Below, in pieces: positions 1 through 64,000 of a stretch of DNA of 64,000 nucleotides. Each line of letters opens with the position of its first letter. Position 1 is the first letter of the stretch. The notes under the pieces are model-generated. The model was not told the origin of the DNA. It worked only from the letters and a program-made list of their open reading frames with translations, and did no database searches. Position numbers and translations under genes: made by a program. This stretch comes from Streptomyces zingiberis (GTDB lineage: Bacteria; Actinomycetota; Actinomycetes; Streptomycetales; Streptomycetaceae): contig NZ_JAATEN010000014.1 in the NCBI RefSeq assembly GCF_012034935.1, forward strand, positions 62,001-126,000, written 5' to 3'.

Positions 1-216
1 GGTGAACTCGGCATGGTGCCCGGCGGCAGCCCCGTCTTCCTCTACCCCGACGGCACCGTACGCGGCGTGCCCGCCCCGGCGAGCGACCCGCCCGCCGCCC
101 CCGCGCCGTCCCCGGCCGGGGCGCCCGCCTCGCCCGGCACCTCCGCCTCGCCCGGCACCTCCGCCTCGCCCGGCACCTCCGCCGCCCCGGAGCCCCGTCC
201 GGGCCCCGGCGGCTGA
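1..216 (+). CDS. ftsL: FtsL-like septum protein, C-terminal fragment
   Basis: The frame is open from base 1 to TGA at 214-216, so only the last 71 codons of a gene starting left of the window are seen. It begins GELGMVPGGSPVFLYPDGTV, which resembles the extracytoplasmic end of actinobacterial FtsL, and continues into an Ala/Pro/Ser tail with three ASPGTS repeats. FtsL is a small bitopic protein that joins FtsQ and DivIC to activate FtsW/FtsI. Its place 39 bp before ftsI fits the usual rsmH-ftsL-ftsI order. The assignment rests mainly on context because the transmembrane and coiled-coil part is missing. Confidence 0.7.
   Translation, partial: GELGMVPGGSPVFLYPDGTVRGVPAPASDPPAAPAPSPAGAPASPGTSASPGTSASPGTSAAPEPRPGPGG
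127..180 (+). repeat. 18-bp tandem repeat, 3 copies, in ftsL tail
   Basis: Three perfect copies of gcctcgcccggcacctcc lie at 127-144, 145-162 and 163-180. They encode ASPGTS three times in the disordered C-terminal tail of the FtsL-like protein. The unit keeps frame, so copy number can vary without breaking the gene. Confidence 0.95.
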
Positions 217-255
217 GACCGGCACCCCGCACCACCGCACCGGAAAGGCCCGCGC

Positions 256-2277
256 ATGAGTGACTCCCAGCCGCCGCGCCGGCGGGTGCCCGGCCCCGCC
301 GCCCCCCGTGGCCGCCGGCCCGGCTCCCCCGGCGGCGGGGCCGGCGGAGCGGGCGGGGCCGGCGCGGCCCGGTCCGCGCGCGGTGCCCGGGAAGCCCGTG
401 GCACCGCCCGCCCGGCCCGCCCCGGCGGGCGCCCGCCGCGCCCCGGCCGCCGCCCGGGCACGATCCGGCTGGGCAGCCCGCGGCCCCGGCTCCGGCTGGT
501 GGGCCTCGGGCTGGCGTTCGTCCTGCTCGTGTTCACCGTCCGCCTGCTCCAGGTGCAGGCCGTGGACGCCGAGGCGTACGCGGCCAAGAGCCGCGTCAAC
601 CGCTACATCACGCACGAGATCGCCGCCGAGCGCGGCTCCATCACCGACCGCCACGGCGGTGAGCTCGCCACCACCGTCGACGCCTACGACATCATCGGCG
701 ACCCGTATCTCTTCACGCCCGGCCAGAGCAAGGCCCGCGACACGCCCGCGCGGGCCGCGGCGCTGCTCGCCCCCGTGCTCGGCGCGGACGAGGACGAGCT
801 GGCCCGGAAGCTGTCCACCCCGGGCTCGCGCTACGCCGTCCTGGCCCGTGCCCGCAGCCCGCAGGTCTGGAAGCAGATCCAGGACCTCAAGACCGCCTTC
901 GCCGAGCGCGAGTCCGCCGGCGGCGGGCGCAATCCGCTGGCCGGCGTCTACCAGGAGCCGCGGTCCAAGCGGGTGTACCCCAACAAGGAGCTGGCCGCCG
1001 GCGTCCTGGGGTTCGTGGGCGCCGACGGCAAGGGCGGCGGAGGGCTGGAGGCCAAGCTGGACCGGGAACTCGCGGGGGAGCCCGGCAGGATCACCTACGC
1101 GCACTCCGGCGGGCGCCGCGTGCCGACCGAGAGCGCCCGGGAGCAGCCGGCCGTCCCCGGGTCCGACATCCGGCTGACCCTCGACCGCGACGTGCAGTGG
1201 GCGGCGCAGCGCGCCATCACCGACCAGGTGGAGAAGTCCGGGGCGGAACGGGGCTACGTCGTCGTCCAGGACACCCGCAGCGGCGAGATCCTGGCCCTGG
1301 CCAACGCCCCCGGGTTCGACCCGAACGACCTCTCCGGGGCCACCGGCGGTCTGGGCAACCCGGCGCTGGAGGACGCCTACGAGCCCGGCAGCACCAGCAA
1401 GGTCATGTCGATGGCCGCCGTGCTGGAGGAGGGGGCCGCGACCCCCGGCACCCATGTGACGGTGCCCAACCGGCTGCCCCGGGCCGACCGGCTCTTCGCC
1501 GACGACGTCGACCACCCCACCTGGTATCTGACCCTCAACGGTGTGCTCGCCAAGTCCAGCAACATCGGCACCATCCTCGCCGTGGAGCAGCTCGGCGCCA
1601 CCCAGCCGGAGGCCAACCGGGTCCTCCACTCCTACCTGCGCAAGTTCGGCATCGGCCGCCCCACCGGCCTGGGCCATCCCGGTGAGACCCCCGGGATCCT
1701 GGCGAAGCCCGAGGCGTGGAGCGTCTCGCAGCAGTACACGATCCCCTTCGGCCAGGGCCTGTCGCTCAACGCCGTCCAGGCCGCCTCCGTGTACTCGACG
1801 ATCGCCAACGGCGGCGTGCGCGTCACGCCCACGCTCGTCCGCGGGACCACCGGGCCGGACGGCCGCTGGAGCCCCGCGCCCGAGCCGGAGACCACCCGCG
1901 TGGTCGGCGAGAAGACGGCCACGACGCTGACGAGGATGCTGGAGTCGGTGGTCGGCAGCGAGGAGGGCACCGGCACCAGGGCACGGATCCCCGGGTACCG
2001 CGTCGCGGGCAAGACCGGTACCTCCAACCGGGTGGATCCGGAGACCGGCCGCTACCGCGGCTACACCGCCTCCTTCGCCGGTTTCGCGCCCGCCGACGAG
2101 CCGCGGGTCACCGTCTACTGCGCCGTCCAGGACCCCTCCGAGGGGAGTTACTTCGGCGGCCAGGTCTGCGGCCCGGTCTTCAAGCAGGTCATGGAGTTCG
2201 CCCTGAAGAGCCTCGGGGTGCCGCCCAGCGGGGCGAGCGCCCCCGCCCTCCCCGTGACCTTCGACCCGGGGGACTGA
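256..2277 (+). CDS. ftsI: Septal penicillin-binding protein FtsI (class B PBP transpeptidase)
   Basis: FtsI crosslinks septal peptidoglycan next to FtsW. The 673-residue product has a Pro/Arg/Gly-rich cytoplasmic tail (1-79), one membrane anchor (about 81-99), a dimerisation domain, then a transpeptidase domain. The active-site triad motifs are visible: S379-T-S-K382, S434-S-N436 and K586-T-G588. The start is ATG 256 after a GGAAAGG ribosome site. The basic low-complexity N-terminus is long compared with the E. coli protein but typical of streptomycetes. It is the first gene after ftsL in the dcw cluster, followed by a hairpin rather than direct coupling to murE. Confidence 0.97.
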   Translation: MSDSQPPRRRVPGPAAPRGRRPGSPGGGAGGAGGAGAARSARGAREARGTARPARPGGRPPRPGRRPGTIRLGSPRPRLRLVGLGLAFVLLVFTVRLLQVQAVDAEAYAAKSRVNRYITHEIAAERGSITDRHGGELATTVDAYDIIGDPYLFTPGQSKARDTPARAAALLAPVLGADEDELARKLSTPGSRYAVLARARSPQVWKQIQDLKTAFAERESAGGGRNPLAGVYQEPRSKRVYPNKELAAGVLGFVGADGKGGGGLEAKLDRELAGEPGRITYAHSGGRRVPTESAREQPAVPGSDIRLTLDRDVQWAAQRAITDQVEKSGAERGYVVVQDTRSGEILALANAPGFDPNDLSGATGGLGNPALEDAYEPGSTSKVMSMAAVLEEGAATPGTHVTVPNRLPRADRLFADDVDHPTWYLTLNGVLAKSSNIGTILAVEQLGATQPEANRVLHSYLRKFGIGRPTGLGHPGETPGILAKPEAWSVSQQYTIPFGQGLSLNAVQAASVYSTIANGGVRVTPTLVRGTTGPDGRWSPAPEPETTRVVGEKTATTLTRMLESVVGSEEGTGTRARIPGYRVAGKTGTSNRVDPETGRYRGYTASFAGFAPADEPRVTVYCAVQDPSEGSYFGGQVCGPVFKQVMEFALKSLGVPPSGASAPALPVTFDPGD

Positions 2278-2310
2278 ACACCGGGCACCCGGCGCGAGTA
2301 CCGGGTACCG

Positions 2311-2335
2311 GGCAGGTGCCCCGCGGGCACCTGCC
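2311..2335 (+). terminator. Hairpin between ftsI and murE
   Basis: A perfect 11-bp inverted repeat, GGCAGGTGCCC and GGGCACCTGCC, is separated by 3 nt, 34 bases after the ftsI stop. It could terminate or attenuate ftsI transcription. No T-run follows, which is usual in streptomycetes. Confidence 0.7.
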
Positions 2336-2507
2336 GAACGGAGACGGAACAACCCGGAGCGAAACCCGGCAAAGGGGGAACAACAGGGAACAGTGGGCGG
2401 GCGGACGGCGGCCGCGGCACGACGCGGCCGGGCCGTGCGCGCGTGGCCCGCGGCCCGCCCGAACCCAGAGAACCCGGAGAACCGAGACCATGACACCGGA
2501 ACCCATG

Positions 2508-2597
2508 ACACCGGACCCCACGGCCCCGGGACCCGTGACACCGGATCCCACCGCCCCGGGACCCGTGACACCGGATCCCACCGCCCCGGGACCCGTG
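2508..2597 (+). repeat. 30-bp tandem repeat, 3 copies, upstream of murE
   Basis: Three 30-bp units at 2508-2537, 2538-2567 and 2568-2597, plus a partial fourth, share the core acaccgga(c/t)cccac(g/c)gccccggg. In the murE frame they would read TPDPTAPGPV. The codons there (aca, gga, gat, gaa) lack the G/C third-position bias of the flanking genes, so the repeat is more likely non-coding leader sequence. Confidence 0.85.
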
Positions 2598-2668
2598 ACA
2601 CCGGTCCCCGCGAGCGGTGAGCCGGGCCCCTCCCGCCCCTTGCTTCGCGACCGCCCCGGCCCGCCGGG

Positions 2669-2674
2669 TACGCT
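2669..2674 (+). promoter_or_regulatory. Candidate -10 hexamer for leaderless murE
   Basis: TACGCT fits the TAnnnT form and ends 7 nt before GTG 2682, the spacing expected for a message that begins at the start codon. No Shine-Dalgarno sequence precedes that GTG. Confidence 0.5.
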
Positions 2675-2681
2675 CACCGCC

Positions 2682-4436
2682 GTGCCACACGCTGATCAGT
2701 CCCACACCCCGTCCACCGCACCACCGCCCGCGCAGGAGGCCCCACCGGGCCCCGCCGCCGGCCACCCGGGGGCGCCCCGCCCCGGCCGTGTCCGCCCCAC
2801 GCGCCTGGCGGTCCTGGCCGGCCGGCTCGGTGCCGAGCTCCCGCCGGGCGCCGCGGACACGGAGGTCACGGGCATCACCCACGACTCCCGCGCGGTCCGC
2901 CCCGGCGACGTCTACGCCGCGCTGCCCGGCGCCCGGCTGCACGGCGCCGACTTCGCGACCCAGGCCGCCGGCCTCGGCGCCGCCGCGGTCCTCACCGACC
3001 CCTCGGGGGCCGGCCGGGCCGCCGCCACGGGCCTCCCCGTCCTCGTCGTGGACGACCCGCGGGCCCGGATGGGTGATCTGGCGGTCACCGTCTACGGCGA
3101 CCCCGGGAGCGACCTCCTCCAGATCGGCATCACCGGCACCTCCGGCAAGACCACCACCGCCTACATGGTCGACGGCGGGCTCCGCGCGGCCGCCGCCGAA
3201 CGCCACCGGCGGGAGACCGCGGCCGGGACCCCCGTGGCCGGCCAGGCCGCCGGCACCGGCACCGGCCCGGAGCTGCCGGCCGTGCCCGGGCCCACCGGCC
3301 TCATCGGCACCGTGGAGTCCCGGATCGGTGACGAGCGCATCAAGAGCGAGCGCACCACCCCGGAGGCCACCGACCTTCAGGCGCTCTTCGCGGTGATGCG
3401 CGAACGCGGCGTCCGCTCGGTCACCATGGAGGTCTCCAGCCACGCCCTGGTCCTCGGCCGGGTGGACGGCTGCGTGTTCGACGTCGCCGTCTTCACCAAC
3501 CTCAGCCCCGAGCACCTGGACTTCCACCCGGACATGGAGGACTACTTCCGGGCGAAGGCCCAGCTGTTCACCACCCGCCGCAGCCGCGCGGGCGTGGTCA
3601 ACCTGGACGACGAGTACGGCCGGCGCCTGGTCCGCGAGTCCGAGGTCCCGGTCACCACCTTCTCCGCCGAGGGACACCCCGACGCCGACTGGCGCGCCGA
3701 GGACATCGAGGTCGGGCCGCTCGGCTCCACGTTCACCGCGGTCGGCCCCAAGGGCGAGTCGGTGCGCGCGGCCGCCCCGCTGCCCGGCCCCTTCAACGTC
3801 GCCAACGCCCTCGCGGCGATCACCGCGCTGGTCGTCGCCGGCGCCGACCCGCAGACCGCCGCCGACGGGGTCGCCGCCATCCCCGGCGTCCCCGGCCGGC
3901 TGGAGCGGGTGGACGAGGGCCAGCCCTACCTCGCCCTGGTGGACTACGCGCACAAGCCCGACGCCGTGGAGTCCGTCCTGCGCGCCGTCCGCAAGGTCAC
4001 CGAGGGCCGCATCCACGCCGTCCTCGGCTGCGGCGGCGACCGGGACCCGCACAAGCGCCGCCCCATGGGCGCCACCCTGGCCCGGCTCTCCGACACCGCG
4101 GTGCTCACCTCCGACAACCCGCGCTCCGAGGACCCCCTCGCGATCCTCGCCGTGATGCTCACCGGCGCCTCCGAGGTCCCCGTCCACGAGCGCGGCGAGG
4201 TGCTGCTCCACGCCGACCGGGCGGAGGCCGTGGCCGCCGCCGTGGCCCGCGCCGAGCCCGGTGACGCCGTGCTGGTGCTCGGCAAGGGGCACGAGCTGGG
4301 CCAGCACATCGCGGGCGTGGTCCGCGCCTTCGACGACCGTGCGGTGCTGGCCGGGGCGATCCGCGCCCGCGCCGCCGCGGAGCGCGCCGCGGCCGACGCC
4401 CCCGCGCTCCCCCCGCACTCCACCGACCAGGGATGA
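2682..4436 (+). CDS. murE: UDP-MurNAc-L-Ala-D-Glu:diaminopimelate ligase MurE
   Basis: MurE adds diaminopimelate to the UDP-MurNAc dipeptide in the cytoplasm. From GTG 2682 the protein has 584 residues. The Mur ligase N-domain carries the THDSRAV motif, the ATP loop is GTSGKTT (K156), and the central domain has LSPEHLDFH. The C-domain has DNPR (478-481), the diaminopimelate-selecting motif. About 40 residues rich in Ala/Gly/Arg are inserted soon after the ATP loop. The frame stays open upstream to an ATG at 2490 with GGAGA 9 nt before it, but codon bias fails between 2490 and 2682, and TACGCT precedes the GTG. I therefore prefer the shorter form; the start is moderately sure. Confidence 0.95.
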   Translation: MPHADQSHTPSTAPPPAQEAPPGPAAGHPGAPRPGRVRPTRLAVLAGRLGAELPPGAADTEVTGITHDSRAVRPGDVYAALPGARLHGADFATQAAGLGAAAVLTDPSGAGRAAATGLPVLVVDDPRARMGDLAVTVYGDPGSDLLQIGITGTSGKTTTAYMVDGGLRAAAAERHRRETAAGTPVAGQAAGTGTGPELPAVPGPTGLIGTVESRIGDERIKSERTTPEATDLQALFAVMRERGVRSVTMEVSSHALVLGRVDGCVFDVAVFTNLSPEHLDFHPDMEDYFRAKAQLFTTRRSRAGVVNLDDEYGRRLVRESEVPVTTFSAEGHPDADWRAEDIEVGPLGSTFTAVGPKGESVRAAAPLPGPFNVANALAAITALVVAGADPQTAADGVAAIPGVPGRLERVDEGQPYLALVDYAHKPDAVESVLRAVRKVTEGRIHAVLGCGGDRDPHKRRPMGATLARLSDTAVLTSDNPRSEDPLAILAVMLTGASEVPVHERGEVLLHADRAEAVAAAVARAEPGDAVLVLGKGHELGQHIAGVVRAFDDRAVLAGAIRARAAAERAAADAPALPPHSTDQG

Positions 4437-4498
4437 CAGACCGCCATGCGCTCACACGCCTGCACCGGGCAGCCGCCCGCCCGCCCCGGGGGTGACCG

Positions 4499-5926
4499 GT
4501 GATCGATCTCTCCCTCGCCGAGATCGCCGAAGCCGTCTCCGGCCGGCCCCACGACCTGCCGGACCCCGGTCTCCGGGTCACCGGTTCCGTGGAGATCGAC
4601 TCGCGGAAGGCCGGCCCCGGCGGCCTGTTCGCGGCGTTCGCGGGTGAGAACGCCGACGGCCACGACTACGCCCGGCAGGCCGTCGAGCAGGGTGCCGTCG
4701 CCGTGCTCGCCGCGCGCCCCGTGGGCGTCCCGGCGATCGTCGTCGACGACGTCACGGCCGCGCTCGGCGCGCTGGCCCGCGAGGTCGTGCGGCGGCTGGG
4801 CACCACCGTCGTGGCGCTCACCGGCTCGGCCGGCAAGACCAGCACCAAGGACCTCCTCGCGCAGCTCCTGGAGCGCCTCGGACCCACGGTCTGGCCACCC
4901 GGCTCGCTCAACAACGAGATCGGGCTGCCGCTGACCGCGCTGCGCGCGGAGGCCGCGACCCGCCATCTCGTGCTGGAGATGGGCGCCCGCGGCAAGGGGC
5001 ACATCCGGTACCTCACCGAGCTCACCCCGCCGCGGATCGGGGTGGTGCTCAACGTCGGGACCGCGCACGTCGGCGAGTTCGGCGGCAAGGAGCGGATCGC
5101 CGAGGCCAAGGGCGAGCTGCCCGAGGCGCTCCCGCCGGCGGACGAGGGCGGGCTCGCCGTGCTCAACGCCGACGACCCGCTGGTGCGCGCCATGGCCGGC
5201 CGCACCCGCGCCCGGACCGTTCTCTTCGGCGAATCCGCGGAGGCCGGCATCCGCGCGGAGAACGTCCGGCTGACCGCCACCGGGCAGCCGGCGTTCACCC
5301 TCCGGACCCCCACCGGGTGCAGCGCCGTGACGCTGCGGCTGTACGGTGAGCACCACGTGTCGAACGCGCTCGCCGCGGCCGCCGTCGCCCACGAGTTGGG
5401 CATGCCTGCCCAGGAGATCGCCACCGCGCTCTCCGAGGCCGGACCGCTCTCCCCCTGGCGCATGGAGGTCACCGAGCGCCCGGACGGCGTGACGGTCGTC
5501 AACGACGCCTACAACGCGAACCCCGACTCCGTGCGGGCGGCGCTCCGCGCGCTCGTCGCCATGGGCCAGGGGCGTCGCACGTGGGCCGTCCTCGGCGAGA
5601 TGGCAGAGCTCGGCGGGGACTCCCTCGCCGAGCACGACGCGGTCGGACGGCTCGCCGTCCGGCTCAACGTCCAGAAGCTCGTGGCGGTCGGCGGCCGGGA
5701 GGCCGCCTGGATCGACATGGGCGCCAAGAACGAGGGTTCGTGGGGTGAGGAGTCGGTGCACGTGTCCGACACACGGGCGGCGGTCGACCTTATGCGCGCT
5801 GAGCTGCGCCCGGGAGACGTCGTGCTGGTGAAGGCGTCCCGGTCGGCGGGGCTGGAGCGGGTGGCGCAGGCGCTGCTCGCCGACGGCGGCGCGGCCGCCG
5901 GTGAGGGTGAGGTCGCCGGCCGATGA
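4499..5926 (+). CDS. murF: UDP-MurNAc-tripeptide:D-Ala-D-Ala ligase MurF
   Basis: MurF adds D-Ala-D-Ala to complete the UDP-MurNAc-pentapeptide. The 475-residue protein has a substrate domain with [15 protein letters not shown] and an ATP loop [10 protein letters not shown] (K113). [20 protein letters not shown] and the C-domain [10 protein letters not shown] are all standard for MurF. GTG 4499 follows a CCGGGGG stretch, 62 bp after murE. The TGA stop overlaps the mraY ATG as ATGA at 5923-5926, so translation of the two is probably coupled. Confidence 0.97.
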
Positions 5927-6993
5927 GGCAGATCCTCTTCTCCGGAGTCATCGGGCTCTTCCTGACCCTGGTCGGGACCCCGCTGCTGATCAAACTGCTG
6001 GCCCGCAAGGGGTACGGCCAGTACATCCGGGACGACGGCCCGCGCGAGCACCACGGCAAGCGCGGCACCCCGACCATGGGTGGCATCGCCTTCATCCTGG
6101 CCACGCTCATCGCGTACGCCATCACCAAGGTGATAACGGGCGAGGACCCGACCCTCCCCGGCATCCTGGTGCTCTTCCTGATGGCCGGCATGGGCCTGGT
6201 CGGCTTCCTGGACGACTACATCAAGATCGTCAAGCAGCGGAGCCTGGGCCTGCGGGCCAAGGCGAAGATGGCCGGCCAGCTGATCGTCGGCGTCACCTTC
6301 GCCGTCCTCGCGCTGAACTTCCCCGACGGCCGCGGCCAGACCCCGGCCTCGGACAAGCTCTCCTTCACCCAGGACTTCGGCTGGTCCCTGGGCCCGGTGA
6401 TCTTCGTGATCTGGGCGCTGTTCATGATCCTGGCGATGTCCAACGGCGTGAACCTGACCGACGGGCTCGACGGCCTGGCCACCGGCGCCTCGGTGATGGT
6501 CTTCGGCGCCTACACCTTCATCGGCGTCTGGCAGTACCAGGAGTCCTGCGTCAACGCCGAGACGCTGACCAACCCCGCGGCCTGCTTCGAGGTCCGCGAC
6601 CCGCTGGACCTCGCGGTGGTGGCCTCCGCCCTGATGGGCGCCTGCTTCGGCTTCCTGTGGTGGAACACCTCGCCCGCCAAGATCTTCATGGGGGACACCG
6701 GCTCGCTCGCCCTCGGCGGCGCGCTCGCCGCCTTGGCCATCGTCTCCCGCACCGAGCTGCTGCTGGCCCTCCTCGGCGGCCTCTTCGTGCTCATCACGAT
6801 GTCCGTGGTCATCCAGGTCGGCTCCTTCCGGCTGACGGGCAAGCGGGTCTTCCGGATGGCGCCGCTCCAGCACCACTTCGAGCTCAAGGGCTGGAGCGAG
6901 GTGCTGGTGGTCGTCCGGTTCTGGATCATCCAGGGCATGTGTGTGATCGTCGGCCTCGGTCTCTTCTACGCGGGCTGGGCGGCCGGGAAGTGA
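5923..6993 (+). CDS. mraY: Phospho-MurNAc-pentapeptide translocase MraY
   Basis: This integral membrane enzyme transfers phospho-MurNAc-pentapeptide to undecaprenyl phosphate, forming lipid I. It has 356 residues and about ten hydrophobic segments. Family signatures are [14 protein letters not shown], the Asp pair D97-D98 in DDYIK, N177-L-T-D180 in [17 protein letters not shown] (D258), and QHHFELKGW near the end. It overlaps both neighbours by 4 bp (ATGA at murF, GTGA at murD), so it sits inside a tightly coupled cassette. Confidence 0.98.
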
Positions 6994-8423
6994 ACTGGAC
7001 CGACGCCCACGTCACCGTCGCCGGGCTGGGGGTGTCCGGGGTTCCCGCCGCGCGTGCGCTGCGGGGCCTCGGGGCCCGGGTCACGGTCGTCAACGACACC
7101 GACGACGAGCGGTCCCGGGCGCAGGCCGCCGAGCTGGCGGAGCTGGGCGCCGAGGTCCGCCTCGGGGACGGCGCGACGCTGCCCGGGGCCACCACCCTGG
7201 TCGTCACCGCCCCCGGCTGGAGCCCCGGCAAGCCGCTGTTCCGCGCCGCGGCCGAGGCGGGTGTCCCGGTCTGGGGCGATGTGGAGCTGGCCTGGCGGCT
7301 CCGCTCCGACGGCGCCGCCCCCTGGCTCGCCGTCACCGGTACGAACGGCAAGACCACCACGGTGCGGATGCTCGCCGCGATCCTGTCCGCCGCCGGGCTG
7401 CGCACCGCGGCCGTCGGCAACATCGGCGTCTCCGTGCTGGACGCCGTCCTCGCCGAGCGGGACGGGCGGGAGACCTACGACGTGCTGGCCGTGGAACTCT
7501 CCAGCTACCAGCTCCACTGGGCGCCGAGCCTGCGCGTCCACTCCGCCGCCGTGCTCAACCTGGCGCCGGACCACCTCGACTGGCACGGCTCGATGGAGGC
7601 GTACGCCGCCGACAAGGGCCGGATCTACCAGGGCAACGAGGTCGCCTGCGTCTACAACGCGGCCGACCCGGCGACCGAGGAACTGGTGCGCGCCGCGGAG
7701 GTGACGGAGGGCTGCCGGGCCATCGGCTTCACCCTCGGCGCCCCGGCCCCCTCGCAGCTCGGCGTGGTCGACGGGATCCTCGCCGACCGGGCGTTCACCG
7801 CCGACCGGCAGCGCAGCGCCCAGGAGCTGGCCGAGGTCTCCGACGTCGACCCGCCCGCCCCGCACAACGTCGCCAACGCGCTCGCCGCCGCCGCGCTCGC
7901 CCGCGCCTTCGGCGTCCCGCCGCAGGCCGTGCGGGAGGGGCTGCGGGCGTTCCGGCCCGAGCCGCACCGCATCGCCAAGGTCGCGGAGATCGGCGGCGTC
8001 GCTTACGTCGACGACTCCAAGGCCACCAACACCCACGCCGCCGAGGCGTCCCTGACCGCCTACGACCCGGTGGTCTGGATCGCCGGCGGCCTCGCCAAGG
8101 GCGCCGTCTTCGACGAGCTGGTCACGGCCGCGGCGGGGCGGCTGCGCGGCGTCGTCCTGATGGGCGCGGACCGGGCGCTCATCCGGGAGGCCCTGGCGCG
8201 ACACGCCCCGGATGTCCCGGTGACCGAGCTCGACCGGACCGACACTGGGGCGATGGCGGCGGCGGTACGGGAAGCGGCGGCGCTCGCCCGGCCGGGAGAC
8301 ACCGTCCTGCTGGCCCCCGCCTGTGCCTCGATGGACATGTTCGTCAACTACGGTGCGCGCGGCGAGGCGTTCGCCGGGGCCGTGCGCGAGCTCGGGGCCG
8401 GCCGTGGCGGGCCGGGGAGCTGA
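6990..8423 (+). CDS. murD: UDP-MurNAc-L-Ala:D-Glu ligase MurD
   Basis: MurD adds D-glutamate to UDP-MurNAc-L-Ala. GTG 6990 overlaps the mraY stop (GTGA) and gives 477 residues. The N-terminal Rossmann-like domain has VAGLGVSG. The ATP loop is GTNGKTTT (K121), followed by [19 protein letters not shown] and the C-domain VDDSKATN. It comes after murE and murF although it acts earlier in the pathway, a usual dcw order. Confidence 0.97.
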
Positions 8424-8501
8424 CCGGGGAGCCCCCGCTCCCCGCGGCTGCCCGGCCGCGTGGCTTCCGGCGGCCCGACCGGCAGCCCGACTGGAGGGGA
8501 C

Positions 8502-9923
8502 ATGACGGCCGAGCGGCCCCGGATCCCGACCCGTGAGCGCGGGGCCGCCCGTCCCCGCCCGGCGCGGTCCGGCGGCCCCGCGCGCGGCCGTACCGCGCCC
8601 ACCCGTCCGCCCGCCGCCCGCCGCCCGCCGGGGGGCGGGGGCGGGGCTGTCGTCCGGCGGCTGCGCCGGCTCAGGAACCGGCTGCGCCGCGCCTGGGACC
8701 GTCCGCTCACGGCGTACTACCTGATCCTGGGCGGGGCGGTGCTGCTGACCGTGCTCGGTCTGGTGATGGTCTTCTCGGCCTCCCAGATCCAGGCCCTCCG
8801 CTCCGACCTGCCGTCCACCTACTTCTTCGGCAAGCAGCTCCTGGCGGCCGGGATCGGCGCGATCCTGCTGTATCTGGCCTCCCGGACGCCGGTCCGCGTG
8901 CACCGCGCGCTGGCGTACCCGCTGCTCGCCGTCACCCTGGTGCTCATGGCGCTGGTGCAGGTGCCGGGGATCGGGCACGAGGTGAACGGCAACCAGAACT
9001 GGATCCAGCTCGGCGGGCCGTTCCAGCTCCAGCCCAGCGAGATCGGCAAGCTGGCGCTCGTCCTGTGGGGGGCCGACCTGCTCGCCCGCAAGCGGGAGAA
9101 GAAGCTGCTCACCCAGTGGAAACACCTGCTGGTGCCGCTGGTGCCGGTCGCCCTGCTCGTGCTGGGACTGATCATGCTCGGCGGTGACATGGGCACCGCC
9201 ATGATCCTGGCCGCGATCCTCTTCGGGCTGCTCTGGCTGGCCGGCGCCCCCACCCGGCTGTTCACCGGGGCGCTGGCGCTGGCCGGCGTGGTCGGCGCGC
9301 TCCTCATCTGGACCAGCCCCAACCGGATGGCCCGGCTGGACTGCATCGCGGCCACCGACCCCGGCCCGGACGACCGCTGCTGGCAGGCCGTGCACGGGAT
9401 ATACGCCCTGGCCAACGGGAACTGGTTCGGCGCCGGTCTGGGCGCGAGCGTGGAGAAATGGGGTGAACTCCCCGAACCACACACCGACTTCATCTTCGCC
9501 GTGACCGGGGAGGAACTCGGCCTGGCGGGGACGCTGTCGGTGCTCGCCCTCTACGCGGCTCTAGGCTATGCGGGTATCCGTCTGGCCGGCCGTACGGAGG
9601 ACCCCTTCGTCCGGTACGCCGCGGGAGGGGTGACGACCTGGATCATCTCCCAGGCCGTCATCAACATCGGCGCGGTGCTCGGTCTGCTGCCGATCGCCGG
9701 TGTCCCGCTCCCGCTGGTGTCGTACGGAGGGTCGGCCCTGCTGCCGACGCTGTTCGCCGTCGGGCTCATGATCGCGTTCGCGCGGGGTGAGCCCGCCGCC
9801 CGGGCGGCGCTGGCCATGCGGCAGCCTTGTCTGCGGCAGCTCCGTCCGGGACGGTGGCCGGTCCGGGCGGGAAGGAACACGATGAGACGGCGCGCGCAGC
9901 GACCGCCGTCCGGAGAGCGGTGA
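8502..9923 (+). CDS. ftsW: Septal peptidoglycan glycosyltransferase FtsW (SEDS)
   Basis: FtsW polymerises lipid II at the division site with FtsI. The 473-residue protein starts at ATG 8502, 2 nt after the strong GGAGGGGA. An Arg/Pro-rich cytoplasmic tail (about 1-65) precedes some ten membrane helices. SEDS signatures include GGPFQLQPSEIGKLAL, EPHTDFIFAVTGEELG and the VPLPLVSYGGSALL motif near the end. An in-frame GTG at 8460 would add 14 residues but lacks as good a ribosome site. A basic C-terminal tail ends 6 nt before murG. Confidence 0.96.
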   Translation: MTAERPRIPTRERGAARPRPARSGGPARGRTAPTRPPAARRPPGGGGGAVVRRLRRLRNRLRRAWDRPLTAYYLILGGAVLLTVLGLVMVFSASQIQALRSDLPSTYFFGKQLLAAGIGAILLYLASRTPVRVHRALAYPLLAVTLVLMALVQVPGIGHEVNGNQNWIQLGGPFQLQPSEIGKLALVLWGADLLARKREKKLLTQWKHLLVPLVPVALLVLGLIMLGGDMGTAMILAAILFGLLWLAGAPTRLFTGALALAGVVGALLIWTSPNRMARLDCIAATDPGPDDRCWQAVHGIYALANGNWFGAGLGASVEKWGELPEPHTDFIFAVTGEELGLAGTLSVLALYAALGYAGIRLAGRTEDPFVRYAAGGVTTWIISQAVINIGAVLGLLPIAGVPLPLVSYGGSALLPTLFAVGLMIAFARGEPAARAALAMRQPCLRQLRPGRWPVRAGRNTMRRRAQRPPSGER

Positions 9924-9929
9924 ATTTCG

Positions 9930-11024
9930 GTGCATGTCGTACTCGCCGGTGGGGGGACCGCCGGCCACATCGAGCCCGCGCTCGCCCTCGCGGATGCCCT
10001 GCGGAGGCAGGACCCGGCCGTGGGAATCACGGCCCTGGGCACGGAGCGCGGACTCGAGACCCGGCTCGTACCCGAGCGGGGTTACGAACTCGGGCTGATC
10101 CCGGCCGTACCACTGCCGCGCAAGCCCACACCGGAACTGATCACCGTTCCCGGCCGGCTGCGCGGCACCATCAAGGCCGCCGAGCAGATCCTGGAGCGCA
10201 CCAAGGCCGACTGCGTGGTCGGCTTCGGTGGCTACGTGGCGCTGCCCGGCTACCTCGCGGCCAAGCGGCTGGGGGTGCCGATCGTCGTCCACGAGGCCAA
10301 CGCGCGACCCGGCCTGGCCAACAAGATCGGCTCCCGGTACGCGGCCGCGGTGGCGGTGTCCACCCCGGACAGCAAGCTGCGCGACGCCCGTTACGTCGGC
10401 ATCCCGCTGCGCCGTTCCATCGCCACCCTCGACCGGGCGGCGGCCCGGCCGGAGGCCCGCGCCGCGTTCGGGCTGGACCAGAACCTGCCCACGCTGCTGG
10501 TGTCGGGCGGTTCGCAGGGAGCGCGCCGGCTCAACGAGGTCATCGAGTCGGTCGTGCCGCTGCTCCAGCGCTCCGGGGTGCAGGTGCTGCACGCGGTCGG
10601 GCCGAAGAACGAACTGCCGCGGGTCGACAACATGCCCGGGATGCCGCCGTACGTTCCGGTGTCCTATGTGGACCGCATGGATCTGGCCTACGCCGCGGCC
10701 GACATGATGCTCTGCCGCGCGGGGGCCATGACGGTCGCCGAACTCTCCGCCGTCGGGCTGCCGGCCGCCTATGTCCCGCTGCCCATCGGCAACGGCGAAC
10801 AGCGGCTCAACGCCCAGCCGGTGGTCAAGGCGGGCGGTGGACTGCTGGTGGACGACGCCGAACTGACGCCCGAGTGGGTCCAGCGGACCGTCCTGCCGGT
10901 ACTGACCGAACCGCACCGGCTGTTCGAGATGTCCCGGGCCGCCGCCGAGTTCGGCCGCCGTGACGCGGACGAACTGCTGGTCGGCATGGTGTACGAGGCG
11001 ATCGCCGCACGACGGAACGGCTGA
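9930..11024 (+). CDS. murG: UDP-GlcNAc:lipid I GlcNAc transferase MurG
   Basis: MurG is a peripheral GT-B glycosyltransferase that turns lipid I into lipid II on the inner membrane face. It has 364 residues from GTG 9930. The glycine-rich N-terminal loop is [39 protein letters not shown], the second glycine loop [11 protein letters not shown] and the sugar-nucleotide site [15 protein letters not shown] are all present. The start lies 6 nt after the ftsW stop, with GGAGAG just inside that gene. Confidence 0.97.
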
Positions 11025-11032
11025 CGGGTCAC

Positions 11033-11065
11033 CGGCCCGGCGGGCCGGCGCGGCCCGCCGGGCCG
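11033..11065 (+). terminator. 15-bp GC hairpin between murG and ftsQ
   Basis: Perfect arms at 11033-11047 and 11051-11065 are separated by GCG. It starts 8 nt after the murG stop and ends 13 nt before the ftsQ start. It may be a partial terminator or an mRNA stability element that lowers ftsQ output relative to murG. Confidence 0.65.
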
Positions 11066-11078
11066 CCGGGACAGCGCC

Positions 11079-11912
11079 GTGGGGCGCGGGAGGCAGGGGA
11101 GCGTGGCCGGACAGACGACCGCCCGGCGCGGCGGGGACGGAGTGTCACCGTCCGGCCCGCCCCCGGGTGAGCCGGAGCGGCGCCGTCCGTGGTGGCGCGC
11201 CCGCCCCCGCCTCCGTCCCGACCGGCTGGTCTTCGGGGTGCTGGGGCTGGCGCTGCTGGCCGCCGGAGTCTTCTGGCTGCTCCACGGCTCACCGTGGGTG
11301 AGGGTCGAGCGGGTCACGGTGGGCGGCACGGAGGTGCTGACGGAGAAACAGGTCCGCCGCGCCGCCGCCGTCCAGCTCGGCACCCCGCTCGCCACCGTGG
11401 ACGCGTCCGCCGTGGCCGCCCGGGTCCGCGCGGAACTGCCGCGGGCCGGCGTGGTGGAGGTCGCCCGCTCCTGGCCGCATGAGATCACCATTGCGGTGAC
11501 CGAACGGAAAGCCGCCGTACTGATCGAAAAAGGCGGCACGTTCATCGAGGTCGACCGATCGGGCGTGCGCTTCGCCACGGTGGAGAAACGCCCGAAAGAC
11601 GTTCCGCTGCTCGATGTGGACGTGAGCGGCTCGCCGAGCCTGCACCGTTTCGGAACGGAACGGCTCCGCCGGGAGGCGGCCGGGCTCGCCGACGCCCTCC
11701 CGCCGGAGGTGCGCCGGAGCACCCGGGCGCTGGTCGTCCGCTCCTACGACTCCGTCACCCTGCGCCTGACCGGTGGCCGAACCGTGGTCTGGGGCTCTCC
11801 GGAGGACACCGGGCGGAAGGCGCGAACGCTGCGCGCGCTGCTGAAAGCCGCTCCCCGGGCCGGGCATTTCGATGTGAGCGCGCCGACCGCGCCCGCCGTC
11901 GCGCGGAGTTGA
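11079..11912 (+). CDS. ftsQ: Division protein FtsQ (DivIB, POTRA domain)
   Basis: FtsQ is a bitopic scaffold that links early and late divisome proteins. The 277-residue product has a basic Pro-rich cytoplasmic part, one membrane helix (about 49-65), a POTRA domain (WVRVERVTVGGTEVLTEKQV onward) and the FtsQ domain. The start is uncertain: GTG 11079 has GGGA 7 nt upstream, and in-frame GTGs at 11103 and 11142 are possible. It is followed by a 248-bp regulatory gap before ftsZ. Confidence 0.93.
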   Translation: MGRGRQGSVAGQTTARRGGDGVSPSGPPPGEPERRRPWWRARPRLRPDRLVFGVLGLALLAAGVFWLLHGSPWVRVERVTVGGTEVLTEKQVRRAAAVQLGTPLATVDASAVAARVRAELPRAGVVEVARSWPHEITIAVTERKAAVLIEKGGTFIEVDRSGVRFATVEKRPKDVPLLDVDVSGSPSLHRFGTERLRREAAGLADALPPEVRRSTRALVVRSYDSVTLRLTGGRTVVWGSPEDTGRKARTLRALLKAAPRAGHFDVSAPTAPAVARS

Positions 11913-12160
11913 CCCGCGCTCACCCCGGCCCGCACCCTGGTTCCCCGCCCCCGGGTGCGATCACATAGGGTGAAAAGAAAAGCGGCGGGTTCGGCGTGTT
12001 CGTTGAACGCGCGGCGCCTGCCGACTTAGTGTCTCGCTCGAAGACTTCAAGGGGCACGCACATCGGTAACCCTAAAGTTCACCGTTAGGGTTTGGGTCGG
12101 AACACCGGCACCGGGCACCGGCCCACAGGCATACGTAACTCGAGGCGAGAGGCCTTCGAC
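11913..12160 (+). promoter_or_regulatory. ftsZ promoter/leader region with palindrome
   Basis: The 248 bp are less GC-rich than the flanking genes. They hold AACCCTAA (12068-12075), 9 nt, then TTAGGGTT (12085-12092), a perfect 8-bp dyad. A GTGTC at 12029-12033 is GACAC, the core of WhiA sites, on the other strand. Streptomyces ftsZ is known to use several promoters, including one induced in sporulating hyphae. Which of these elements is a promoter, operator or hairpin cannot be told from sequence alone. Confidence 0.6.
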
Positions 12161-13378
12161 GTGGCAGCACCGCAGAACTACCTCGCAGTCATCAAGGTCG
12201 TCGGCATCGGCGGCGGTGGCGTCAACGCCATCAACCGGATGATCGAGGTCGGCCTCAAGGGCGTCGAGTTCATCGCGATCAACACGGACGCGCAGGCCCT
12301 CCTCATGAGTGACGCCGATGTCAAGCTCGACGTCGGCCGGGAGCTGACCCGGGGCCTCGGCGCCGGTGCCAACCCCGATGTCGGCCGCAAGGCCGCCGAG
12401 GACCACCGCGAGGAGATCGAGGAGGTCCTCAAGGGGGCCGACATGGTCTTCGTCACCGCGGGCGAGGGCGGCGGCACGGGCACCGGCGGCGCCCCCGTGG
12501 TCGCGGACATCGCGCGCTCACTGGGCGCCCTGACCATCGGCGTGGTCACCCGGCCGTTCACCTTCGAGGGCCGCCGCCGCGCCAACCAGGCCGAGGACGG
12601 CATCGCCGCCCTGCGCGACGAGGTCGACACCCTCATCGTGATCCCGAACGACCGGCTGCTCTCCATCTCGGACCGCCAGGTCAGCGTGTTGGACGCGTTC
12701 AAGTCGGCGGACCAGGTACTGCTCTCCGGCGTCCAGGGCATCACCGACCTCATCACCACCCCGGGCCTGATCAACCTCGACTTCGCCGACGTCAAGTCCG
12801 TGATGTCGGAGGCCGGCTCGGCGCTCATGGGCATCGGCTCCGCGCGCGGCGACGACCGCGCCGTGGCCGCCGCCGAGATGGCCATCTCCTCGCCGCTGCT
12901 GGAGGCGTCCATCGACGGCGCCCGTGGCGTGCTGCTCTCCATCTCAGGGGGCTCCGATCTCGGCCTGTTCGAGATCAACGAGGCCGCGCAGCTGGTCAGC
13001 GAGGCCGCTCACCCCGAGGCCAACATCATCTTCGGCGCGGTGATCGACGACGCCCTCGGCGACGAGGTCCGGGTCACGGTCATCGCCGCGGGCTTCGACG
13101 GCGGCCAGCCGCCGGCCAAGAGCCACAGCCGGGACAAGGTCCTCGGTTCCTACGGTGGCCGCGAGGAGGCCGCCGCCTCCGCGCCCGCGGCCGGCCGTCC
13201 GGCCTACGGCGGCCTCGGCGCCGTCGCCCCGGCCCGCGAGGAGGAGCCCGAGAGCACCGAGGCGGCCCCGGTTGCGGACGTCCCGGCGCCGCCGGCCGCG
13301 CCCCCGCAGGTTCCCCCGGCCCGTCCGTACTCGGACAGCCAGGCGGAGGAACTCGACGTCCCGGACTTCCTGAAGTAG
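12161..13378 (+). CDS. ftsZ: Tubulin-like division GTPase FtsZ
   Basis: FtsZ polymerises into the Z ring and sporulation ladders. The 405-residue protein starts [20 protein letters not shown] from GTG 12161, after a GAGGCGAGAGG ribosome site. The tubulin signature GGGTGTG occupies 103-109, with the GTPase C-domain following. An Ala/Pro/Glu-rich linker leads to a C-terminal peptide ending LDVPDFLK, the site bound by SepF and other tethers. The frame continues upstream to 12092, but only from 12161 does the product match FtsZ. Confidence 0.98.
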
Positions 13379-13388
13379 CCCTGACCAC

Positions 13389-14129
13389 GTGATAGGGGAA
13401 CAGTACGAGACGGGCGGCGCCCGCTTCGCCTTCACCGACCGGTGGGGCGGGGTGAGCGCCGCTCCGTACGCGCAGCTCAACCTCGGCGGCGCGGTCGGCG
13501 ACGACCCGTCGGCCGTGCGGGAGAACCGGGCACTCGCCGCCGGTGCGCTGGGCCTCCGGCCCGGTGACGTGGTCTGGATGAACCAGGTGCACGGCCGGGA
13601 CGTGGCCGTGGTGGCCGGGCCCGGCGAACTCACCCCCGGGGAGCCCGGGCAGGGCGTGGACGCCCTGGTCACTTCGCGCCGCGGGCCGGCCCTGGCGGTG
13701 CTCACCGCCGACTGCGTCCCGGTGCTGCTCGCCGACCCGGCCGCCGGGGTGGCCGGTGCCGCCCACGCCGGGCGGCCGGGCCTGGTGGCCGGAGTGGTGC
13801 CGGCGGTGGTCGAGGCCATGGTGGCGCTCGGTGCCGAGCCCGCCCGGATCCTGGCCCGCACCGGACCCGCGGTCTGCGGCCGCTGTTACGAGGTCCCCCC
13901 GGACATGCGGGACGAGGTCGCCGCGGCGGTCCCCGCCGCGCGCTCCGTCACCTCCTGGGGCACCCCCGCCGTCGACGTGGCGGCCGGGGTGCGGGCCCAG
14001 CTGGCCGGACTGGGGGTGGCCGGCGTGGAATCCTCCCCGGTCTGCACCCTCGAATCGGACGACCATTTCTCCTACCGGGGCGAGCGCACCACCGGGCGCC
14101 TCGCGAGCTACGTCTGGCTGGACGGGTGA
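13389..14129 (+). CDS. pgeF: Peptidoglycan editing factor PgeF (YfiH/YlmD, laccase-like fold)
   Basis: This family includes E. coli YfiH, reported to remove wrongly incorporated L-Ser from UDP-MurNAc peptides. The 246-residue protein carries NQVHGRD, LTADCVPVLLAD and GAAHAGRPG, which supply the conserved His, Cys and His of the metal/active site. The last motif is usually HAGWRG, so the Trp is missing here. GTG 13389 lies 10 nt after ftsZ, and the stop overlaps the next start as GTGA. This ftsZ-ylmD-ylmE-sepF order is common in Gram-positives. Confidence 0.9.
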   Translation: MIGEQYETGGARFAFTDRWGGVSAAPYAQLNLGGAVGDDPSAVRENRALAAGALGLRPGDVVWMNQVHGRDVAVVAGPGELTPGEPGQGVDALVTSRRGPALAVLTADCVPVLLADPAAGVAGAAHAGRPGLVAGVVPAVVEAMVALGAEPARILARTGPAVCGRCYEVPPDMRDEVAAAVPAARSVTSWGTPAVDVAAGVRAQLAGLGVAGVESSPVCTLESDDHFSYRGERTTGRLASYVWLDG

Positions 14130-14941
14130 CCATGGACGGCCGCAGGGCGGAACTCGCCGCCAACCTGGAGCGGGTGGAGGAGCGCATCGCCGCGGCCTGT
14201 GCCGCGGCGGGGCGTGAGCGGGGCGAGGTGACCCTGATCGTGGTCACCAAGACCTACCCCGCCGAGGACGTCCGCCTCCTCGCGGGCCTGGGTGTCCGGC
14301 ATGTCGCCGAGAACCGGGACCAGGATGCCGCGCCCAAGGCTGCGGCCTGCGCGGATCTGCCGCTGACCTGGCACTTCGTGGGGCAGTTGCAGACCAACAA
14401 GGTCCGCTCCGTGGCCGGTTACGCCGGCGTCGTGCACTCCGTGGACCGGCCGCGGCTGGTCGGTGCGCTCTCCACGGCGGCGGTCCGCGCCGGCCGTGAA
14501 CTGGGCTGCCTGATCCAGGTCGGTCTCGACGCCGAGACCGCAGAGACCGCAGCGGGCACTGCGAATTCCAGGGGCGCCGGGGAGCCCGGGCAGGCCGAGG
14601 GGGCCGGGCGGGCCGGGGGCGGCGCCCGGCCGGACACCGGCGGCCGGGGCGGCTCCGCCCCCGGCGCGGTGGCGGAGCTGGCGGACGCCGTCGCCGCCGC
14701 CGAAGGGCTGCGGCTGGACGGGGTGATGACGGTGGCGCCGCTCGCCGGCCCCTACGCGGGTGACCCGGGTGCCGCGTTCGCGCGCCTGGCGGAGATCTCC
14801 TCCGGTCTGCGCGCACGCCACCCGGGCGCCACCGCGGTCTCCGCGGGGATGAGCGGGGACCTGGAGGAGGCGATCAGGGCCGGGGCGACACATGTGCGCG
14901 TCGGTACTGCGGTACTCGGAGTCAGGCCCGGCCTCCGGTAA
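14126..14941 (+). CDS. ylmE: PLP homeostasis protein, YggS/YlmE family
   Basis: Members bind pyridoxal phosphate on a barrel resembling alanine racemase and help balance PLP and amino acid pools. The PLP lysine is K42 in VVTKTYP, and HFVGQLQTNKVR and SAGMSGDLEEAI are also conserved. The usual GENRVQE stretch reads AENRDQDAAPKA. A Gly/Ala-rich insert of about 50 residues follows LIQVGLDAE, making the protein 271 residues against a usual 230-240. GTG 14126 overlaps the pgeF stop; ATG 14132 is an equally possible start. Confidence 0.9.
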   Translation: MTMDGRRAELAANLERVEERIAAACAAAGRERGEVTLIVVTKTYPAEDVRLLAGLGVRHVAENRDQDAAPKAAACADLPLTWHFVGQLQTNKVRSVAGYAGVVHSVDRPRLVGALSTAAVRAGRELGCLIQVGLDAETAETAAGTANSRGAGEPGQAEGAGRAGGGARPDTGGRGGSAPGAVAELADAVAAAEGLRLDGVMTVAPLAGPYAGDPGAAFARLAEISSGLRARHPGATAVSAGMSGDLEEAIRAGATHVRVGTAVLGVRPGLR

Positions 14942-15063
14942 CGTCGCCAAGAAGTCGGACCACAGCAGAAAATATGGTCGGTTCCGCCTCTGGGCGGCGG
15001 GCCGAGTGGATCCTGGGCGGCCGGTGACGGAGCCGATCCACCACAGAGCGGAGGACCCCGAAC

Positions 15064-15696
15064 ATGGCCGGCGCGATGCGCAAGATGGCGGTCTACCTCG
15101 GCCTCGTGGAGGACGATGGGTACGACGGCCGGGGCTTCGACCCCGACGACGAGTTCGAGCCCGAGCCGGAGCCCGACCGGGCACACCGGCAGCACCGTCC
15201 GTCCCATCAGCCGCACCAGGCTGACCGTACGGACCGGGCCGAACAGGACGAACCCGCACGGATCTCCCAACCCCCCGCGCAGCGCGAGCCGGTGGCCGTT
15301 CCGGCCGAAAGCGGGCGTCCCGCGCGTATCGCTCCCGTGGCATCCATCACACCCGAACCACAGAGCCTGGAGAAGAGCGCACCCGTGATCATGCCCAAGG
15401 TCGTGTCCGAACGAGAGCCCTACCGCATCACGACGCTGCACCCCAGGACCTACAACGAGGCCCGTACCATCGGGGAACACTTCCGCGAGGGCACCCCGGT
15501 GATCATGAATCTGACGGAGATGGACGACACGGACGCCAAGCGGCTGGTCGACTTCGCGGCGGGTCTGGTCTTCGGTCTGCATGGCAGCATTGAGCGAGTG
15601 ACGCAGAAGGTCTTCCTGCTGTCGCCTGCTAACGTCGATGTCACGGCGGAGGACAAAGCCCGGATTGCCGAGGGCGGGTTCTTCAACCAGAGCTGA
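15064..15696 (+). CDS. sepF: FtsZ membrane tether SepF
   Basis: SepF anchors FtsZ filaments to the membrane and bundles them. The 210-residue protein starts with an amphipathic helix, [19 protein letters not shown] long acidic, Gln/Pro-rich linker follows, then the SepF (DUF552) domain from about residue 115 with [17 protein letters not shown] and [16 protein letters not shown] 15064 has GGAGGACC before it. The 122-bp gap from ylmE includes an AT-rich patch (gaaaatatgg) that may hold its own promoter. Confidence 0.95.
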
Positions 15697-15764
15697 GGCG
15701 TAGCAGCCGGCCGTACGGCCCGAGACGAGTAGTGCAGTAGTGCAAGGGGAGAGGGAACCGCGGG

Positions 15765-16049
15765 ATGGACATCGCACTGCAGGTGATCTACATCGTGCTG
15801 ATGTGCTTCCTGATTGTGCTGATCTTCCGGTTGGTCATGGACTACGTGTTCCAATTCGCCCGGTCCTGGCAACCCGGCAGGGCGATGGTGGTCCTCCTCG
15901 AAGCCACTTACACTGTCACCGATCCGCCACTCAAGCTTCTGCGGCGGTTCATTCCGCCGCTGCGTCTCGGGGGCGTGGCGCTCGACCTGTCCTTCTTCGT
16001 ACTGATGATCATCGTCTACATCCTGATCTCCGTCGTGAGGCAGCTGTGA
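15765..16049 (+). CDS. ylmG: YggT/YlmG family membrane protein
   Basis: A 94-residue protein with two hydrophobic segments (about 5-28 and 72-91) flanking a loop with the family motif TVTDPPLKLLRRFIPP. YggT/YlmG proteins lie between sepF and divIVA in many Gram-positives and plastids and affect division or nucleoid arrangement by unclear means. ATG 15765 follows GGGGAGAGGG. Confidence 0.93.
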   Translation: MDIALQVIYIVLMCFLIVLIFRLVMDYVFQFARSWQPGRAMVVLLEATYTVTDPPLKLLRRFIPPLRLGGVALDLSFFVLMIIVYILISVVRQL

Positions 16050-16096
16050 ACGATACGGTCTTGCCGATATGCCGACGACTACGTTGAGGTGAAGAG

Positions 16097-17308
16097 ATGC
16101 CGTTGTCCCCTGAGGACGTTCGGAACAAGCAGTTCACGACCGTCCGCCTCCGTGAGGGCTATGACGAGGACGAGGTCGATGCCTTCCTCGACGAGGTCGA
16201 AGCCGAACTGACCCGGCTGCTGCGCGAGAACGAGGACCTGCGGGCGAAGCTGGCGGCCGCCACCCGCGCCGCCGCCCAGAACCAGCAGCAGGGCATGCGC
16301 AAGCCGCCGGAGCAGCAGGACCGGCAGGGCGGACCGGTGCCCGCCGCCATATCGGGCCCGCAGCCGGTGCCTCCCCAGCAGCAGATGGGCCCGCCCCAGC
16401 TGCCCGGTGGAGCACCCCAGCTGCCTGCCGGCCCCGGTGGACACGGCGGACCGCAGGGCGGTCACGGCGGACCGCAGGGCGGTCACGGCGGTCCCCAGGG
16501 CGGTCACGGCGGTCCCCAGGGCGGCCCCGGCGGCCACATGGGTGGTCCCGGTGGTCCGGGTGGCCCCGGTCAGCACATGCAGCCGCACCAGGGTGGCCCC
16601 GGTGGCCACATGGGTGGCCCGATGGGTGGTCCGGGTGGTCCGGGTGGCCCCGGTCAGCACATGCAGCCGCACCAGGGTGGCCCCGGTGGCCACATGGGCG
16701 GCCCGATGGGCGGCCACGGCGACGGCGGCGCCTCGCGCGTGCTGTCCCTGGCGCAGCAGACCGCGGACCAGGCGATCGCGGAGGCCCGTTCCGAGGCCAA
16801 CAAGATCGTCGGCGAGGCCCGCAGCCGTGCCGAGGGCCTGGAGCGGGACGCCCGCGCCAAGGCCGACGCGCTGGAGCGGGACGCCCAGGAGAAGCACCGC
16901 GTCGCGATGGGCTCCCTGGAGTCCGCCCGCGCCACGCTGGAGCGCAAGGTCGAGGACCTGCGCGGCTTCGAGCGGGAGTACCGCACCCGGCTGAAGTCCT
17001 ACCTGGAGAGCCAGCTCCGCCAGCTGGAGAGCCAGACGGACGACTCGCTGGCGCCGTCCCGCACAGCTCCGTCCGCCCCGTCGCTGCCGCCGTCGCCGTC
17101 GATGGCGGGCGCCGGCTCGATGGGCGGCCCGGGCATGGGCGGCCAGTCGATGGGCGGCCCCTCCGGTGGCCCGTCCTACGGCGGGCAGCAGCAGATGTCC
17201 CCGGCGATGACGCAGCCGATGGCGCCGGTGCGCCCGCAGGGCCCGTCGCCGATGCAGCAGGCGCCCTCGCCGATGCGCGGGTTCCTCATCGACGAGGACG
17301 ACAACTGA
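16097..17308 (+). CDS. divIVA: Polar growth determinant DivIVA (Wag31)
   Basis: DivIVA marks negative membrane curvature at hyphal tips and recruits the polar growth machinery. The 403-residue protein has the conserved membrane-binding N-domain (PLSPEDVRNKQFTTVRLREG, DEVDAFLDEVEAEL). A Gly/His/Pro/Gln/Met-rich linker of about 150 residues follows, then a second coiled coil (about 215-315) and a Gly/Met/Pro-rich tail. The linker is built from in-frame DNA repeats. ATG 16097 follows a GAGGTGAAGAG site. It closes the dcw cluster and is followed by a bidirectional terminator. Confidence 0.96.
   Translation: MPLSPEDVRNKQFTTVRLREGYDEDEVDAFLDEVEAELTRLLRENEDLRAKLAAATRAAAQNQQQGMRKPPEQQDRQGGPVPAAISGPQPVPPQQQMGPPQLPGGAPQLPAGPGGHGGPQGGHGGPQGGHGGPQGGHGGPQGGPGGHMGGPGGPGGPGQHMQPHQGGPGGHMGGPMGGPGGPGGPGQHMQPHQGGPGGHMGGPMGGHGDGGASRVLSLAQQTADQAIAEARSEANKIVGEARSRAEGLERDARAKADALERDAQEKHRVAMGSLESARATLERKVEDLRGFEREYRTRLKSYLESQLRQLESQTDDSLAPSRTAPSAPSLPPSPSMAGAGSMGGPGMGGQSMGGPSGGPSYGGQQQMSPAMTQPMAPVRPQGPSPMQQAPSPMRGFLIDEDDN
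16436..16519 (+). repeat. 21-bp tandem repeat, 4 copies, in divIVA linker
   Basis: Four units at 16436-16456, 16457-16477, 16478-16498 and 16499-16519 encode GGHGGPQ four times. They are near identical at DNA level, so the linker probably changes length by slippage or recombination without frame loss. Confidence 0.95.
16568..16714 (+). repeat. 84-bp direct repeat in divIVA linker
   Basis: A 28-codon unit beginning GQHMQPHQGGPGGHMGGPMG starts at 16568 and again at 16652. The second copy is complete for about 21 codons and then diverges. It lies directly after the 21-bp array and makes most of the rest of the low-complexity linker. Confidence 0.9.
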
Positions 17309-17346
17309 TCGCGGCGCCCTAAGACGGCGCGCACATCGGCATATCG

Positions 17347-17385
17347 CAGGGCCGGGCCCGGAGGACTCCTCCGGGCCCGGCCCTG
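17347..17385. terminator. Bidirectional terminator between divIVA and ileS
   Basis: A perfect 19-bp inverted repeat (CAGGGCCGGGCCCGGAGGA and its complement) is centred on one C and followed by TTTCC. It lies between the convergent divIVA and ileS genes and can serve both. Confidence 0.9.
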
Positions 17386-17480
17386 TTTCCGCTTCCCCCG
17401 CCGCGGGGTTCCCACCTGCGCCGCGACGGCGCCCTGGACCGCCGGGGGCCACCCCGTCGGACGGCCCCCGGCGGCGGTGA

Positions 17481-20400
17481 TCAGGCCCTGCGGAGACGGA
17501 AGGCGAGGGACAGACCCTCGTCGTGGAACGGCTCGCCGAAGGCCGCATCCTCGGGCAGCGGGGGACCGGCCGGGGCGAAGTCCACCGCCAGCACCTCGTC
17601 GGCGATCAGGCCGGCGTGCTCGGTGAGGGCGGCCCGGGTCTCCGGCTCCGGTGACTCCCAGCGCAGGACGATACGGTCCGCCACGTCGAGACCGCTGTTC
17701 TTGCGCGCCTCCTGGATGAGGCGGATGGCGTCCCGGGCGAGGCCCGCCCGGCGCAGCTCCGGGGTGATCTCCAGATCCAGGGCGACGGTGGCGCCCGTGT
17801 CCGAGGCGACCGACCAGCCCTCGCGCGGGGTCTCGGTGATGATCACCTCGTCCGGGGCCAGGGCGACGGTCTCCCCGTCCACCTCGACGGAGGCCGTGCC
17901 CTCGCGGAGCGCGCGGGAGAGCGCGGCGGCGTCCGCCCCGGCGATCGCCCGGGCCACCGCCTGCACGCCCTTGCCGAACCGCTTGCCCAGCGCACGGAAG
18001 TTGGCCTTCGCGGTGGTGTCGACGAGGGAGCCGCCGACGGCCGACAGCGAGTCCAGCGAGCTGACGTTGAGTTCCTCGGTGATCTGGGCCCGCAGCTCCG
18101 CCGGGAGTCCGTCGAAACCGGCCGCCGCGACCAGCGCCCGGGACAGCGGCTGCCGGGTCTTCACCCCGGACTCGGCGCGGGTCGCCCGGCCCAGCTCCAC
18201 CAGCCGCCGCACCAGCGCCATCTGCTCCGGCAGATCCGCGCCGGCGGGTGAGGCGCCCGGCTCCGGCCACGTGGAGAGATGGACCGAGTCCGGTGCGCCG
18301 GGGGTGACCGGACGGACGAGGTCCTGCCAGACCCGCTCGGTGATGAACGGCACCAGCGGGGCCATCAGCCGGGTCACCGTCTCCACGACCTCGTGCAGGG
18401 TGCGCAGCGCCGCGGGGTCGCCCTGCCAGAAGCGGCGGCGGGAGCGGCGCACGTACCAGTTGGAGAGGTCGTCGACGAAGGCGGAGACCAGCTTGCCGGC
18501 GCGCTGGGTGTCGTACTCCTCCAGCGCGCGGGTGACCCCGGCGACCAGGGTGTCCAGCTCGCCCAGCAGCCAGCGGTCCAGCACCGGGCGGTCCTGGGGG
18601 GCGGGGTCCGCGGGGCCCGGGGCCCAGCCGGCGGTGCGGGCGTAGAGGGCCTGGAAGGCGACGGTGTTCCAGTAGGTGAGGAGGGTCTTGCGGACCACCT
18701 CCTGGATGGTGCCGTGGCCCACCCGGCGCGCGGCCCAGGGGGAGCCGCCGGCGGCCATGAACCAGCGCACGGCGTCGGCGCCGTGCCGGTCCATCAGCGC
18801 CATCGGCTCCAGGATGTTGCCCAGGTGCTTGGACATCTTCCGGCCGTCCTCGGCGAGGATGTGGCCCAGGCAGACCACGTTCTCGTAGGAGTTCCGCCCG
18901 AAGACCAGGGTGCCGACGGCCATCAGCGTGTAGAACCAGCCGCGGGTCTGGTCGATGGCCTCCGAGATGAACTGCGCCGGGTAGCGCTTCTCGAAGAGCT
19001 CCTTGTTGCGGTACGGGTAGCCCCACTGCGCGAAGGGCATCGAACCCGAGTCGTACCAGGCGTCGATGACCTCGGGCACGCGTTCGGCCACGAGCGAGCA
19101 GCCCTCGGCGGTGCAGGGGAAGGTCACCGCGTCGATGTAGGGGCGGTGCGGGTCCAGGCCGGACTGGTCGGCGCCGGTGAGCACGGAGAGTTCGTCCAGC
19201 GAGCCAACGCAGGTCAGGTGGTTCTCCGCACAGCGCCAGATGGGCAGCGGCGTGCCCCAGTAGCGGTTGCGGGAGAGCGCCCAGTCGATGTTGTTGTTCA
19301 GCCAGTCGCCGAAGCGGCCGTGCTTGACCGACCCCGGGTACCAGGCGGTGCGCTCGTTCTCCCGCAGCAGGGCGTCCTTGACCTGCGTGGTGCGGATGTA
19401 CCAGGACGGCTGGGCGTAGTAGAGCAGCGCGGTGTGGCAGCGCCAGCAGTGCGGGTAGCTGTGCTCGTACGGCAGGTGGCGGAAGAGCAGGCCGCGGCGG
19501 TCGAGGTCGGCGACCAGATCCTCGTCGGCCTTCTTGAAGAACTGGCCGCCCACCAGCGGCAGGTCCTCCTCGAAGGTCCCGTCGGGGCGCACCGGGTTGA
19601 CCACCGGCAGGCCGTAGCCGCGGCAGACCCGGAGGTCGTCCTCACCGAACGCGGGGGACTGGTGCACCAGGCCGGTGCCGTCCTCGGTGGTGACGTACTC
19701 GGCGTTCACCACGTAGTGCGCGCCGGTGGCGGTCGCGGGGCCGGCGGCGTCCGCCTCCGGGGCGGGGAAGTCCAGCAGGGCGAACGGGCGCTCGTAGGTC
19801 CAGTACTCCAGCTCGGCGCCGGTGAAGGACTGCCCGGTGGCCTCCCACCCCTCGCCCAGCGCCTTCCCCAGCAGCGGCTCGGCGACGACGAGCCGCTCGC
19901 GGCCGTCGGTGGCGACGACGTAGCGCACCGCCGGGTGGGCGGCGACCGCCGTGTTGGAGACCAGGGTCCACGGGGTCGTCGTCCAGACCAGCAGCGACGC
20001 CTCGCCGGCCAGCGGGCCGGAGGTCAGCGGGAAGCGGACGTAGACCGAGGGGTCGACCACCGTCTCGTACCCCTGGGCGAGTTCGTGGTCGGAGAGGCCG
20101 GTGCCGCAGCGGGGGCACCAGGGCGCGACCCGGTGGTCCTCCACCAGCAGGCCCTTGCCGTGGATCTGCTTCAGCGACCACCAGACGCTCTGCACGTACT
20201 CGGGGTCCATGGTGCGGTAGGCGTCGTCGAGGTCGACCCAGTACCCCATGCGCGTGGTGAGCTGCGCGAAGGCGTCGGTGTGGCGGGTGACCGACGCGCG
20301 GCACTTGGCGTTGAACTCGGCGATGCCGTACGCCTCGATGTCCTTCTTGCCGTTGAAGCCCAGCTCCTTCTCCACCGCCAGCTCCACCGGGAGCCCGTGG

Positions 20401-20711
20401 CAGTCCCAGCCGGCCTTGCGGCCCACGTGGTAGCCGCGCATGGTGCGGAAGCGGGGGAAGACGTCCTTGAAGACGCGGGCCTCGATGTGGTGGGCGCCGG
20501 GCATGCCGTTGGCGGTCGGCGGGCCCTCGTAGAAGACCCACTCCGGCCGCCCCTCGGACTGCTCCAGGGAGCGGGCGAACACCGTGTTCTCGCGCCAGAA
20601 GTCGAGTACGGCGTGCTCCAGGGCGACCAGGTCGACCTGCGCGGGAACCGGGCGGTACCGGGACTGGGGCTGCTCCTGGGCCTGCGGCCCGGGGCTCGGC
20701 TGTGAACTCAT
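17481..20711 (-). CDS. ileS: Isoleucyl-tRNA synthetase
   Basis: IleRS charges tRNA-Ile and edits valine. The 1076-residue protein has the class I HIGH equivalent in MPGAHHIEAR, a metal site region WCPRCGTGLSDHE, the CP1 editing domain, KMSK in DGRKMSKHLGN and an anticodon-binding C-half. The length and signature match the eukaryote-like IleRS class that in other bacteria is associated with low mupirocin sensitivity; that trait is inferred. ATG 20711 is preceded by GGAGGAAG, which is paired in the leader hairpin described separately. Expression is therefore probably set by uncharged tRNA-Ile. Confidence 0.98.
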   Translation of the reverse strand: MSSQPSPGPQAQEQPQSRYRPVPAQVDLVALEHAVLDFWRENTVFARSLEQSEGRPEWVFYEGPPTANGMPGAHHIEARVFKDVFPRFRTMRGYHVGRKAGWDCHGLPVELAVEKELGFNGKKDIEAYGIAEFNAKCRASVTRHTDAFAQLTTRMGYWVDLDDAYRTMDPEYVQSVWWSLKQIHGKGLLVEDHRVAPWCPRCGTGLSDHELAQGYETVVDPSVYVRFPLTSGPLAGEASLLVWTTTPWTLVSNTAVAAHPAVRYVVATDGRERLVVAEPLLGKALGEGWEATGQSFTGAELEYWTYERPFALLDFPAPEADAAGPATATGAHYVVNAEYVTTEDGTGLVHQSPAFGEDDLRVCRGYGLPVVNPVRPDGTFEEDLPLVGGQFFKKADEDLVADLDRRGLLFRHLPYEHSYPHCWRCHTALLYYAQPSWYIRTTQVKDALLRENERTAWYPGSVKHGRFGDWLNNNIDWALSRNRYWGTPLPIWRCAENHLTCVGSLDELSVLTGADQSGLDPHRPYIDAVTFPCTAEGCSLVAERVPEVIDAWYDSGSMPFAQWGYPYRNKELFEKRYPAQFISEAIDQTRGWFYTLMAVGTLVFGRNSYENVVCLGHILAEDGRKMSKHLGNILEPMALMDRHGADAVRWFMAAGGSPWAARRVGHGTIQEVVRKTLLTYWNTVAFQALYARTAGWAPGPADPAPQDRPVLDRWLLGELDTLVAGVTRALEEYDTQRAGKLVSAFVDDLSNWYVRRSRRRFWQGDPAALRTLHEVVETVTRLMAPLVPFITERVWQDLVRPVTPGAPDSVHLSTWPEPGASPAGADLPEQMALVRRLVELGRATRAESGVKTRQPLSRALVAAAGFDGLPAELRAQITEELNVSSLDSLSAVGGSLVDTTAKANFRALGKRFGKGVQAVARAIAGADAAALSRALREGTASVEVDGETVALAPDEVIITETPREGWSVASDTGATVALDLEITPELRRAGLARDAIRLIQEARKNSGLDVADRIVLRWESPEPETRAALTEHAGLIADEVLAVDFAPAGPPLPEDAAFGEPFHDEGLSLAFRLRRA

Positions 20712-20720
20712 CGGGGGCTT

Positions 20721-21001
20721 CCTCCGGCGGACACGTGCTGGTGGTGAGGTGCTGTCCGTCGGAGGGACGAGAGCCGTCGGGCCCCCGCGGTACCACCCTC
20801 CTTGGCCGGGAACCGCCGGCGGCGGTCCTCGGCCCCCTCATTGGGGTGCGCTGCCGGCTCTACTCGCCCGCGGGGGCTTTCCTCCGGCGGCTCCGGGGTG
20901 ATCTTCGCTCCGTGCACGCCCCCGGGCTCGCACCGTCCCCGGGTCGCTCCTGGCTGCGTACGGAGGTACTCGTCCCCTTCCACGCCCTGCGCGGGCCCCA
21001 G
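20721..21001 (-). promoter_or_regulatory. Translational T-box riboswitch of ileS
   Basis: Read on the minus strand, the leader contains the T-box AGGGTGGTACCGCGG at 20799-20785, whose TGGT can pair with the ACCA end of uncharged tRNA-Ile. An ATC codon about 115 nt upstream (in GAAGATCACC) is the candidate specifier. CCCTCC at 20766-20761 can pair either with GGAGGG (20801-20796) around the T-box, or, as part of a 13-bp stem with one mismatch, with TGTCCGCCGGAGG (20733-20721) that holds the ileS Shine-Dalgarno. Uncharged tRNA would favour the first pairing and free the ribosome site. The 5' limit of stem I is approximate. Confidence 0.9.
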
Positions 21002-21330
21002 TGTACGGGGCCGGGCGGGCGGCGGGGCGCGGGGCCGGCGGCGGGGGTGGCCGCGGGACCCTCGCGGGTGGCGGGCGTGCTCCCGTCCGCACCCCCGGTG
21101 CCGGATTACCGGCCGGGCAGCGGGGCACAACGGATGCAGGCTCGTCCCGGCAGGCCGGAGAGGGGCCCGCCGCAGGCGGAAAGCCCGCGGAGGGTCGCCG
21201 GGGGGCCGGCGGAGGGCCGGTGGAGGAGGTCGGGACGGTCCGGCGTGCCCCGTTGCCGCCGTCCCGGAGTCGACTTATCGTCCCAGCACGATTAACCACA
21301 AGATCACAACAATGTCGGGAGGTCGCCGGG

Positions 21331-21972
21331 ATGGTGGCGAACGAGGCCGCCGGACCGGCGGTCCCGGAGAACCGCGCCGGGACGGACGGCCCGGCAGCCG
21401 TGGTGCGGAGGACGGCTGCCGGGGACCCGCCCGTACGGCGGGCGGCCGTGACGAGGACGGCCGCCCCGGAGCGGACCGCGAAGGCGGCACCGGTCGCCGG
21501 GAAACCCGCAGAACAGACGGGAGCCAAGACGGTGGTTGCGAAGAACACCCCGGGTGGCGGCACGGCCGCGGCCGGACCGGAGGAGCTGGCGGTACGTTCC
21601 GGCGAGGAGCCCTGGACCCCCGAGGAGGTGAGCGAGGCGCGTGGCGAACTCCACGCCGAGGTGGAACGGCTGCGCGCGGAGATCGCCGCGTCCCAGGAGG
21701 CCATCGCCGGGCTGATGCGGGACTCCGGCGACGGCGCGGGGGACGACCAGGCCGACACCGGGACCAAGAACATCACGCGCGAGCACGAGATGGCCCTCAA
21801 CGCCAACGCGCGGGAGATGCTCGACCAGACCGAGCGGGCCCTGGAGCGGCTGGACGCGGGCACCTACGGCCTCTGCGAGTCCTGCGGCGAGGCCATCGGC
21901 AAGGCGCGGATGCAGGCCTTCCCGCGGGCGACGCTCTGCGTGGAGTGCAAGCAGCGGCAGGAACGGCGCTGA
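21331..21972 (+). CDS. TraR/DksA-type zinc finger protein
   Basis: DksA/TraR proteins enter the RNA polymerase secondary channel or otherwise adjust transcription. The 213-residue product has an Ala/Thr-rich N-half (1-85), a helical hairpin (about 88-150) with REHEMALNANAREML, and a C4 zinc finger CESCGEAIGKARMQAF with the second Cys pair in CVECK. The acidic tip of true DksA is not evident, so the effect on RNA polymerase is open. ATG 21331 follows GGGAGGTCGC. The frame continues upstream, but the short start has the best ribosome site. An AT-richer promoter-like stretch lies at 21268-21312. Confidence 0.88.
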   Translation: MVANEAAGPAVPENRAGTDGPAAVVRRTAAGDPPVRRAAVTRTAAPERTAKAAPVAGKPAEQTGAKTVVAKNTPGGGTAAAGPEELAVRSGEEPWTPEEVSEARGELHAEVERLRAEIAASQEAIAGLMRDSGDGAGDDQADTGTKNITREHEMALNANAREMLDQTERALERLDAGTYGLCESCGEAIGKARMQAFPRATLCVECKQRQERR

Positions 21973-21981
21973 CGGACCGGG

Positions 21982-22016
21982 CCCCGGGGCGGCGGCACGG
22001 CGCCGCCACCCCGGGG
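21982..22016 (+). terminator. Hairpin after the DksA-like gene
   Basis: CCCCGGGGCGGCGGC (21982-21996) pairs with GCCGCCACCCCGGGG (22002-22016) with one mismatch and a 5-nt loop. It starts 10 nt after the stop codon. Confidence 0.75.
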
Positions 22017-22176
22017 ACCCGCGCCGTCCTCACCCCGTCCCCGGCGGGCGGGGTGTACGCCACCGGTCCGGCGGTGGTGCCGCGCCGGTGCCCGGGGGCG
22101 CCGGGGTGGCGGTGGCGTGTCGTACCCTCGTCCTCAGCCGGCCGGACCGGCCGTCCGGAGCGAGGTTGAGGGACTC

Positions 22177-22815
22177 ATGGCAGAGGCGGAGCGGATCATC
22201 GGTACCCCGGATTCCGAGGAGGAGCGGCCGGAGGAGCCCGGGCGCGAGGGTGACACCGCGGAGAGCCGCGCGGCGGACCCGGCCGCGGAGGGGGACCCGG
22301 CCGCGGAGGGGGACGCCGGAGCGGGCCGGGGCAGGCGGCGGATCGCCGTGCTGCTCACCGTGGCCGCCGTGGCCTACGCGCTCGACCTGGCCACCAAGAT
22401 GCTCGTGGTGGCCGAGCTGGAGGGCCGCCAGGCGATCCCGGTGATCGGGGAGTGGCTGCGCTTCGAGGCGGTGCGCAACCCCGGCGCCGCCTTCGGCATG
22501 GGCGAGGCGCTCACCGTCGTCTTCACCGTGATCGCCGCCACCGTGATCGTCGTCATCGCCCGGATCGCGCGCAAGCTCTACAGCCTGCCCTGGGCGGTGG
22601 CGCTGGGCCTGCTGCTCGGCGGCGCCTTCGGCAACCTCACCGACCGCGTCTTCCGCAGCCCCGGGGTCTTCCGCGGTGAGGTCGTGGACTTCATCGCCCC
22701 CAAGGGGTTCGCCGTGTTCAACCTGGCCGACTCGGCCATCGTGTGCGGCGGCATCCTCATCGTGCTGCTCTCCTTCCGCGGCCTCGACCCGGACGGAACC
22801 GTCCACCGGAATTGA
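22177..22815 (+). CDS. lspA: Lipoprotein signal peptidase LspA
   Basis: LspA cleaves prolipoprotein signal peptides in the membrane. From ATG 22177 the protein has 212 residues: an acidic N-terminal extension of about 48, then four membrane helices. The two catalytic Asp motifs are seen in NPGAAFG...GNLTDRVF and VVDFIAP...[14 protein letters not shown] stands 3 nt before the ATG, and a TACCCT hexamer at 22123-22128 would place transcription about 42 nt upstream. GTG 22117 would lengthen it by 20 residues but lies before that hexamer. Confidence 0.95.
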
Positions 22816-22916
22816 CGCCCCGCGCCGGTGACGTCGCGGCGGGAGACGACGCCCGGGCCGGGAGCCGGACCCGGGCGGCGGCGGGGGCGGCCCGTCGCGT
22901 CCGGCATACTCGACGG

Positions 22917-23858
22917 GTGAGCACGCTTCCCGAGATCCGCACGCTGCCCGTACCCGACGGACTGGAGGGCGAGCGCGTCGACGCCGCGATCGCCCGGATG
23001 TTCGGCTTCTCCCGGACGAAGGCCGCCGAGCTGGCCGCCGCCGGGAAGGTCCAGGTGGACGGCAGCCCCGCCGGGAAGTCCGACCGGGTCACCGGTGGCG
23101 CGTGGCTGGAGGTCGAGCTGCCGCGCGCGGCGCCCCCGGTCCAGATCGTCGCCGAGCCCGTGGAGGGGATGGAGATCGTCCACGACGACGAGGACATCGT
23201 CGTGATCGACAAGCCGGTCGGGGTGGCCGCGCACCCCAGCCCGGGGTGGACCGGGCCCACGGTGATCGGTGGGCTGGCCGCGGCGGGCTACCGGATCTCC
23301 ACCTCGGGCGCGGCCGAGCGCCAGGGCATCGTGCACCGCCTGGACGTGGGCACCTCCGGGCTGATGGTGGTGGCCAAGTCCGAGCGCGCCTATACCCTGC
23401 TCAAGCAGCAGTTCCGGGAGCGGACGGTGGACAAGCGCTACCACACCCTCGTGCAGGGCCACCCGGACCCGATGAGCGGTACCATCGACGCCCCCATCGG
23501 CCGCCACCCCGTGCACGACTACAAGTGGGCGGTGACGGCCGAGGGCAAGCCCAGCGTCACCCACTACGACCTCATCGAGGCGTTCCGCGCGGCGAGCCTC
23601 CTCGACGTCAAGCTGGAGACCGGGCGCACGCACCAGATCCGGGTGCACATGGCCGCGCACCGCCACCCCTGCGTCGGCGACCTCACCTACGGCGCCGACC
23701 CCACGCTCGCCCGGCGGCTGGGGCTCGGCCGGCAGTGGCTGCACGCGATGCGGCTCGGGTTCGAGCACCCGGCCGACGGCCGGTGGGCGGAGTTCGGGAG
23801 CGAGTACCCCGAGGATCTGCGCCGGGGGCTTGAGATCGTGCGCGCCGAGAGCGCGTGA
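22917..23858 (+). CDS. rluD: RluA/RluD-family 23S rRNA pseudouridine synthase
   Basis: The enzyme isomerises uridines in rRNA. The 313-residue protein has an S4 RNA-binding domain (about 15-75, [19 protein letters not shown]) and the synthase core with the catalytic Asp in [25 protein letters not shown] is also typical. GTG 22917 has no Shine-Dalgarno; CATACT ends 6 nt before it, so the message may be leaderless. It lies 101 bp after lspA, a common pairing. Confidence 0.93.
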
Positions 23859-23896
23859 CCCGGGCGCACCGTCCGGGCACCCCCGGGCGTGGCCGG

Positions 23897-25231
23897 TCAG
23901 CGGCGGTGGTTGAGGTGCGGGCCGTGGCTGCGGCGGTGGCCGGCGCCGTCCCGGGCGGGACGGTCCCGGTCCGGGCGGTCCGCCCGGCCCTGGCCCGGCT
24001 CCTCCGGCCGCTCCTCCGGCTCCTTCGGCTCCTCCGCCCGGGGCGGTTCCCCGCCCCCGGGCCCGGCCGCGGCGGCTGTCCGGCCGGGCTGTCCCGGCCG
24101 GCCCGCGGAGGGCCCCGCGCGCTCCGTGAGCGGGGCGGCGACCGTCCCGTCCACGCCGGTGGGGAGACCGTCCCGGCCCTCCCGGTCCCGCGGCGGCGGG
24201 AAGACGGCGGGGGCCGTGTTGATCCGGGGCAGCGCGTACGGATGCTCGTCGCGCAGCCAGGTCAGCAGCTTCTCGCGGACCTGGACGCGGACGGTCCACA
24301 GGGTGTCGCCGTCCCTGGCGGTGACCAGGGCCCGCACCTCCATGGTGCTCGGGGTGGAGTCGGTGACCACCAGGTTCCAGGCGCGGCCGTCCCAGGCCTC
24401 TATGGTCTGCACGATCTCGCCCAGCTTCTCCCGCATCAGCTCGACCGGCGCCGAGTGGTCGAGGTGGAAGAAGACCGTGCCAGTCATCTGCGGGCTGTTG
24501 CGTGACCAGTTCTCGAACGGCTGGCTGGTGAAGTACGACACCGGCATGGTGAACCGGCGCTCGTCCCAGGTCTTCACGGTGAGGAAGGTGAGGGTGATCT
24601 CCTCCACCGTGCCCCACTCGCCGTTCACGACCACCGTGTCGCCGATCCGCACCATGTCACCGAAGGCGATCTGCATCCCGGCGAAGAGATTGCCCAGGGC
24701 GGTCTGGGCGGCGATACCGGCGACGATGCCGAGCAGGCCGGCCGAGGCGAGCAGGGACGTGCCGAAGGTGCGCATCGCGGGGAACGTCAGCAGCATCGCC
24801 GCGCCGGCCACCACGGCGACGATCGCGGTGACCACCCGCTGGATCAGCGTGATCTGCGTCCGCACCCGGCGCACCTTGGCCCGCTCGTGGGTGGCCGCCG
24901 CGTAGCGCGCGAAGGACGCCTCGACCACGGCGGTGACGATTCTCAGCACCAGCCAGGCGGTGGCGCCGATCAGCACCAGGGTGAGGCCCTGCCCGATGAT
25001 CTCGTTGTGGTCGCGCGCCAGCTCGGCCTCGCGGTACGTCCCCCGCAGCACCGCCGCGCCCAGCACCATCTGCAACGGGATGAGCGCCTGGCGGAGGAGG
25101 TCCCACAGCGGGGTCTCCGGGTGCCGGCGGTCGCTGCGGCGGAGGGCCACGCGGACGCCCCAGCCGACGGCCAGCGGTACGGCGACCGCCGCTCCGAACA
25201 CGATCAGCGGACGCAGGATGTCCATGGCCAC
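23897..25231 (-). CDS. MscS-family mechanosensitive channel
   Basis: Small-conductance mechanosensitive channels vent solutes under turgor stress. The 444-residue product has four to five hydrophobic segments in the first half. The pore-lining, Gly/Ala-rich helix lies near LLGIVAGIAAQTALGNLFAG, followed by the beta domain GDTVVVNGEWGTVEEI. The last ~130 residues are a Pro/Gly/Arg/Glu-rich tail ending in His/Arg. GTG 25231 sits 9 nt from GGAGGA; ATG 25225 is two codons later. It converges on the rluD gene with a 38-bp gap. Confidence 0.92.
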   Translation of the reverse strand: MAMDILRPLIVFGAAVAVPLAVGWGVRVALRRSDRRHPETPLWDLLRQALIPLQMVLGAAVLRGTYREAELARDHNEIIGQGLTLVLIGATAWLVLRIVTAVVEASFARYAAATHERAKVRRVRTQITLIQRVVTAIVAVVAGAAMLLTFPAMRTFGTSLLASAGLLGIVAGIAAQTALGNLFAGMQIAFGDMVRIGDTVVVNGEWGTVEEITLTFLTVKTWDERRFTMPVSYFTSQPFENWSRNSPQMTGTVFFHLDHSAPVELMREKLGEIVQTIEAWDGRAWNLVVTDSTPSTMEVRALVTARDGDTLWTVRVQVREKLLTWLRDEHPYALPRINTAPAVFPPPRDREGRDGLPTGVDGTVAAPLTERAGPSAGRPGQPGRTAAAAGPGGGEPPRAEEPKEPEERPEEPGQGRADRPDRDRPARDGAGHRRSHGPHLNHRR

Positions 25232-25372
25232 GTCGCTCTCTCCTCCACTGCCCACACACGGTCCACCGGATTGTCGCCCACCGGCTGTCCGCACCGGCCG
25301 GGGCGGTGCGCCCGCGCTCGACCGTAACCGGCATGATGAGGGGACCGCCAACAGCACGGGGAAGGTACGCGG

Positions 25373-26077
25373 GTGCCCGGTTCTTCTGAATTCTCCGATT
25401 CCGGTTCCTCCGGCGCCTCCGGCCCGGCCGGTTCCCCGGGTCCGTCCGGTCCGACCGTTTCCCCTGGTCCGACCGTTTCCCCTGGCCCGTCCGGTTCGGC
25501 GGAGGCCCCGCCGGTTCTGCTCCTCCACGGCGTCCTCGGGCTGCGGCCCGCCGTGCACGCGGCGGCCGGCCGGATCCGTGCCGCGGGCCACGAGGTGCAC
25601 GTCCCGGACCTCTACGCGGGGCGTACGGCCACCACCGCCGAGGAGGGCGAGGAGATCAGGGACGCCGTCGGCCGGGACGAACTGCTGCGCCGCGCGGTGG
25701 CCGCCGCCGCCCCGTTCTCCGACCGCGGCCTGGTCTACGCCGGCTTCTCGCTCGGCGCCTCCGTCGCCCAGAACCTGGCGCTCGCCGACGAGCGCGCCCG
25801 GGGTCTGCTCCTCCTCCACGGCACCTCGGACGTCGCTGGGGACGCCACGGCCGACGGGCTGCCGGTCCAGCTCCACGTGGCCGATCCCGACCCCTTCGAG
25901 CCGCACGACTGGCTGAACGCCTGGTATCTGCGGATGCGGCGGGCGGGGGCGGAGGTCGAGGTCTTCCGTCACCCCGGCGCCGGGCACCTCTACACCGACC
26001 CGGACCTCCCCGACCACGACCCCGTGGCGGCGGAGGAGACCTGGAGGGTGGCGCTGGCGTTCCTGGCGGAGCTGTAG
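25373..26077 (+). CDS. Dienelactone hydrolase family alpha/beta hydrolase
   Basis: The 234-residue protein begins with about 45 Ser/Gly/Pro residues, including a duplicated GPTVSP, then an alpha/beta hydrolase fold starting PPVLLLHGVLGLR. The nucleophile elbow is GFSLGAS, with Ser where classical dienelactone hydrolase has Cys. The catalytic His is likely in GAGHLYTD, and an Asp in VADPD. The substrate is unknown. GTG 25373 has GGAAGG about 10 nt upstream and is divergent from the mscS gene. Confidence 0.85.
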   Translation: MPGSSEFSDSGSSGASGPAGSPGPSGPTVSPGPTVSPGPSGSAEAPPVLLLHGVLGLRPAVHAAAGRIRAAGHEVHVPDLYAGRTATTAEEGEEIRDAVGRDELLRRAVAAAAPFSDRGLVYAGFSLGASVAQNLALADERARGLLLLHGTSDVAGDATADGLPVQLHVADPDPFEPHDWLNAWYLRMRRAGAEVEVFRHPGAGHLYTDPDLPDHDPVAAEETWRVALAFLAEL

Positions 26078-26197
26078 CCCCGGCGGAGGAGCCGTTCCGG
26101 CGGGGGGCCGTGGCGGCGGCCCCGGGAACGCCGGCCCGGCCCGTACCGGCGCCGGGTACCCGCGCCCGGACCGTCGGCCGGGGAGCGAGGGACGGAG

Positions 26198-26233
26198 CCG
26201 GTACGGGCCGGGTTCCGGCCCGGCCCGTACCGG
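26198..26233. terminator. Bidirectional terminator before phoD
   Basis: CCGGTACGGGCCGGG and its perfect complement form a 15-bp stem with a TTCCGG loop, between the convergent hydrolase and phoD genes. The arm sequence GGCCCGGCCCGTACCGGC also occurs near 26132, giving an alternative partner. Confidence 0.85.
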
Positions 26234-26251
26234 CAGCCGGCCGGCCTCCGG

Positions 26252-27913
26252 TCAGTGGACCGGGCGGTCGGCGCGTTCCAGACGGCTGGTGCCGGAGCGG
26301 GTGCGGTAGGAGCGGAGCCAGCGGGTGCCGGCCGCCGGGTCGGTCTTGTCGGTGATCGCGTAGTAGTCCATCTGGGCCCGCTCCGGTGTGACGTCCAGGA
26401 CGCCGTAGCCGTGGGAGTCCATCTCCACCCACTTCACGTGGCGGTTGGCGGCCCTCACGGCGGCCGTGGCCGCCAGGGAGGCCGTGTTCGGCGGGACGCG
26501 CAGGATGTCGTCGAGGTTGTCGGAGGTGACCGAGGTGACCACGAACTCCGTGGCGGCGGTGGCCGAGAGCGGGTAGGTGGCGGCCTTCAGGGGGACGTCG
26601 TTGGCCCAGGCGGTGTGGATGTCCCCGGTGAGGAAGACCGTGTTCCGGATGGCCCCGTCCCGCAGGTGGGTGAGGAGTTCGCGCCGGTCGGCGGTGTAGC
26701 CGTCCCACTGGTCGGGGTTGACCGCGAGGCCCTCCCGGGGCAGCCCGAGCAGTTCGGCGAGCGGGCCCAGCAGGTCGGCGGGGAGCGCTCCGAAGGCCAC
26801 CGGGGAGATCATCACCGAGGTGCCGACGAGTTGCCAGGAGGCGTCCGACGCGCTCAGCCCGCTCTTGAGCCAGTCGAGCTGCCCGCGGCCGGTGATCGTG
26901 CGGTCCGGGTCGTCCACGCGGCCGCTGCCGAGGGAGGCCTGCTGGGAGCGGAACGAGCGCAGATCCAGCAGGTGCAGATCGGCGAGGCGGCCGAAGCGCA
27001 GGCGGCGGTAGGTGGTGCCCGCGACCGAGGGCCGCACCGGCATCCACTCGAAGTACGCCTGCTTGGCGGCCGCGACGCGCTCCGCCCAGTCGCCCTCGGC
27101 GCCGGGGGTGTGGTTCTCCGCGCCGCCCGACCAGGCGTCGTTGGCCACCTCGTGGTCGTCCCAGATCGCGACGGTCGGATGGGTGGCGTGCAGCCGCCGC
27201 AGGTCGGGGTCGGTCTTGTAGGTCCCGTGCCGGGCGCGGTAGTCGGCGAGGGTGAGCGTCTCGTGCGCGGGGACGTGCGAGCGGACCACGCCGTCGGCGC
27301 CGGGGAACCCGCCGGTGCCGTACTCGTAGATGTAGTCGCCGAGGTGGAGCACGGCGTCGAGGTCGGCGCGGCCGGCGAGGTGGCGGTAGGCCGAGAACCA
27401 GCCGGCCTCCCAGTCGGCGCAGGAGACGACCCCGAGGCGGAGGCCCGCCGGCGCGGCGTCGTGGGCGGCGGTGGTGCGGGTCCGCCCGGTGGGGGAAACG
27501 GCTCCGCCCGCGGTGAACCGGTAGTGGTAGACGGTGGCCGGGCGCAGTCCGCGCACGTCGGCCTTGACGGTGTGGTCGGTGGCCGCCGTGGCGGTCACGG
27601 TGCCCCGGGCGGCGACGGCCGTGAAGCCGGCGTCCTCGGCCACCTCCCAGGTGACCTCGGTGTCGGGGCCGCGACCGGAACCGGGCAGGGCGTCCGCGAC
27701 GGGGGTGACACGGGTCCACAGCAGGACGCCGTCGGGGAGCGGGTCGCCGGAGGCGACGCCGTGCGGGAACGCCGGGGCGTTCTCGGCGGCCGGCGCACGG
27801 GAGGCGCCGGCGAGCGGGATCACCGCCGCGCCCGCCCCCGCCGCGGCGGCCTTGACGACCGTGCGGCGGGAGTGGTGGGCGCGGCGGGCAGCGATCTGGT
27901 CGAGGTCCGTCAC
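26252..27913 (-). CDS. phoD: Secreted alkaline phosphatase PhoD
   Basis: PhoD enzymes are Ca/Fe-dependent phosphodiesterases/phosphatases exported by Tat under phosphate limitation. The 553-residue precursor starts [28 protein letters not shown] is the twin-arginine motif, followed by a hydrophobic Ala-rich stretch and an ASRAPAAE cleavage region. The N-domain [10 protein letters not shown] and metallophosphatase motifs [30 protein letters not shown] and TGDIHTAW are all present. GTG 27913 has AAGGTG upstream. An upstream ATG at 28027 would precede the Tat signal by 38 residues and is unlikely. Confidence 0.95.
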
Positions 27914-27915
27914 AG

Positions 27916-27978
27916 CCGGACACCTTACGGTCCGGTACGGCGAACGGGCAGGCCCTGAGGAGAAGTTCGCCTGCCCGT
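27916..27978 (-). promoter_or_regulatory. Two nested dyads upstream of phoD
   Basis: CCGGAC-8nt-GTCCGG (27916-27935) lies at the phoD ribosome site, and ACGGGCAGGC-15nt-GCCTGCCCGT (27944-27953 and 27969-27978) lies behind it. They could be operator or leader hairpins. I see no clear GTTCACC direct repeats typical of Streptomyces PHO boxes. Confidence 0.45.
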
Positions 27979-28093
27979 CCGCCGCGCGACCACCGCGCGT
28001 CACACTGCCCGGCGGGCGGCCGTCCACCCGGCGGCCGTCCGCCCGGCCGGGGGGCCGCTCACCGCTCCGGTGCGGTCACGGCCCGTTCCGGGG

Positions 28094-28930
28094 TCACTTG
28101 GCCAGGGCCTTGTCGATGGCGGCCTTGAACTGGTCCGGCGCCATCGGGGTGTTCTCCGTGCCCTCCACGACGAGCTTCTCGCCGTCCATCTTGAAGGTCG
28201 GGGTGCCCTGGACACCGCTGTCGTCGAACTTCTCGGACATCTCCAGCGCCCACTTGTCGTAGGTGCCGTCGCGGACGTCCTTCTCGAAGTCCTTGTTGCC
28301 CTTGAGTTCCTTGACCTGCTCGGCGACCGTGATGAGGTAGTCGTCCTCGCCGAACTTGTCCTCGCGCTCCTCCGGGTGGTTCTCCGCGGAGTACAGGGTG
28401 TGCTTGTACTCCATGAACGCCTCCGGGCTGACGTTCAGCGCCGCGCCCAGGGCGCTCAGGGCGTTCTTGGAGCCCGAGCCCTCGGCCATGCGGTCGATGA
28501 AGGTGGCCATGACGAACTGCGCCTTGTACTTGCCCTCCTCGACATCCCTGATCAGGATCTCGCCGGTGCCCTGCTCGAAGGCGGCACAGGCCGGGCAGCG
28601 CATGTCCTCGTAGACCTCCAGGGTCTTCTCGGCCTTCTTGTCGCCGACGACGACCGTGGTGCCCTTGGCGCCGGAGGTGTTGGCGGGCTTGGCGTAGGCC
28701 TTGCCGGACGCGGCGTCCTCCCACTCCTTCGTGGACACCGAACCGCCGCCGCCGTCACCCATCTTGGTGACCGCGACGCCGATGCCGGCCGCGACGGCCA
28801 GCACACCGACGATCGACGCGGCGACGACGAGTTGCCGGCGGACCTTGTCCTTCTTCGCCTGCCGCTCGCGCTCCTCGCGCAGCCGCTCGCGGGCGTTCCT
28901 CTTGGCTTCCTGGCTGTTGCGCTTGCTCAT
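28094..28930 (-). CDS. DsbA-like thioredoxin-fold membrane protein
   Basis: A membrane-anchored thiol oxidoreductase, probably acting outside the membrane on secreted proteins. The 278-residue protein has a charged cytoplasmic N-terminus (1-32), one membrane helix (33-54) and a DsbA/thioredoxin_4 domain with the redox pair C112-P-A-C115. The cis-Pro loop is GTPTF. ATG 28930 begins MSKRNSQEAKRNARERLREE. The next gene upstream on the same strand encodes a multi-spanning membrane protein that could be a partner; the 88-bp gap suggests one operon. Confidence 0.9.
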   Translation of the reverse strand: MSKRNSQEAKRNARERLREERERQAKKDKVRRQLVVAASIVGVLAVAAGIGVAVTKMGDGGGGSVSTKEWEDAASGKAYAKPANTSGAKGTTVVVGDKKAEKTLEVYEDMRCPACAAFEQGTGEILIRDVEEGKYKAQFVMATFIDRMAEGSGSKNALSALGAALNVSPEAFMEYKHTLYSAENHPEEREDKFGEDDYLITVAEQVKELKGNKDFEKDVRDGTYDKWALEMSEKFDDSGVQGTPTFKMDGEKLVVEGTENTPMAPDQFKAAIDKALAK

Positions 28931-29017
28931 GGTGGTCTTCTGCTCCGTGGTGGGATGAGGGGTGACTGGGGCGGGGTCGCCGTCGCTGTGCCGGGCCGGG
29001 CCCGGCGGCTGCCGTGG

Positions 29018-29701
29018 TCAGCGGGCAGCCGCGACGGCGGGCGGGCCGCGCCGTACCACGGAGTACACCAGCATGGGGAGGCGCTCCCCGGCCACCTCCC
29101 GCTCCCGGCCGCGGGCCACGCGCGGCCGCGCGGGAGCCCCGGCGGGCTGGGCGGCGAGCGCCAGGAGCAGCGGCCGGAAGGCCGAGGCGGCCAGGGCGCG
29201 CAGCAGCCGGCCGAGGGCCGCCTCACCGTGCCCGAGCCAGGCGGCGGCCAGCAGGCCCACCGCCACGTGCGCCGCCAGCAGCAGCCAGGGCGCGGCGGCG
29301 CCGCCGGGGGCGGGCAGCGGCACCGCGCCGTCGTGGGCCGTCATCCGGGCCAGCGGGGCGCCGAGGCCGCCGCCGGTGCAGAGCAGGTCGACGCCGAGCG
29401 TCCGCAGCGGGCCGGCCACCGGGCCGCCGCTCGCGCCGTAGCAGGCGTGCTGCCCGGTGGTGAAGACGGTGTCGGCGGCCAGCTCCAGGGGGACGAGCAG
29501 TGCGGCGATCGAGCGGAAGCCGCGCTCCCGGCCCGCCAGGCCGTACGCGAGCAGGAAGACGCCGGCCGTGACCGCCGCCACCGGGACCGGCGGCAGCGGG
29601 GCGCCGGAGAGCAGGACGTGGGCGGCGGTGGACAGCAGCAGGCAGACCGCGGTGAACACCGCCGCCCGTACCGCCCTCAGCCGCACTCCGGATACGTCCA
29701 T
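29018..29701 (-). CDS. Polytopic membrane protein of unknown function
   Basis: A 227-residue protein with four to five hydrophobic segments and a basic C-terminal tail. Conserved-looking features are a GRERGFRSIAALLVPLELAADTVFTTGQ stretch and Cys residues in HACYG and LLCTGG. I recognise it as a Streptomyces membrane protein of the phoD-dnaE interval but not its function. ATG 29701 has a weak ribosome site; GTG 29719 would add six residues. Its position before the DsbA-like gene hints at a role in thiol chemistry, which is inference only. Confidence 0.7.
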   Translation of the reverse strand: MDVSGVRLRAVRAAVFTAVCLLLSTAAHVLLSGAPLPPVPVAAVTAGVFLLAYGLAGRERGFRSIAALLVPLELAADTVFTTGQHACYGASGGPVAGPLRTLGVDLLCTGGGLGAPLARMTAHDGAVPLPAPGGAAAPWLLLAAHVAVGLLAAAWLGHGEAALGRLLRALAASAFRPLLLALAAQPAGAPARPRVARGREREVAGERLPMLVYSVVRRGPPAVAAAR

Positions 29702-29719
29702 CGCCGGAAAGTGTGCCAC

Positions 29720-30253
29720 GGCCGGGGCTAAGCGCGGCCTAAACGGACTCCGGAACCGGGTCCCGCGCCGGGCCCGTCACCGGCCCGGGCCCGGGCGCCG
29801 CGACGGGCCCCGCGACGGGACCGGACGGCACGGGAGGGGACAGGACCGGGCGGGGCCGGAAGAGGCCGGAAGGCGCCGGAAGGAAGGCGCCGGAAGGAAG
29901 GGCCCGGGGGCCGGCCCGCAGGGCCCGCCGCCGCCCGCCGCCGCCCGGCGGAACCGGCCGGTCCCCGCCGTCCGGGAGCGCGCCGGCGCCTCCCGGCGGG
30001 GCCCGCCGCCGCCCGGTCCGGGACACGCCGGAGACGGCCCCGCCCGGCCTCCCGGCGCGCCGTCGAAGTCCGGTCCGGCCTGCACCGGCGGCTGCCGGGG
30101 AGGCGGCACGGGGGAGGCGCGGGAAGCCACGGCGAGGGGGTCCCGGGTGCCCGCCGCCGATGGCCCCCGGGCTTAGACTGCGGACCTGCCGCCGCGGGAC
30201 CTCCGCCGTCCCGCGGGTCCCTGCCGTCACCGTTCCCGCCGGAGGTCTGCCCC
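29720..30253 (+). other. 534-bp non-coding gap before dnaE
   Basis: Extremely G/C-rich sequence with short purine runs, including two adjacent ggcgccggaaggaa units near 29870-29900 and no believable gene. Near its end TAGACT (30174-30179) is a good -10 hexamer that would start the dnaE message about 65 nt before its GTG. GGAGGT at 30240-30245 is the dnaE ribosome site. Confidence 0.6.
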
Positions 30254-33200
30254 GTGACCAAGCCGCCCTTCACGCACCTGCACGTTCACACCCAGTACTC
30301 GCTGCTGGACGGTGCCGCGCGGCTCAAGGACCTCTTCGCGGCGTGCAACGAAATGGGCATGACGCACATCGCGATGACGGACCACGGCAACCTGCACGGG
30401 GCGTACGACTTCTACCAGCAGGCCACCAAGGCGGGGGTCACCCCGATCATCGGCATCGAGGCGTACGTCGCCCCCGAGTCCCGGCGGAACAAGCGCCGCA
30501 TCACCTGGGGCCAGCCGCACCAGAAGCGGGACGACGTCTCCGGCTCCGGCGGTTACACCCACAAGACGATCTGGGCGAGCAACAGGACCGGCCTGCACAA
30601 CCTCTTCCGGCTCTCCTCCGACGCCTACGCCGAGGGCTGGCTCACCAAGTGGCCCCGGATGGACAAGGAGGTCATCGCCCAGCACTCCGAGGGGCTGATC
30701 GCCTCCACCGGCTGTCCCTCCGGCGAGGTGCAGACCCGGCTCCGCCTCGGCCACTTCGACGAGGCGCTGAAGGCGGCCGGCGAGTACCAGGAGATCTTCG
30801 GCAAGGACCGCTACTTCCTGGAGCTGATGGACCACGGTCTGGAGCTGGAGAAGCGGGTCCGCGACGGCCTGCTGGAGATCGGGAAGAAGCTCGGCATCCC
30901 CCCGCTGGTCACCAACGACTCGCACTACACCTACGGTCACGAGGCCGACGCGCACGACGCCCTGCTGTGCATCCAGACCGGCAAGAACCTCTCCGACCCC
31001 GACCGCTTCCGCTTCGGCGGCTCCGGCTACTTCCTGAAGTCCACCGACGAGATGTACGCCATCGACTCCTCGGACGCCTGGCAGGAGGGGTGCCGCAACA
31101 CCCTGCTGGTCGCCGAGCAGATCGACGCCTCCGGCTGGTTCGAGAAGCGCGACCTGATGCCCCGGTTCGACGTGCCCGACGGGTTCACGGAGGTCACCTG
31201 GTTCCGCGAGGAGGTCCGGCGCGGCATGGAGCGCCGCTTCCCCGGCGGGGTCCCCGAGGACCGGCAGCGGCAGGCCGAGTACGAGATGGACGTCATCATC
31301 CAGATGGGGTTCCCCGGCTACTTCCTCGTCGTCGCCGACTTCATCATGTGGGCGAAGAACAACGGCATCGCCGTGGGCCCCGGCCGCGGCTCGGCCGCCG
31401 GCTCGATCGTGGCGTACGCCATGGGCATCACCGACCTGGACCCGATCGAGCACGGGCTGATCTTCGAGCGGTTCCTCAACCCCGAGCGTGTCTCCATGCC
31501 CGACGTCGACATCGACTTCGACGAGCGCCGGCGCGGCGAGGTCATCCGGTACGTCACGGAGAAGTACGGCGCCGACAAGGTCTGCATGATCGGCACCTAC
31601 GGCACCATCAAGGCGAAGAACGCCATCAAGGACTCCGCCCGCGTGCTCGGCTACCCGTATGCCATGGGTGACCGGCTCACCAAGGCGATGCCCGCCGACG
31701 TGCTCGGCAAGGGCATCCCGCTCGCGGGCATCACCGACCCCTCGCACCCCCGGTACAGCGAGGCGGGCGAGATCCGCTCGATGTACGAGAACGAGCCGGA
31801 CGTCAAGAAGGTCATCGACACCGCGCGGGGCGTGGAGGGCCTGGTCCGGCAGATGGGCGTGCACGCGGCCGGCGTGATCATGTCCAGCGAGAAGATCACC
31901 GACCATGTCCCGGTCTGGGTCCGGCACACCGACGGCGTCACCATCACGCAGTGGGACTACCCGACCTGCGAGTCGCTCGGCCTGCTGAAGATGGACTTCC
32001 TCGGGCTGCGCAACCTCACGATCATGGACGACGCCGTCAAGCTGGTGAAGGCCAACAAGGGCGTCGACATCACCCTGCTCGACCTGCCCCTGGACGACCA
32101 GAAGACCTTCGAGCTGCTGCAACGCGGTGACACCCTCGGCGTCTTCCAGTTCGACGGCGGCCCGATGCGCTCCCTGCTGCGCATGATGAAGCCGGACAAC
32201 TTCGAGGACATCTCCGCCGTCTCGGCCCTCTACCGCCCCGGGCCGATGGGCATGAACAGCCATGTCAACTACGCGCTGCGGAAGAACGGCCAGCAGGAGA
32301 TCACGCCGATCCACCCGGAGCTGGAGGAGCCCCTCAAAGAGGTCCTCGACATCACCTACGGCCTCATCGTGTACCAGGAGCAGGTGCAGAAGGCCGCCCA
32401 GGTGCTCGCCGGCTACTCCCTCGGCCAGGCCGACCTGCTGCGCCGCGCGATGGGCAAGAAGAAGCAGGAGGTGCTGGACGCCGAGTTCGTCAACTTCCAG
32501 AAGGGCGCCCGCGAGAAGGGCTTCTCCGACGAGGCCATCCAGGCCGTCTGGGACGTGCTGGTGCCCTTCGCCGGCTACGCCTTCAACAAGGCGCACTCCT
32601 CCGCGTACGGGCTGGTCTCCTACTGGACCGCCTACCTCAAGGCGAACCACCCCGCCGAGTACATGGCCGCGCTGCTCACCTCGGTCCGCGACGACAAGGA
32701 CAAGTCCGCGGTCTACCTCAACGAGTGCCGCCGCATGGGCATCAAGGTGCTCCCGCCGGACGTCAATGAGTCCGAGGCCAACTTCACCCCACGGGGCGAC
32801 ACCACCATCGTGTTCGGGCTGACGGCCGTCCGTAACGTCGGGCAGAACGTGGTGGACTCGATCGTCCGCTGCCGCAAGTCCAAGGGGAAGTACACCTCGT
32901 TCCCGGACTTCCTGGACAAGGTCGAGGCGGTCGTCTGCAACAAGCGCACGGTGGAGTCGCTGATCAAGGCCGGCGCCTTCGACGAGCTGGGCCACACCCG
33001 CAAGGGGCTGACGGCGCACTACGAGCCGATGATCGACAACGTGGTGCAGGTCAAGCGGAAGGAGGCCGAGGGTCAGTTCGACCTCTTCGGCGGCATGGGG
33101 GAGGACGAGGGCGACGGCGCCCCCGGCTTCGGGCTGGACGTGGAGTTCTCGGACATCGAGTGGGACAAGGCCTACCTCCTCGCCCAGGAGCGGGAGATGC

Positions 33201-33796
33201 TCGGCCTCTACGTCTCCGACCATCCCCTCTTCGGCATCGAGCACGTCCTCAGCGAGAAGGCGGACGCCGCGATCTCGGCGCTGACCGGCGGCGACTACGG
33301 TGACGGCTCGGTCGTCACCATCGGCGGCATCATCTCGGGCCTCCAGCGGAAGATGACCAAGCAGGGCAACGCCTGGGCCATCGCCACCGTCGAGGATCTG
33401 GCCGGTTCGCTGGACTGCATGTTCTTCCCGGCGACCTACCAGCTGGTCTCCACCCAGCTGGTCGAGGACGCCGTGGTGTTCGTCAAGGGCCGGCTCGACA
33501 AGCGGGAGGACGTGCCCCGGCTGGTCGCCATGGAGCTGATGGTCCCGGACCTCTCGGAGGCCTCCGCCAACGCGCCGGTGACGATCACCATTCCGACGGT
33601 TCGGGTCACCCCGCCGCTGGTGGAGAAACTGGGCGAGGTGCTCACCCACCACCGCGGTGCCACGGAGGTACGGATCCGGTTGCAGGGCGCCCGGAAGACG
33701 ACCGTGCTCCGGCTGGACCGGCACCGGGTCACGGCCGATCCGGCGCTCTTCGGCGATCTCAAGGTGCTGCTCGGGCCCTCCTGCCTGGCCGGCTGA
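30254..33796 (+). CDS. dnaE: DNA polymerase III alpha subunit DnaE
   Basis: The main replicative polymerase. The 1180-residue protein has an N-terminal PHP domain (HLHVHTQYSLLDGAARL, with metal-binding His/Asp residues kept) and the catalytic Asp pair in PDVDIDFDERRR (D417 and D419). Palm/fingers motifs include GPGRGSAAGS, followed by a helix-hairpin-helix region and an OB-fold near the C-terminus. Length and order match the DnaE1 type. GTG 30254 has GGAGGT 8 nt upstream. It is monocistronic, with a terminator 116 bp downstream. Confidence 0.98.
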   Translation: MTKPPFTHLHVHTQYSLLDGAARLKDLFAACNEMGMTHIAMTDHGNLHGAYDFYQQATKAGVTPIIGIEAYVAPESRRNKRRITWGQPHQKRDDVSGSGGYTHKTIWASNRTGLHNLFRLSSDAYAEGWLTKWPRMDKEVIAQHSEGLIASTGCPSGEVQTRLRLGHFDEALKAAGEYQEIFGKDRYFLELMDHGLELEKRVRDGLLEIGKKLGIPPLVTNDSHYTYGHEADAHDALLCIQTGKNLSDPDRFRFGGSGYFLKSTDEMYAIDSSDAWQEGCRNTLLVAEQIDASGWFEKRDLMPRFDVPDGFTEVTWFREEVRRGMERRFPGGVPEDRQRQAEYEMDVIIQMGFPGYFLVVADFIMWAKNNGIAVGPGRGSAAGSIVAYAMGITDLDPIEHGLIFERFLNPERVSMPDVDIDFDERRRGEVIRYVTEKYGADKVCMIGTYGTIKAKNAIKDSARVLGYPYAMGDRLTKAMPADVLGKGIPLAGITDPSHPRYSEAGEIRSMYENEPDVKKVIDTARGVEGLVRQMGVHAAGVIMSSEKITDHVPVWVRHTDGVTITQWDYPTCESLGLLKMDFLGLRNLTIMDDAVKLVKANKGVDITLLDLPLDDQKTFELLQRGDTLGVFQFDGGPMRSLLRMMKPDNFEDISAVSALYRPGPMGMNSHVNYALRKNGQQEITPIHPELEEPLKEVLDITYGLIVYQEQVQKAAQVLAGYSLGQADLLRRAMGKKKQEVLDAEFVNFQKGAREKGFSDEAIQAVWDVLVPFAGYAFNKAHSSAYGLVSYWTAYLKANHPAEYMAALLTSVRDDKDKSAVYLNECRRMGIKVLPPDVNESEANFTPRGDTTIVFGLTAVRNVGQNVVDSIVRCRKSKGKYTSFPDFLDKVEAVVCNKRTVESLIKAGAFDELGHTRKGLTAHYEPMIDNVVQVKRKEAEGQFDLFGGMGEDEGDGAPGFGLDVEFSDIEWDKAYLLAQEREMLGLYVSDHPLFGIEHVLSEKADAAISALTGGDYGDGSVVTIGGIISGLQRKMTKQGNAWAIATVEDLAGSLDCMFFPATYQLVSTQLVEDAVVFVKGRLDKREDVPRLVAMELMVPDLSEASANAPVTITIPTVRVTPPLVEKLGEVLTHHRGATEVRIRLQGARKTTVLRLDRHRVTADPALFGDLKVLLGPSCLAG

Positions 33797-33912
33797 GCCG
33801 CCCCCAGCCCGCTCCGGCCGCCCCCGCCCCGCTCCGGCCGCCCGGCCCGGTCGCCCACCGGGGTCCGTCCCGAGGGCGCGGACGGTGGGGAGGCCGGGGC
33901 GCGGAGAGGTGA

Positions 33913-33946
33913 AAGGGGCGCGTCCGGAGAGCTGGACGCGCCCCTT
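33913..33946. terminator. Terminator between dnaE and a small gene
   Basis: AAGGGGCGCGTCC and GGACGCGCCCCTT form a perfect 13-bp stem with an 8-nt loop, between the convergent dnaE and the 53-residue gene. The TT/AA ends help both directions. Confidence 0.88.
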
Positions 33947-33971
33947 GCCGGTGCGCGGAGCCTGCCGGCGG

Positions 33972-34133
33972 TCAGTTGTGCCCGAACCGCCGGTGCTTCC
34001 GCGCCGTCGGTTCCGGTGGCTCGGGGGCCAGGGCGGCCTCCCCCCGCCGTGTCCCGGGGGAGGTCTCCGGCGCCGCGCTGTCCGCCTGCCCGGCGGCTCG
34101 CGCCTTCTGCTTGCGGTTCTTGTTCTTCGCCAT
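33972..34133 (-). CDS. Small basic conserved protein, 53 residues
   Basis: The product begins MAKNKNRKQKARAAGQADSA and ends with the basic RKHRRFGHN. It is predicted disordered and could bind nucleic acid or the ribosome, but I know no function for the family. ATG 34133 has GGAGG 6-7 nt upstream, and a terminator follows the stop. These features and the codon bias make it a real gene despite its size. Confidence 0.75.
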   Translation of the reverse strand: MAKNKNRKQKARAAGQADSAAPETSPGTRRGEAALAPEPPEPTARKHRRFGHN

Positions 34134-34437
34134 CGTGTGCCTCCAGGGTCCGTGCCCCGGGCCGGGCCGGCGGTCCGGCCGGGACGGGAACGCCGTTCAT
34201 CACACTGTGACATGGGTGACCAAGGGGCGCATTCCGGCTGTTCGGCGCAATATCGCCATGCGGCTCAATTGCCGCGTAAGGGCGGAGAGATCGCGTCGCC
34301 GTGCGGCTCCGTCACGGGCTCCGCGCCACGCCGGGTGATCCGGTTCGGCAGATAACCCCCGGAGGGTCGGGCAGACTCGACAGAGACCCGGAGGAGAATC
34401 TCCGCGGGGGGCGGGGTCGACGGGAAAGAGGTGGGCC
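34134..34437. other. 304-bp divergent promoter region
   Basis: Non-coding sequence between the small basic gene (-) and the NYN gene (+). The part 34200-34290 is clearly less GC-rich (gcaatatcgccatgcggctcaattg) and probably holds the promoters. I find no long repeats or RNA gene in it. Confidence 0.5.
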
Positions 34438-35703
34438 GTGGAGCGCTGTGTCGTCCTGGTGGACGCCGGTTACCTGCTGGGTGCCGCGGCCAGCCTGCTC
34501 GCCGGAGAGCCCGCGCGGTCGCGGATCACCGTGGACCACAGCGCCCTCATCCAGGGCCTGCGCGAACGGGCCGAGGCGGACACGGAGCGCGAGTTGCTCC
34601 GCATCTACTGGTTCGACGGAGCCCCCGACCGGGTGCCGCAGCCCGAGCACCGGCGGCTCCGCGTGATGCCGCGCGTCACCGTCCGGCTGGGCGCGCTGAC
34701 CCGCAGTGACGGCCGCTGGGCGCAGAAGGGCGTGGACGCGGCGATGCACGCCGAGCTCACCGAACTCGCCCGCAACCGGGCCTGTTCCGACATCGTGCTG
34801 GTCACCGGCGACGGCGATCTGCTGCCCGGGCTGATGTCCGCCAAGGAGCACGGGGTCGCCGTCCACCTGTGGGCCGTGCAGGCGGCCGACGGGGACTACA
34901 ACCAGTCCGAGGACCTGGTCGCCGAGGCCGACGAACGGCGGGTGCTGGGCCGGAGCTGGATCACCCGGGCCGTCCGCGCCCGGGACACCGGCGGGGTCTG
35001 CCCGCCGCAGCCCGTCACCCGCCCCGAGATCGCCGCGATCCTCGCCGCGCCGCTGCCCGAGCCGGCCGACGGAAGGGCGCAGGCGAACCGGGTCACGAGC
35101 CGGCGCAACGGCTCCGCCCCCGCCGTCCCCCCGCCCGGTGACCCCACCGCCCCCTCCGAGGACGGCGCCTCCGCCCGGCGGGACGGCCGGGCCGCCGGCC
35201 CCACGGTGCGCGGGGTGCCGACCCCCAAGGACCTGGCGGGGCTCGGCCGCGCCCCGGCCGCCGGCCCGCCCGCCCCCGCGCCCGCCGCCACCCTGCGCTG
35301 GTCCTCCGACCGCGGCTGGGTCGACCGGGGCGGGCCCGGGGAGAGCCCCGAGACGGCGGCCCTGCCCACCCTCGCCCAGCTCACCACCGCCGAGCAGCGC
35401 TGGGCGGACCGCGAGGAGGACATCACGGCCGTCAGCGGGGACCCCTTCGAGGTGGGCCAGGTCTTCGCCCGCCGCTGGCGGGACCGGCTGTCCGCGCCCG
35501 CGCACCTCACCCACCTCACCGCCGAGTACCCGCGCATCCCGCACCGGATCGACGGCGAGCTGCTGCGGTACGCGGCCCGCTTCGGGCTGCTGGCGCACAA
35601 GGACGACCAGATCGACGAACAGGACCGCTACGCCATCCGGGCCGGCTTCTGGCGCGAGGTGGGCGCCCCGGCGGCGGCCGAATCCCCCGCGACGCAGGAC
35701 TGA
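34438..35703 (+). CDS. NYN/PIN-like domain protein, probable RNA-processing nuclease
   Basis: The N-terminal ~170 residues form an NYN domain. Acidic residues expected at the active site are in VLVDAGYLLG, YWFDGAP, KGVDAAM and VTGDGDLLPG. NYN proteins are PIN-fold ribonucleases, mostly of unknown target. A Pro/Ala-rich linker follows, then a C-terminal globular part from about residue 330 (DPFEVGQVFARRWRDRL onward) that looks like a nucleic-acid-binding domain. GTG 34438 has AAGAGG upstream. The protein has 421 residues. Confidence 0.85.
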   Translation: MERCVVLVDAGYLLGAAASLLAGEPARSRITVDHSALIQGLRERAEADTERELLRIYWFDGAPDRVPQPEHRRLRVMPRVTVRLGALTRSDGRWAQKGVDAAMHAELTELARNRACSDIVLVTGDGDLLPGLMSAKEHGVAVHLWAVQAADGDYNQSEDLVAEADERRVLGRSWITRAVRARDTGGVCPPQPVTRPEIAAILAAPLPEPADGRAQANRVTSRRNGSAPAVPPPGDPTAPSEDGASARRDGRAAGPTVRGVPTPKDLAGLGRAPAAGPPAPAPAATLRWSSDRGWVDRGGPGESPETAALPTLAQLTTAEQRWADREEDITAVSGDPFEVGQVFARRWRDRLSAPAHLTHLTAEYPRIPHRIDGELLRYAARFGLLAHKDDQIDEQDRYAIRAGFWREVGAPAAAESPATQD

Positions 35704-35746
35704 GCCGGCCGCCGGGGCCTTCCCCGCTGCCCCGGCCTTCCGCCGT

Positions 35747-35848
35747 CCCCCGCCCGCGCCCGGCCCTCGCCCGCGCCCGGCCCTCGCCCGCGCCCGGCCC
35801 TCGCCCGCGCCCGGCCCTCGCCCGCGCCCGGCCCTCGCCCCCGCCCGG
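35747..35848 (+). repeat. 17-bp tandem repeat, 6 copies
   Basis: The unit ccctcgcccgcgcccgg is repeated perfectly at 35764-35780, 35781-35797, 35798-35814 and 35815-35831, with one-mismatch copies on each side. It fills the gap between the NYN gene and the ABC transporter. A 17-bp unit is not a multiple of three, so it is not coding; it is one helical turn and a half per unit. Confidence 0.95.
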
Positions 35849-35925
35849 CCCCCGACGTTCTCCGTCCGCCCCGGCCGCCCGCCCCGGGTGTGGCCCCCGG
35901 GACGCGGGGGGCGGGGGCGGGCGCG

Positions 35926-35931
35926 TACCCT
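35926..35931 (+). promoter_or_regulatory. Candidate -10 hexamer of the ABC operon
   Basis: TACCCT ends 8 nt before GTG 35940, and there is no ribosome site, which fits a leaderless message. Confidence 0.5.
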
Positions 35932-35939
35932 CGTTGACC

Positions 35940-36980
35940 GTGAGCACGGGCACAGCACAGGCGGGGTACGGCAGCGGGACCGCCGCGACGGCCGCCGCGC
36001 CGCCCGTGTGCGCGGTGCGCGGCCTGGTCAAGACCTACCCGCCCGCCCGCGCCCGCCGGGGGGCGCCCGCCGTCCCCGCCGTCCGGGCCAGCGACTCCGT
36101 CGACCTGACGGTGCGGCGGGGCGAGATCTTCGGGCTGCTGGGGCCGAACGGCGCCGGCAAGTCCACCCTCGTCCGTCAGCTCACCGGGCTGCTCCGCCCC
36201 GACGCCGGCGAGGTGCGCGTCCTCGGGCACGACCTCGTCCGCCACCCCGAGCGCGCGGCCCGGCTCCTCGGCTACCTCGGCCAGGAGTCGACGGCGCTGG
36301 ACGAGCTGACCGTCGCGCTGGCCGCCGAGACCACCGGCCGGCTGCGCGGCCTGGGCCGGCGCGCCGCCCGCGCCGAGCGGGACGACGTCCTCGACGAACT
36401 GGGCCTGGGACCGCTGGCGGACCGCCCCGTCAGCCGGCTCTCCGGTGGCCAGCGGCGGCTGGCCTGCTTCGCCGCCGTCCTGGTCGGTGAGCGCCCGCTG
36501 CTCGTCCTGGACGAACCCACCACCGGCATGGACCCGGTGGCGCGGCGCGCCGTCTGGGCCGCCGTCGACCGCCGCCGCGCCGAGCGGGGCGTGACGGTTC
36601 TGCTGGTGACGCACAACGTGCTGGAGGCCGAGACGGTGCTCCACCGGGTCGCCGTCCTGGACCGCGGCCGGGTCATCGCCTGCGACACCCCCGCCGGGCT
36701 CAAGGCCCTGGTCGACGGCGAGGTGCGGGTGGAGCTGGTGTGGCGGGACCGGCCGCCGCTGGAGGTGCCCGAGGTCGCGGCGGTACGCGAGGCGGCCGCC
36801 GAGGCGGGCCGGCGCTGGACGCTGCGGCTTCCCCCGGAGCGGGCCCGCGCCCTGGTCGCCGCCGTCACCGGCGGGCCGGCCTTCGCGGCGCTGGACGATT
36901 TCACGCTGGCCACGCCGAGCCTGGAGGACGTCTATCTGGCGCTCGGCGGACATGGCACGGAAGGACTGGTGAAGGCGTGA
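35940..36980 (+). CDS. ABC-2 type exporter ATP-binding protein
   Basis: A 346-residue ATPase with Walker A GPNGAGKS, Q-loop in LGYLGQE, signature LSGGQRR, Walker B LLVLDEP and switch His in VTHN. After the nucleotide-binding domain a ~100-residue C-terminal domain follows, as in DrrA-like drug or polysaccharide exporters. GTG 35940 is preferred over TTG 35934. The permease gene follows 67 bp later, so the two form one transporter of unknown substrate. Confidence 0.93.
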   Translation: MSTGTAQAGYGSGTAATAAAPPVCAVRGLVKTYPPARARRGAPAVPAVRASDSVDLTVRRGEIFGLLGPNGAGKSTLVRQLTGLLRPDAGEVRVLGHDLVRHPERAARLLGYLGQESTALDELTVALAAETTGRLRGLGRRAARAERDDVLDELGLGPLADRPVSRLSGGQRRLACFAAVLVGERPLLVLDEPTTGMDPVARRAVWAAVDRRRAERGVTVLLVTHNVLEAETVLHRVAVLDRGRVIACDTPAGLKALVDGEVRVELVWRDRPPLEVPEVAAVREAAAEAGRRWTLRLPPERARALVAAVTGGPAFAALDDFTLATPSLEDVYLALGGHGTEGLVKA

Positions 36981-37047
36981 CCGGCGGTGAGTGCCCCGGT
37001 ACGGTGCGCGGGCGGCGCCCCGCGAGGACCGACGGGAGCCCCGGCAG

Positions 37048-37923
37048 GTGAGTGCCCTCTCCACACGGGCGGCGGGCGGCGGGTCCGCCACGCCCGGCCC
37101 GGACACGCCCGGGCCCGCGCGGGACGACGCGGCGGGGCCCCCGCGGGACCCTGCGGCCGGGCCCGAGCCCGAGCCACTGGCCCCCGGCGCCCGGCTGTTC
37201 CCCGCGCTGGCCGCCGTGTACCGCGCGCAGCTCTCGCGCGCCCGGGTGGCCCGGATACCGCTGCTGTTCGTCGCCACCTTCCAGTCCCTCGGGATCATGG
37301 TGCTGATGCGGGGGATCGCGGACTCCCCCGAGGAGGCGCGGGCCGTGGTGGCGGGCTCCAGCGTGCTGGTCGTCGCCTTCGTCGCGCTCAACCTCCTTGC
37401 CCAGTACTTCGGGAAGCTGCGGGCCGGCGGCGGGCTCGACCACTACGCCACGCTGCCGGTGCCGCCCGCCGCCGTGGTGCTCGGCGCCGCCGGCGCCTAC
37501 GCCTCGTTCACCGTGCCCGGCGCGGCCGTCGTGGCCGTGACCGGGAGCCTGATGTTCCAGCTGCCCCTGACCCACCTGTGGGTGCTCGGCGCCGTCATCC
37601 CGCTGGCCGGTGCCGCGCTGGCCGGGCTCGGCGCGGCGCTGGGACTGCTGGCACCGCGCCAGGAACTCGCCACGCTCCTCGGCCAGCTGGGCATGTCGGC
37701 CGCGCTGCTGCTGGGGGTGCTGCCGCCCGCGCGGCTGCCGGAGCCCATCGGCTGGGCGCGGGATCTGCTCCCCTCCAGCTACGGGGTGGACGCGCTCGCC
37801 CGGACGTTCGAACCCCGCCCCGACTGGACGGCCGTGACCCTGGACCTGGGGGTGTGCGCGGCCGTCGGCCTGGTCTCGCTGGCCGCCGCCACCTGGGCCT
37901 ACCGCAGGGCCGCCCTGCGGTAG
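37048..37923 (+). CDS. ABC-2 type exporter permease
   Basis: The 291-residue protein has a Pro/Gly-rich cytoplasmic start (about 45 residues) and six hydrophobic segments. The family-type loop GWARDLLPSSYGVDALARTF lies near the C-terminus. GTG 37048 has GGGAG 9 nt upstream; GTG 36991 would add 19 residues of biased composition. It pairs with the upstream ATPase. Confidence 0.88.
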   Translation: MSALSTRAAGGGSATPGPDTPGPARDDAAGPPRDPAAGPEPEPLAPGARLFPALAAVYRAQLSRARVARIPLLFVATFQSLGIMVLMRGIADSPEEARAVVAGSSVLVVAFVALNLLAQYFGKLRAGGGLDHYATLPVPPAAVVLGAAGAYASFTVPGAAVVAVTGSLMFQLPLTHLWVLGAVIPLAGAALAGLGAALGLLAPRQELATLLGQLGMSAALLLGVLPPARLPEPIGWARDLLPSSYGVDALARTFEPRPDWTAVTLDLGVCAAVGLVSLAAATWAYRRAALR

Positions 37924-37982
37924 AAACCGACCCGGGGTGTCCCCGGGCGTGGCGCGCCCGGCGCACCTGGCACGATGTCCGG

Positions 37983-38579
37983 GTGACCGCACCGCTGACA
38001 CCGCAACCCCACGGACGTCCCCCTCATGACACGGCGTCGGGACCGCCCGGCGCGGCCACGTCCGGCCGGGAGGCGGGCGAGCTGCGCCGGGGGGTCCTGA
38101 CGGGCCTGTCCGTCACCGTGTCCGGGGTGCTGCTCGGCCTGGCCTGGCTGTGGCTGGCACCGCGCGTCCCCCTGGTCTCCGACGGCGAGGCCGTCTACCT
38201 GGAGAACACCGAGGGCGAACAGGCGATCGCCGCCGACGGCACCTTCGTGCTGCTGGGGCTGGCCTTCGGCGCCGTGACCGCCCTGGTGGTCTTCCTCCTC
38301 CGCCGGAGCGGTGGCGTGGGGCCGGTCGTCGGGCTCGCGCTCGGCGGGCTGCTCGGCTCGGTCCTCGCCTGGCGGCTCGGGGTCGCCCTCGGACCCACCT
38401 CGGACGTCGTCGCGCACGCGCGCGAGGTGGGCAAGGGCGTCCCCTTCGACGGGCCACTGGAACTGCGGGCCAAGGGCGCGCTGCTGGCCTGGCCGATCGC
38501 CGCCATGCTCGTCCACCTGGCCCTGACCGGGCTGTTCGGCCCCCGTGATCCGGAACCCCAGCCGCTGCCGCCACTCTGA
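37983..38579 (+). CDS. DUF2567-like membrane protein
   Basis: A 198-residue protein with four hydrophobic helices (about 38-58, 82-102, 108-128 and 160-180) separated by a loop with LVSDGEAVYLENTEGEQAIAADGTF. It matches the pattern of the actinobacterial DUF2567 family, whose function is unknown. GTG 37983 follows CACGAT by 6 nt with no ribosome site. It may be a separate leaderless transcript after the permease. Confidence 0.78.
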   Translation: MTAPLTPQPHGRPPHDTASGPPGAATSGREAGELRRGVLTGLSVTVSGVLLGLAWLWLAPRVPLVSDGEAVYLENTEGEQAIAADGTFVLLGLAFGAVTALVVFLLRRSGGVGPVVGLALGGLLGSVLAWRLGVALGPTSDVVAHAREVGKGVPFDGPLELRAKGALLAWPIAAMLVHLALTGLFGPRDPEPQPLPPL

Positions 38580-38797
38580 CGGCCCCGTGGGGGACGGAAG
38601 CGAGGCGCCGCCCGGGCCGGCACCGGTGGGGCGCCGGCGCCGTGGGGAGGGAAGGTTCACCGGCTCCTTACGGGAGCGCCCCGAGGCCGCGGTGCCGCAT
38701 CATCCGGGTACGGCCGGCACACGGGCCGTGTCCCGCTGCGCGGAGCGGCGCACCGGACGCCGTGCGCTTCCCCCGCTCGGCCTCGCCCGCCCCGCGA

Positions 38798-39559
38798 CTA
38801 GGAGGGCGGCCGCTCAGGCACGACCGTGCCTCTGCCGAGGAGACGGCCCTGCGGCCGGGCAGCCGGGGGACGGGCCTGCCGGACGGGCGGGACGGGGCGG
38901 CGGGGCGCCGGCCACTCCGGCAGGGTCTCGCCCTCTTCGAAGAGATCGTGGTCCCAGTCCAGACAGAAATGACCGGAGGGGAGTTCGAGGGGAGTGGGCC
39001 ACCATCCCTGGAAGGGTTCACCGGATTCCAGGCAGGTGGCGAGACGGTCGAACAGTTCCGCCAGGCTCGCCCCCCACAGGACGCCGTCGATGTCCCCCGA
39101 ACCGATGCCCATCTCGTAGACGTGACCGTAGGTGGGTCCGGGGTGATGGTCCACGAAGGCCGTGCCGCCGTCGTTCGGATGGGCGAAGGGCACCCATCGG
39201 TGGGCGTGACCGCAGAGTTCGTGCTCCTCCCACATCCCCCACTCGGTGAAACCGATGTTCTTGAGCATTTCGTGCTGGCGGGCGATCTGGTCCGTGCTGT
39301 TGAGCCGGTGCCCCAGGGGGAGGAACGCCCCGGCGGCGTAGTACTCCCTCTCCGGAATCTCCACCACCCCGTTGTGGCGCTCCAGGAGCGCCCTCAGCTG
39401 CGGGTGGAGCGGGAATCCCAGCCGGGTTTCGAGCCCCGCGATCTCCTCGGGGGAGGCGGCGGGCCGCAGGGCGGCGTGGTCGATGGGGGTGTGCGTGGAC
39501 AGCCAGGACGCGAAGCGGTCCCACGCGGCGCCTAAGGCCGCGGAATCCGTGTCGATCAT
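38798..39559 (-). CDS. SMI1/KNR4 (SUKH) family protein
   Basis: A 253-residue protein whose middle has the SUKH pattern: an IAGLETRLGFPLHPQLRALLERHNG segment, then a beta-rich part with HRWVPFAHPNDGG and FVDHHPG. SUKH proteins in bacteria are often immunity proteins to polymorphic toxins or general binding modules. No toxin gene is adjacent, so a housekeeping role is equally likely. ATG 39559 has a poor ribosome site; an in-frame ATG lies about ten codons upstream. The last 40 residues are Pro/Arg-rich. Confidence 0.82.
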   Translation of the reverse strand: MIDTDSAALGAAWDRFASWLSTHTPIDHAALRPAASPEEIAGLETRLGFPLHPQLRALLERHNGVVEIPEREYYAAGAFLPLGHRLNSTDQIARQHEMLKNIGFTEWGMWEEHELCGHAHRWVPFAHPNDGGTAFVDHHPGPTYGHVYEMGIGSGDIDGVLWGASLAELFDRLATCLESGEPFQGWWPTPLELPSGHFCLDWDHDLFEEGETLPEWPAPRRPVPPVRQARPPAARPQGRLLGRGTVVPERPPS

Positions 39560-39706
39560 GCCGCTGAACCTAGAGGACGGCACTGACATTCCGGCCGGCC
39601 GCGCTCGGACGGCCGACGGCCGACGGCCGGCAAGAGCCGGCAAGAGGATCAGCCCGGCAAGAGGAACAGCTGGGCCGGAACTCCGGGTCCCGCACCCCCG
39701 GGTGCC

Positions 39707-40222
39707 TCAGGGGCGGGCGATCGGGGCCAGGACGGCGCCGGTGAGCGCGGCGAGGTCCGCCGGGGAGAGTTCGACCTCCAGGCCCCGGCGGCCCGCCGAG
39801 ACGCAGATGGTGGCGTGCTCCGTGGCTGAGGCGTCCAGCACGGTGGGCAGCCGCCGCCGCTGGCCCAGCGGGGAGATGCCGCCGCGGACGTAGCCGGTGG
39901 CCCGCTCGGCGGCCGCCGGGTCCGCCATCGCCGCGCGTTTGCCGCCCGCCGCCGAGGCCAGGGCCTTCAGGTCCAGGGACCCGGAGACGGGGACGACGGC
40001 GACCGTGAGTGCACCGTCCACCTCGGCCAGGAGCGTCTTGAAGATCCGCTCCGGGTCGGTGCCCAGCGCCTCGGCCGCCTCCGCGCCGTAGGAGGCCGCG
40101 CCCGGGTCGTGCGCGTAGGAGTGGACGGTGAAGGACATCCCGGCCTCCGCCAGCGCGACCGTCGCGGGGGTGCCGCCGGTGGAACCCGCCGTGCCGCCGC
40201 GCCGCTGCTTCTTCTTGCCCAC
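39707..40222 (-). CDS. YbaK/EbsC-type aminoacyl-tRNA deacylase
   Basis: Members hydrolyse mischarged tRNAs such as Cys-tRNA-Pro. The 171-residue protein has HSYAHDPGAASYGAEAAEALG, IFKTLLAEVDG and the conserved Lys/Gly stretch GGKRAAMADP, then GYVRGGISPLGQRR. GTG 40222 follows GAGGGGAAAC, and the product begins MGKKKQRRGG. Frames further upstream are biased low-complexity and not part of it. Confidence 0.9.
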   Translation of the reverse strand: MGKKKQRRGGTAGSTGGTPATVALAEAGMSFTVHSYAHDPGAASYGAEAAEALGTDPERIFKTLLAEVDGALTVAVVPVSGSLDLKALASAAGGKRAAMADPAAAERATGYVRGGISPLGQRRRLPTVLDASATEHATICVSAGRRGLEVELSPADLAALTGAVLAPIARP

Positions 40223-40457
40223 GTTTCCCCTCGCCCCGATCTCGCCGGTCCTCGCCGTTCCGCCCGGCCCCGCTGTTTCCGCCGGCCCCGATGCCCTTGC
40301 CGTCCGGCCGTCCGGTCCCTCACCGACGCCGTGCCGCCGGCGGCCGGGCCCGACACGCCGTCGTGGCCGGTCCGCCATCCGTCCGCCCGACCGCCGTCCG
40401 CCCGCCGCGCTGCCGGCCCCCGCGCGCCGCCGTGCGGGGGCGGCCGGGGCCGGGGCG

Positions 40458-41204
40458 TCAGTTGAGGCTCATCGGCTGCCGGGTCAGGTCGACCGCGGGC
40501 AGCGAGGGGATGCCGCGGATCACCGCGCTCTCCGCGCGGAGGAGTTTCAGCTCGGCCGCGAGCCGGGACGCCGTGTCCGGGGCCTCCAGGAGTTCCTGCT
40601 TGGCCGGGGTGTCCAGCACGGCCGCGGCCGCCACCAGGTACGACAGCACGGACGGCTCGCCCGGCAGTTCCTGTTCGCCCGCGAGGGACCGCTCGTTGGC
40701 CCCGGCCAGCCGTCTCTGGTAGGTGCGGAACGCCCGGACCACCCCCGAGGCCAGGGCGCCGGCTCCGCTGCCCTCCGCCTCCGGGATCTCCTCGCACTCG
40801 CCGGTCAGATAGGGGCCGCTGCTGTCCACCGAGCGGATCCGGATGCGGGTGGTGCCGGTGGCCAGCACCTCGTAGCCGTCACCGTCCTCCTTCTCGCGGA
40901 TGGTGGCCGCGTCCGCGACGCAGCCCACCTGGTGGAAGGCGGCCAGCGGGTCCTCCCCGAAGCCGGCGGTGGGGCCGGGCTCGGGCGGCTCGGTGGCGGC
41001 GTCGGGCAGGCCGGGGGCGGACGGTGCCGTCTCGTGGCCGTCGCGGATGGCGACGACGGCGAAGCGCCGGGGTCCGTCCTCGTCGAGCTTCAACAGGTCG
41101 GCCATGAGCGCCCGGTAGCGCTGCTCGAAGACGTTGAGCGGCAGCACGAGGCCGGGGAAGAGCACCGTGTTGAGCGGAAAGAGCGGAAGGCGCGCGATGG
41201 TCAC
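40458..41204 (-). CDS. LON peptidase substrate-binding domain protein
   Basis: The 248-residue protein is a free-standing LON N-domain (PUA-like fold): RLPLFPLNTVLFPGLVLPLNVFEQRY, VGCVADAATIREKEDG and TGTTRIRI. It lacks the AAA+ and protease parts, so it is probably a substrate-binding or adaptor protein; its client is unknown. GTG 41204 is preceded 8 nt earlier by the hexamer TAGGCT, which overlaps the stop codon of the upstream gene. Confidence 0.9.
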   Translation of the reverse strand: MTIARLPLFPLNTVLFPGLVLPLNVFEQRYRALMADLLKLDEDGPRRFAVVAIRDGHETAPSAPGLPDAATEPPEPGPTAGFGEDPLAAFHQVGCVADAATIREKEDGDGYEVLATGTTRIRIRSVDSSGPYLTGECEEIPEAEGSGAGALASGVVRAFRTYQRRLAGANERSLAGEQELPGEPSVLSYLVAAAAVLDTPAKQELLEAPDTASRLAAELKLLRAESAVIRGIPSLPAVDLTRQPMSLN

Positions 41205-41212
41205 GACGGCCA

Positions 41213-41218
41213 AGCCTA
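41213..41218 (-). promoter_or_regulatory. Candidate -10 hexamer overlapping a stop codon
   Basis: On the minus strand TAGGCT includes the TAG stop (41218-41216) of the upstream gene and ends 8 nt before GTG 41204. It suggests a leaderless start for the LON-domain gene. Confidence 0.45.
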
Positions 41219-42562
41219 ACGGCCGGCCGGCGCGGCGTGCGGGCCGCGGCGCCACAACGGCATGGAGGCGGCCACCTGGAGCCGGGTGCCGTCCCGCGCC
41301 TCCAGGAACTGGCCGAGCGGGTCGTCGGAGACCGTGGTCCAGGGGAAGGCCGTGGCGTGCGGGCCGATCAGCCGGAACTGGTGCAGCGCCTCCTCCCAGC
41401 GGCCGCGGATCATCAGGACCAGGACCAGCACGTTGCGGACCTCCGCGGGCCACGGGTCGCCGGGCGCGTAGCGGGCGGAGAGGCCGACGGCCAGATCGAC
41501 GGCGGCGTCGAGGCGGCGCGCGGAGGCGATGCCGACGGCCTCCCCGCCTTCCGGCCCCGGGCCGCCGTGGCCTCCGCGACGGGGCCTCCGCCCCGCACCG
41601 GCCCGCGCGCGGCCGGGCTCCGCGCCGGGACCGCCGAGGTCGAGGGGGCCGGGGTGCACATGGTCGAGGATGGCGCGGACCGGCAGCGCCTGGAGCAGCG
41701 AACCGGGCAGCGCCGCCTGCGCGGCCCGCTCGGCGAAGGAGAAACAGGGGTCGTGGAGGTGGGTGCCGACGAGCACGTCCCCTTCCTCCCGGCCTCCGCC
41801 ATGGCTGCCTCGGCTTCCGCCGGGGCCTCCTCCGTGGCCTTCGTCCCCGCTCTGCGCCCGTCGCCCCGCGCGGGCCGCCCCGCCGTGGCCGGACTCCGTC
41901 CCGGCGCGGCGGCCGTCACCCGCGGTGGCCGGCGTGAGCGGCACCTGCGGGCCGGCCGGCCGCCGCTCCGCGCGGGGCGCCGGCGCGGTACGGCAGCGGG
42001 AGGTCAGATAGCGGAGCGCCGCCGCGTGGCAGCCGCTGTGGTGCGGGGAGCGGGCCACCGCCTGTGACCACAGGGCGGCGAACTCGGCCTGCGGCAGCCG
42101 GAGTCCGCGCGCCTGGTCCAGCGCGAGGCGCCAGGGGACGGGGTCGTGCGGGGCGGCCTCGGCGGCCGCCCGGATCAGCGGGGTCGCGGCCGCCAGCCAC
42201 TCCCGCTGCTCCGTGCGCCGCTCCGCGCGGCGCAGCGCGACCGCGGCGCGCAGCAGCGCCACATCCGGGTCCCCCGGGGCGGCGGCCCGCCAGCGGGCCA
42301 GCCACTCGGGACGGTGGTGGGCGAAGCGGGCGAGCGCCGCGGCACAGCGGTCGCGGTACTCCCACTGGGCGTGTTCACGCGTGACGGCCAGCAGGGCGGC
42401 GGCGGGGAGGTGGTCACCGGCACCGGCGGCGGCGAGCACCCCGGACAGCCGCTCGTCCGGCGCGTCCAGGACCACCTCGTCGTCGGGGACGAGGCCGGTG
42501 GCGAGCCCCGCGGTGTGGCGCACCATGCGAACGGTGGTGGTCAGCGCATGGAGGAAGACCAT
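41216..42562 (-). CDS. Conserved actinobacterial protein of unknown function
   Basis: A 448-residue soluble, Ala/Arg-rich protein. Residues 1-190 and 345-448 look helical and repeat-like (RAAVALRRAERRTEQREWLAAATP; EVRNVLVLVLMIRGRWEEALHQF), reminiscent of TPR arrays. A Gly/Arg-rich linker separates them. I do not recognise the family. ATG 42562 has no clear ribosome site. Its stop is 11 bp before the LON-domain gene. Confidence 0.72.
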   Translation of the reverse strand: MVFLHALTTTVRMVRHTAGLATGLVPDDEVVLDAPDERLSGVLAAAGAGDHLPAAALLAVTREHAQWEYRDRCAAALARFAHHRPEWLARWRAAAPGDPDVALLRAAVALRRAERRTEQREWLAAATPLIRAAAEAAPHDPVPWRLALDQARGLRLPQAEFAALWSQAVARSPHHSGCHAAALRYLTSRCRTAPAPRAERRPAGPQVPLTPATAGDGRRAGTESGHGGAARAGRRAQSGDEGHGGGPGGSRGSHGGGREEGDVLVGTHLHDPCFSFAERAAQAALPGSLLQALPVRAILDHVHPGPLDLGGPGAEPGRARAGAGRRPRRGGHGGPGPEGGEAVGIASARRLDAAVDLAVGLSARYAPGDPWPAEVRNVLVLVLMIRGRWEEALHQFRLIGPHATAFPWTTVSDDPLGQFLEARDGTRLQVAASMPLWRRGPHAAPAGR

Positions 42563-42958
42563 GCGTCCATTGAATTGTGCAGGTCGTGTACGGTGCCAGC
42601 GGTTTCCGATGACGCTTCGGTATCGGATTTCGGGTTGCTTGAGGAATGGTCAACTCCGGGTAAAAAAAGGTGCGCCGAAGGGGCGGAGGGGGCACGGTGT
42701 CGCGCGCGGAGCCGCCGTCCGGGGACCGGCGCCCCGGCCCGCCCGGACGCGCCCCCCGCCCGGCCCCCTGGCGTGGCCCTCTTCGGGGCCTCCGGCTCCT
42801 CCGGTCTCTCCCCGCGTCTGTGCCGTCTGTGCCGTCCGGGGAACCGGTGGCCGCCGCTGGACGGCCCGGGTTCCCCGCCGTCCGTCCGTCTGTCCGTCCG
42901 GCCGGCCCCCGGGCCTCCGGCTCCGACGCCGTAGCGGCCGGGGCCCCGGAAGCCCGGG
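42563..42958. other. 396-bp gap with AT-richer promoter-like patch
   Basis: No gene is evident. The part 42563-42675 is markedly less GC-rich, with a run of seven A (42661-42667). On the minus strand it carries TTGACC, usable as a -35 box for the 448-residue gene. The rest (42680-42958) is plain GC-rich spacer after the pentapeptide-like gene. Confidence 0.5.
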
Positions 42959-44575
42959 TCAGTTGCGGCGCAGCAGCCGGGAGGCGCCCGCCGCGACGGT
43001 GGTCGCCAGCATCCAGCCCAGCAGGATCATCACCACGGAGGCCCACTGGTGGAGGGTGTCCCACTTCCAGGAGGTGTCCTGGCCCAGATTGATCACCGGC
43101 AGCAGCAGGTCCAGGGTGTAGAGCGCCGGGTCCCAGTGCGGCGCGCCCTCCTTGGAGACGGGCTGCGGCGTGGCACGGGAGAAGAACAGCGCGCCGACCG
43201 CCCACAGGAACGCCATCCACACCGCCGCGCGGCCCGGCCGGTAGCCGTAGGCGACCGTCCAGTCCTGGAGGTAGCCCCACACCTTGCCGGCCAGGGGGAG
43301 GGTCTCCCTCCGGCGCCGCTGTTTGGCGAGGAGCGCGACCCGGGCGTGGGTGTCCTCGCCGCTGGTGCGCAGGGCGTTGGAGAGCTGCTCGTACGGCTCC
43401 GGGGCGTACTCCGGGGTGGCCGCCGCGACCCACTCCAGCCGCTCCGGCAGCGGGAAGCGGCCGCGCGGTATCAGGCACTCGTAGGAGAAGCCCGCCATGG
43501 CCAGGCCGCCCGGCCCCGGCCAGCTCTCCGCCCGGTCCACCAGGTTGACGACCTTCGCCCCGGACAGCACCACCCGGCCGCGCTGCGGGCGCTCGCAGAG
43601 GAATCGCAGCTCCGGCGTCTGGATGCGGCGCATCGACAGCTCCTGGCCGGAGTCGAGCTCGAAGCGGGCCCGGTCGAAGTCGAGCGCGTCGCCGAACCGC
43701 CCGTCGTCCAGCCGTATCCCGCCCACGCACTCGAACGGCCGGACGAGCATGCCGTCCCGGGGCGTGGTGCCGTACGGCGGGGTGTTCAGCCCGTACGGCG
43801 GTGTGGTGCCGGTGGCGAACGGTGAGCCGCCGACCCCGGCCGCCGTCATGTAGAGGGTGCGCTCCACGGTGAGCTGGGGCGCGTTCAGCGCCCGGCGCCC
43901 CTGCGGATTGCTCAGTCTGCTGCCGCGCAGGCTGAGCGAGACGCCGATCTGCGCGCCGCGCAGGCTCAGCTCGCCGTGCGACTCGATCAGCTCCGCCTGG
44001 AAGTCCTGCCCGACGCTGATGCCGTCCGCGACGATCGACCGGCCCTTGCGGTCCCGCTCCACCACGAGCTGGTTGATCAGCAGATCGGTGCCGACCCGGG
44101 CGTCCGTCAGCCGGATGCCGCGGTGCACCGTGCAGCGCGGCAGATGGAGATCGCCCTCCGTCTGGAGCCGCGCGGCCTCCAGCCGGGGTATCCGGCAGCC
44201 CACCAGGCGCAGCGTGGAGAAGCGCGCCTCGGGCAGCACCACCTCGCGGTCGAAGCGGCAGCCCCGCAGCTCCACGAAGGGCCCGACGGCGCCCCCCGCC
44301 AGGTCCAGCGTGCCGGTCACCCGGGCGCCGGTCAGCTTGAGCGCCGTCACGCGGCCCGGCTGCGGCGGCGGCCCGTCCAGCAGCAGCAGTGCCACCACCC
44401 GGGCCCGCACCTGGCGGCCGGGGCCCCAGGGCCGGCGGCCGTTCGGGTCGTCCTCCTCCGGGTCCCCGCTGCTCAGATCGTGGGTGGAGCCGTTGCGGAA
44501 CGCCTGCCACAGGCCCCACTCGGCGGGGGTCAGATCCAGTGAAGCCGGCGGCTCGCCGTCCCCTGGCACCGTCAC
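42959..44575 (-). CDS. Membrane protein with pentapeptide/bactofilin-like repeat domain
   Basis: The 538-residue protein has an N-terminal region, then from about residue 75 to 340 a beta-helix-like pattern (ALKLTGARVTGTLDLAGGAV; GELSLRGAQIGVSLSLRGSR). Two C-terminal membrane helices follow (about 455-473 and 512-530). Streptomyces proteins of this kind are often annotated as membrane-associated oxidoreductases, but no redox motif is visible, so I do not adopt that. The beta-helix is probably a surface or scaffold. GTG 44575 has GAAGGAG upstream. Confidence 0.78.
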   Translation of the reverse strand: MTVPGDGEPPASLDLTPAEWGLWQAFRNGSTHDLSSGDPEEDDPNGRRPWGPGRQVRARVVALLLLDGPPPQPGRVTALKLTGARVTGTLDLAGGAVGPFVELRGCRFDREVVLPEARFSTLRLVGCRIPRLEAARLQTEGDLHLPRCTVHRGIRLTDARVGTDLLINQLVVERDRKGRSIVADGISVGQDFQAELIESHGELSLRGAQIGVSLSLRGSRLSNPQGRRALNAPQLTVERTLYMTAAGVGGSPFATGTTPPYGLNTPPYGTTPRDGMLVRPFECVGGIRLDDGRFGDALDFDRARFELDSGQELSMRRIQTPELRFLCERPQRGRVVLSGAKVVNLVDRAESWPGPGGLAMAGFSYECLIPRGRFPLPERLEWVAAATPEYAPEPYEQLSNALRTSGEDTHARVALLAKQRRRRETLPLAGKVWGYLQDWTVAYGYRPGRAAVWMAFLWAVGALFFSRATPQPVSKEGAPHWDPALYTLDLLLPVINLGQDTSWKWDTLHQWASVVMILLGWMLATTVAAGASRLLRRN

Positions 44576-44794
44576 TCGTTCACTCCTTCGTGTCGTGCGG
44601 GCCCCTCGGGTCCTCCGCTCACGGTCCGGCGCCCGGCCGGGAACGGCCGGGCCGTGCCGGTTCGGTGCCCCCCTGCCCGTCCCATGCCCGCTGGGTAACG
44701 GTACGAAAGCCCGGAGTCACCACGGAGCGCGGGGGTGTTCCACTGCGTGATACGGATGCCCGGCCGCCACGCCAGGTCTGCGACACTTGGCCTC

Positions 44795-46174
44795 GTGATC
44801 TCCCGAATCGACCTGCGCGGCGCCGCCCTCCCCGAGGGTGCCGCCCTGCGCGATCTGCTGCCCCGCGCCGAGTTCGACGTCGAGGCCGCACTGGAGACGG
44901 TGCGGCCGATCTGTGAGGACGTCCGCCATCGCGGCACGGCGGCGGTGCTGGAGTACAACCGGCGGTTCGACGGCGTCACGCACGGAGCGACGCGGGTGCC
45001 CGCCGAGGCGCTGGAGCGGGCCCTCGCGGAGCTGGACCCGGCCGTCCGCGCGGCCCTGGAGGAGTCCGTCCGCCGCGCCCGGCTGGTCCACCGCGACCAG
45101 CGCCGCACCGATCACACCACCCGCGTCGTGCCCGGCGGCACCGTCACCGAGCGCTGGGTGCCCGTGGAGCGCGTCGGCCTGTACGTGCCGGGCGGGGTGG
45201 CGGTCTACCCGTCCTCCGTGGTGATGAATGTGGTGCCCGCGCAGGAGGCCGGGGTGGCCGGCATCGCCGTCTCCTCGCCGCCGCAGGCGGCCTCCGGCGG
45301 GCTGCCGCACCCGACGATCCTGGCCGCCTGCGCGCTGCTCGGCGTGGACGAGGTGCACGCGGCCGGCGGCGCCCAGGCCATCGCGATGTTCGCGCACGGC
45401 ACGGAGGAGTGCCGCCCGGTGAACCTGGTCACCGGCCCCGGCAACATCTATGTCGTCGCCGCGAAGCGCCTGCTCAAGGGGCGGATCGGCATCGACGCCG
45501 AAGCCGGCCCGACCGAGATCGCGGTCCTCGCCGACGCCGGCGCCGACCCGGTGCACGTCGCCGCCGACCTGATCAGCCAGGCCGAGCACGACACGCTCGC
45601 CGCCTCCGTCCTCGTCACCGACTCCGCGGCGCTGGCCGACGCCGTCGAGGGCGAGTTGAAGGAGCAGGTGGCGCGGACCCGCCACCACGAGCGGGTCACG
45701 GCGGCGCTGGCCGGCAGGCAGTCCGCGATCGTGCTGGTCGACGGGGTCGACGAGGGGCTGCGGGTGGTCGACGCCTACGCCGCCGAGCACCTGGAGGTGC
45801 AGACCGCCGACGCGGCGGCCGTCGCCGCCCGCGTGCGCAACGCCGGCGCCGTCTTCGTCGGCCCGTACGCCCCGGTGTCGCTGGGCGACTACAGCGCCGG
45901 CTCCAACCACGTCCTGCCCACCGGCGGCTGCGCCTGTCACTCCTCGGGGCTGTCGGTGCAGTCGTTCCTGCGCGGCATCCACGTCGTGGAGTACGACCGC
46001 GAGGCGCTGGCCGGAGCCGCGCGCCACGTGGTCACCCTCGCGGAGGCGGAGGACCTGCCCGCGCACGGGGACGCGATCCGCGCCCGTTTCGGCGGCGCCG
46101 TGCCGGACGCCCCGCGGGAAGCCCGGCCGGAAGCGGCGGCCGGGGAGGCCGGCGCGGGGGAGGGGGCCCGGTGA
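44795..46174 (+). CDS. hisD: Histidinol dehydrogenase HisD
   Basis: Catalyses the last two steps of histidine synthesis, oxidising histidinol to histidine with NAD and zinc. The 459-residue protein has [18 protein letters not shown], the zinc/catalytic region [25 protein letters not shown] and the SVQSFLR...HVVEY end. A ~30-residue Ala/Glu-rich tail is extra. GTG 44795 has no ribosome site; GACACT ends 7 nt before it. The stop overlaps hisC as GTGA, starting the coupled his operon. Confidence 0.97.
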
Positions 46175-47340
46175 CCGCCGGCACCCCCGCCCCCTGGGAC
46201 GCCCTCCCCATCCGCGACGAGCTGCGCGGCCAGTCGCCCTACGGCGCCCCGCAGCTGGACGTGCCCGTCCGGCTGAACACCAACGAGAACCCGTATCCGC
46301 TGCCCGAGCCGATCGTGCGGCGGATCGCCGAGCGTGTCACCGAGGCCGCCCGGGACCTCAACCGCTACCCGGACCGGGACGCCGTCGAGCTCCGCACCGA
46401 ACTGGCGCGCTACCTCACCCGCACCGGCGGGCACACGGTCACCACGGAACAGGTGTGGGCCGCCAACGGCTCCAACGAGGTGCTCCAGCAGCTCCTCCAG
46501 GCCTTCGGCGGGCCCGGCCGCACAGCCCTCGGTTTCGACCCTTCCTACTCGATGCACGCGCTGCTGGCGCGGGGCACGGGCACCGGCTGGATCTCCGCCC
46601 CCCGCGGCGCGGACTTCCGGATCGACCTGGACGGGGCCCGGGCGGCGATCGCCGCCCACCGGCCGGACGTCGTCTTCGTCACCAGCCCCAACAACCCCAC
46701 CGGCACCGCCGTGGCGGCGGAGACCGTCCTCGCCCTGTACGAGGCGGCGCAGGCGGCGGGACCGGCACTGGTCGTCGTGGACGAGGCCTACGGCGAGTTC
46801 AGCCACCGGCCCTCGCTGCTGCCGCTGATCGAGGGCCGGCCGCTGCTGGTGATCAGCCGCACCATGTCCAAGGCGTTCGGCGCGGCGGGGCTCCGCCTGG
46901 GCTACCTCGCGGCCGACCCCGCGGTGGTGGGCGCCGTGCAGCTGGTGCGGCTGCCGTATCACCTGTCGGCCGTCACCCAGGCCACCGCGCTGGCCGCGCT
47001 GGAGCACACCGACACGCTGCTCGGCTACGTCGGAAAGCTCAAGTCCGAACGCGACCGGCTGGTGTCGGAGCTGCGCGCGGCGGGCTGTGAAGTGACCGAG
47101 TCGGACGCCAACTTCGTTCAGTTCGGCCGTTTCGAGGACTCCCACAAGACCTGGCAGGCGCTGCTGGAACAGGGCGTGCTCGTCCGGGACAACGGCGTCC
47201 CCGGATGGCTGCGCGTCACCGCCGGCACCCCCGCCGAGAACGACGCCTTCCTCGCCGCCGTACGCGCCGTACGGCACCGCCTGGGGAACGGGCAGCCCCC
47301 GGGCCCCGACCCGGACCGCACCAAGGAGAGCAACCGATGA
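46171..47340 (+). CDS. hisC: Histidinol-phosphate aminotransferase HisC
   Basis: A class II PLP aminotransferase that makes histidinol phosphate. The 389-residue protein has [11 protein letters not shown] at the start, [15 protein letters not shown] and the PLP lysine K234 in SRTMSKAFG, then AGLRLGY. GTG 46171 overlaps the hisD stop, and TGA overlaps the hisB ATG. Confidence 0.97.
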
Positions 47341-47930
47341 CCCGCGTGGGCCGCGTGGAGCGCACCACCAAGGAGACCGGCGTCCTCGTCGAGATCGACC
47401 TCGACGGCAAGGGCGAGGTGAACGTCGCCACAGGCGTCGGCTTCTTCGACCACATGCTCGATCAGCTCGGCCGGCACGGCCTGTTCGACCTCACCGTCAA
47501 GACCGAGGGCGACCTGCACATCGACAGCCACCACACCATCGAGGACACCTCGCTGGCGCTGGGCGCCGCCTTCCGGCAGGCGCTCGGCGACAAGGTCGGC
47601 ATCCGACGCTTCGGCGATTGCAGCGTCCCGCTGGACGAGTCGCTCGCCCAGGTGACCGTCGACCTCTCCGGCCGCCCCTACCTCGTCCACTCCGAGCCGG
47701 AGAACATGGCGCCGATGATCGGTTCCTACGACACCACCATGACCCGGCACATCCTGGAGTCCTTCGTCGCGCAGGCGCAGGTCGCGCTCCACGTCCACGT
47801 GCCCTACGGGCGCAACGCCCACCACATCGTGGAGTGCCAGTTCAAGGCGCTCGCCCGGGCCCTGCGGTACGCCAGCGAGCGGGACCCGCGCGCGGCGGGC
47901 ATCCTCCCGTCCACCAAGGGCGCCCTGTGA
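47337..47930 (+). CDS. hisB: Imidazoleglycerol-phosphate dehydratase HisB
   Basis: A manganese enzyme that dehydrates IGP to imidazole acetol phosphate. The 197-residue monofunctional form has [35 protein letters not shown] and [13 protein letters not shown], whose His/Glu residues bind metal. It lacks the N-terminal phosphatase found in E. coli HisB. ATG 47337 is coupled to hisC by ATGA; the stop overlaps the small gene that follows. Confidence 0.97.
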
Positions 47931-48094
47931 ACGGAACGTCCACCGTACTGATCGTCGTGGGGCTGTTCCTCCTCGGCGGGGTGATCTCCTTCGTCAAGCA
48001 GGGACTGCCCCGGGGCGTCGTCGTGCTGCTGGGCATCGGCTCCGCGATGTGCCTGGTGGCGGGCGTCCTGCGGCTGGAAGGAGTCTGGCAGTGA
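47927..48094 (+). CDS. 55-residue membrane protein embedded in the his operon
   Basis: The product is almost wholly hydrophobic, with two helices (about 6-23 and 31-49) split by FVKQGLPRG. It overlaps hisB by GTGA on one side and hisH by GTGA on the other, so it is translated with them. The place is conserved in streptomycetes, but no function is known to me. Confidence 0.85.
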
Positions 48095-48753
48095 GCGGCA
48101 GCACCCCCGGCGCCGGCACCCGGCCGAGGGTCGTGGTGTTCGACTACGGCTTCGGCAACGTCCGCTCCGCCGAGCGCGCCCTGGCCCGGGCCGGCGCCGA
48201 AGTCGAGATCACCGGCGACTACGACCGCGCCCTCGACGCCGACGGCCTGCTCGTGCCCGGTGTCGGCGCCTTCGCCGCCTGCATGCGGGGGCTGCGCGAG
48301 GCGCGCGGTGACTGGGTCGTCGGCCGGCGGCTGGCCGGCGGGCGCCCCGTGCTGGGTATCTGCGTCGGCATGCAGATCCTCTTCGCCCGCGGCATCGAAC
48401 ACGGCGTCGAGGCCGAGGGGCTCGACGAGTGGCCCGGGACCGTCGGCCCGCTGCGGGCCCCCGTCGTCCCCCACATGGGGTGGAACACCGTGAAGGCGCC
48501 CGCGGACTCGCAGGCGTTCGCCGGGCTGGACGAGGACGCCCGGTTCTACTTCGTCCACTCCTACGCCGTCTCCGAGTGGGAGTTCGAGGCCACCGCCCCC
48601 GGTCTGCGGGCCCCCAAGGTCAGCTGGACCACCCACGGCGAGCCGTTCGTCGCCGCCGTGGAGAACGGCCCGCTGTGGGCGACCCAGTTCCACCCGGAGA
48701 AGTCCGGCGACGCCGGGGCCCGGCTGCTCCGCAACTGGGTCGGCACGCTCTGA
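48091..48753 (+). CDS. hisH: Imidazole glycerol phosphate synthase glutaminase subunit HisH
   Basis: HisH releases ammonia from glutamine for HisF. The 220-residue class I glutaminase has the nucleophile C91 in GICVGMQ and the His/Glu pair H201 and E203 in [20 protein letters not shown] opens the domain. GTG 48091 overlaps the 55-residue gene. Its partner hisF lies two genes downstream. Confidence 0.97.
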
Positions 48754-48956
48754 CCGCCGGCGCGCGGCCGGGCCGGGCCCGTACCGGCCCGGTCCGCTCC
48801 GCTCCGCCCGGGGGCCCGTCCACCGCGACGCGCGCCCCCGTCCCACCGCGGCGCCCGCCCCGCACGACCGCCCCGCACGACCGCGGCGCACCGCCGCAGC
48901 ACTGCCGCACCACCGTCACCGTCCCACCCGTCCCCCGACCCGAAGGCACGCCAGCG

Positions 48957-49706
48957 ATGACCGCTCCCACGCCCGCCGCGACCCCGCGGCGTCTGGAACT
49001 CCTCCCGGCCGTCGACGTCCGCGACGGCCAGGCCGTCCGCCTCGTCCACGGCGAGTCCGGCTCCGAGACCTCCTACGGCGACCCGCTCGCCGCCGCCCTC
49101 ACCTGGCAGCGGGCCGGCGCCGAGTGGCTGCACCTGGTGGACCTCGACGCGGCCTTCGGCACCGGCGACAACCGGGAGCGGATCGCCGAGGTGGCCCGGG
49201 CCATGGACATCAAGGTCGAACTCTCCGGCGGGATCCGCGACGACGACACCCTGGCCGCCGCCCTCGCCACCGGCTGCACGCGCGTCAACCTCGGCACGGC
49301 GGCGCTGGAGACCCCCGAGTGGGTGGCCAAGGTGATCGCCGAGCACGGTGACCGCATCGCCGTCGGCCTCGACGTGCGCGGCACGACACTGCGCGGGCGC
49401 GGCTGGACCCGGGACGGGGGCGACCTCTACGAGACCCTCGCGCGGCTCGACGCCGAGGGGTGCGCGCGCTACGTCGTCACCGACATCGCCAAGGACGGCA
49501 CCCTCAAGGGGCCCAACCTGGAACTCCTGCGGAACGTCTGCGCCGCCACCGACAAGCCGGTCGTCGCCTCCGGCGGGGTCTCCTCCCTCGACGACCTGCG
49601 GGCGATCGCCGCGCTGGTGCCGGAGGGTGTCGAAGGCGCGATCGTGGGCAAGGCCCTCTACGCCGGGGCGTTCACGCTCGAAGAGGCGCTCGTGGCGGTC
49701 CGATGA
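48957..49706 (+). CDS. priA: PriA, bifunctional HisA/TrpF isomerase
   Basis: In actinobacteria lacking trpF, this (beta/alpha)8 enzyme isomerises both ProFAR in histidine synthesis and PRA in tryptophan synthesis. The 249-residue protein has the base D20 in [20 protein letters not shown], and the acid D176 in [13 protein letters not shown]. Phosphate loops are SGG and GKALY. No trpF is seen near trpC in this window, which supports the dual role. ATG 48957 has GAAGG upstream; the 203-bp gap from hisH holds short ccccgcacgac repeats. Confidence 0.95.
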
Positions 49707-49770
49707 GCCGTCGCGGCCGCGCCGCGCGCCGCGGCCCGACCGTCCGCCCAGCCCGAGGGAGCACCGACCG

Positions 49771-50289
49771 ATGACGAACCCCGTCCCGTCGCAGCCGGAG
49801 GCACCGCCCCGCCCGGAGGTGTCCGGCCCCGGACGGGCCGCCGCCGCCCCGCCGGTCCAGCGCCTGCGGTCCGACAGACCCTGGGAGGAGACGATCGGCT
49901 GCGCGCGCGCCGTCGCCGCCGGGGACCGGGTCCTCGTCTCCGGCACCATGCCGGCCGCCGGCGGGCAGCTCGCCGGCGAGTTCGACCCCTACGAGCAGGC
50001 GCGGGCGGCCTTCACCGACGCGCTGGCCGCGCTGGCGCCGTTCGGCCTCGGCCCCGACTCGGTGATCCGCACCCGTATGTACCTGGTCCACGCGCGCGAC
50101 ACGGAAGCCGTCGGCCGCGCCCACCGGGAGATCTTCGGCGAGGTGCGCCCGGCCTCGACCATGCTGGTGGTCTCCGGCTTCGCGGAGACGGGGGTGCTGG
50201 TCGAGGTGGAGATCGAGGCGTACCGCGGCGAGGACCGCACCGGGCCGGACCCGCACCCGGGCCCGGGGCCGGCGGCCACCACCGGCTGA
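49771..50289 (+). CDS. RidA/YjgF family protein
   Basis: RidA proteins hydrolyse reactive enamines and imines released by PLP enzymes. The 172-residue protein has a Pro-rich leader of about 45 residues, then the fold with [18 protein letters not shown]. The Arg of the active site lies in [10 protein letters not shown], followed by [12 protein letters not shown] 49771 has GAGGGAG upstream. Sitting between priA and hisF, it may protect the pathway, which also uses the PLP enzyme HisC. Confidence 0.88.
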
Positions 50290-50430
50290 GGCCGCCGTCC
50301 CGCCGTCCCGCCGGGCCCGGCGCGCGCCCGGCCGGGACGGCGCGGAAGGCGACCGCGCGTGGCGGGACGACGGCACGGAGGCCCGGCGCACCCGGCCGGG
50401 CGCGCCGCGGCCGGAGGACATCCCGGCCGG

Positions 50431-50466
50431 AGCACACCGCAGCACACCGCAGCACACCGCAGCACA
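50431..50466 (+). repeat. 10-bp tandem repeat upstream of hisF
   Basis: Three perfect AGCACACCGC units (50431-50460) plus a partial fourth lie in the 241-bp ridA-hisF gap, followed by looser CAC/CAG-rich copies. A 10-bp period places each unit on the same helix face. Confidence 0.9.
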
Positions 50467-50530
50467 GCAGGCGGCACAGCACCGCCCCACACCCGCGGCA
50501 CACCACCGCACACAGAGGAGAACGAGCGAC

Positions 50531-51301
50531 ATGACCCTGGCGGTCCGAGTCATCCCCTGCCTGGACGTGGACGGCGGCCGGGTCGTCAAGGGCGTCAACT
50601 TCCAGAATCTGCGCGACGCGGGTGACCCCGTCGAGATGGCCAAGCTCTACGACGCCCAGGGCGCCGACGAGCTGACCTTCCTCGACATCACCGCCTCCTC
50701 CGCCGACCGCGAGACCACCTACGACGTGGTGCGCCGCACCGCCGAGCAGGTCTTCATCCCGCTCACCGTCGGCGGCGGAGTCCGCTCCACCGAGGACGTG
50801 GACAAGCTGCTGCGGGCCGGCGCGGACAAGGTCGGCGTCAACACCGCCGCCATCGCCCGCCCCGAGCTGATCCGGGAGATCTCCGAACGCTTCGGCAGCC
50901 AGGTGCTCGTCCTCTCCGTGGACGCCCGCCGCTGTCCCGAGGGCACCACCACCCCCTCCGGTTACGAGGTCACCACCCACGGCGGGCGGCGCGGCACCGG
51001 CATCGACGCCGTCGCGTGGGCGCACCGCGCCGCCGCGCTGGGCGCGGGGGAGATCCTGCTCAACTCGATGGACGCCGACGGCACCAAGGACGGCTACGAC
51101 ACCGAGATGATCAGGGCCGTGCGCGCGGACGTCACCATCCCGGTGATCGCCTCCGGCGGCGCGGGCCGGCTCGCGGACTTCGCCCCGGCGGTCGCCGCGG
51201 GCGCGGACGCCGTCCTGGCCGCCTCGGTCTTCCACTTCGGCGACCTCCGCATCCCCGAGGTCAAGCGGGCCCTGAAGGACGCGGGCCACCCGGTGCGCTG
51301 A
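50531..51301 (+). CDS. hisF: Imidazole glycerol phosphate synthase cyclase subunit HisF
   Basis: HisF uses ammonia from HisH to make IGP and AICAR. The 256-residue barrel has the catalytic Asp D12 in [13 protein letters not shown] and D131 in LSVDARR, with phosphate loops TVGGGVR and ASGGAG. ATG 50531 follows GAGGAG at 50515-50520. It is the last gene of the operon before the accessory block. Confidence 0.98.
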
Positions 51302-51399
51302 CCTCGGCGCCGCCGGCCGGGGAGGCGGGGACGGCGGCGGGCCGTGGCCCCGTGCCGTCCCGCCGGCCGGGCTCCGCCCCACCGGGGCGGCGGCCCGCC

Positions 51400-51607
51400 T
51401 CAGCCCGCCGGGCCGCCGAAGGTGATGGAGCCGTGGAAGTCCCGGCCCTGGACGACGGGACCCGTGACGCGGGCGTCGCCACCGATCGTGTTGACGGCGG
51501 TGTCCGCCGTGTCTGTGGTGTCCGGGGCGCCGGGACCGTCCCCGGGAAGGCCGAGCGCGGCCCGGTGCCGCCGGACCCAGCCGTCCAGCCACTCGGCGAA
51601 CTCCGGG
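51400..51607 (-). pseudogene. Out-of-frame extension of the PIN gene (GPVVQGRDFHG tail)
   Basis: Directly after the PIN stop, the +1 frame encodes about 69 residues of gene-like sequence: DPEFAEWLDGWVRRHRAALG, an acidic Thr/Asp stretch and VTGPVVQGRDFHGSITFGG. The last motif is common in Streptomyces NTPase and signalling proteins. The frame has no ATG, GTG or TTG here, so it cannot start by itself. It is best read as the broken C-terminus of the PIN gene, through a 1-base change, a read error or recoding. Confidence 0.6.
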
Positions 51608-52168
51608 TCAGAGTAAGGACTGCCCCTTGGCCCAGGCGACGAAGTCGCCCCTGCGGAAGGGGAAGCGGGCGCCTGTTCCGGCCAGAGCGTCGACAAAGGC
51701 CGTGGCCGCGTACTCCGTCGTCCGCCCTTCCCGTACCGATTCGGCCACCACGCGCAACACTCCCCAGACCTCGAGACCGGCCCGCCGCGCAGCGCGCCGC
51801 GCGTCCGCGTCGTCGACCACCGCGACGCCGCCGTGGACCTCGGCCCACGCGAGCACCGTGGCCTCACCCTGGTTGGAACGCCGTCCGGACACCAACTCCA
51901 TCCACTTGACCAATGCCGCCAGTTCGTTCAAGCCGTCCACGTGGACGACTTCCAGCCAGCTGGTGAGCTGATCCGTCGGGAGCCGGTGGTGGCGAAGTTC
52001 GTCGAGGACCGCCGCGGTGGTGACGTTCCGGCGCGGGGCGCGCCGCCATGTCCGGGCCATGTCGCCGAGCAGATCGATCTTGTCGGCTTTGACGGCGTGG
52101 TGCAGGGGCGAACAGTCCCACACGAGTAACTGGGCGGGAAGGGGCTCCGCCGGGGAACCGCAGCTCAC
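51608..52168 (-). CDS. PIN-domain protein with a TTA codon
   Basis: The 186-residue product looks like a PIN-fold RNase: acidic residues in LVWDCSPLHH, TTAAVLDELRHH, NQGEATVLAWAEVHG and VVDDADARRAARRAG, as in DUF3368-like nucleases. GTG 52168 overlaps the stop of the XRE-ImmA gene (GTGA). The last codons are TTA-CTC-TGA. TTA (51616-51614) is the rare codon read by the bldA tRNA in streptomycetes, so its synthesis may be developmentally limited. The gene-like sequence continues in the +1 frame past the stop. A toxin role with the regulator upstream is inferred. Confidence 0.82.
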   Translation of the reverse strand: MSCGSPAEPLPAQLLVWDCSPLHHAVKADKIDLLGDMARTWRRAPRRNVTTAAVLDELRHHRLPTDQLTSWLEVVHVDGLNELAALVKWMELVSGRRSNQGEATVLAWAEVHGGVAVVDDADARRAARRAGLEVWGVLRVVAESVREGRTTEYAATAFVDALAGTGARFPFRRGDFVAWAKGQSLL

Positions 52169-53268
52169 GGGGAGCAGTCCTCCAGATTCCGGCCGGGCAG
52201 GTCGTCCTCCGTGACCGCGCCGTACAGCAGTTCCACGGTGCGCGGTGCCGTGATCGCGCCGTCCTGCCAGGCCCGGAGGACGGCCCGTCTCCAGAGGCGG
52301 CCCGTGGCACCGTTCGGGAGGTCCGGGGCGGGTTCGCCGCCCCGCACCGAGAGGAAGTCACCCCGGACCGGGGTGTCGGCCTTGATCCGCCGGGCTTCCG
52401 CGGGGTCGAGCAGTTCGCACTGGCGGGCCCGGGCCACCACGGCGCTCCAGGAGAGCCGGTGGTCGGCGGCGAGACCGATCAAGGTCGACCGTACGCCCTG
52501 CTCCGGACCGATCCGCTGCCACGCCCGCCGCACATCCTCCTCCGGCAGCAGGAACTCACCGGCGAACCGGTCGATGAGCTGCTCTCGCTCGTCCCGGGAG
52601 GCCGATACGCCCGTGTCGCTGTGGTATTTGTCCTGTAGCAGGTGGTGCCCCAGTTCGTGGGCAGCCGTCCACCGCCGCCGGGCGGGCGCGGACCTGCCGG
52701 TGATGACGGCGACTCCGTAGCCGTCATGAAGTAGAGAGGCGCCCTCCGCCTCCTCGTCCACGACCGTCAGGAACAGGCCCAGCGCCTCGGCCACGTCCAC
52801 CAGCGCGGGCAGCGGGCCCGCGGGCGCGCCGATGGCCTTCCGCGCGGCGCGGGCCAGCGCGAGGGGATCCGCCGTCTCCCCTCTCCGGGCCGGTGCCGGG
52901 TCCGGAGCGGGCGGATGGAGAAAACCGTGCCCGACCAGCCACTCGGCATTGCGGGCGTGGGCTTCGAGACGGGCGTCCAGCCGGTACCGCGCCCGCGAGG
53001 CGGCGTCGGCCTCCTCCTCCAAGGCGGCGCGGCGGGACACCAGCGCGGCCGGCGGACGCGAGACGAAGTGCGCCGCCGGTACGTCGAGTGCCTCCGCGAG
53101 CTGGAAAAGTTCCAGGGCCGTGACCCGCCGGTCTCCCGCCTCGATCCGGACCAGGGCCGTGCGTTCGAGGCCCACCTGCTCGGCGAGCCGCCCCTGGCTG
53201 AGCCCTATGGCCTGGCGGGCCTCCGCGATTCGCTCGCCCACTTCGGGCCAGGTCGGCATCCCATCCAT
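52165..53268 (-). CDS. XRE-family regulator with ImmA/IrrE metallopeptidase domain
   Basis: The 367-residue protein has an N-terminal HTH (WPEVGERIAEARQAIGLSQGRLAEQVGLERTAL, about 5-60) and an ImmA/IrrE domain with HELGH (in AAHELGHHLL) and DRFAGEFLLP. Such proteins cleave or sense repressors in stress and phage systems and are common antitoxin-like partners. ATG 53268 (MDGMPTW) is preferred; the frame runs upstream but without HTH-like sequence. It is coupled to the PIN gene. Confidence 0.88.
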   Translation of the reverse strand: MDGMPTWPEVGERIAEARQAIGLSQGRLAEQVGLERTALVRIEAGDRRVTALELFQLAEALDVPAAHFVSRPPAALVSRRAALEEEADAASRARYRLDARLEAHARNAEWLVGHGFLHPPAPDPAPARRGETADPLALARAARKAIGAPAGPLPALVDVAEALGLFLTVVDEEAEGASLLHDGYGVAVITGRSAPARRRWTAAHELGHHLLQDKYHSDTGVSASRDEREQLIDRFAGEFLLPEEDVRRAWQRIGPEQGVRSTLIGLAADHRLSWSAVVARARQCELLDPAEARRIKADTPVRGDFLSVRGGEPAPDLPNGATGRLWRRAVLRAWQDGAITAPRTVELLYGAVTEDDLPGRNLEDCSP

Positions 53269-53287
53269 GTGTGGGATTTTTGCACAC
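53269..53287 (-). promoter_or_regulatory. AT-rich dyad at the XRE-ImmA start
   Basis: GTGTG-ggatttttg-CACAC directly abuts the ATG of the XRE-ImmA gene. The 5-bp arms and the AT-rich centre in a GC-rich setting suggest an autoregulatory operator or promoter element. Confidence 0.4.
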
Positions 53288-53425
53288 CGTCGTCGGGTTC
53301 GCGGGAAAAGTAGCCCGAAAGGCGGCCCGGCGGACCGGGTGACCGCGGGGAAGGAACGGGCGGTGATCACCGGGCGTGGGGACGCGGTGGACGGACCGCG
53401 TCCCCCCGCCCGTCACCGGGGCCGG

Positions 53426-53617
53426 TCAGCGCGGGGAGACGGCCACCGCCGCCGTGAAGTCCGACCAGGCGCCGGGGGAGAGGGCGAGGGCCGGTCTCCG
53501 TGTCTCCTTGGAGTCCCGGACGAGTACGCGGTCACGGGCGACGGCGATCTCGACGCAGTTGTCGCCACCCCCGCCGCTGTAGCTGCTCTTGAGCCATTCA
53601 GTCCCGGTGGAGGGCAT
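53426..53617 (-). CDS. DUF397 protein, copy 1
   Basis: A 63-residue DUF397 protein: W-LKSSYSGGGGDNCVEIA, VLVRDSK and PALALSPGAWSDF are the family consensus. DUF397 genes accompany WhiJ-like XRE regulators in streptomycetes and are thought to antagonise them. ATG 53617 has GAGGAG upstream. It is the last and most divergent at the ends of three tandem copies. Confidence 0.9.
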   Translation of the reverse strand: MPSTGTEWLKSSYSGGGGDNCVEIAVARDRVLVRDSKETRRPALALSPGAWSDFTAAVAVSPR

Positions 53618-53651
53618 AGCGCTCCTCTGCTTGATGGGCCGGGTTGAGTGT

Positions 53652-53846
53652 TCAGCCGCCGATCTCCGCGCTCTCAGCCCGTGAGGTGAAGGCCGACCAC
53701 GCGGCTGGAGACAAGACCAGTGCTGGACGCCCGGTGTCCTTTGAGTCTCGGATATGGACGGCACCCGGGGATATGGCGACTTCGATGCAGTTGCCGCCGC
53801 CTCCGCCGCTGTAGCTGCTCTTGAACCATTCAGGGGCCAGGTCCAT
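53652..53846 (-). CDS. DUF397 protein, copy 2
   Basis: A 64-residue paralogue of its neighbours with WFKSSYSGGGGGNCIEVA, VHIRDSK and PALVLSPAAWSAF. ATG 53846 follows GAGGAGCACC. The 34-36 bp spacing on both sides fits a three-gene transcript. Confidence 0.9.
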   Translation of the reverse strand: MDLAPEWFKSSYSGGGGGNCIEVAISPGAVHIRDSKDTGRPALVLSPAAWSAFTSRAESAEIGG

Positions 53847-53882
53847 GGTGCTCCTCAGGATGGAGGCTGGTGCGGCCGGTTG

Positions 53883-54077
53883 TCAGTCACGGGCGCGCAG
53901 GTTCGCACTCCTCGCGGCGAAAGCCGACCAGGCAGTCGGTGAGACGGTGAGGGCCGGCCTCTCGAGGCCCTTCGAGTCCCGCACCTGGACGGAGTGCGGG
54001 TGTATGGCGATCTCGACGCAGTTGTCACCGGAGCTGCCGCTGTAACTGCTCTTGATCCAGATCTGGTCGGTACTCAT
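53883..54077 (-). CDS. DUF397 protein, copy 3
   Basis: A 64-residue paralogue with WIKSSYSGSSGDNCVEIA, VQVRDSK and PALTVSPTAWSAF. Its ATG overlaps the stop of the truncated regulator (ATGA), with GGAG 9 nt upstream. This is the usual regulator-DUF397 arrangement, so it is probably the ancestral copy of the three. Confidence 0.9.
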   Translation of the reverse strand: MSTDQIWIKSSYSGSSGDNCVEIAIHPHSVQVRDSKGLERPALTVSPTAWSAFAARSANLRARD

Positions 54078-54382
54078 AGGTCTCCTAGCATCTGCTCCAA
54101 CAGGCGCACCGTGGCTTCGCGGCCGAGAGCCTGTGAGCGCAGCTTCCCATAGCGTTGAAGCATCGCGCTGACGTCTTTCGGGCCTGTGATCAGGATGCTC
54201 GATTGCTGGCCTTCGGAGTACCCCACCCACTTGGTCTCGGGCGTCTCCGCCAGGTAGATGAGCCCGTCGACTCCTGCGTGATCTTCCTGGCGCAGTGGCA
54301 TGACTTGGACCTCGACGTTCCGTCGGTTCCCTCCTCCCGTCCGTCGTACCCCTGGTGCCACACTCGGTCCGTCAATGGTCAC
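54074..54382 (-). pseudogene. Truncated WhiJ-like XRE regulator (DUF5753 end only)
   Basis: The 102-residue frame from GTG 54382 matches only the last ~80 residues of DUF5753 regulators: VEVQVMPLRQEDHAGVDG, LAETPETKWVGYSEGQ and SAMLQRYGKLRSQALG. The HTH and about 180 further N-terminal residues are absent; the divergent ATPase gene starts 101 bp upstream, leaving no room. It may be a remnant, or a short protein that still binds the DUF397 partner. Confidence 0.8.
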
Positions 54383-54412
54383 CCAGGGTCACTGACCCGG
54401 TCCAGCGGATCG

Positions 54413-54438
54413 GCTGATACAGCGTCATCTGTATCAGC
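54413..54438. promoter_or_regulatory. Perfect 10-bp palindrome, probable operator
   Basis: GCTGATACAG-cgtcat-CTGTATCAGC lies midway in the 101-bp space between the truncated regulator and the ATPase. It is AT-rich for this genome and has the size of an XRE operator. Confidence 0.7.
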
Positions 54439-54483
54439 GTCGTTCCTGCCCAGTGGGGCGGCGGAGGCGGAACGCTCGCCTCC

Positions 54484-54948
54484 ATGACAGTTCCAGGAGC
54501 TGAAGTTCCGGTTACCGTACGTACGTTCGCGCACCGCTTCTCGTCCACGCGGCGCGGGGCCCGTGTCGCCCGGCTGCTCGCCGAGCACCGGCTGACCGAC
54601 TGGGGGGTGCCGCGCGGCAGCCGGGCCTTCGACGCCGCGGTCCTCGTGATCGCGGAACTCACCTCGAACGCCGTCCTGCACGGGCTCGTCCCGGGACGCG
54701 ACTGCGCGTTGCGCCTGACGTGGGACACCGGGGCCGGGGTCCTGCGGATCGAGGTGTCCGACACCCGTCCCGGCCGCCCCGCCCGCGGCGAACCGGCGGC
54801 GGAGTGCGACCGCGGCCGCGGGCTGCTCCTGGTGGAGGCCGTGGCCCTCCGCTGGGGTGTGCGTGACCGGAACGGGCCGGGCAAGACCGTCTGGGCGGAG
54901 TGCGCGGCCGGCGGCGGCCGCCCGGACACCGGTGATGCCGGGAAGTGA
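54484..54948 (+). CDS. HATPase_c_2 (anti-sigma-like) ATP-binding protein
   Basis: The 154-residue protein has GHKL ATPase motifs: N-box ELTSNAVLHG, G1 VSDTRPGRP and a G2-like RGRGLLLVEAV. It resembles RsbW/SpoIIAB-type proteins found beside WhiJ-like regulators and DUF397 genes in streptomycetes. Whether it is a kinase or only a binder is unknown. ATG 54484 is chosen by the conserved start; the GGCGGAGG ribosome-like stretch is distant. Confidence 0.88.
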   Translation: MTVPGAEVPVTVRTFAHRFSSTRRGARVARLLAEHRLTDWGVPRGSRAFDAAVLVIAELTSNAVLHGLVPGRDCALRLTWDTGAGVLRIEVSDTRPGRPARGEPAAECDRGRGLLLVEAVALRWGVRDRNGPGKTVWAECAAGGGRPDTGDAGK

Positions 54949-55005
54949 CCGTCCGCCGTCGCGTAACTCCCCGGCATGGGCGGCCGGGGAGGAAGAGGGC
55001 CCGGC

Positions 55006-55251
55006 TCAGTGCTCCCGTGCGTAGGTCATGATCCACGCGACGGTGAGGACGACTCCGAGAACCCCTACGCCGAGGATGCCGAGCGCCGTCCAGATCCCGT
55101 TTCCGTCCATCGCGGATCGCACCCCGCCGGCGAGCCCGCCGACAGCCATGCAGATGCCGAGGACGAACGCCCGCGAACCGTGCGGGGTCAGCCGGCGCCG
55201 CAGGCTCGGGCCCCGGCGGCCGGGCGGTGGCGGGCCTGCGGAGTGTGTCAT
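55006..55251 (-). CDS. Small two-helix membrane protein
   Basis: The 81-residue product has a basic Pro-rich start and two hydrophobic segments (about 28-44 and 54-74). ATG 55251 follows GAAGGTGACG. The family is not recognised. The 218 bp between it and the oxidoreductase gene show no further gene. Confidence 0.6.
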   Translation of the reverse strand: MTHSAGPPPPGRRGPSLRRRLTPHGSRAFVLGICMAVGGLAGGVRSAMDGNGIWTALGILGVGVLGVVLTVAWIMTYAREH

Positions 55252-55469
55252 CGGAGCGTCACCTTCCCGGTGCTGCGGAGGTGTTCACGTGGGTGTCGCC
55301 CGGCTCCTTCTTCGACGGGGGTAGACCTGATCCTGCCGACCGAGTTCAACCGCCCCAGGGGCCGCCGCGCCGTCGCCACGCGATAGGGCAAGCCGGCGGT
55401 CCGCCATGAGGCGGCCGTCCTCATCGCTGCCGTCGGCGAGTGGCTGTGATCAGTACCTCCACAGCCGTC

Positions 55470-56438
55470 CTACGCGACCTTGACCACGTACTTGCCCTGG
55501 ACGCCGCCCGCTTCCAGTGCCTGGTGTGCCGCCGCTGTCTCCTCCAGGGGGAAGACCCTGTCCACCGCAGGGCTCAGCTTGCCCTCGACCACATGGCGGG
55601 CGAGGTCGTCGAAGTCCGCCCGCGTGGGGTTGCCGCTGAAGAAACGCACCCGGCCCTTTCCGTGGACCGTGCTGGCCGCGAGGTAGCCGAGCGACGCCGC
55701 GGGCCGTTTCAGGTCGAAGGCGATGGTGACCATACGCCCGCCCGGATCCAGGAGGCGCCGGAACGCCCGCAGGTCGGTCCCCGCGGTGTCCAGGACCACG
55801 TCGAAGCGGCCCAGTTCCGTCGGCCGCACGGTCCGGTGGTCGACGGCCTTGTGCGCGCCGAGCCCGCGGACGAAGTCGAGGTTGGCCGCACGGGCCAGGG
55901 CCGTGACCTCGGCGCCGTACGCCCGTCCGAGCTGGACGGCGGCGTTGCCGACACCGCCCGAAGCACCCCGGACGAGGAGCCGTTCGCCGGGGCGCAGCCC
56001 GGCTTTGTCCCGCAGCGCGGTGATGGCCGTGGTGGCCACCGGCAGCGCGGCGGCGTCCACCGGGTCGAGGCCGTCGGGGAGCCGGCCGACCCGCTCGGCG
56101 GGTACGGTCACGTACTCGGCGGCGCTGCCGAACCCGGAGGTGCGGCCCAAGACCCCCCATACGCGGTCCCCGGCCGCGAACCGGGTGACTCCGGCCCCCG
56201 GTGCGGCGACCTCGCCGGTGAAGTCCAAGCCGACGCGCTTGGGGAATGTGCGGCCGCTCAGGAGGCGGAGCCGGCCGGCACGTGCTGCCAGTTCGCCGCC
56301 GTTGACGCTGGACGCGCGCACCTTCACCAGGACCTCGCCGGGGGCCGGCTCGGGGCGTGGCACGTGGCCCGTGTAGAGCACATCGGGGCCGCCGTAGCGG
56401 TCGTAGAGCACTGCCTTCATCATGCGGTCGTCGTTCAT
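55470..56438 (-). CDS. NADPH:quinone reductase-like oxidoreductase (MDR family)
   Basis: A 322-residue zinc-independent alcohol dehydrogenase/quinone reductase: MKAVLYDRYGGPDVL, VRASSVNGGE, VGLDFTGEV and the NADPH loop GASGGVGNAAVQLG. The zinc ligands of true ADHs are missing. ATG 56438 follows AAGGCGGA. It is divergent from a TetR gene with a palindrome between them, so it is probably the regulated target, used against reactive electrophiles or quinones. Confidence 0.93.
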   Translation of the reverse strand: MNDDRMMKAVLYDRYGGPDVLYTGHVPRPEPAPGEVLVKVRASSVNGGELAARAGRLRLLSGRTFPKRVGLDFTGEVAAPGAGVTRFAAGDRVWGVLGRTSGFGSAAEYVTVPAERVGRLPDGLDPVDAAALPVATTAITALRDKAGLRPGERLLVRGASGGVGNAAVQLGRAYGAEVTALARAANLDFVRGLGAHKAVDHRTVRPTELGRFDVVLDTAGTDLRAFRRLLDPGGRMVTIAFDLKRPAASLGYLAASTVHGKGRVRFFSGNPTRADFDDLARHVVEGKLSPAVDRVFPLEETAAAHQALEAGGVQGKYVVKVA

Positions 56439-56495
56439 CGTTCCGCCTTTGCCGCCGGGGACCGTACGGGGATCTGGCACCGACCGTAAGCTCCT

Positions 56496-56517
56496 AAGTG
56501 GACGCAATCGTCCACTT
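56496..56517. promoter_or_regulatory. TetR operator palindrome
   Basis: AAGTGGACG-caat-CGTCCACTT is a perfect 9-bp dyad in the intergenic region of the oxidoreductase and TetR genes, the typical place for an operator controlling both. Confidence 0.8.
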
Positions 56518-56539
56518 GGACCGGAAGCGAGAGACAGTG

Positions 56540-57220
56540 ATGGCGGAATCCTCTCGGATCACAGCCCGGGACGGGGTGCGGGCGGACGCCCGGCGCAACC
56601 GGGAGCGCGTCCTCGTCGCCGCCCGTGCGGTCTTCGCGGAGCACGGGATCGACGCCCCGATGGCGACCGTGGCCCGACGGGCCGGGGTCGGCGTGGCGAC
56701 GCTGTACCGGCATTTCCCGACCCGGGACGCCCTGGTGAGAGGCGCGTTCGCGCAGCAGATGGAGACCTGCGCGCGGGCGCTCACCGAGGCTCTGGCCGCC
56801 CCTGACCCGTGGCAGGGTTTCCAGCACCTGGTCGAGACCGTCTGCGCTCTGCAACGGGAGGAACGCGGGTTCCCCGCCGCGTTCGTCGCGGCCTTCCCGG
56901 AAACCGCGTCGGAACACGCGCGGTCCCGGCGGCGAGCCGAGCGGGACTTCACGACTCTCGTACGCAGGGCCCAGGCGTCGGGCGCGCTACGGGCCGATTT
57001 TCACCCGTCCGACCTCGCCGTGGTCCTCTTGGCACACTGCGGTCTGGCGACCGCCCTGCCGGACGACGGTGCGGCGTCCCGGCGCCTGGTGGCCTATCTG
57101 CTCCAGTCGTTCCGCACCGACCCGGCCAACGGACCGCTGCCCCCACCGGCCGCACTGGCACTGCGCAGCCTCCCGATGGCACCGGACGGTCCCCAGGGGC
57201 AACGACCCTCCCGAGCCTGA
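56540..57220 (+). CDS. TetR-family transcriptional regulator
   Basis: The 226-residue protein has an N-terminal HTH (NRERVLVAARAVFAEHGIDAPMATVARRAGVGVATLYRHFPTRDAL, about 19-63) and a ligand-binding C-domain. ATG 56540 (MAESSRITARDG) leaves the palindrome outside the gene; the frame upstream to 56498 would read through it. It is likely a repressor of itself and the divergent oxidoreductase. Confidence 0.92.
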   Translation: MAESSRITARDGVRADARRNRERVLVAARAVFAEHGIDAPMATVARRAGVGVATLYRHFPTRDALVRGAFAQQMETCARALTEALAAPDPWQGFQHLVETVCALQREERGFPAAFVAAFPETASEHARSRRRAERDFTTLVRRAQASGALRADFHPSDLAVVLLAHCGLATALPDDGAASRRLVAYLLQSFRTDPANGPLPPPAALALRSLPMAPDGPQGQRPSRA

Positions 57221-57284
57221 CGGGAAACGGTACGTGCCGCAGAGCACATCCAGCCCGGCAACTCCCCCTTCGCCTCGGGGCGGG

Positions 57285-57338
57285 GAGCGCCGGGTGGATG
57301 TCGGAGAGGACGGCGACGCGCCCGGTCGTCCCGGTCAT
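57285..57338 (-). pseudogene. 5' stump of a metallophosphoesterase gene
   Basis: ATG 57338 opens MTGTTGRVAVLSDIHPALPA, matching the start of Streptomyces metallophosphoesterases (RVAVLSDIHG). Similarity then ends and no other phosphoesterase motif follows. TACGGT lies 7 nt before the ATG on the minus strand, as in leaderless genes. The rest of the 366-bp gap (57221-57586) holds no gene; near 57549-57598 a GACGCCGAG-containing segment is repeated with a 41-bp period into the next gene end. Confidence 0.4.
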
Positions 57339-57586
57339 GAGGGCGACCGTAGCGGCGCCGGGCGGGCGGAGCGGTGCGGTTCACCCACCGCGAAACCGCG
57401 CCCGGACGCGCCCGGCCGCCCCCGGAAAAGTCCCGCCCCTCCGCCTGCCCGCCGACCGCTCAGTACCCGAGGGCCGCGCTCTGGGGCCCACCGTCAGCGA
57501 GGCCCACTGCCCCGGGATCCTCGCGTGGAGTCCGAGGCCCGCCGTCCGGACGCCGAGACTTCCGCGCGGAGCCCGGGGCCCGTCGC

Positions 57587-58219
57587 TCAGACGCCGAGGC
57601 TCGCCGCGCGGAGCTTGGCGACGGCGTCCTGGTCGCCGTCCGTCTCCACGCGGGCCTTGTCCTGGCGGCCGTAGAGGAAGAGGATCAGCTCGCCCGGCTC
57701 GCCGGTGACCGTCACCACCGGCAGGCCCTTGCGGGCGACGGCGGTGCGCCCGTCGGGGCGGCGCAGCACCACGCCGACCGGGGCCTTGCGCCCCAGCACC
57801 CGCGCCATCCGCTCGATACGGGACCACAGGGCGTCGGCGAAGACCGGGTCCAGCTCGCGCGGCGTCCAGTCCGGCGTGGCGCGGCGGACGTCCTCCGCGT
57901 GCACGTAGAACTCGACGGTGTTCGCCGCCTCGTCCACCTGCTTCAGGGCGAACGGCGACACCCGGGGCGGGCCGGTGCGGATGAGCTGGAGCAGCTCCTC
58001 GTAGGGCTTCGCGGTGAACTCCTTCGACACCCGGTCGTGGCGGGAGGCCAGCGGCTTGACGAACATCCCGGCGGCCGCGTCGGGACGCCGCTCGCGGACC
58101 ACCAGGTGCACGGCGAGGTCGCGGGTGGTCCACCCCTCGCACAGGGTGGGCGCCTCCGGACCGGAGGTCTCCAACAGATCGGCCAGGAGCAGGCGTTCAC
58201 GCTTCGCATGGGTCGACAT
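57587..58219 (-). CDS. TIGR03085-type maleylpyruvate isomerase/DinB-like protein
   Basis: A 210-residue actinobacterial protein of the mycothiol-dependent maleylpyruvate isomerase superfamily: [39 protein letters not shown] and [15 protein letters not shown] supply the His/Glu residues expected for metal binding. The substrate is not known. ATG 58219 (MSTHAKRER) is the first good start. The gene faces hisI divergently. Confidence 0.88.
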
Positions 58220-58435
58220 ACCGGCCACCCTACGACTGTCCCGGCGAAGCGGCCACGACCGCGCCCGGCCGCGCCGCGCCCGGGGTTCGTGGCGCTCGTC
58301 ACCGCCCGGCGCCGGCGTGGCCCCCGCCGGGCCTGCCGCGAACCGGTCCCGGCCCGGCCGGCGCCGTGGGGCAGGGCCGGGGACGACGGCCGGACGGATT
58401 TCCGTCCGGCTCCGCGGCGGCGGCAGAATGACGCC

Positions 58436-58930
58436 ATGCCCACCGAGTCCACCGAGCCCACCGAGCCCGGCGAGTCCACCGGCTCCGCCGAACCGGCCCG
58501 TCCCACCGGCAGCCCCTCCGGCAGCCTTTCCGCCGGCCCCGGCACCGCCGCCCCCGACGCTCCCGGCCCCTCCCGCCTGGACCCCGCCGTCGCCGCCCGG
58601 CTGAAGCGGAACGCCGACGGGCTCGTCCCCGCGATCGCGCAGCAGTACGACACCGGCGAGGTGCTGATGCTGGGGTGGATGGACGACGAGGCCCTGCACC
58701 GCACCCTCACCACCGGCCGCTGCACCTACTGGAGCCGCAGCCGTGGCGCGTACTGGGTCAAGGGCGACACCTCCGGTCACGTCCAGCACGTGAAGTCCGT
58801 GGCGCTCGACTGCGACGGGGACACGGTGCTCGTCAAGGTGGACCAGGTGGGCGCCGCCTGCCACACCGGCGACCGCACCTGCTTCGACGCGGACGAACTG
58901 CCGCTCGGGCCGCCGGTCACCGGCGCCTGA
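58436..58930 (+). CDS. hisI: Phosphoribosyl-AMP cyclohydrolase HisI
   Basis: Opens the adenine ring of PR-AMP, the third histidine step. The 164-residue monofunctional protein has a Ser/Pro/Glu-rich leader of about 45 residues, then [31 protein letters not shown] and the Mg/Zn sites LDCDGD and [12 protein letters not shown] 58436 has no ribosome site; CAGAAT ends 6 nt upstream. It lies apart from the main his operon, next to trpE. Confidence 0.95.
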
Positions 58931-59068
58931 CCTGCCGCGCGTCCGGCCCGCGCCGGGACGCCCCGCCGGTGTCGCCGCGGCATCGGGCCGGGCCGGTGGG
59001 TGCGCGGGTTTTCCCCTGTTCCACCGGCCGCATCGTGAAACAGCCGCGGGCAGCCCCGCCCGCCCCAC

Positions 59069-59074
59069 TAGGAT
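59069..59074 (+). promoter_or_regulatory. Candidate -10 hexamer of leaderless trpE
   Basis: TAGGAT ends 8 nt before ATG 59083, and no ribosome site or Trp-rich leader peptide precedes the gene. Transcription would begin at or next to the A of ATG. Confidence 0.6.
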
Positions 59075-59082
59075 CCGGGCCC

Positions 59083-60594
59083 ATGAGCACCGGCGCCGCC
59101 ACGATGGACCTCACCACTTTCCGCAAGCTGGCGGCCGACCGCCGCGTCATCCCCGTCAGCCGCAGGCTCCTGGCCGACGGGGACACCCCGGTCGGCCTCT
59201 ACCGCAAGCTCGCCGCCGAACGCCCGGGCACCTTCCTGCTGGAGTCGGCGGAGAACGGCCGCTCGTGGTCGCGCTACTCCTTCGTCGGGGTGCGCAGCGA
59301 CGCCACCCTCACCGTCCGCGACGGCCAGGCGCACTGGCTCGGCACCCCGCCCGTGGGCGTCCCCACCGACGGCGATCCGCTGGAGGCGCTGCGCGCCACC
59401 GTCGAGGCCCTGCACACCCCGCGTGACCTGGGTGATCTGCTGGGGCTGCCGCCCTTCACCGGTGGCATGGTCGGCTACCTCGGCTATGACGTCGTGCGCC
59501 GGCTGGAGAAGATCGGCGACTCCACCCGGGACGACCTGGGCCTGCCCGAACTCACCATGCTGCTCACCTCCGACCTGGCCGTCCTCGACCACTGGGACGG
59601 CACCGTCCTGCTGATCGCCAACGCCATCAACCACAACGACCTCGACACCGGCGTGGACGAGGCGTACGCGGACGCCGTGGCGCGCCTCGACGCCATGACC
59701 GCCGACCTGGCCCGGCCGCTGCCCGGGGGCGCCACCACCCTCCCGCCGTCGGAGCTGCCGGAGTTCACCCAGCCCTGGGGCGGAGCCGACTACCAGGCCG
59801 CCGTGGAGGAGATCAAGGAGCGCATCCGGGCTGGGGAGGCGTTCCAGGTGGTGCCCTCGCAGCGGTTCGAGGCACCCTGCCCGGCCTCGGCGCTCGACGT
59901 CTACCGGGTGCTGCGCACCACCAACCCCAGCCCGTACATGTACCTCCTCCGCCTCGACGGTTTCGATGTCGTCGGCTCCAGCCCCGAGGCGCTGGTCAAG
60001 GTGGAGGACGGGCGCGCGATGCTGCACCCGATCGCCGGGACCCGGCCGCGCGGGGCCACCCCGCAGCGGGACGCCGCCCTCGCCGAGGAACTGCTCGCCG
60101 ACCCCAAGGAGCGGGCGGAGCACCTGATGCTGGTGGACCTCGGCCGCAACGACCTCGGCCGGGTGTGCGAGCCGGGCAGCGTGGAGGTCGTGGACTTCAT
60201 GTCCGTGGAGCGCTACAGCCACGTCATGCACATCGTCTCCACCGTCACGGGCCGGCTCGCCCCGGGCCGTACCGCGTTCGACGTGCTCACCGCCTGCTTC
60301 CCCGCCGGGACCCTTTCCGGCGCGCCCAAGCCGCGCGCCCTCCAGATCATCGAGGAGCTGGAGCCGACGCGGCGCGGCCTGTACGGCGGCTGCGTCGGCT
60401 ACCTGGACTTCGCGGGCGACTCCGACACCGCCATCGCCATCCGCACGGCGCTGCTCCGCGACGGCACGGCCTACGTTCAGGCCGGCGCGGGGGTCGTGGC
60501 GGACTCCGATCCCGTGGCCGAGGACACCGAATGCCGCAACAAGGCGGCGGCGGTGCTTCGCGCGGTGCGGATCGCCTCGGGGCTGGGGTCGTAA
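59083..60594 (+). CDS. trpE: Anthranilate synthase component I TrpE
   Basis: Converts chorismate and ammonia to anthranilate. The 503-residue protein has [18 protein letters not shown] (the feedback Trp site includes LLES), [41 protein letters not shown] and the final [14 protein letters not shown]. The glutaminase subunit is not in the window. ATG 59083 is placed by the family start and the -10 hexamer. Confidence 0.97.
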
Positions 60595-60825
60595 CGGGCC
60601 GTAACGGACGTCACGGGCGGGGCGGGCGGGGCGGGCGCTCCGCGCGGTCATCGCCGTCGGCTGTTCCCGGCAGCTCCCGGCAGTTCCCGGCCGCCCCGGG
60701 GCCGCTCCCGGCGCGGAGGGGCGGACGGGAGGCCGGGACGCAGGGGTGGCGCGCGCCGGGGCGTGGAGCCGGAGGAGGCGCGACCCGGATGCCGGGGCGC
60801 GGTCCCGGCGCGCCATAGTGGAGGG

Positions 60826-61497
60826 GTGACTGAGGTACCCGAGCCGCGCAGCCGTCCCGACGCCGACCGCCCCGGTGCCGCGCCCGCGTCCGGGCGCGCC
60901 TCCGGCGCCCGCCGCACCCTGGCCGCGGCGCTGGCCTCCGGGGCCGCGGGCGCCGCCGTCGCCCTGATCGCCGGCGGGCAGACCTGGTCCCACGCCAGGA
61001 CCGCCGCGGCGCAGGGCGCGCAGACCGTCTCCGTCGCCGGGCGGGACGTCACGGGCCTGCCCGCCGCCCTGGCCATCGTGGGCCTCGCCGCGCTCGTCGC
61101 CGTGTTCGCCGTCCGCCGCGCGGGCCGCACCGCCGTGGCCGCCCTGCTGACGCTGAGCGGCGCCGGCACGATCGCCGCCTCCCTCCTCGGCCGCTCCGCC
61201 ACCGGGGCGCTGGAGTCCGAGGCGGCCCGCGTCACCGGACTGGTCGGCGCGGAGGTTACGGACGTCACCCCCACCGTCTGGCCCCTGGTCTCGGCCGCCG
61301 CCGGCCTGCTGATGCTCCTGGCCGGGGTGCTCGCGCTGCGCCACGGGCGCCGCTGGCCCGCGATGTCCGGCCGGTACGAGAACCCCGCCGGGGGCGGCGC
61401 CCGACGGCGGCCCGGGCGCGCCGCGCCGGACCCGGAGGCGCCGGAGGAACTGTGGCGGGCGCTGGACCGCGGCGAGGACCCGACCCGCGACCGCTGA
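60826..61497 (+). CDS. Trp-region conserved membrane protein (TIGR02234)
   Basis: A 223-residue protein found between trpE and trpC in actinobacteria. Four hydrophobic segments (about 30-50, 78-94, 102-120 and 150-170) and a SQ-like GGQTWSHA motif fit the family; function is unproven, though a role tied to tryptophan is suggested by place. GTG 60826 has CATAGT 6 nt upstream. An in-frame ATG-like start at 60763 would precede that hexamer. Confidence 0.88.
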   Translation: MTEVPEPRSRPDADRPGAAPASGRASGARRTLAAALASGAAGAAVALIAGGQTWSHARTAAAQGAQTVSVAGRDVTGLPAALAIVGLAALVAVFAVRRAGRTAVAALLTLSGAGTIAASLLGRSATGALESEAARVTGLVGAEVTDVTPTVWPLVSAAAGLLMLLAGVLALRHGRRWPAMSGRYENPAGGGARRRPGRAAPDPEAPEELWRALDRGEDPTRDR

Positions 61498-61537
61498 CGG
61501 GCCGCCGCCCGGATGCCGAGTGACGGGAGGCCGGGAA

Positions 61538-61573
61538 GACCGGGAAGTCCGGGAGGACCGGGAAGTCCGGGAG
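61538..61573 (+). repeat. 18-bp tandem repeat, 2 copies
   Basis: GACCGGGAAGTCCGGGAG occurs at 61538-61555 and 61556-61573, with degraded copies on both sides, in the 254-bp gap between the TIGR02234 and HGxxPAAW genes. Confidence 0.9.
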
Positions 61574-61751
61574 GCCGGACGGCGGCTCGCCGCTCACCGC
61601 CGGAACCCGGCCCACGGGGAGCGGCGCGGCGGCCCCGCCCCCGGCGCCCGCGGCGGCACCCCGGCGCCGTGCCGTCACGGCCCGTCGGGAAGAATGGACG
61701 GCGAGCGTTCACCGCGCCCCAGCCAGGCGCACACAGCAACGAGGAGAACTC

Positions 61752-61985
61752 ATGGCGGGCCACGACCACGGACACACCCCAGCCGCCTGGACCGGCTCGA
61801 TCATCGCCTTCATCGGTTTCTGCGTGGCCAGTGCGTTCACCGTGTTGGCCCAGCCCATCGGGTTCTGGGCCGGGGTCGTCGTCATCTTCCTGGGCGGCAT
61901 CGTCGGCTGGGTGATGAAGAAGGCCGGGATGGGGCGGGACGAGACCCTGCCGCGCCAGCCGGGGGAGCGCCAGCCGCAGTCCTGA
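61752..61985 (+). CDS. HGxxPAAW family small membrane protein
   Basis: The 77-residue protein has the family motif HGHTPAAW at residues 6-13, two membrane helices (about 14-34 and 37-55) and a basic, Gln-rich tail. It is a standing member of the actinobacterial trp region, with no known function. ATG 61752 follows GAGGAGAACTC. Confidence 0.9.
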   Translation: MAGHDHGHTPAAWTGSIIAFIGFCVASAFTVLAQPIGFWAGVVVIFLGGIVGWVMKKAGMGRDETLPRQPGERQPQS

Positions 61986-62042
61986 CCCGGCGCCCGCGGC
62001 GACGGCCTCCGGGGTTCGGAGTCGGGGTTCGGGGCTCGTTCC

Positions 62043-62098
62043 CTGCCGTCTGCCGTCTGCCGTCTGCCGTCTGCCGTCTGCCGTCTGCCGTCTGCCGT
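62043..62098 (+). repeat. 7-bp tandem repeat, 8 copies
   Basis: CTGCCGT is repeated eight times without error, followed by degraded CTGCCG units. It lies 58 bp after the HGxxPAAW gene in non-coding sequence. A 7-bp unit would slip easily and could serve as a strain marker. Confidence 0.95.
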
Positions 62099-62210
62099 CC
62101 GCTGCCGCTGCCGGTCCGGTGGGCCGTGGTGGCTCCCCGGGGGCCCGGAGGCGCCAGGGGGCCGGCTCACGCGGCCGGAGGGCCCGGGACGCCGGCGAGG
62201 CGCCGGGTAC

Positions 62211-62258
62211 GGCCCCGGGCCGGTTCCACCGTCCGCACGGTGGAACCGGCCCGGGGCC
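62211..62258. terminator. Perfect 22-bp hairpin upstream of trpC
   Basis: Arms 62211-62232 and 62237-62258 (ggccccgggccggttccacc... and complement) match over all 22 bp with a 4-nt loop. It is the strongest stem in the window and probably ends the transcript of the HGxxPAAW gene. Confidence 0.8.
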
Positions 62259-62856
62259 GCGCCATGCCGCCGCCGGGGCCGGGACCCCGCGCGAGAGCGC
62301 GGCCCCCGTCCGGGCACGGACGGGCGCCACCGGCGGGACGTCCGGTCCGGGACGCGACTTCCTCCCCACGCGTCCGGCGGCCCACCGTCCCCCGTTCGGC
62401 CCGCCCGGCCGCCGTGAACTGCCCGTCCGTCCCGTTTCCCGTGCGGCCCGTCCGTCCCTCCTTGCCCGTGCGGCCGGGCCGCCTCCCCATCCGGGCGCTC
62501 GCCCGTCCCTTCCGCCGCCCGGCCGGAAAGGCCTTCCGCGGTGGGCGCAGGGGCCCGTTCCCGCTGGTCGTCGCGGTTCCCCGGGGGCGCGGTCACCGTC
62601 TTCGTGAACGGCTGGAATCTTTCGGTCGGCACGGGACGCGCGCCCCGGGAAGCGGAATCGGAACCACCGGATTTACACCTCGCTGTCCCCGGCTGTCCCC
62701 CGCTGTCCGCGGAGTGGGACCCCAGGGGCCCAGATGTGAAGGGCATGCGCCCGGCCGGATACCATCGCAGGGTCTGCAGTCGTGAGCTGGGCGGTGCCCG
62801 ACGGGCGCCGCGCGCCCGCGAACTCTCCACCACCGTCCCGGAAGGGGGCCGCTCAC
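62259..62856 (+). other. ~600-bp gap before trpC
   Basis: Together with 61986-62210 this is the longest gene-free stretch (871 bp) of the window. I see no believable gene. The patch 62590-62790 is less GC-rich and probably holds the trpC promoter. GTG 62782 is in frame with trpC and would add 25 residues, but the family start is at 62857. Confidence 0.6.
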
Positions 62857-63666
62857 GTGAGTGTGCTCGACGAGATCATCGAGGGGGTCCGTGCCGACCT
62901 CGCGGAGCGGCAGGCGCGTGTGAGTCTCGACGAGCTCAAGGAGCGCGCCGCGCGGGCGCCCCAGGCCAAGGACGGGGCCGCCGCCCTCCGCGGTGACAGC
63001 GTCAAGGTGATCTGCGAGGTCAAGCGCTCCAGCCCGTCCAAGGGCGCGCTCGCCGCGATCGCCGACCCCGCGGGGCTCGCCGCCGACTACGAGACCGGTG
63101 GCGCCTCCGTGATCAGCGTGCTCACCGAGGAGCGCAGGTTCGGCGGGTCGCTGGCCGATCTGGAGGCCGTACGCGCCCGTGTCGACATCCCCGTCCTGCG
63201 CAAGGACTTCATCGTCACCTCCTACCAGCTCTGGGAGGCCCGGGCGCACGGCGCCGACCTCGCGCTGCTGATCGTGGCCGCGCTCGACCAGGCTGCCCTG
63301 GAATCGCTGGTGGAGCGCGCGGAGTCGATCGGGCTGACCCCTCTCGTCGAGGTCCACGACGAGGAGGAGGTGGAGCGGGCCGTTGCGGCCGGGGCCCGGG
63401 TCATCGGCGTCAACGCCCGCAACCTCAAGACCCTGGAGGTGGACCGGGGTAACTTCGGCCGGATCGCCCCCGGCATCCCGGACCACGTCGTGAAGATCGC
63501 GGAGTCCGGTGTGCGCGGCCCGCACGACCTGATCGCGTACGCCAACGACGGCGCGGACGCCGTGCTCGTCGGGGAGTCCCTGGTCACCGGGCGGGACCCC
63601 AAGACGGCGGTCGCGGACCTGGTGGCCGCCGGGGCCCATCCGGCGCTGCGCCACGGGCGCGGCTGA
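62857..63666 (+). CDS. trpC: Indole-3-glycerol phosphate synthase TrpC
   Basis: Closes the indole ring from CdRP. The 269-residue barrel begins [19 protein letters not shown] and has the catalytic Lys in [13 protein letters not shown] and in [21 protein letters not shown] and VAESGV-type phosphate loops complete it. GTG 62857 follows GAAGGGGG. No trpF is fused or adjacent. trpM follows after 10 bp. Confidence 0.97.
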
Positions 63667-63676
63667 GGAGCCCCCG

Positions 63677-63841
63677 GTGACCCCCCGCTACGCACGGCTC
63701 GCCCGCGGCTGCCGGCCGCGGGGCTGCCGCGCGCCCGCGCGGCGGGTGCGGGGGCGCAGGGTGCGCTACCACATCGGCAGTGAGCCGGGGCAGATCAACG
63801 GCATGCGATGGCGCCCCGGCGGCGGGAGCGCGCGGGGCTGA
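63677..63841 (+). CDS. trpM: TrpM, small tryptophan-region protein
   Basis: The 54-residue basic protein (LARGCRPRGCRAPARRVRGR, then RYHIGSEPGQINGMRWR) matches TrpM, known between trpC and trpB in Streptomyces and reported to modulate tryptophan synthesis and development. GTG 63677 is 10 bp after trpC, with GAGGAG overlapping the trpC stop region. The last 159 bases of the window after it contain no gene start that I trust. Confidence 0.88.
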   Translation: MTPRYARLARGCRPRGCRAPARRVRGRRVRYHIGSEPGQINGMRWRPGGGSARG

Positions 63842-64000
63842 CCCGCGGCGCGTCGCCGCCGGGACGCCTCCGCGGCCCGTGGACCGCCCGCCGGTCCCGG
63901 CGCCCGCCGCCATGCCATCAGGAGCCCGGGAGGGCGCCGCACGGCCCGCCGGTCTCCGGCCCGGCCCGTCCCGCACCGCCGGTCCCGCACCGGTCCGTAC

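Follow-up and report, generated by a model that had tools for sequence, protein, structure and literature searches.

Translational T-boxes upstream of ileS in Actinobacteria were proposed by Seliverstov et al. in 2005, with a hairpin that sequesters the Shine-Dalgarno (SD) sequence, and the genomes used include those of S. avermitilis and S. coelicolor (PMC1262725, accessible part). The ileS T-boxes of N. farcinica and M. tuberculosis have been co-crystallised with tRNA-Ile, as cited in the accessible portion of a review (PMC7583486). The same portion states that a few translational T-boxes have a canonical long Stem I, and discusses why elbow binding may be dispensable for translational T-boxes. 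According to the available sections of PMC10482949, control is generally over transcription termination in Classes I and II; in Classes III and IV, whose Stem I is short or intermediate and lacks an IDTM, it is mostly over translation initiation. Actinobacteria were searched for translational T-boxes in TBDB with a covariance model of its own, and sequestrator stems are not predicted there, as far as the accessible part of its description goes (PMC7778990). The accessible part of PMC12452182 names Streptomyces in connection with glycine riboswitches. A search by title and start of abstract, with the subscription literature mostly outside its range, found no experimental study of a Streptomyces ileS leader. 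Translational T-boxes of Actinobacterial ileS genes are reportedly also the subject of Sherwood et al. 2015 (PNAS), as relayed by papers that cite it.

The window analyzed here is a stretch of 64,000 nucleotides from Streptomyces zingiberis. Its ileS leader is very probably a Streptomyces-type T-box riboswitch that acts on translation. Nothing essential distinguishes it from the ileS T-boxes in the accessible part of PMC1262725, which have the same SD-masking hairpin where a terminator would otherwise stand and the same anti-sequestor alternative. The leader is an ordinary, well-conserved example, clean and complete, of a switch type that has been in print since 2005. Binding of tRNA, sensitivity to its charging, and an effect on translation would be expected by analogy with the studied members of the family.

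Anatomy of the ileS leader

The regulated gene encodes an isoleucine--tRNA ligase that matches the NCBIfam profile TIGR00392 with 861.5 bits (cut-off 621.4). It is the single ileS found in the genome; the next match is a relative with at most 33% identity. Converging on it at 16097-17308 (plus strand) is a gene for a Gly/Gln-rich coiled-coil protein that is DivIVA-like by inspection. A complete T-box, including the core GGAGGGTGGTACCGCGG, lies 5' of ileS on the minus strand at 20721-20985. The range given by the initial annotation, 20721-21001, was thus right to about 16 bases, as the Rfam-matched Stem I begins at 20985. The features are as follows.

21000..21005, minus strand: TACACT, a -10-like box directly upstream of Stem I (motif TANACT)
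20890..20985, minus strand: Stem I, long form (Rfam RF00230 match and covariation in 53 sequences)
20967..20970, minus strand: AGTA, 5' strand of the specifier loop (Rfam alignment; motif)
20944..20948, minus strand: AGCGA, AG-bulge T-loop of distal Stem I, by motif one half of the IDTM
20928..20934, minus strand: GGTGCGA, distal T-loop, by motif the other half of the IDTM
20900..20902, minus strand: ATC specifier, complementary to the tRNA-Ile anticodon GAU
20854..20887, minus strand: Stem II with GGAGGAA / GAGTAGA S-turn-like strands (pairing by inspection)
20835..20847, minus strand: ACCCCAATGAGGG, probable Stem IIA/B (F-box) region (motif)
20804..20834, minus strand: Stem III hairpin (folding)
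20785..20799, minus strand: T-box core AGGGTGGTACCGCGG (motif)
20796..20801, minus strand: GGAGGG, 5' arm of the anti-sequestrator (RNAalifold)
20792..20795, minus strand: TGGT, fitting the ACCA-3' end of uncharged tRNA-Ile
20761..20766, minus strand: CCCTCC, the strand common to both helices (3' side of the anti-sequestrator, beginning of the sequestrator)
20753..20765, minus strand: 5' arm of the sequestrator, CCTCCGACGGACA
20721..20733, minus strand: 3' arm of the sequestrator, TGTCCGCCGGAGG, ending in the SD
20721..20725, minus strand: GGAGG, Shine-Dalgarno of ileS, 9 nt before the ATG (20711-20709)
17481..20711, minus strand: ileS, isoleucine--tRNA ligase, 1076 aa, the regulated gene (NCBIfam TIGR00392)

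The core, the ATC specifier (20902-20900), and GGAGGG (20801-20796) beside TGGT (20795-20792) are all located on the minus strand where the initial annotation had placed them. A covariance model, which had been suggested as a check, does find Stem I. A permissive RF00230 search of 601 bases gave two matches. The first covers Stem I (20985-20890) with 42.4 bits and E 4.9e-8 over model positions 7-103 of 219; the second covers the Stem III/anti-sequestrator end (20842-20763) with 21.9 bits and E 0.0093 over model positions 156-216. Neither reaches the gathering score of 93, and default annotation therefore misses this T-box; a default Rfam scan of the window at the curated cut-off listed nothing. 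With E up to 10, the genome-wide search returned the two ileS-leader matches and one further place only. Scores this low are usual in the order: matches at E<=0.01 were present in 147 of 147 genomes sampled from it, counted per genome rather than per ileS locus, and none of the 147 exceeded the gathering cut-off. The phylum sample gave a match in 82 of 149 genomes, 28 of them over the cut-off. With its default threshold, the general Rfam model thus reports none of the GC-rich T-boxes in the order sample.

Conservation was followed in the window and the best 80 of 580 IleS relatives, which comprise 79 Streptomyces and one 'Actinobacteria bacterium OV320'. Nine of the ten motifs tested occur in all 81 of these leaders, and the F-box-like one, under a strict pattern, in 78. 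The invariant motifs include GACnAGTA with the AGTA strand, the T-loop motifs AGCGA and GGTGNRAGCCCGG, the specifier context GAA(n0-2)ATCA, both Stem II motifs, and CGTCCCTCC, which holds the shared CCCTCC, together with the SD (81/81 each). The core GGTGGTACCGC was found at 80 of 80 named Streptomyces ileS loci from the same best 80 of 580 relatives, and with the window included the T-box core is counted in 81 of 81. When the Stem III segment is folded, its first base pairs with its last in 81 of 81 leaders. TANACT stands 24-28 nt before GACnAGTA, also in 81/81; a consensus scan for a two-hexamer sigma-70 promoter gave no match at the leader.

Covariation in Stem I was measured with the Rfam pairing on an alignment (A1) of the window and 52 of 53 references, which had been hand-picked from 95 to thin near-identical rows; the longer L135 was dropped. 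In these 53 sequences, 95.8% of cells are paired, and seven pairs, with 34 cells, changed on both sides. The covariation score is 0.124 compared with 0.068 in shuffles, and 0 of 500 shuffles were as high on any of five measures. Slid-control versions of the stem paired in 44.5-56.8% of cells.

The genome provides a matching ligand. A search with a typed tRNA-Ile-like pattern gave no match, and tRNA genes were then taken by place and read with ARAGORN. Rfam tRNA matches number 63 in the genome, and one tRNA-Ile(GAT) is among the 54 tRNA genes read in 32 genome stretches. Some of the CAT genes called Met could be the minor tRNA-Ile. The ATC specifier agrees both with the downstream gene and with this host tRNA-Ile. 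The gene for tRNA-Ile(GAT) has discriminator A and no encoded CCA, so that the ACCA end of the mature tRNA fits TGGT.

Other T-boxes were noticed along the way. The genome has a second one at L001:1501-1733 (C17:54694-54926), matched at full length with 43.8 bits (E 1.2e-7). Its specifier, GAC, is Asp-like, and the gene downstream matches the NCBIfam aspartate--tRNA(Asn) ligase. The bulge is TGGA, against a discriminator G in both tRNA-Asp genes read, and the downstream gene is split between frames in the assembly; given the mismatch and the split, it may be a decaying copy. Related T-boxes with a TGGT or TGGC bulge and mostly a GAAGAC specifier context were seen at L084-L086, L088-L092, and L102. 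Their genes start like the AspRS of L001, and a profile names the one at L084 only. By eye, CCCAAGGG and CCCTTGG before the start codon suggest that the SD may be masked in AspRS-type leaders too. The T-box at L093 has a Ser-like specifier TCC, a TGGC bulge, and a gene that matches seryl-tRNA synthetase (TIGR00414, 361.8 bits).

Two exclusive pairings of CCCTCC

The switch can be described as a competition for one strand. The specifier ATC of Stem I would read the anticodon of tRNA-Ile, and the distal T-loops of Stem I probably hold the tRNA elbow. An uncharged tRNA would pair its free ACCA end with the bulge TGGT and stabilize GGAGGG:CCCTCC. CCCTCC held in this helix cannot pair with the SD, and we propose that ileS is then translated. 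With charged tRNA the anti-sequestrator would not be held, CCTCCGACGGACA could pair with the SD strand, and initiation would fall. The two exclusive pairings are evident from complementarity; Stem I and, class-wide, the sequestrator are supported by covariation as well.

Both pairings of CCCTCC named in the initial annotation hold up, the one with GGAGGG and the one with the SD strand. Alignment A2 contains the window and 42 Streptomyces leaders. RNAalifold recovered the GGAGGG:CCCTCC helix unaided, and it pairs in 43 of 43 leaders. The predicted stem of 13 bp with one mismatch is likewise there: CCTCCGACGGACA and TGTCCGCCGGAGG form 12 of the 13 pairs, the exception being an A.C mismatch. A helix with 12 of 13 pairs arose in 4 of 20,000 single-base shuffles, in which the SD was kept and only the bases from the arm to the SD were shuffled. 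The SD-side strand CCGCCGGAGG is replaced by CCGTTGGAGG in 11 of the 81 leaders (window plus best 80 of 580 relatives). The 11-bp helix is complete in all 11 of them, at the place where the window has its A.C mismatch.

The sequestrator fold is lower in energy than the anti-sequestrator fold, at -46.2 vs -40.5 kcal/mol for the 104-nt switch region and -152.3 vs -142.4 kcal/mol for the 292-nt leader. The computed default is therefore OFF, as expected if uncharged tRNA turns the switch ON. The folding energy of the whole leader was rejected as evidence. Its stability is ordinary (z -0.72; 23 of 100 shuffles fold as well), and energy alone is thus uninformative.

Within Streptomyces (42 distinct rows), covariation of the sequestrator was not above that of shuffles: 85.8% of cells were paired compared with 85.9%, 350 of 500 shuffles reached the observed percentage, and 49 of 500 reached the covariation score. 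This null result arises because the sequestrator strands hardly vary in the genus; 6 of 12 pairs never vary. Covariation of the sequestrator is informative only when other families of the class are included. Sixty genomes of the class were searched and 56 had a match. The best matches gave 30 loci, one of them the window's own, and exclude weaker IleS relatives of about 40% identity. The tests used 22 leaders. Among the 29 class loci L118-L146, they omit L118-L120 as members of the same genus, L124, L132, L133, and L140, where the pattern gave no core, and L146, which lacked a recognizable orientation motif. L122 and L123, both included, are nearly the same.

In the 22 leaders, own arms average -17.6 kcal/mol and swapped arms -13.5 (462 swaps); the sum for own arms was matched in none of 2000 permutations. 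The result is similar without L126 and the near-duplicate L123 (-17.5 vs -13.3; 0/5000 permutations) and with the downstream stretch shortened to 45 nt (-17.5 vs -13.0; 0/5000); since the class leaders are related to one another, these counts should not be taken as exact probabilities. An SD-like strand carries the best duplex in 20 of the 22 class leaders; in L126 and L128 it falls in coding sequence. L128 and L129 are little or no better than swapped partners, as 17 and 15 of 21, respectively, are at least as good. For the anti-sequestrator, a mixed-family alignment of the switch region (A3), read by eye, has two-sided changes in L138 (AGAGGG/CCCTCT) and L143 (GAAGGG/CCCTTC).

Level of control and competing explanations

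The initial annotation stated that the leader shows control of translation initiation by uncharged tRNA-Ile rather than by a terminator. Homology, conservation, covariation, and the lack of a T-run all support the reading itself; "shows" was too strong a word. It is improbable that the T-box instead acts on transcription, through a terminator or through Rho loading on the untranslated leader or early ileS mRNA, with SD masking as a secondary matter. Rho-dependent polarity would be invisible in sequence, which leaves this explanation some room. No terminator-like site was seen at the leader, however, and T-runs within 130 nt past the core are no longer than 3 in the 81 leaders (window plus best 80 of 580 relatives). 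The 3' arm also covers the SD in the window and the SD-like strand in most class leaders. A Rho-dependent effect on top of translational control is possible.

It is more improbable still that the leader is a relic whose T-box anatomy was inherited and whose switching was lost in Streptomyces zingiberis. The RF00230 score below gathering and a GC-rich leader no more stable than its shuffles would fit such a decay. Against it, the specifier, bulge, and shared strand are invariant in 81 of 81 leaders (window plus best 80 of 580 relatives) while Stem III and the loops vary, and the genome keeps a matching tRNA-Ile. Chance complementarity, for which the G+C-rich leaders of Streptomyces offer many short helices, can be dismissed in view of RF00230 matches throughout the order sample, the 81/81 conservation of specifier, shared strand, and SD (window plus best 80 of 580), the helix shuffles, the sequestrator permutations, and the covariation of Stem I.

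A long Stem I with a probable translational output

A translational T-box riboswitch is thus the reading we prefer, and the leader has what marks the family: a Stem I found by covariance model, a specifier that matches the gene, and a UGGN bulge (TGGT) that fits the acceptor end. It also has both marks of translational T-boxes, a predicted SD sequestrator that excludes the anti-sequestrator and no intrinsic terminator. The position among the known classes is less usual. The Class III T-box of Nocardia farcinica ileS resembles the window leader in its ileS target, tRNA-Ile ligand, Stem II, and translational control. In contrast to the long Stem I of the window leader, that of Class III is short, carries the specifier in an apical loop, and has no IDTM, according to the available part of PMC10482949. 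The T-loop motifs AGCGA and GGTGNRAGCCCGG and the Rfam alignment of the distal loop place the leader outside Classes III and IV. Class I, represented by Bacillus subtilis tyrS, shares with it the long Stem I, the two distal T-loop motifs, the internal specifier loop, and the S-turn-like strands of Stem II. The long Stem I, IDTM, and Stem II S-turn of Class I are thus present, as judged by motif alone. Class I generally regulates transcription termination (PMC10482949, available part), whereas the window leader has no visible terminator for such an output.

Among the best-match class loci, the T-box core occurs in 25 of 29 ileS loci (24 of 28 oriented ones, plus L146); in L124, L132, L133, and L140, 4 of the 28 oriented loci, it was not recognized by the pattern used. 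All 25 of these T-box leaders have the ATC specifier. Both T-loop motifs accompany a long Stem I in 15 of the 25, three of them from the same genus, and an ultrashort Stem I, with ATC in a CATCACC context, in 10. The window leader is the less common long form, as the best-studied translational T-boxes are without the T-loop motifs of a long Stem I. We tentatively suggest, as a possibility that is rather doubtful at present, that a translational output is coupled in Streptomyces ileS leaders to a sensor of Class I, with elbow-binding T-loops and a Stem II S-turn whose motifs are kept in 81 of 81 leaders.

Should the T-loops prove functional, translational T-boxes of Streptomyces would contradict the argument that elbow binding is dispensable because there is no time limit. 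The genus may then need fast capture of tRNA, for example ahead of an attack by Rho or RNases on mRNA that is not being translated. The translational form with a long Stem I is less studied than the ultrashort form, and it is a natural system in which to test the contribution of elbow binding.
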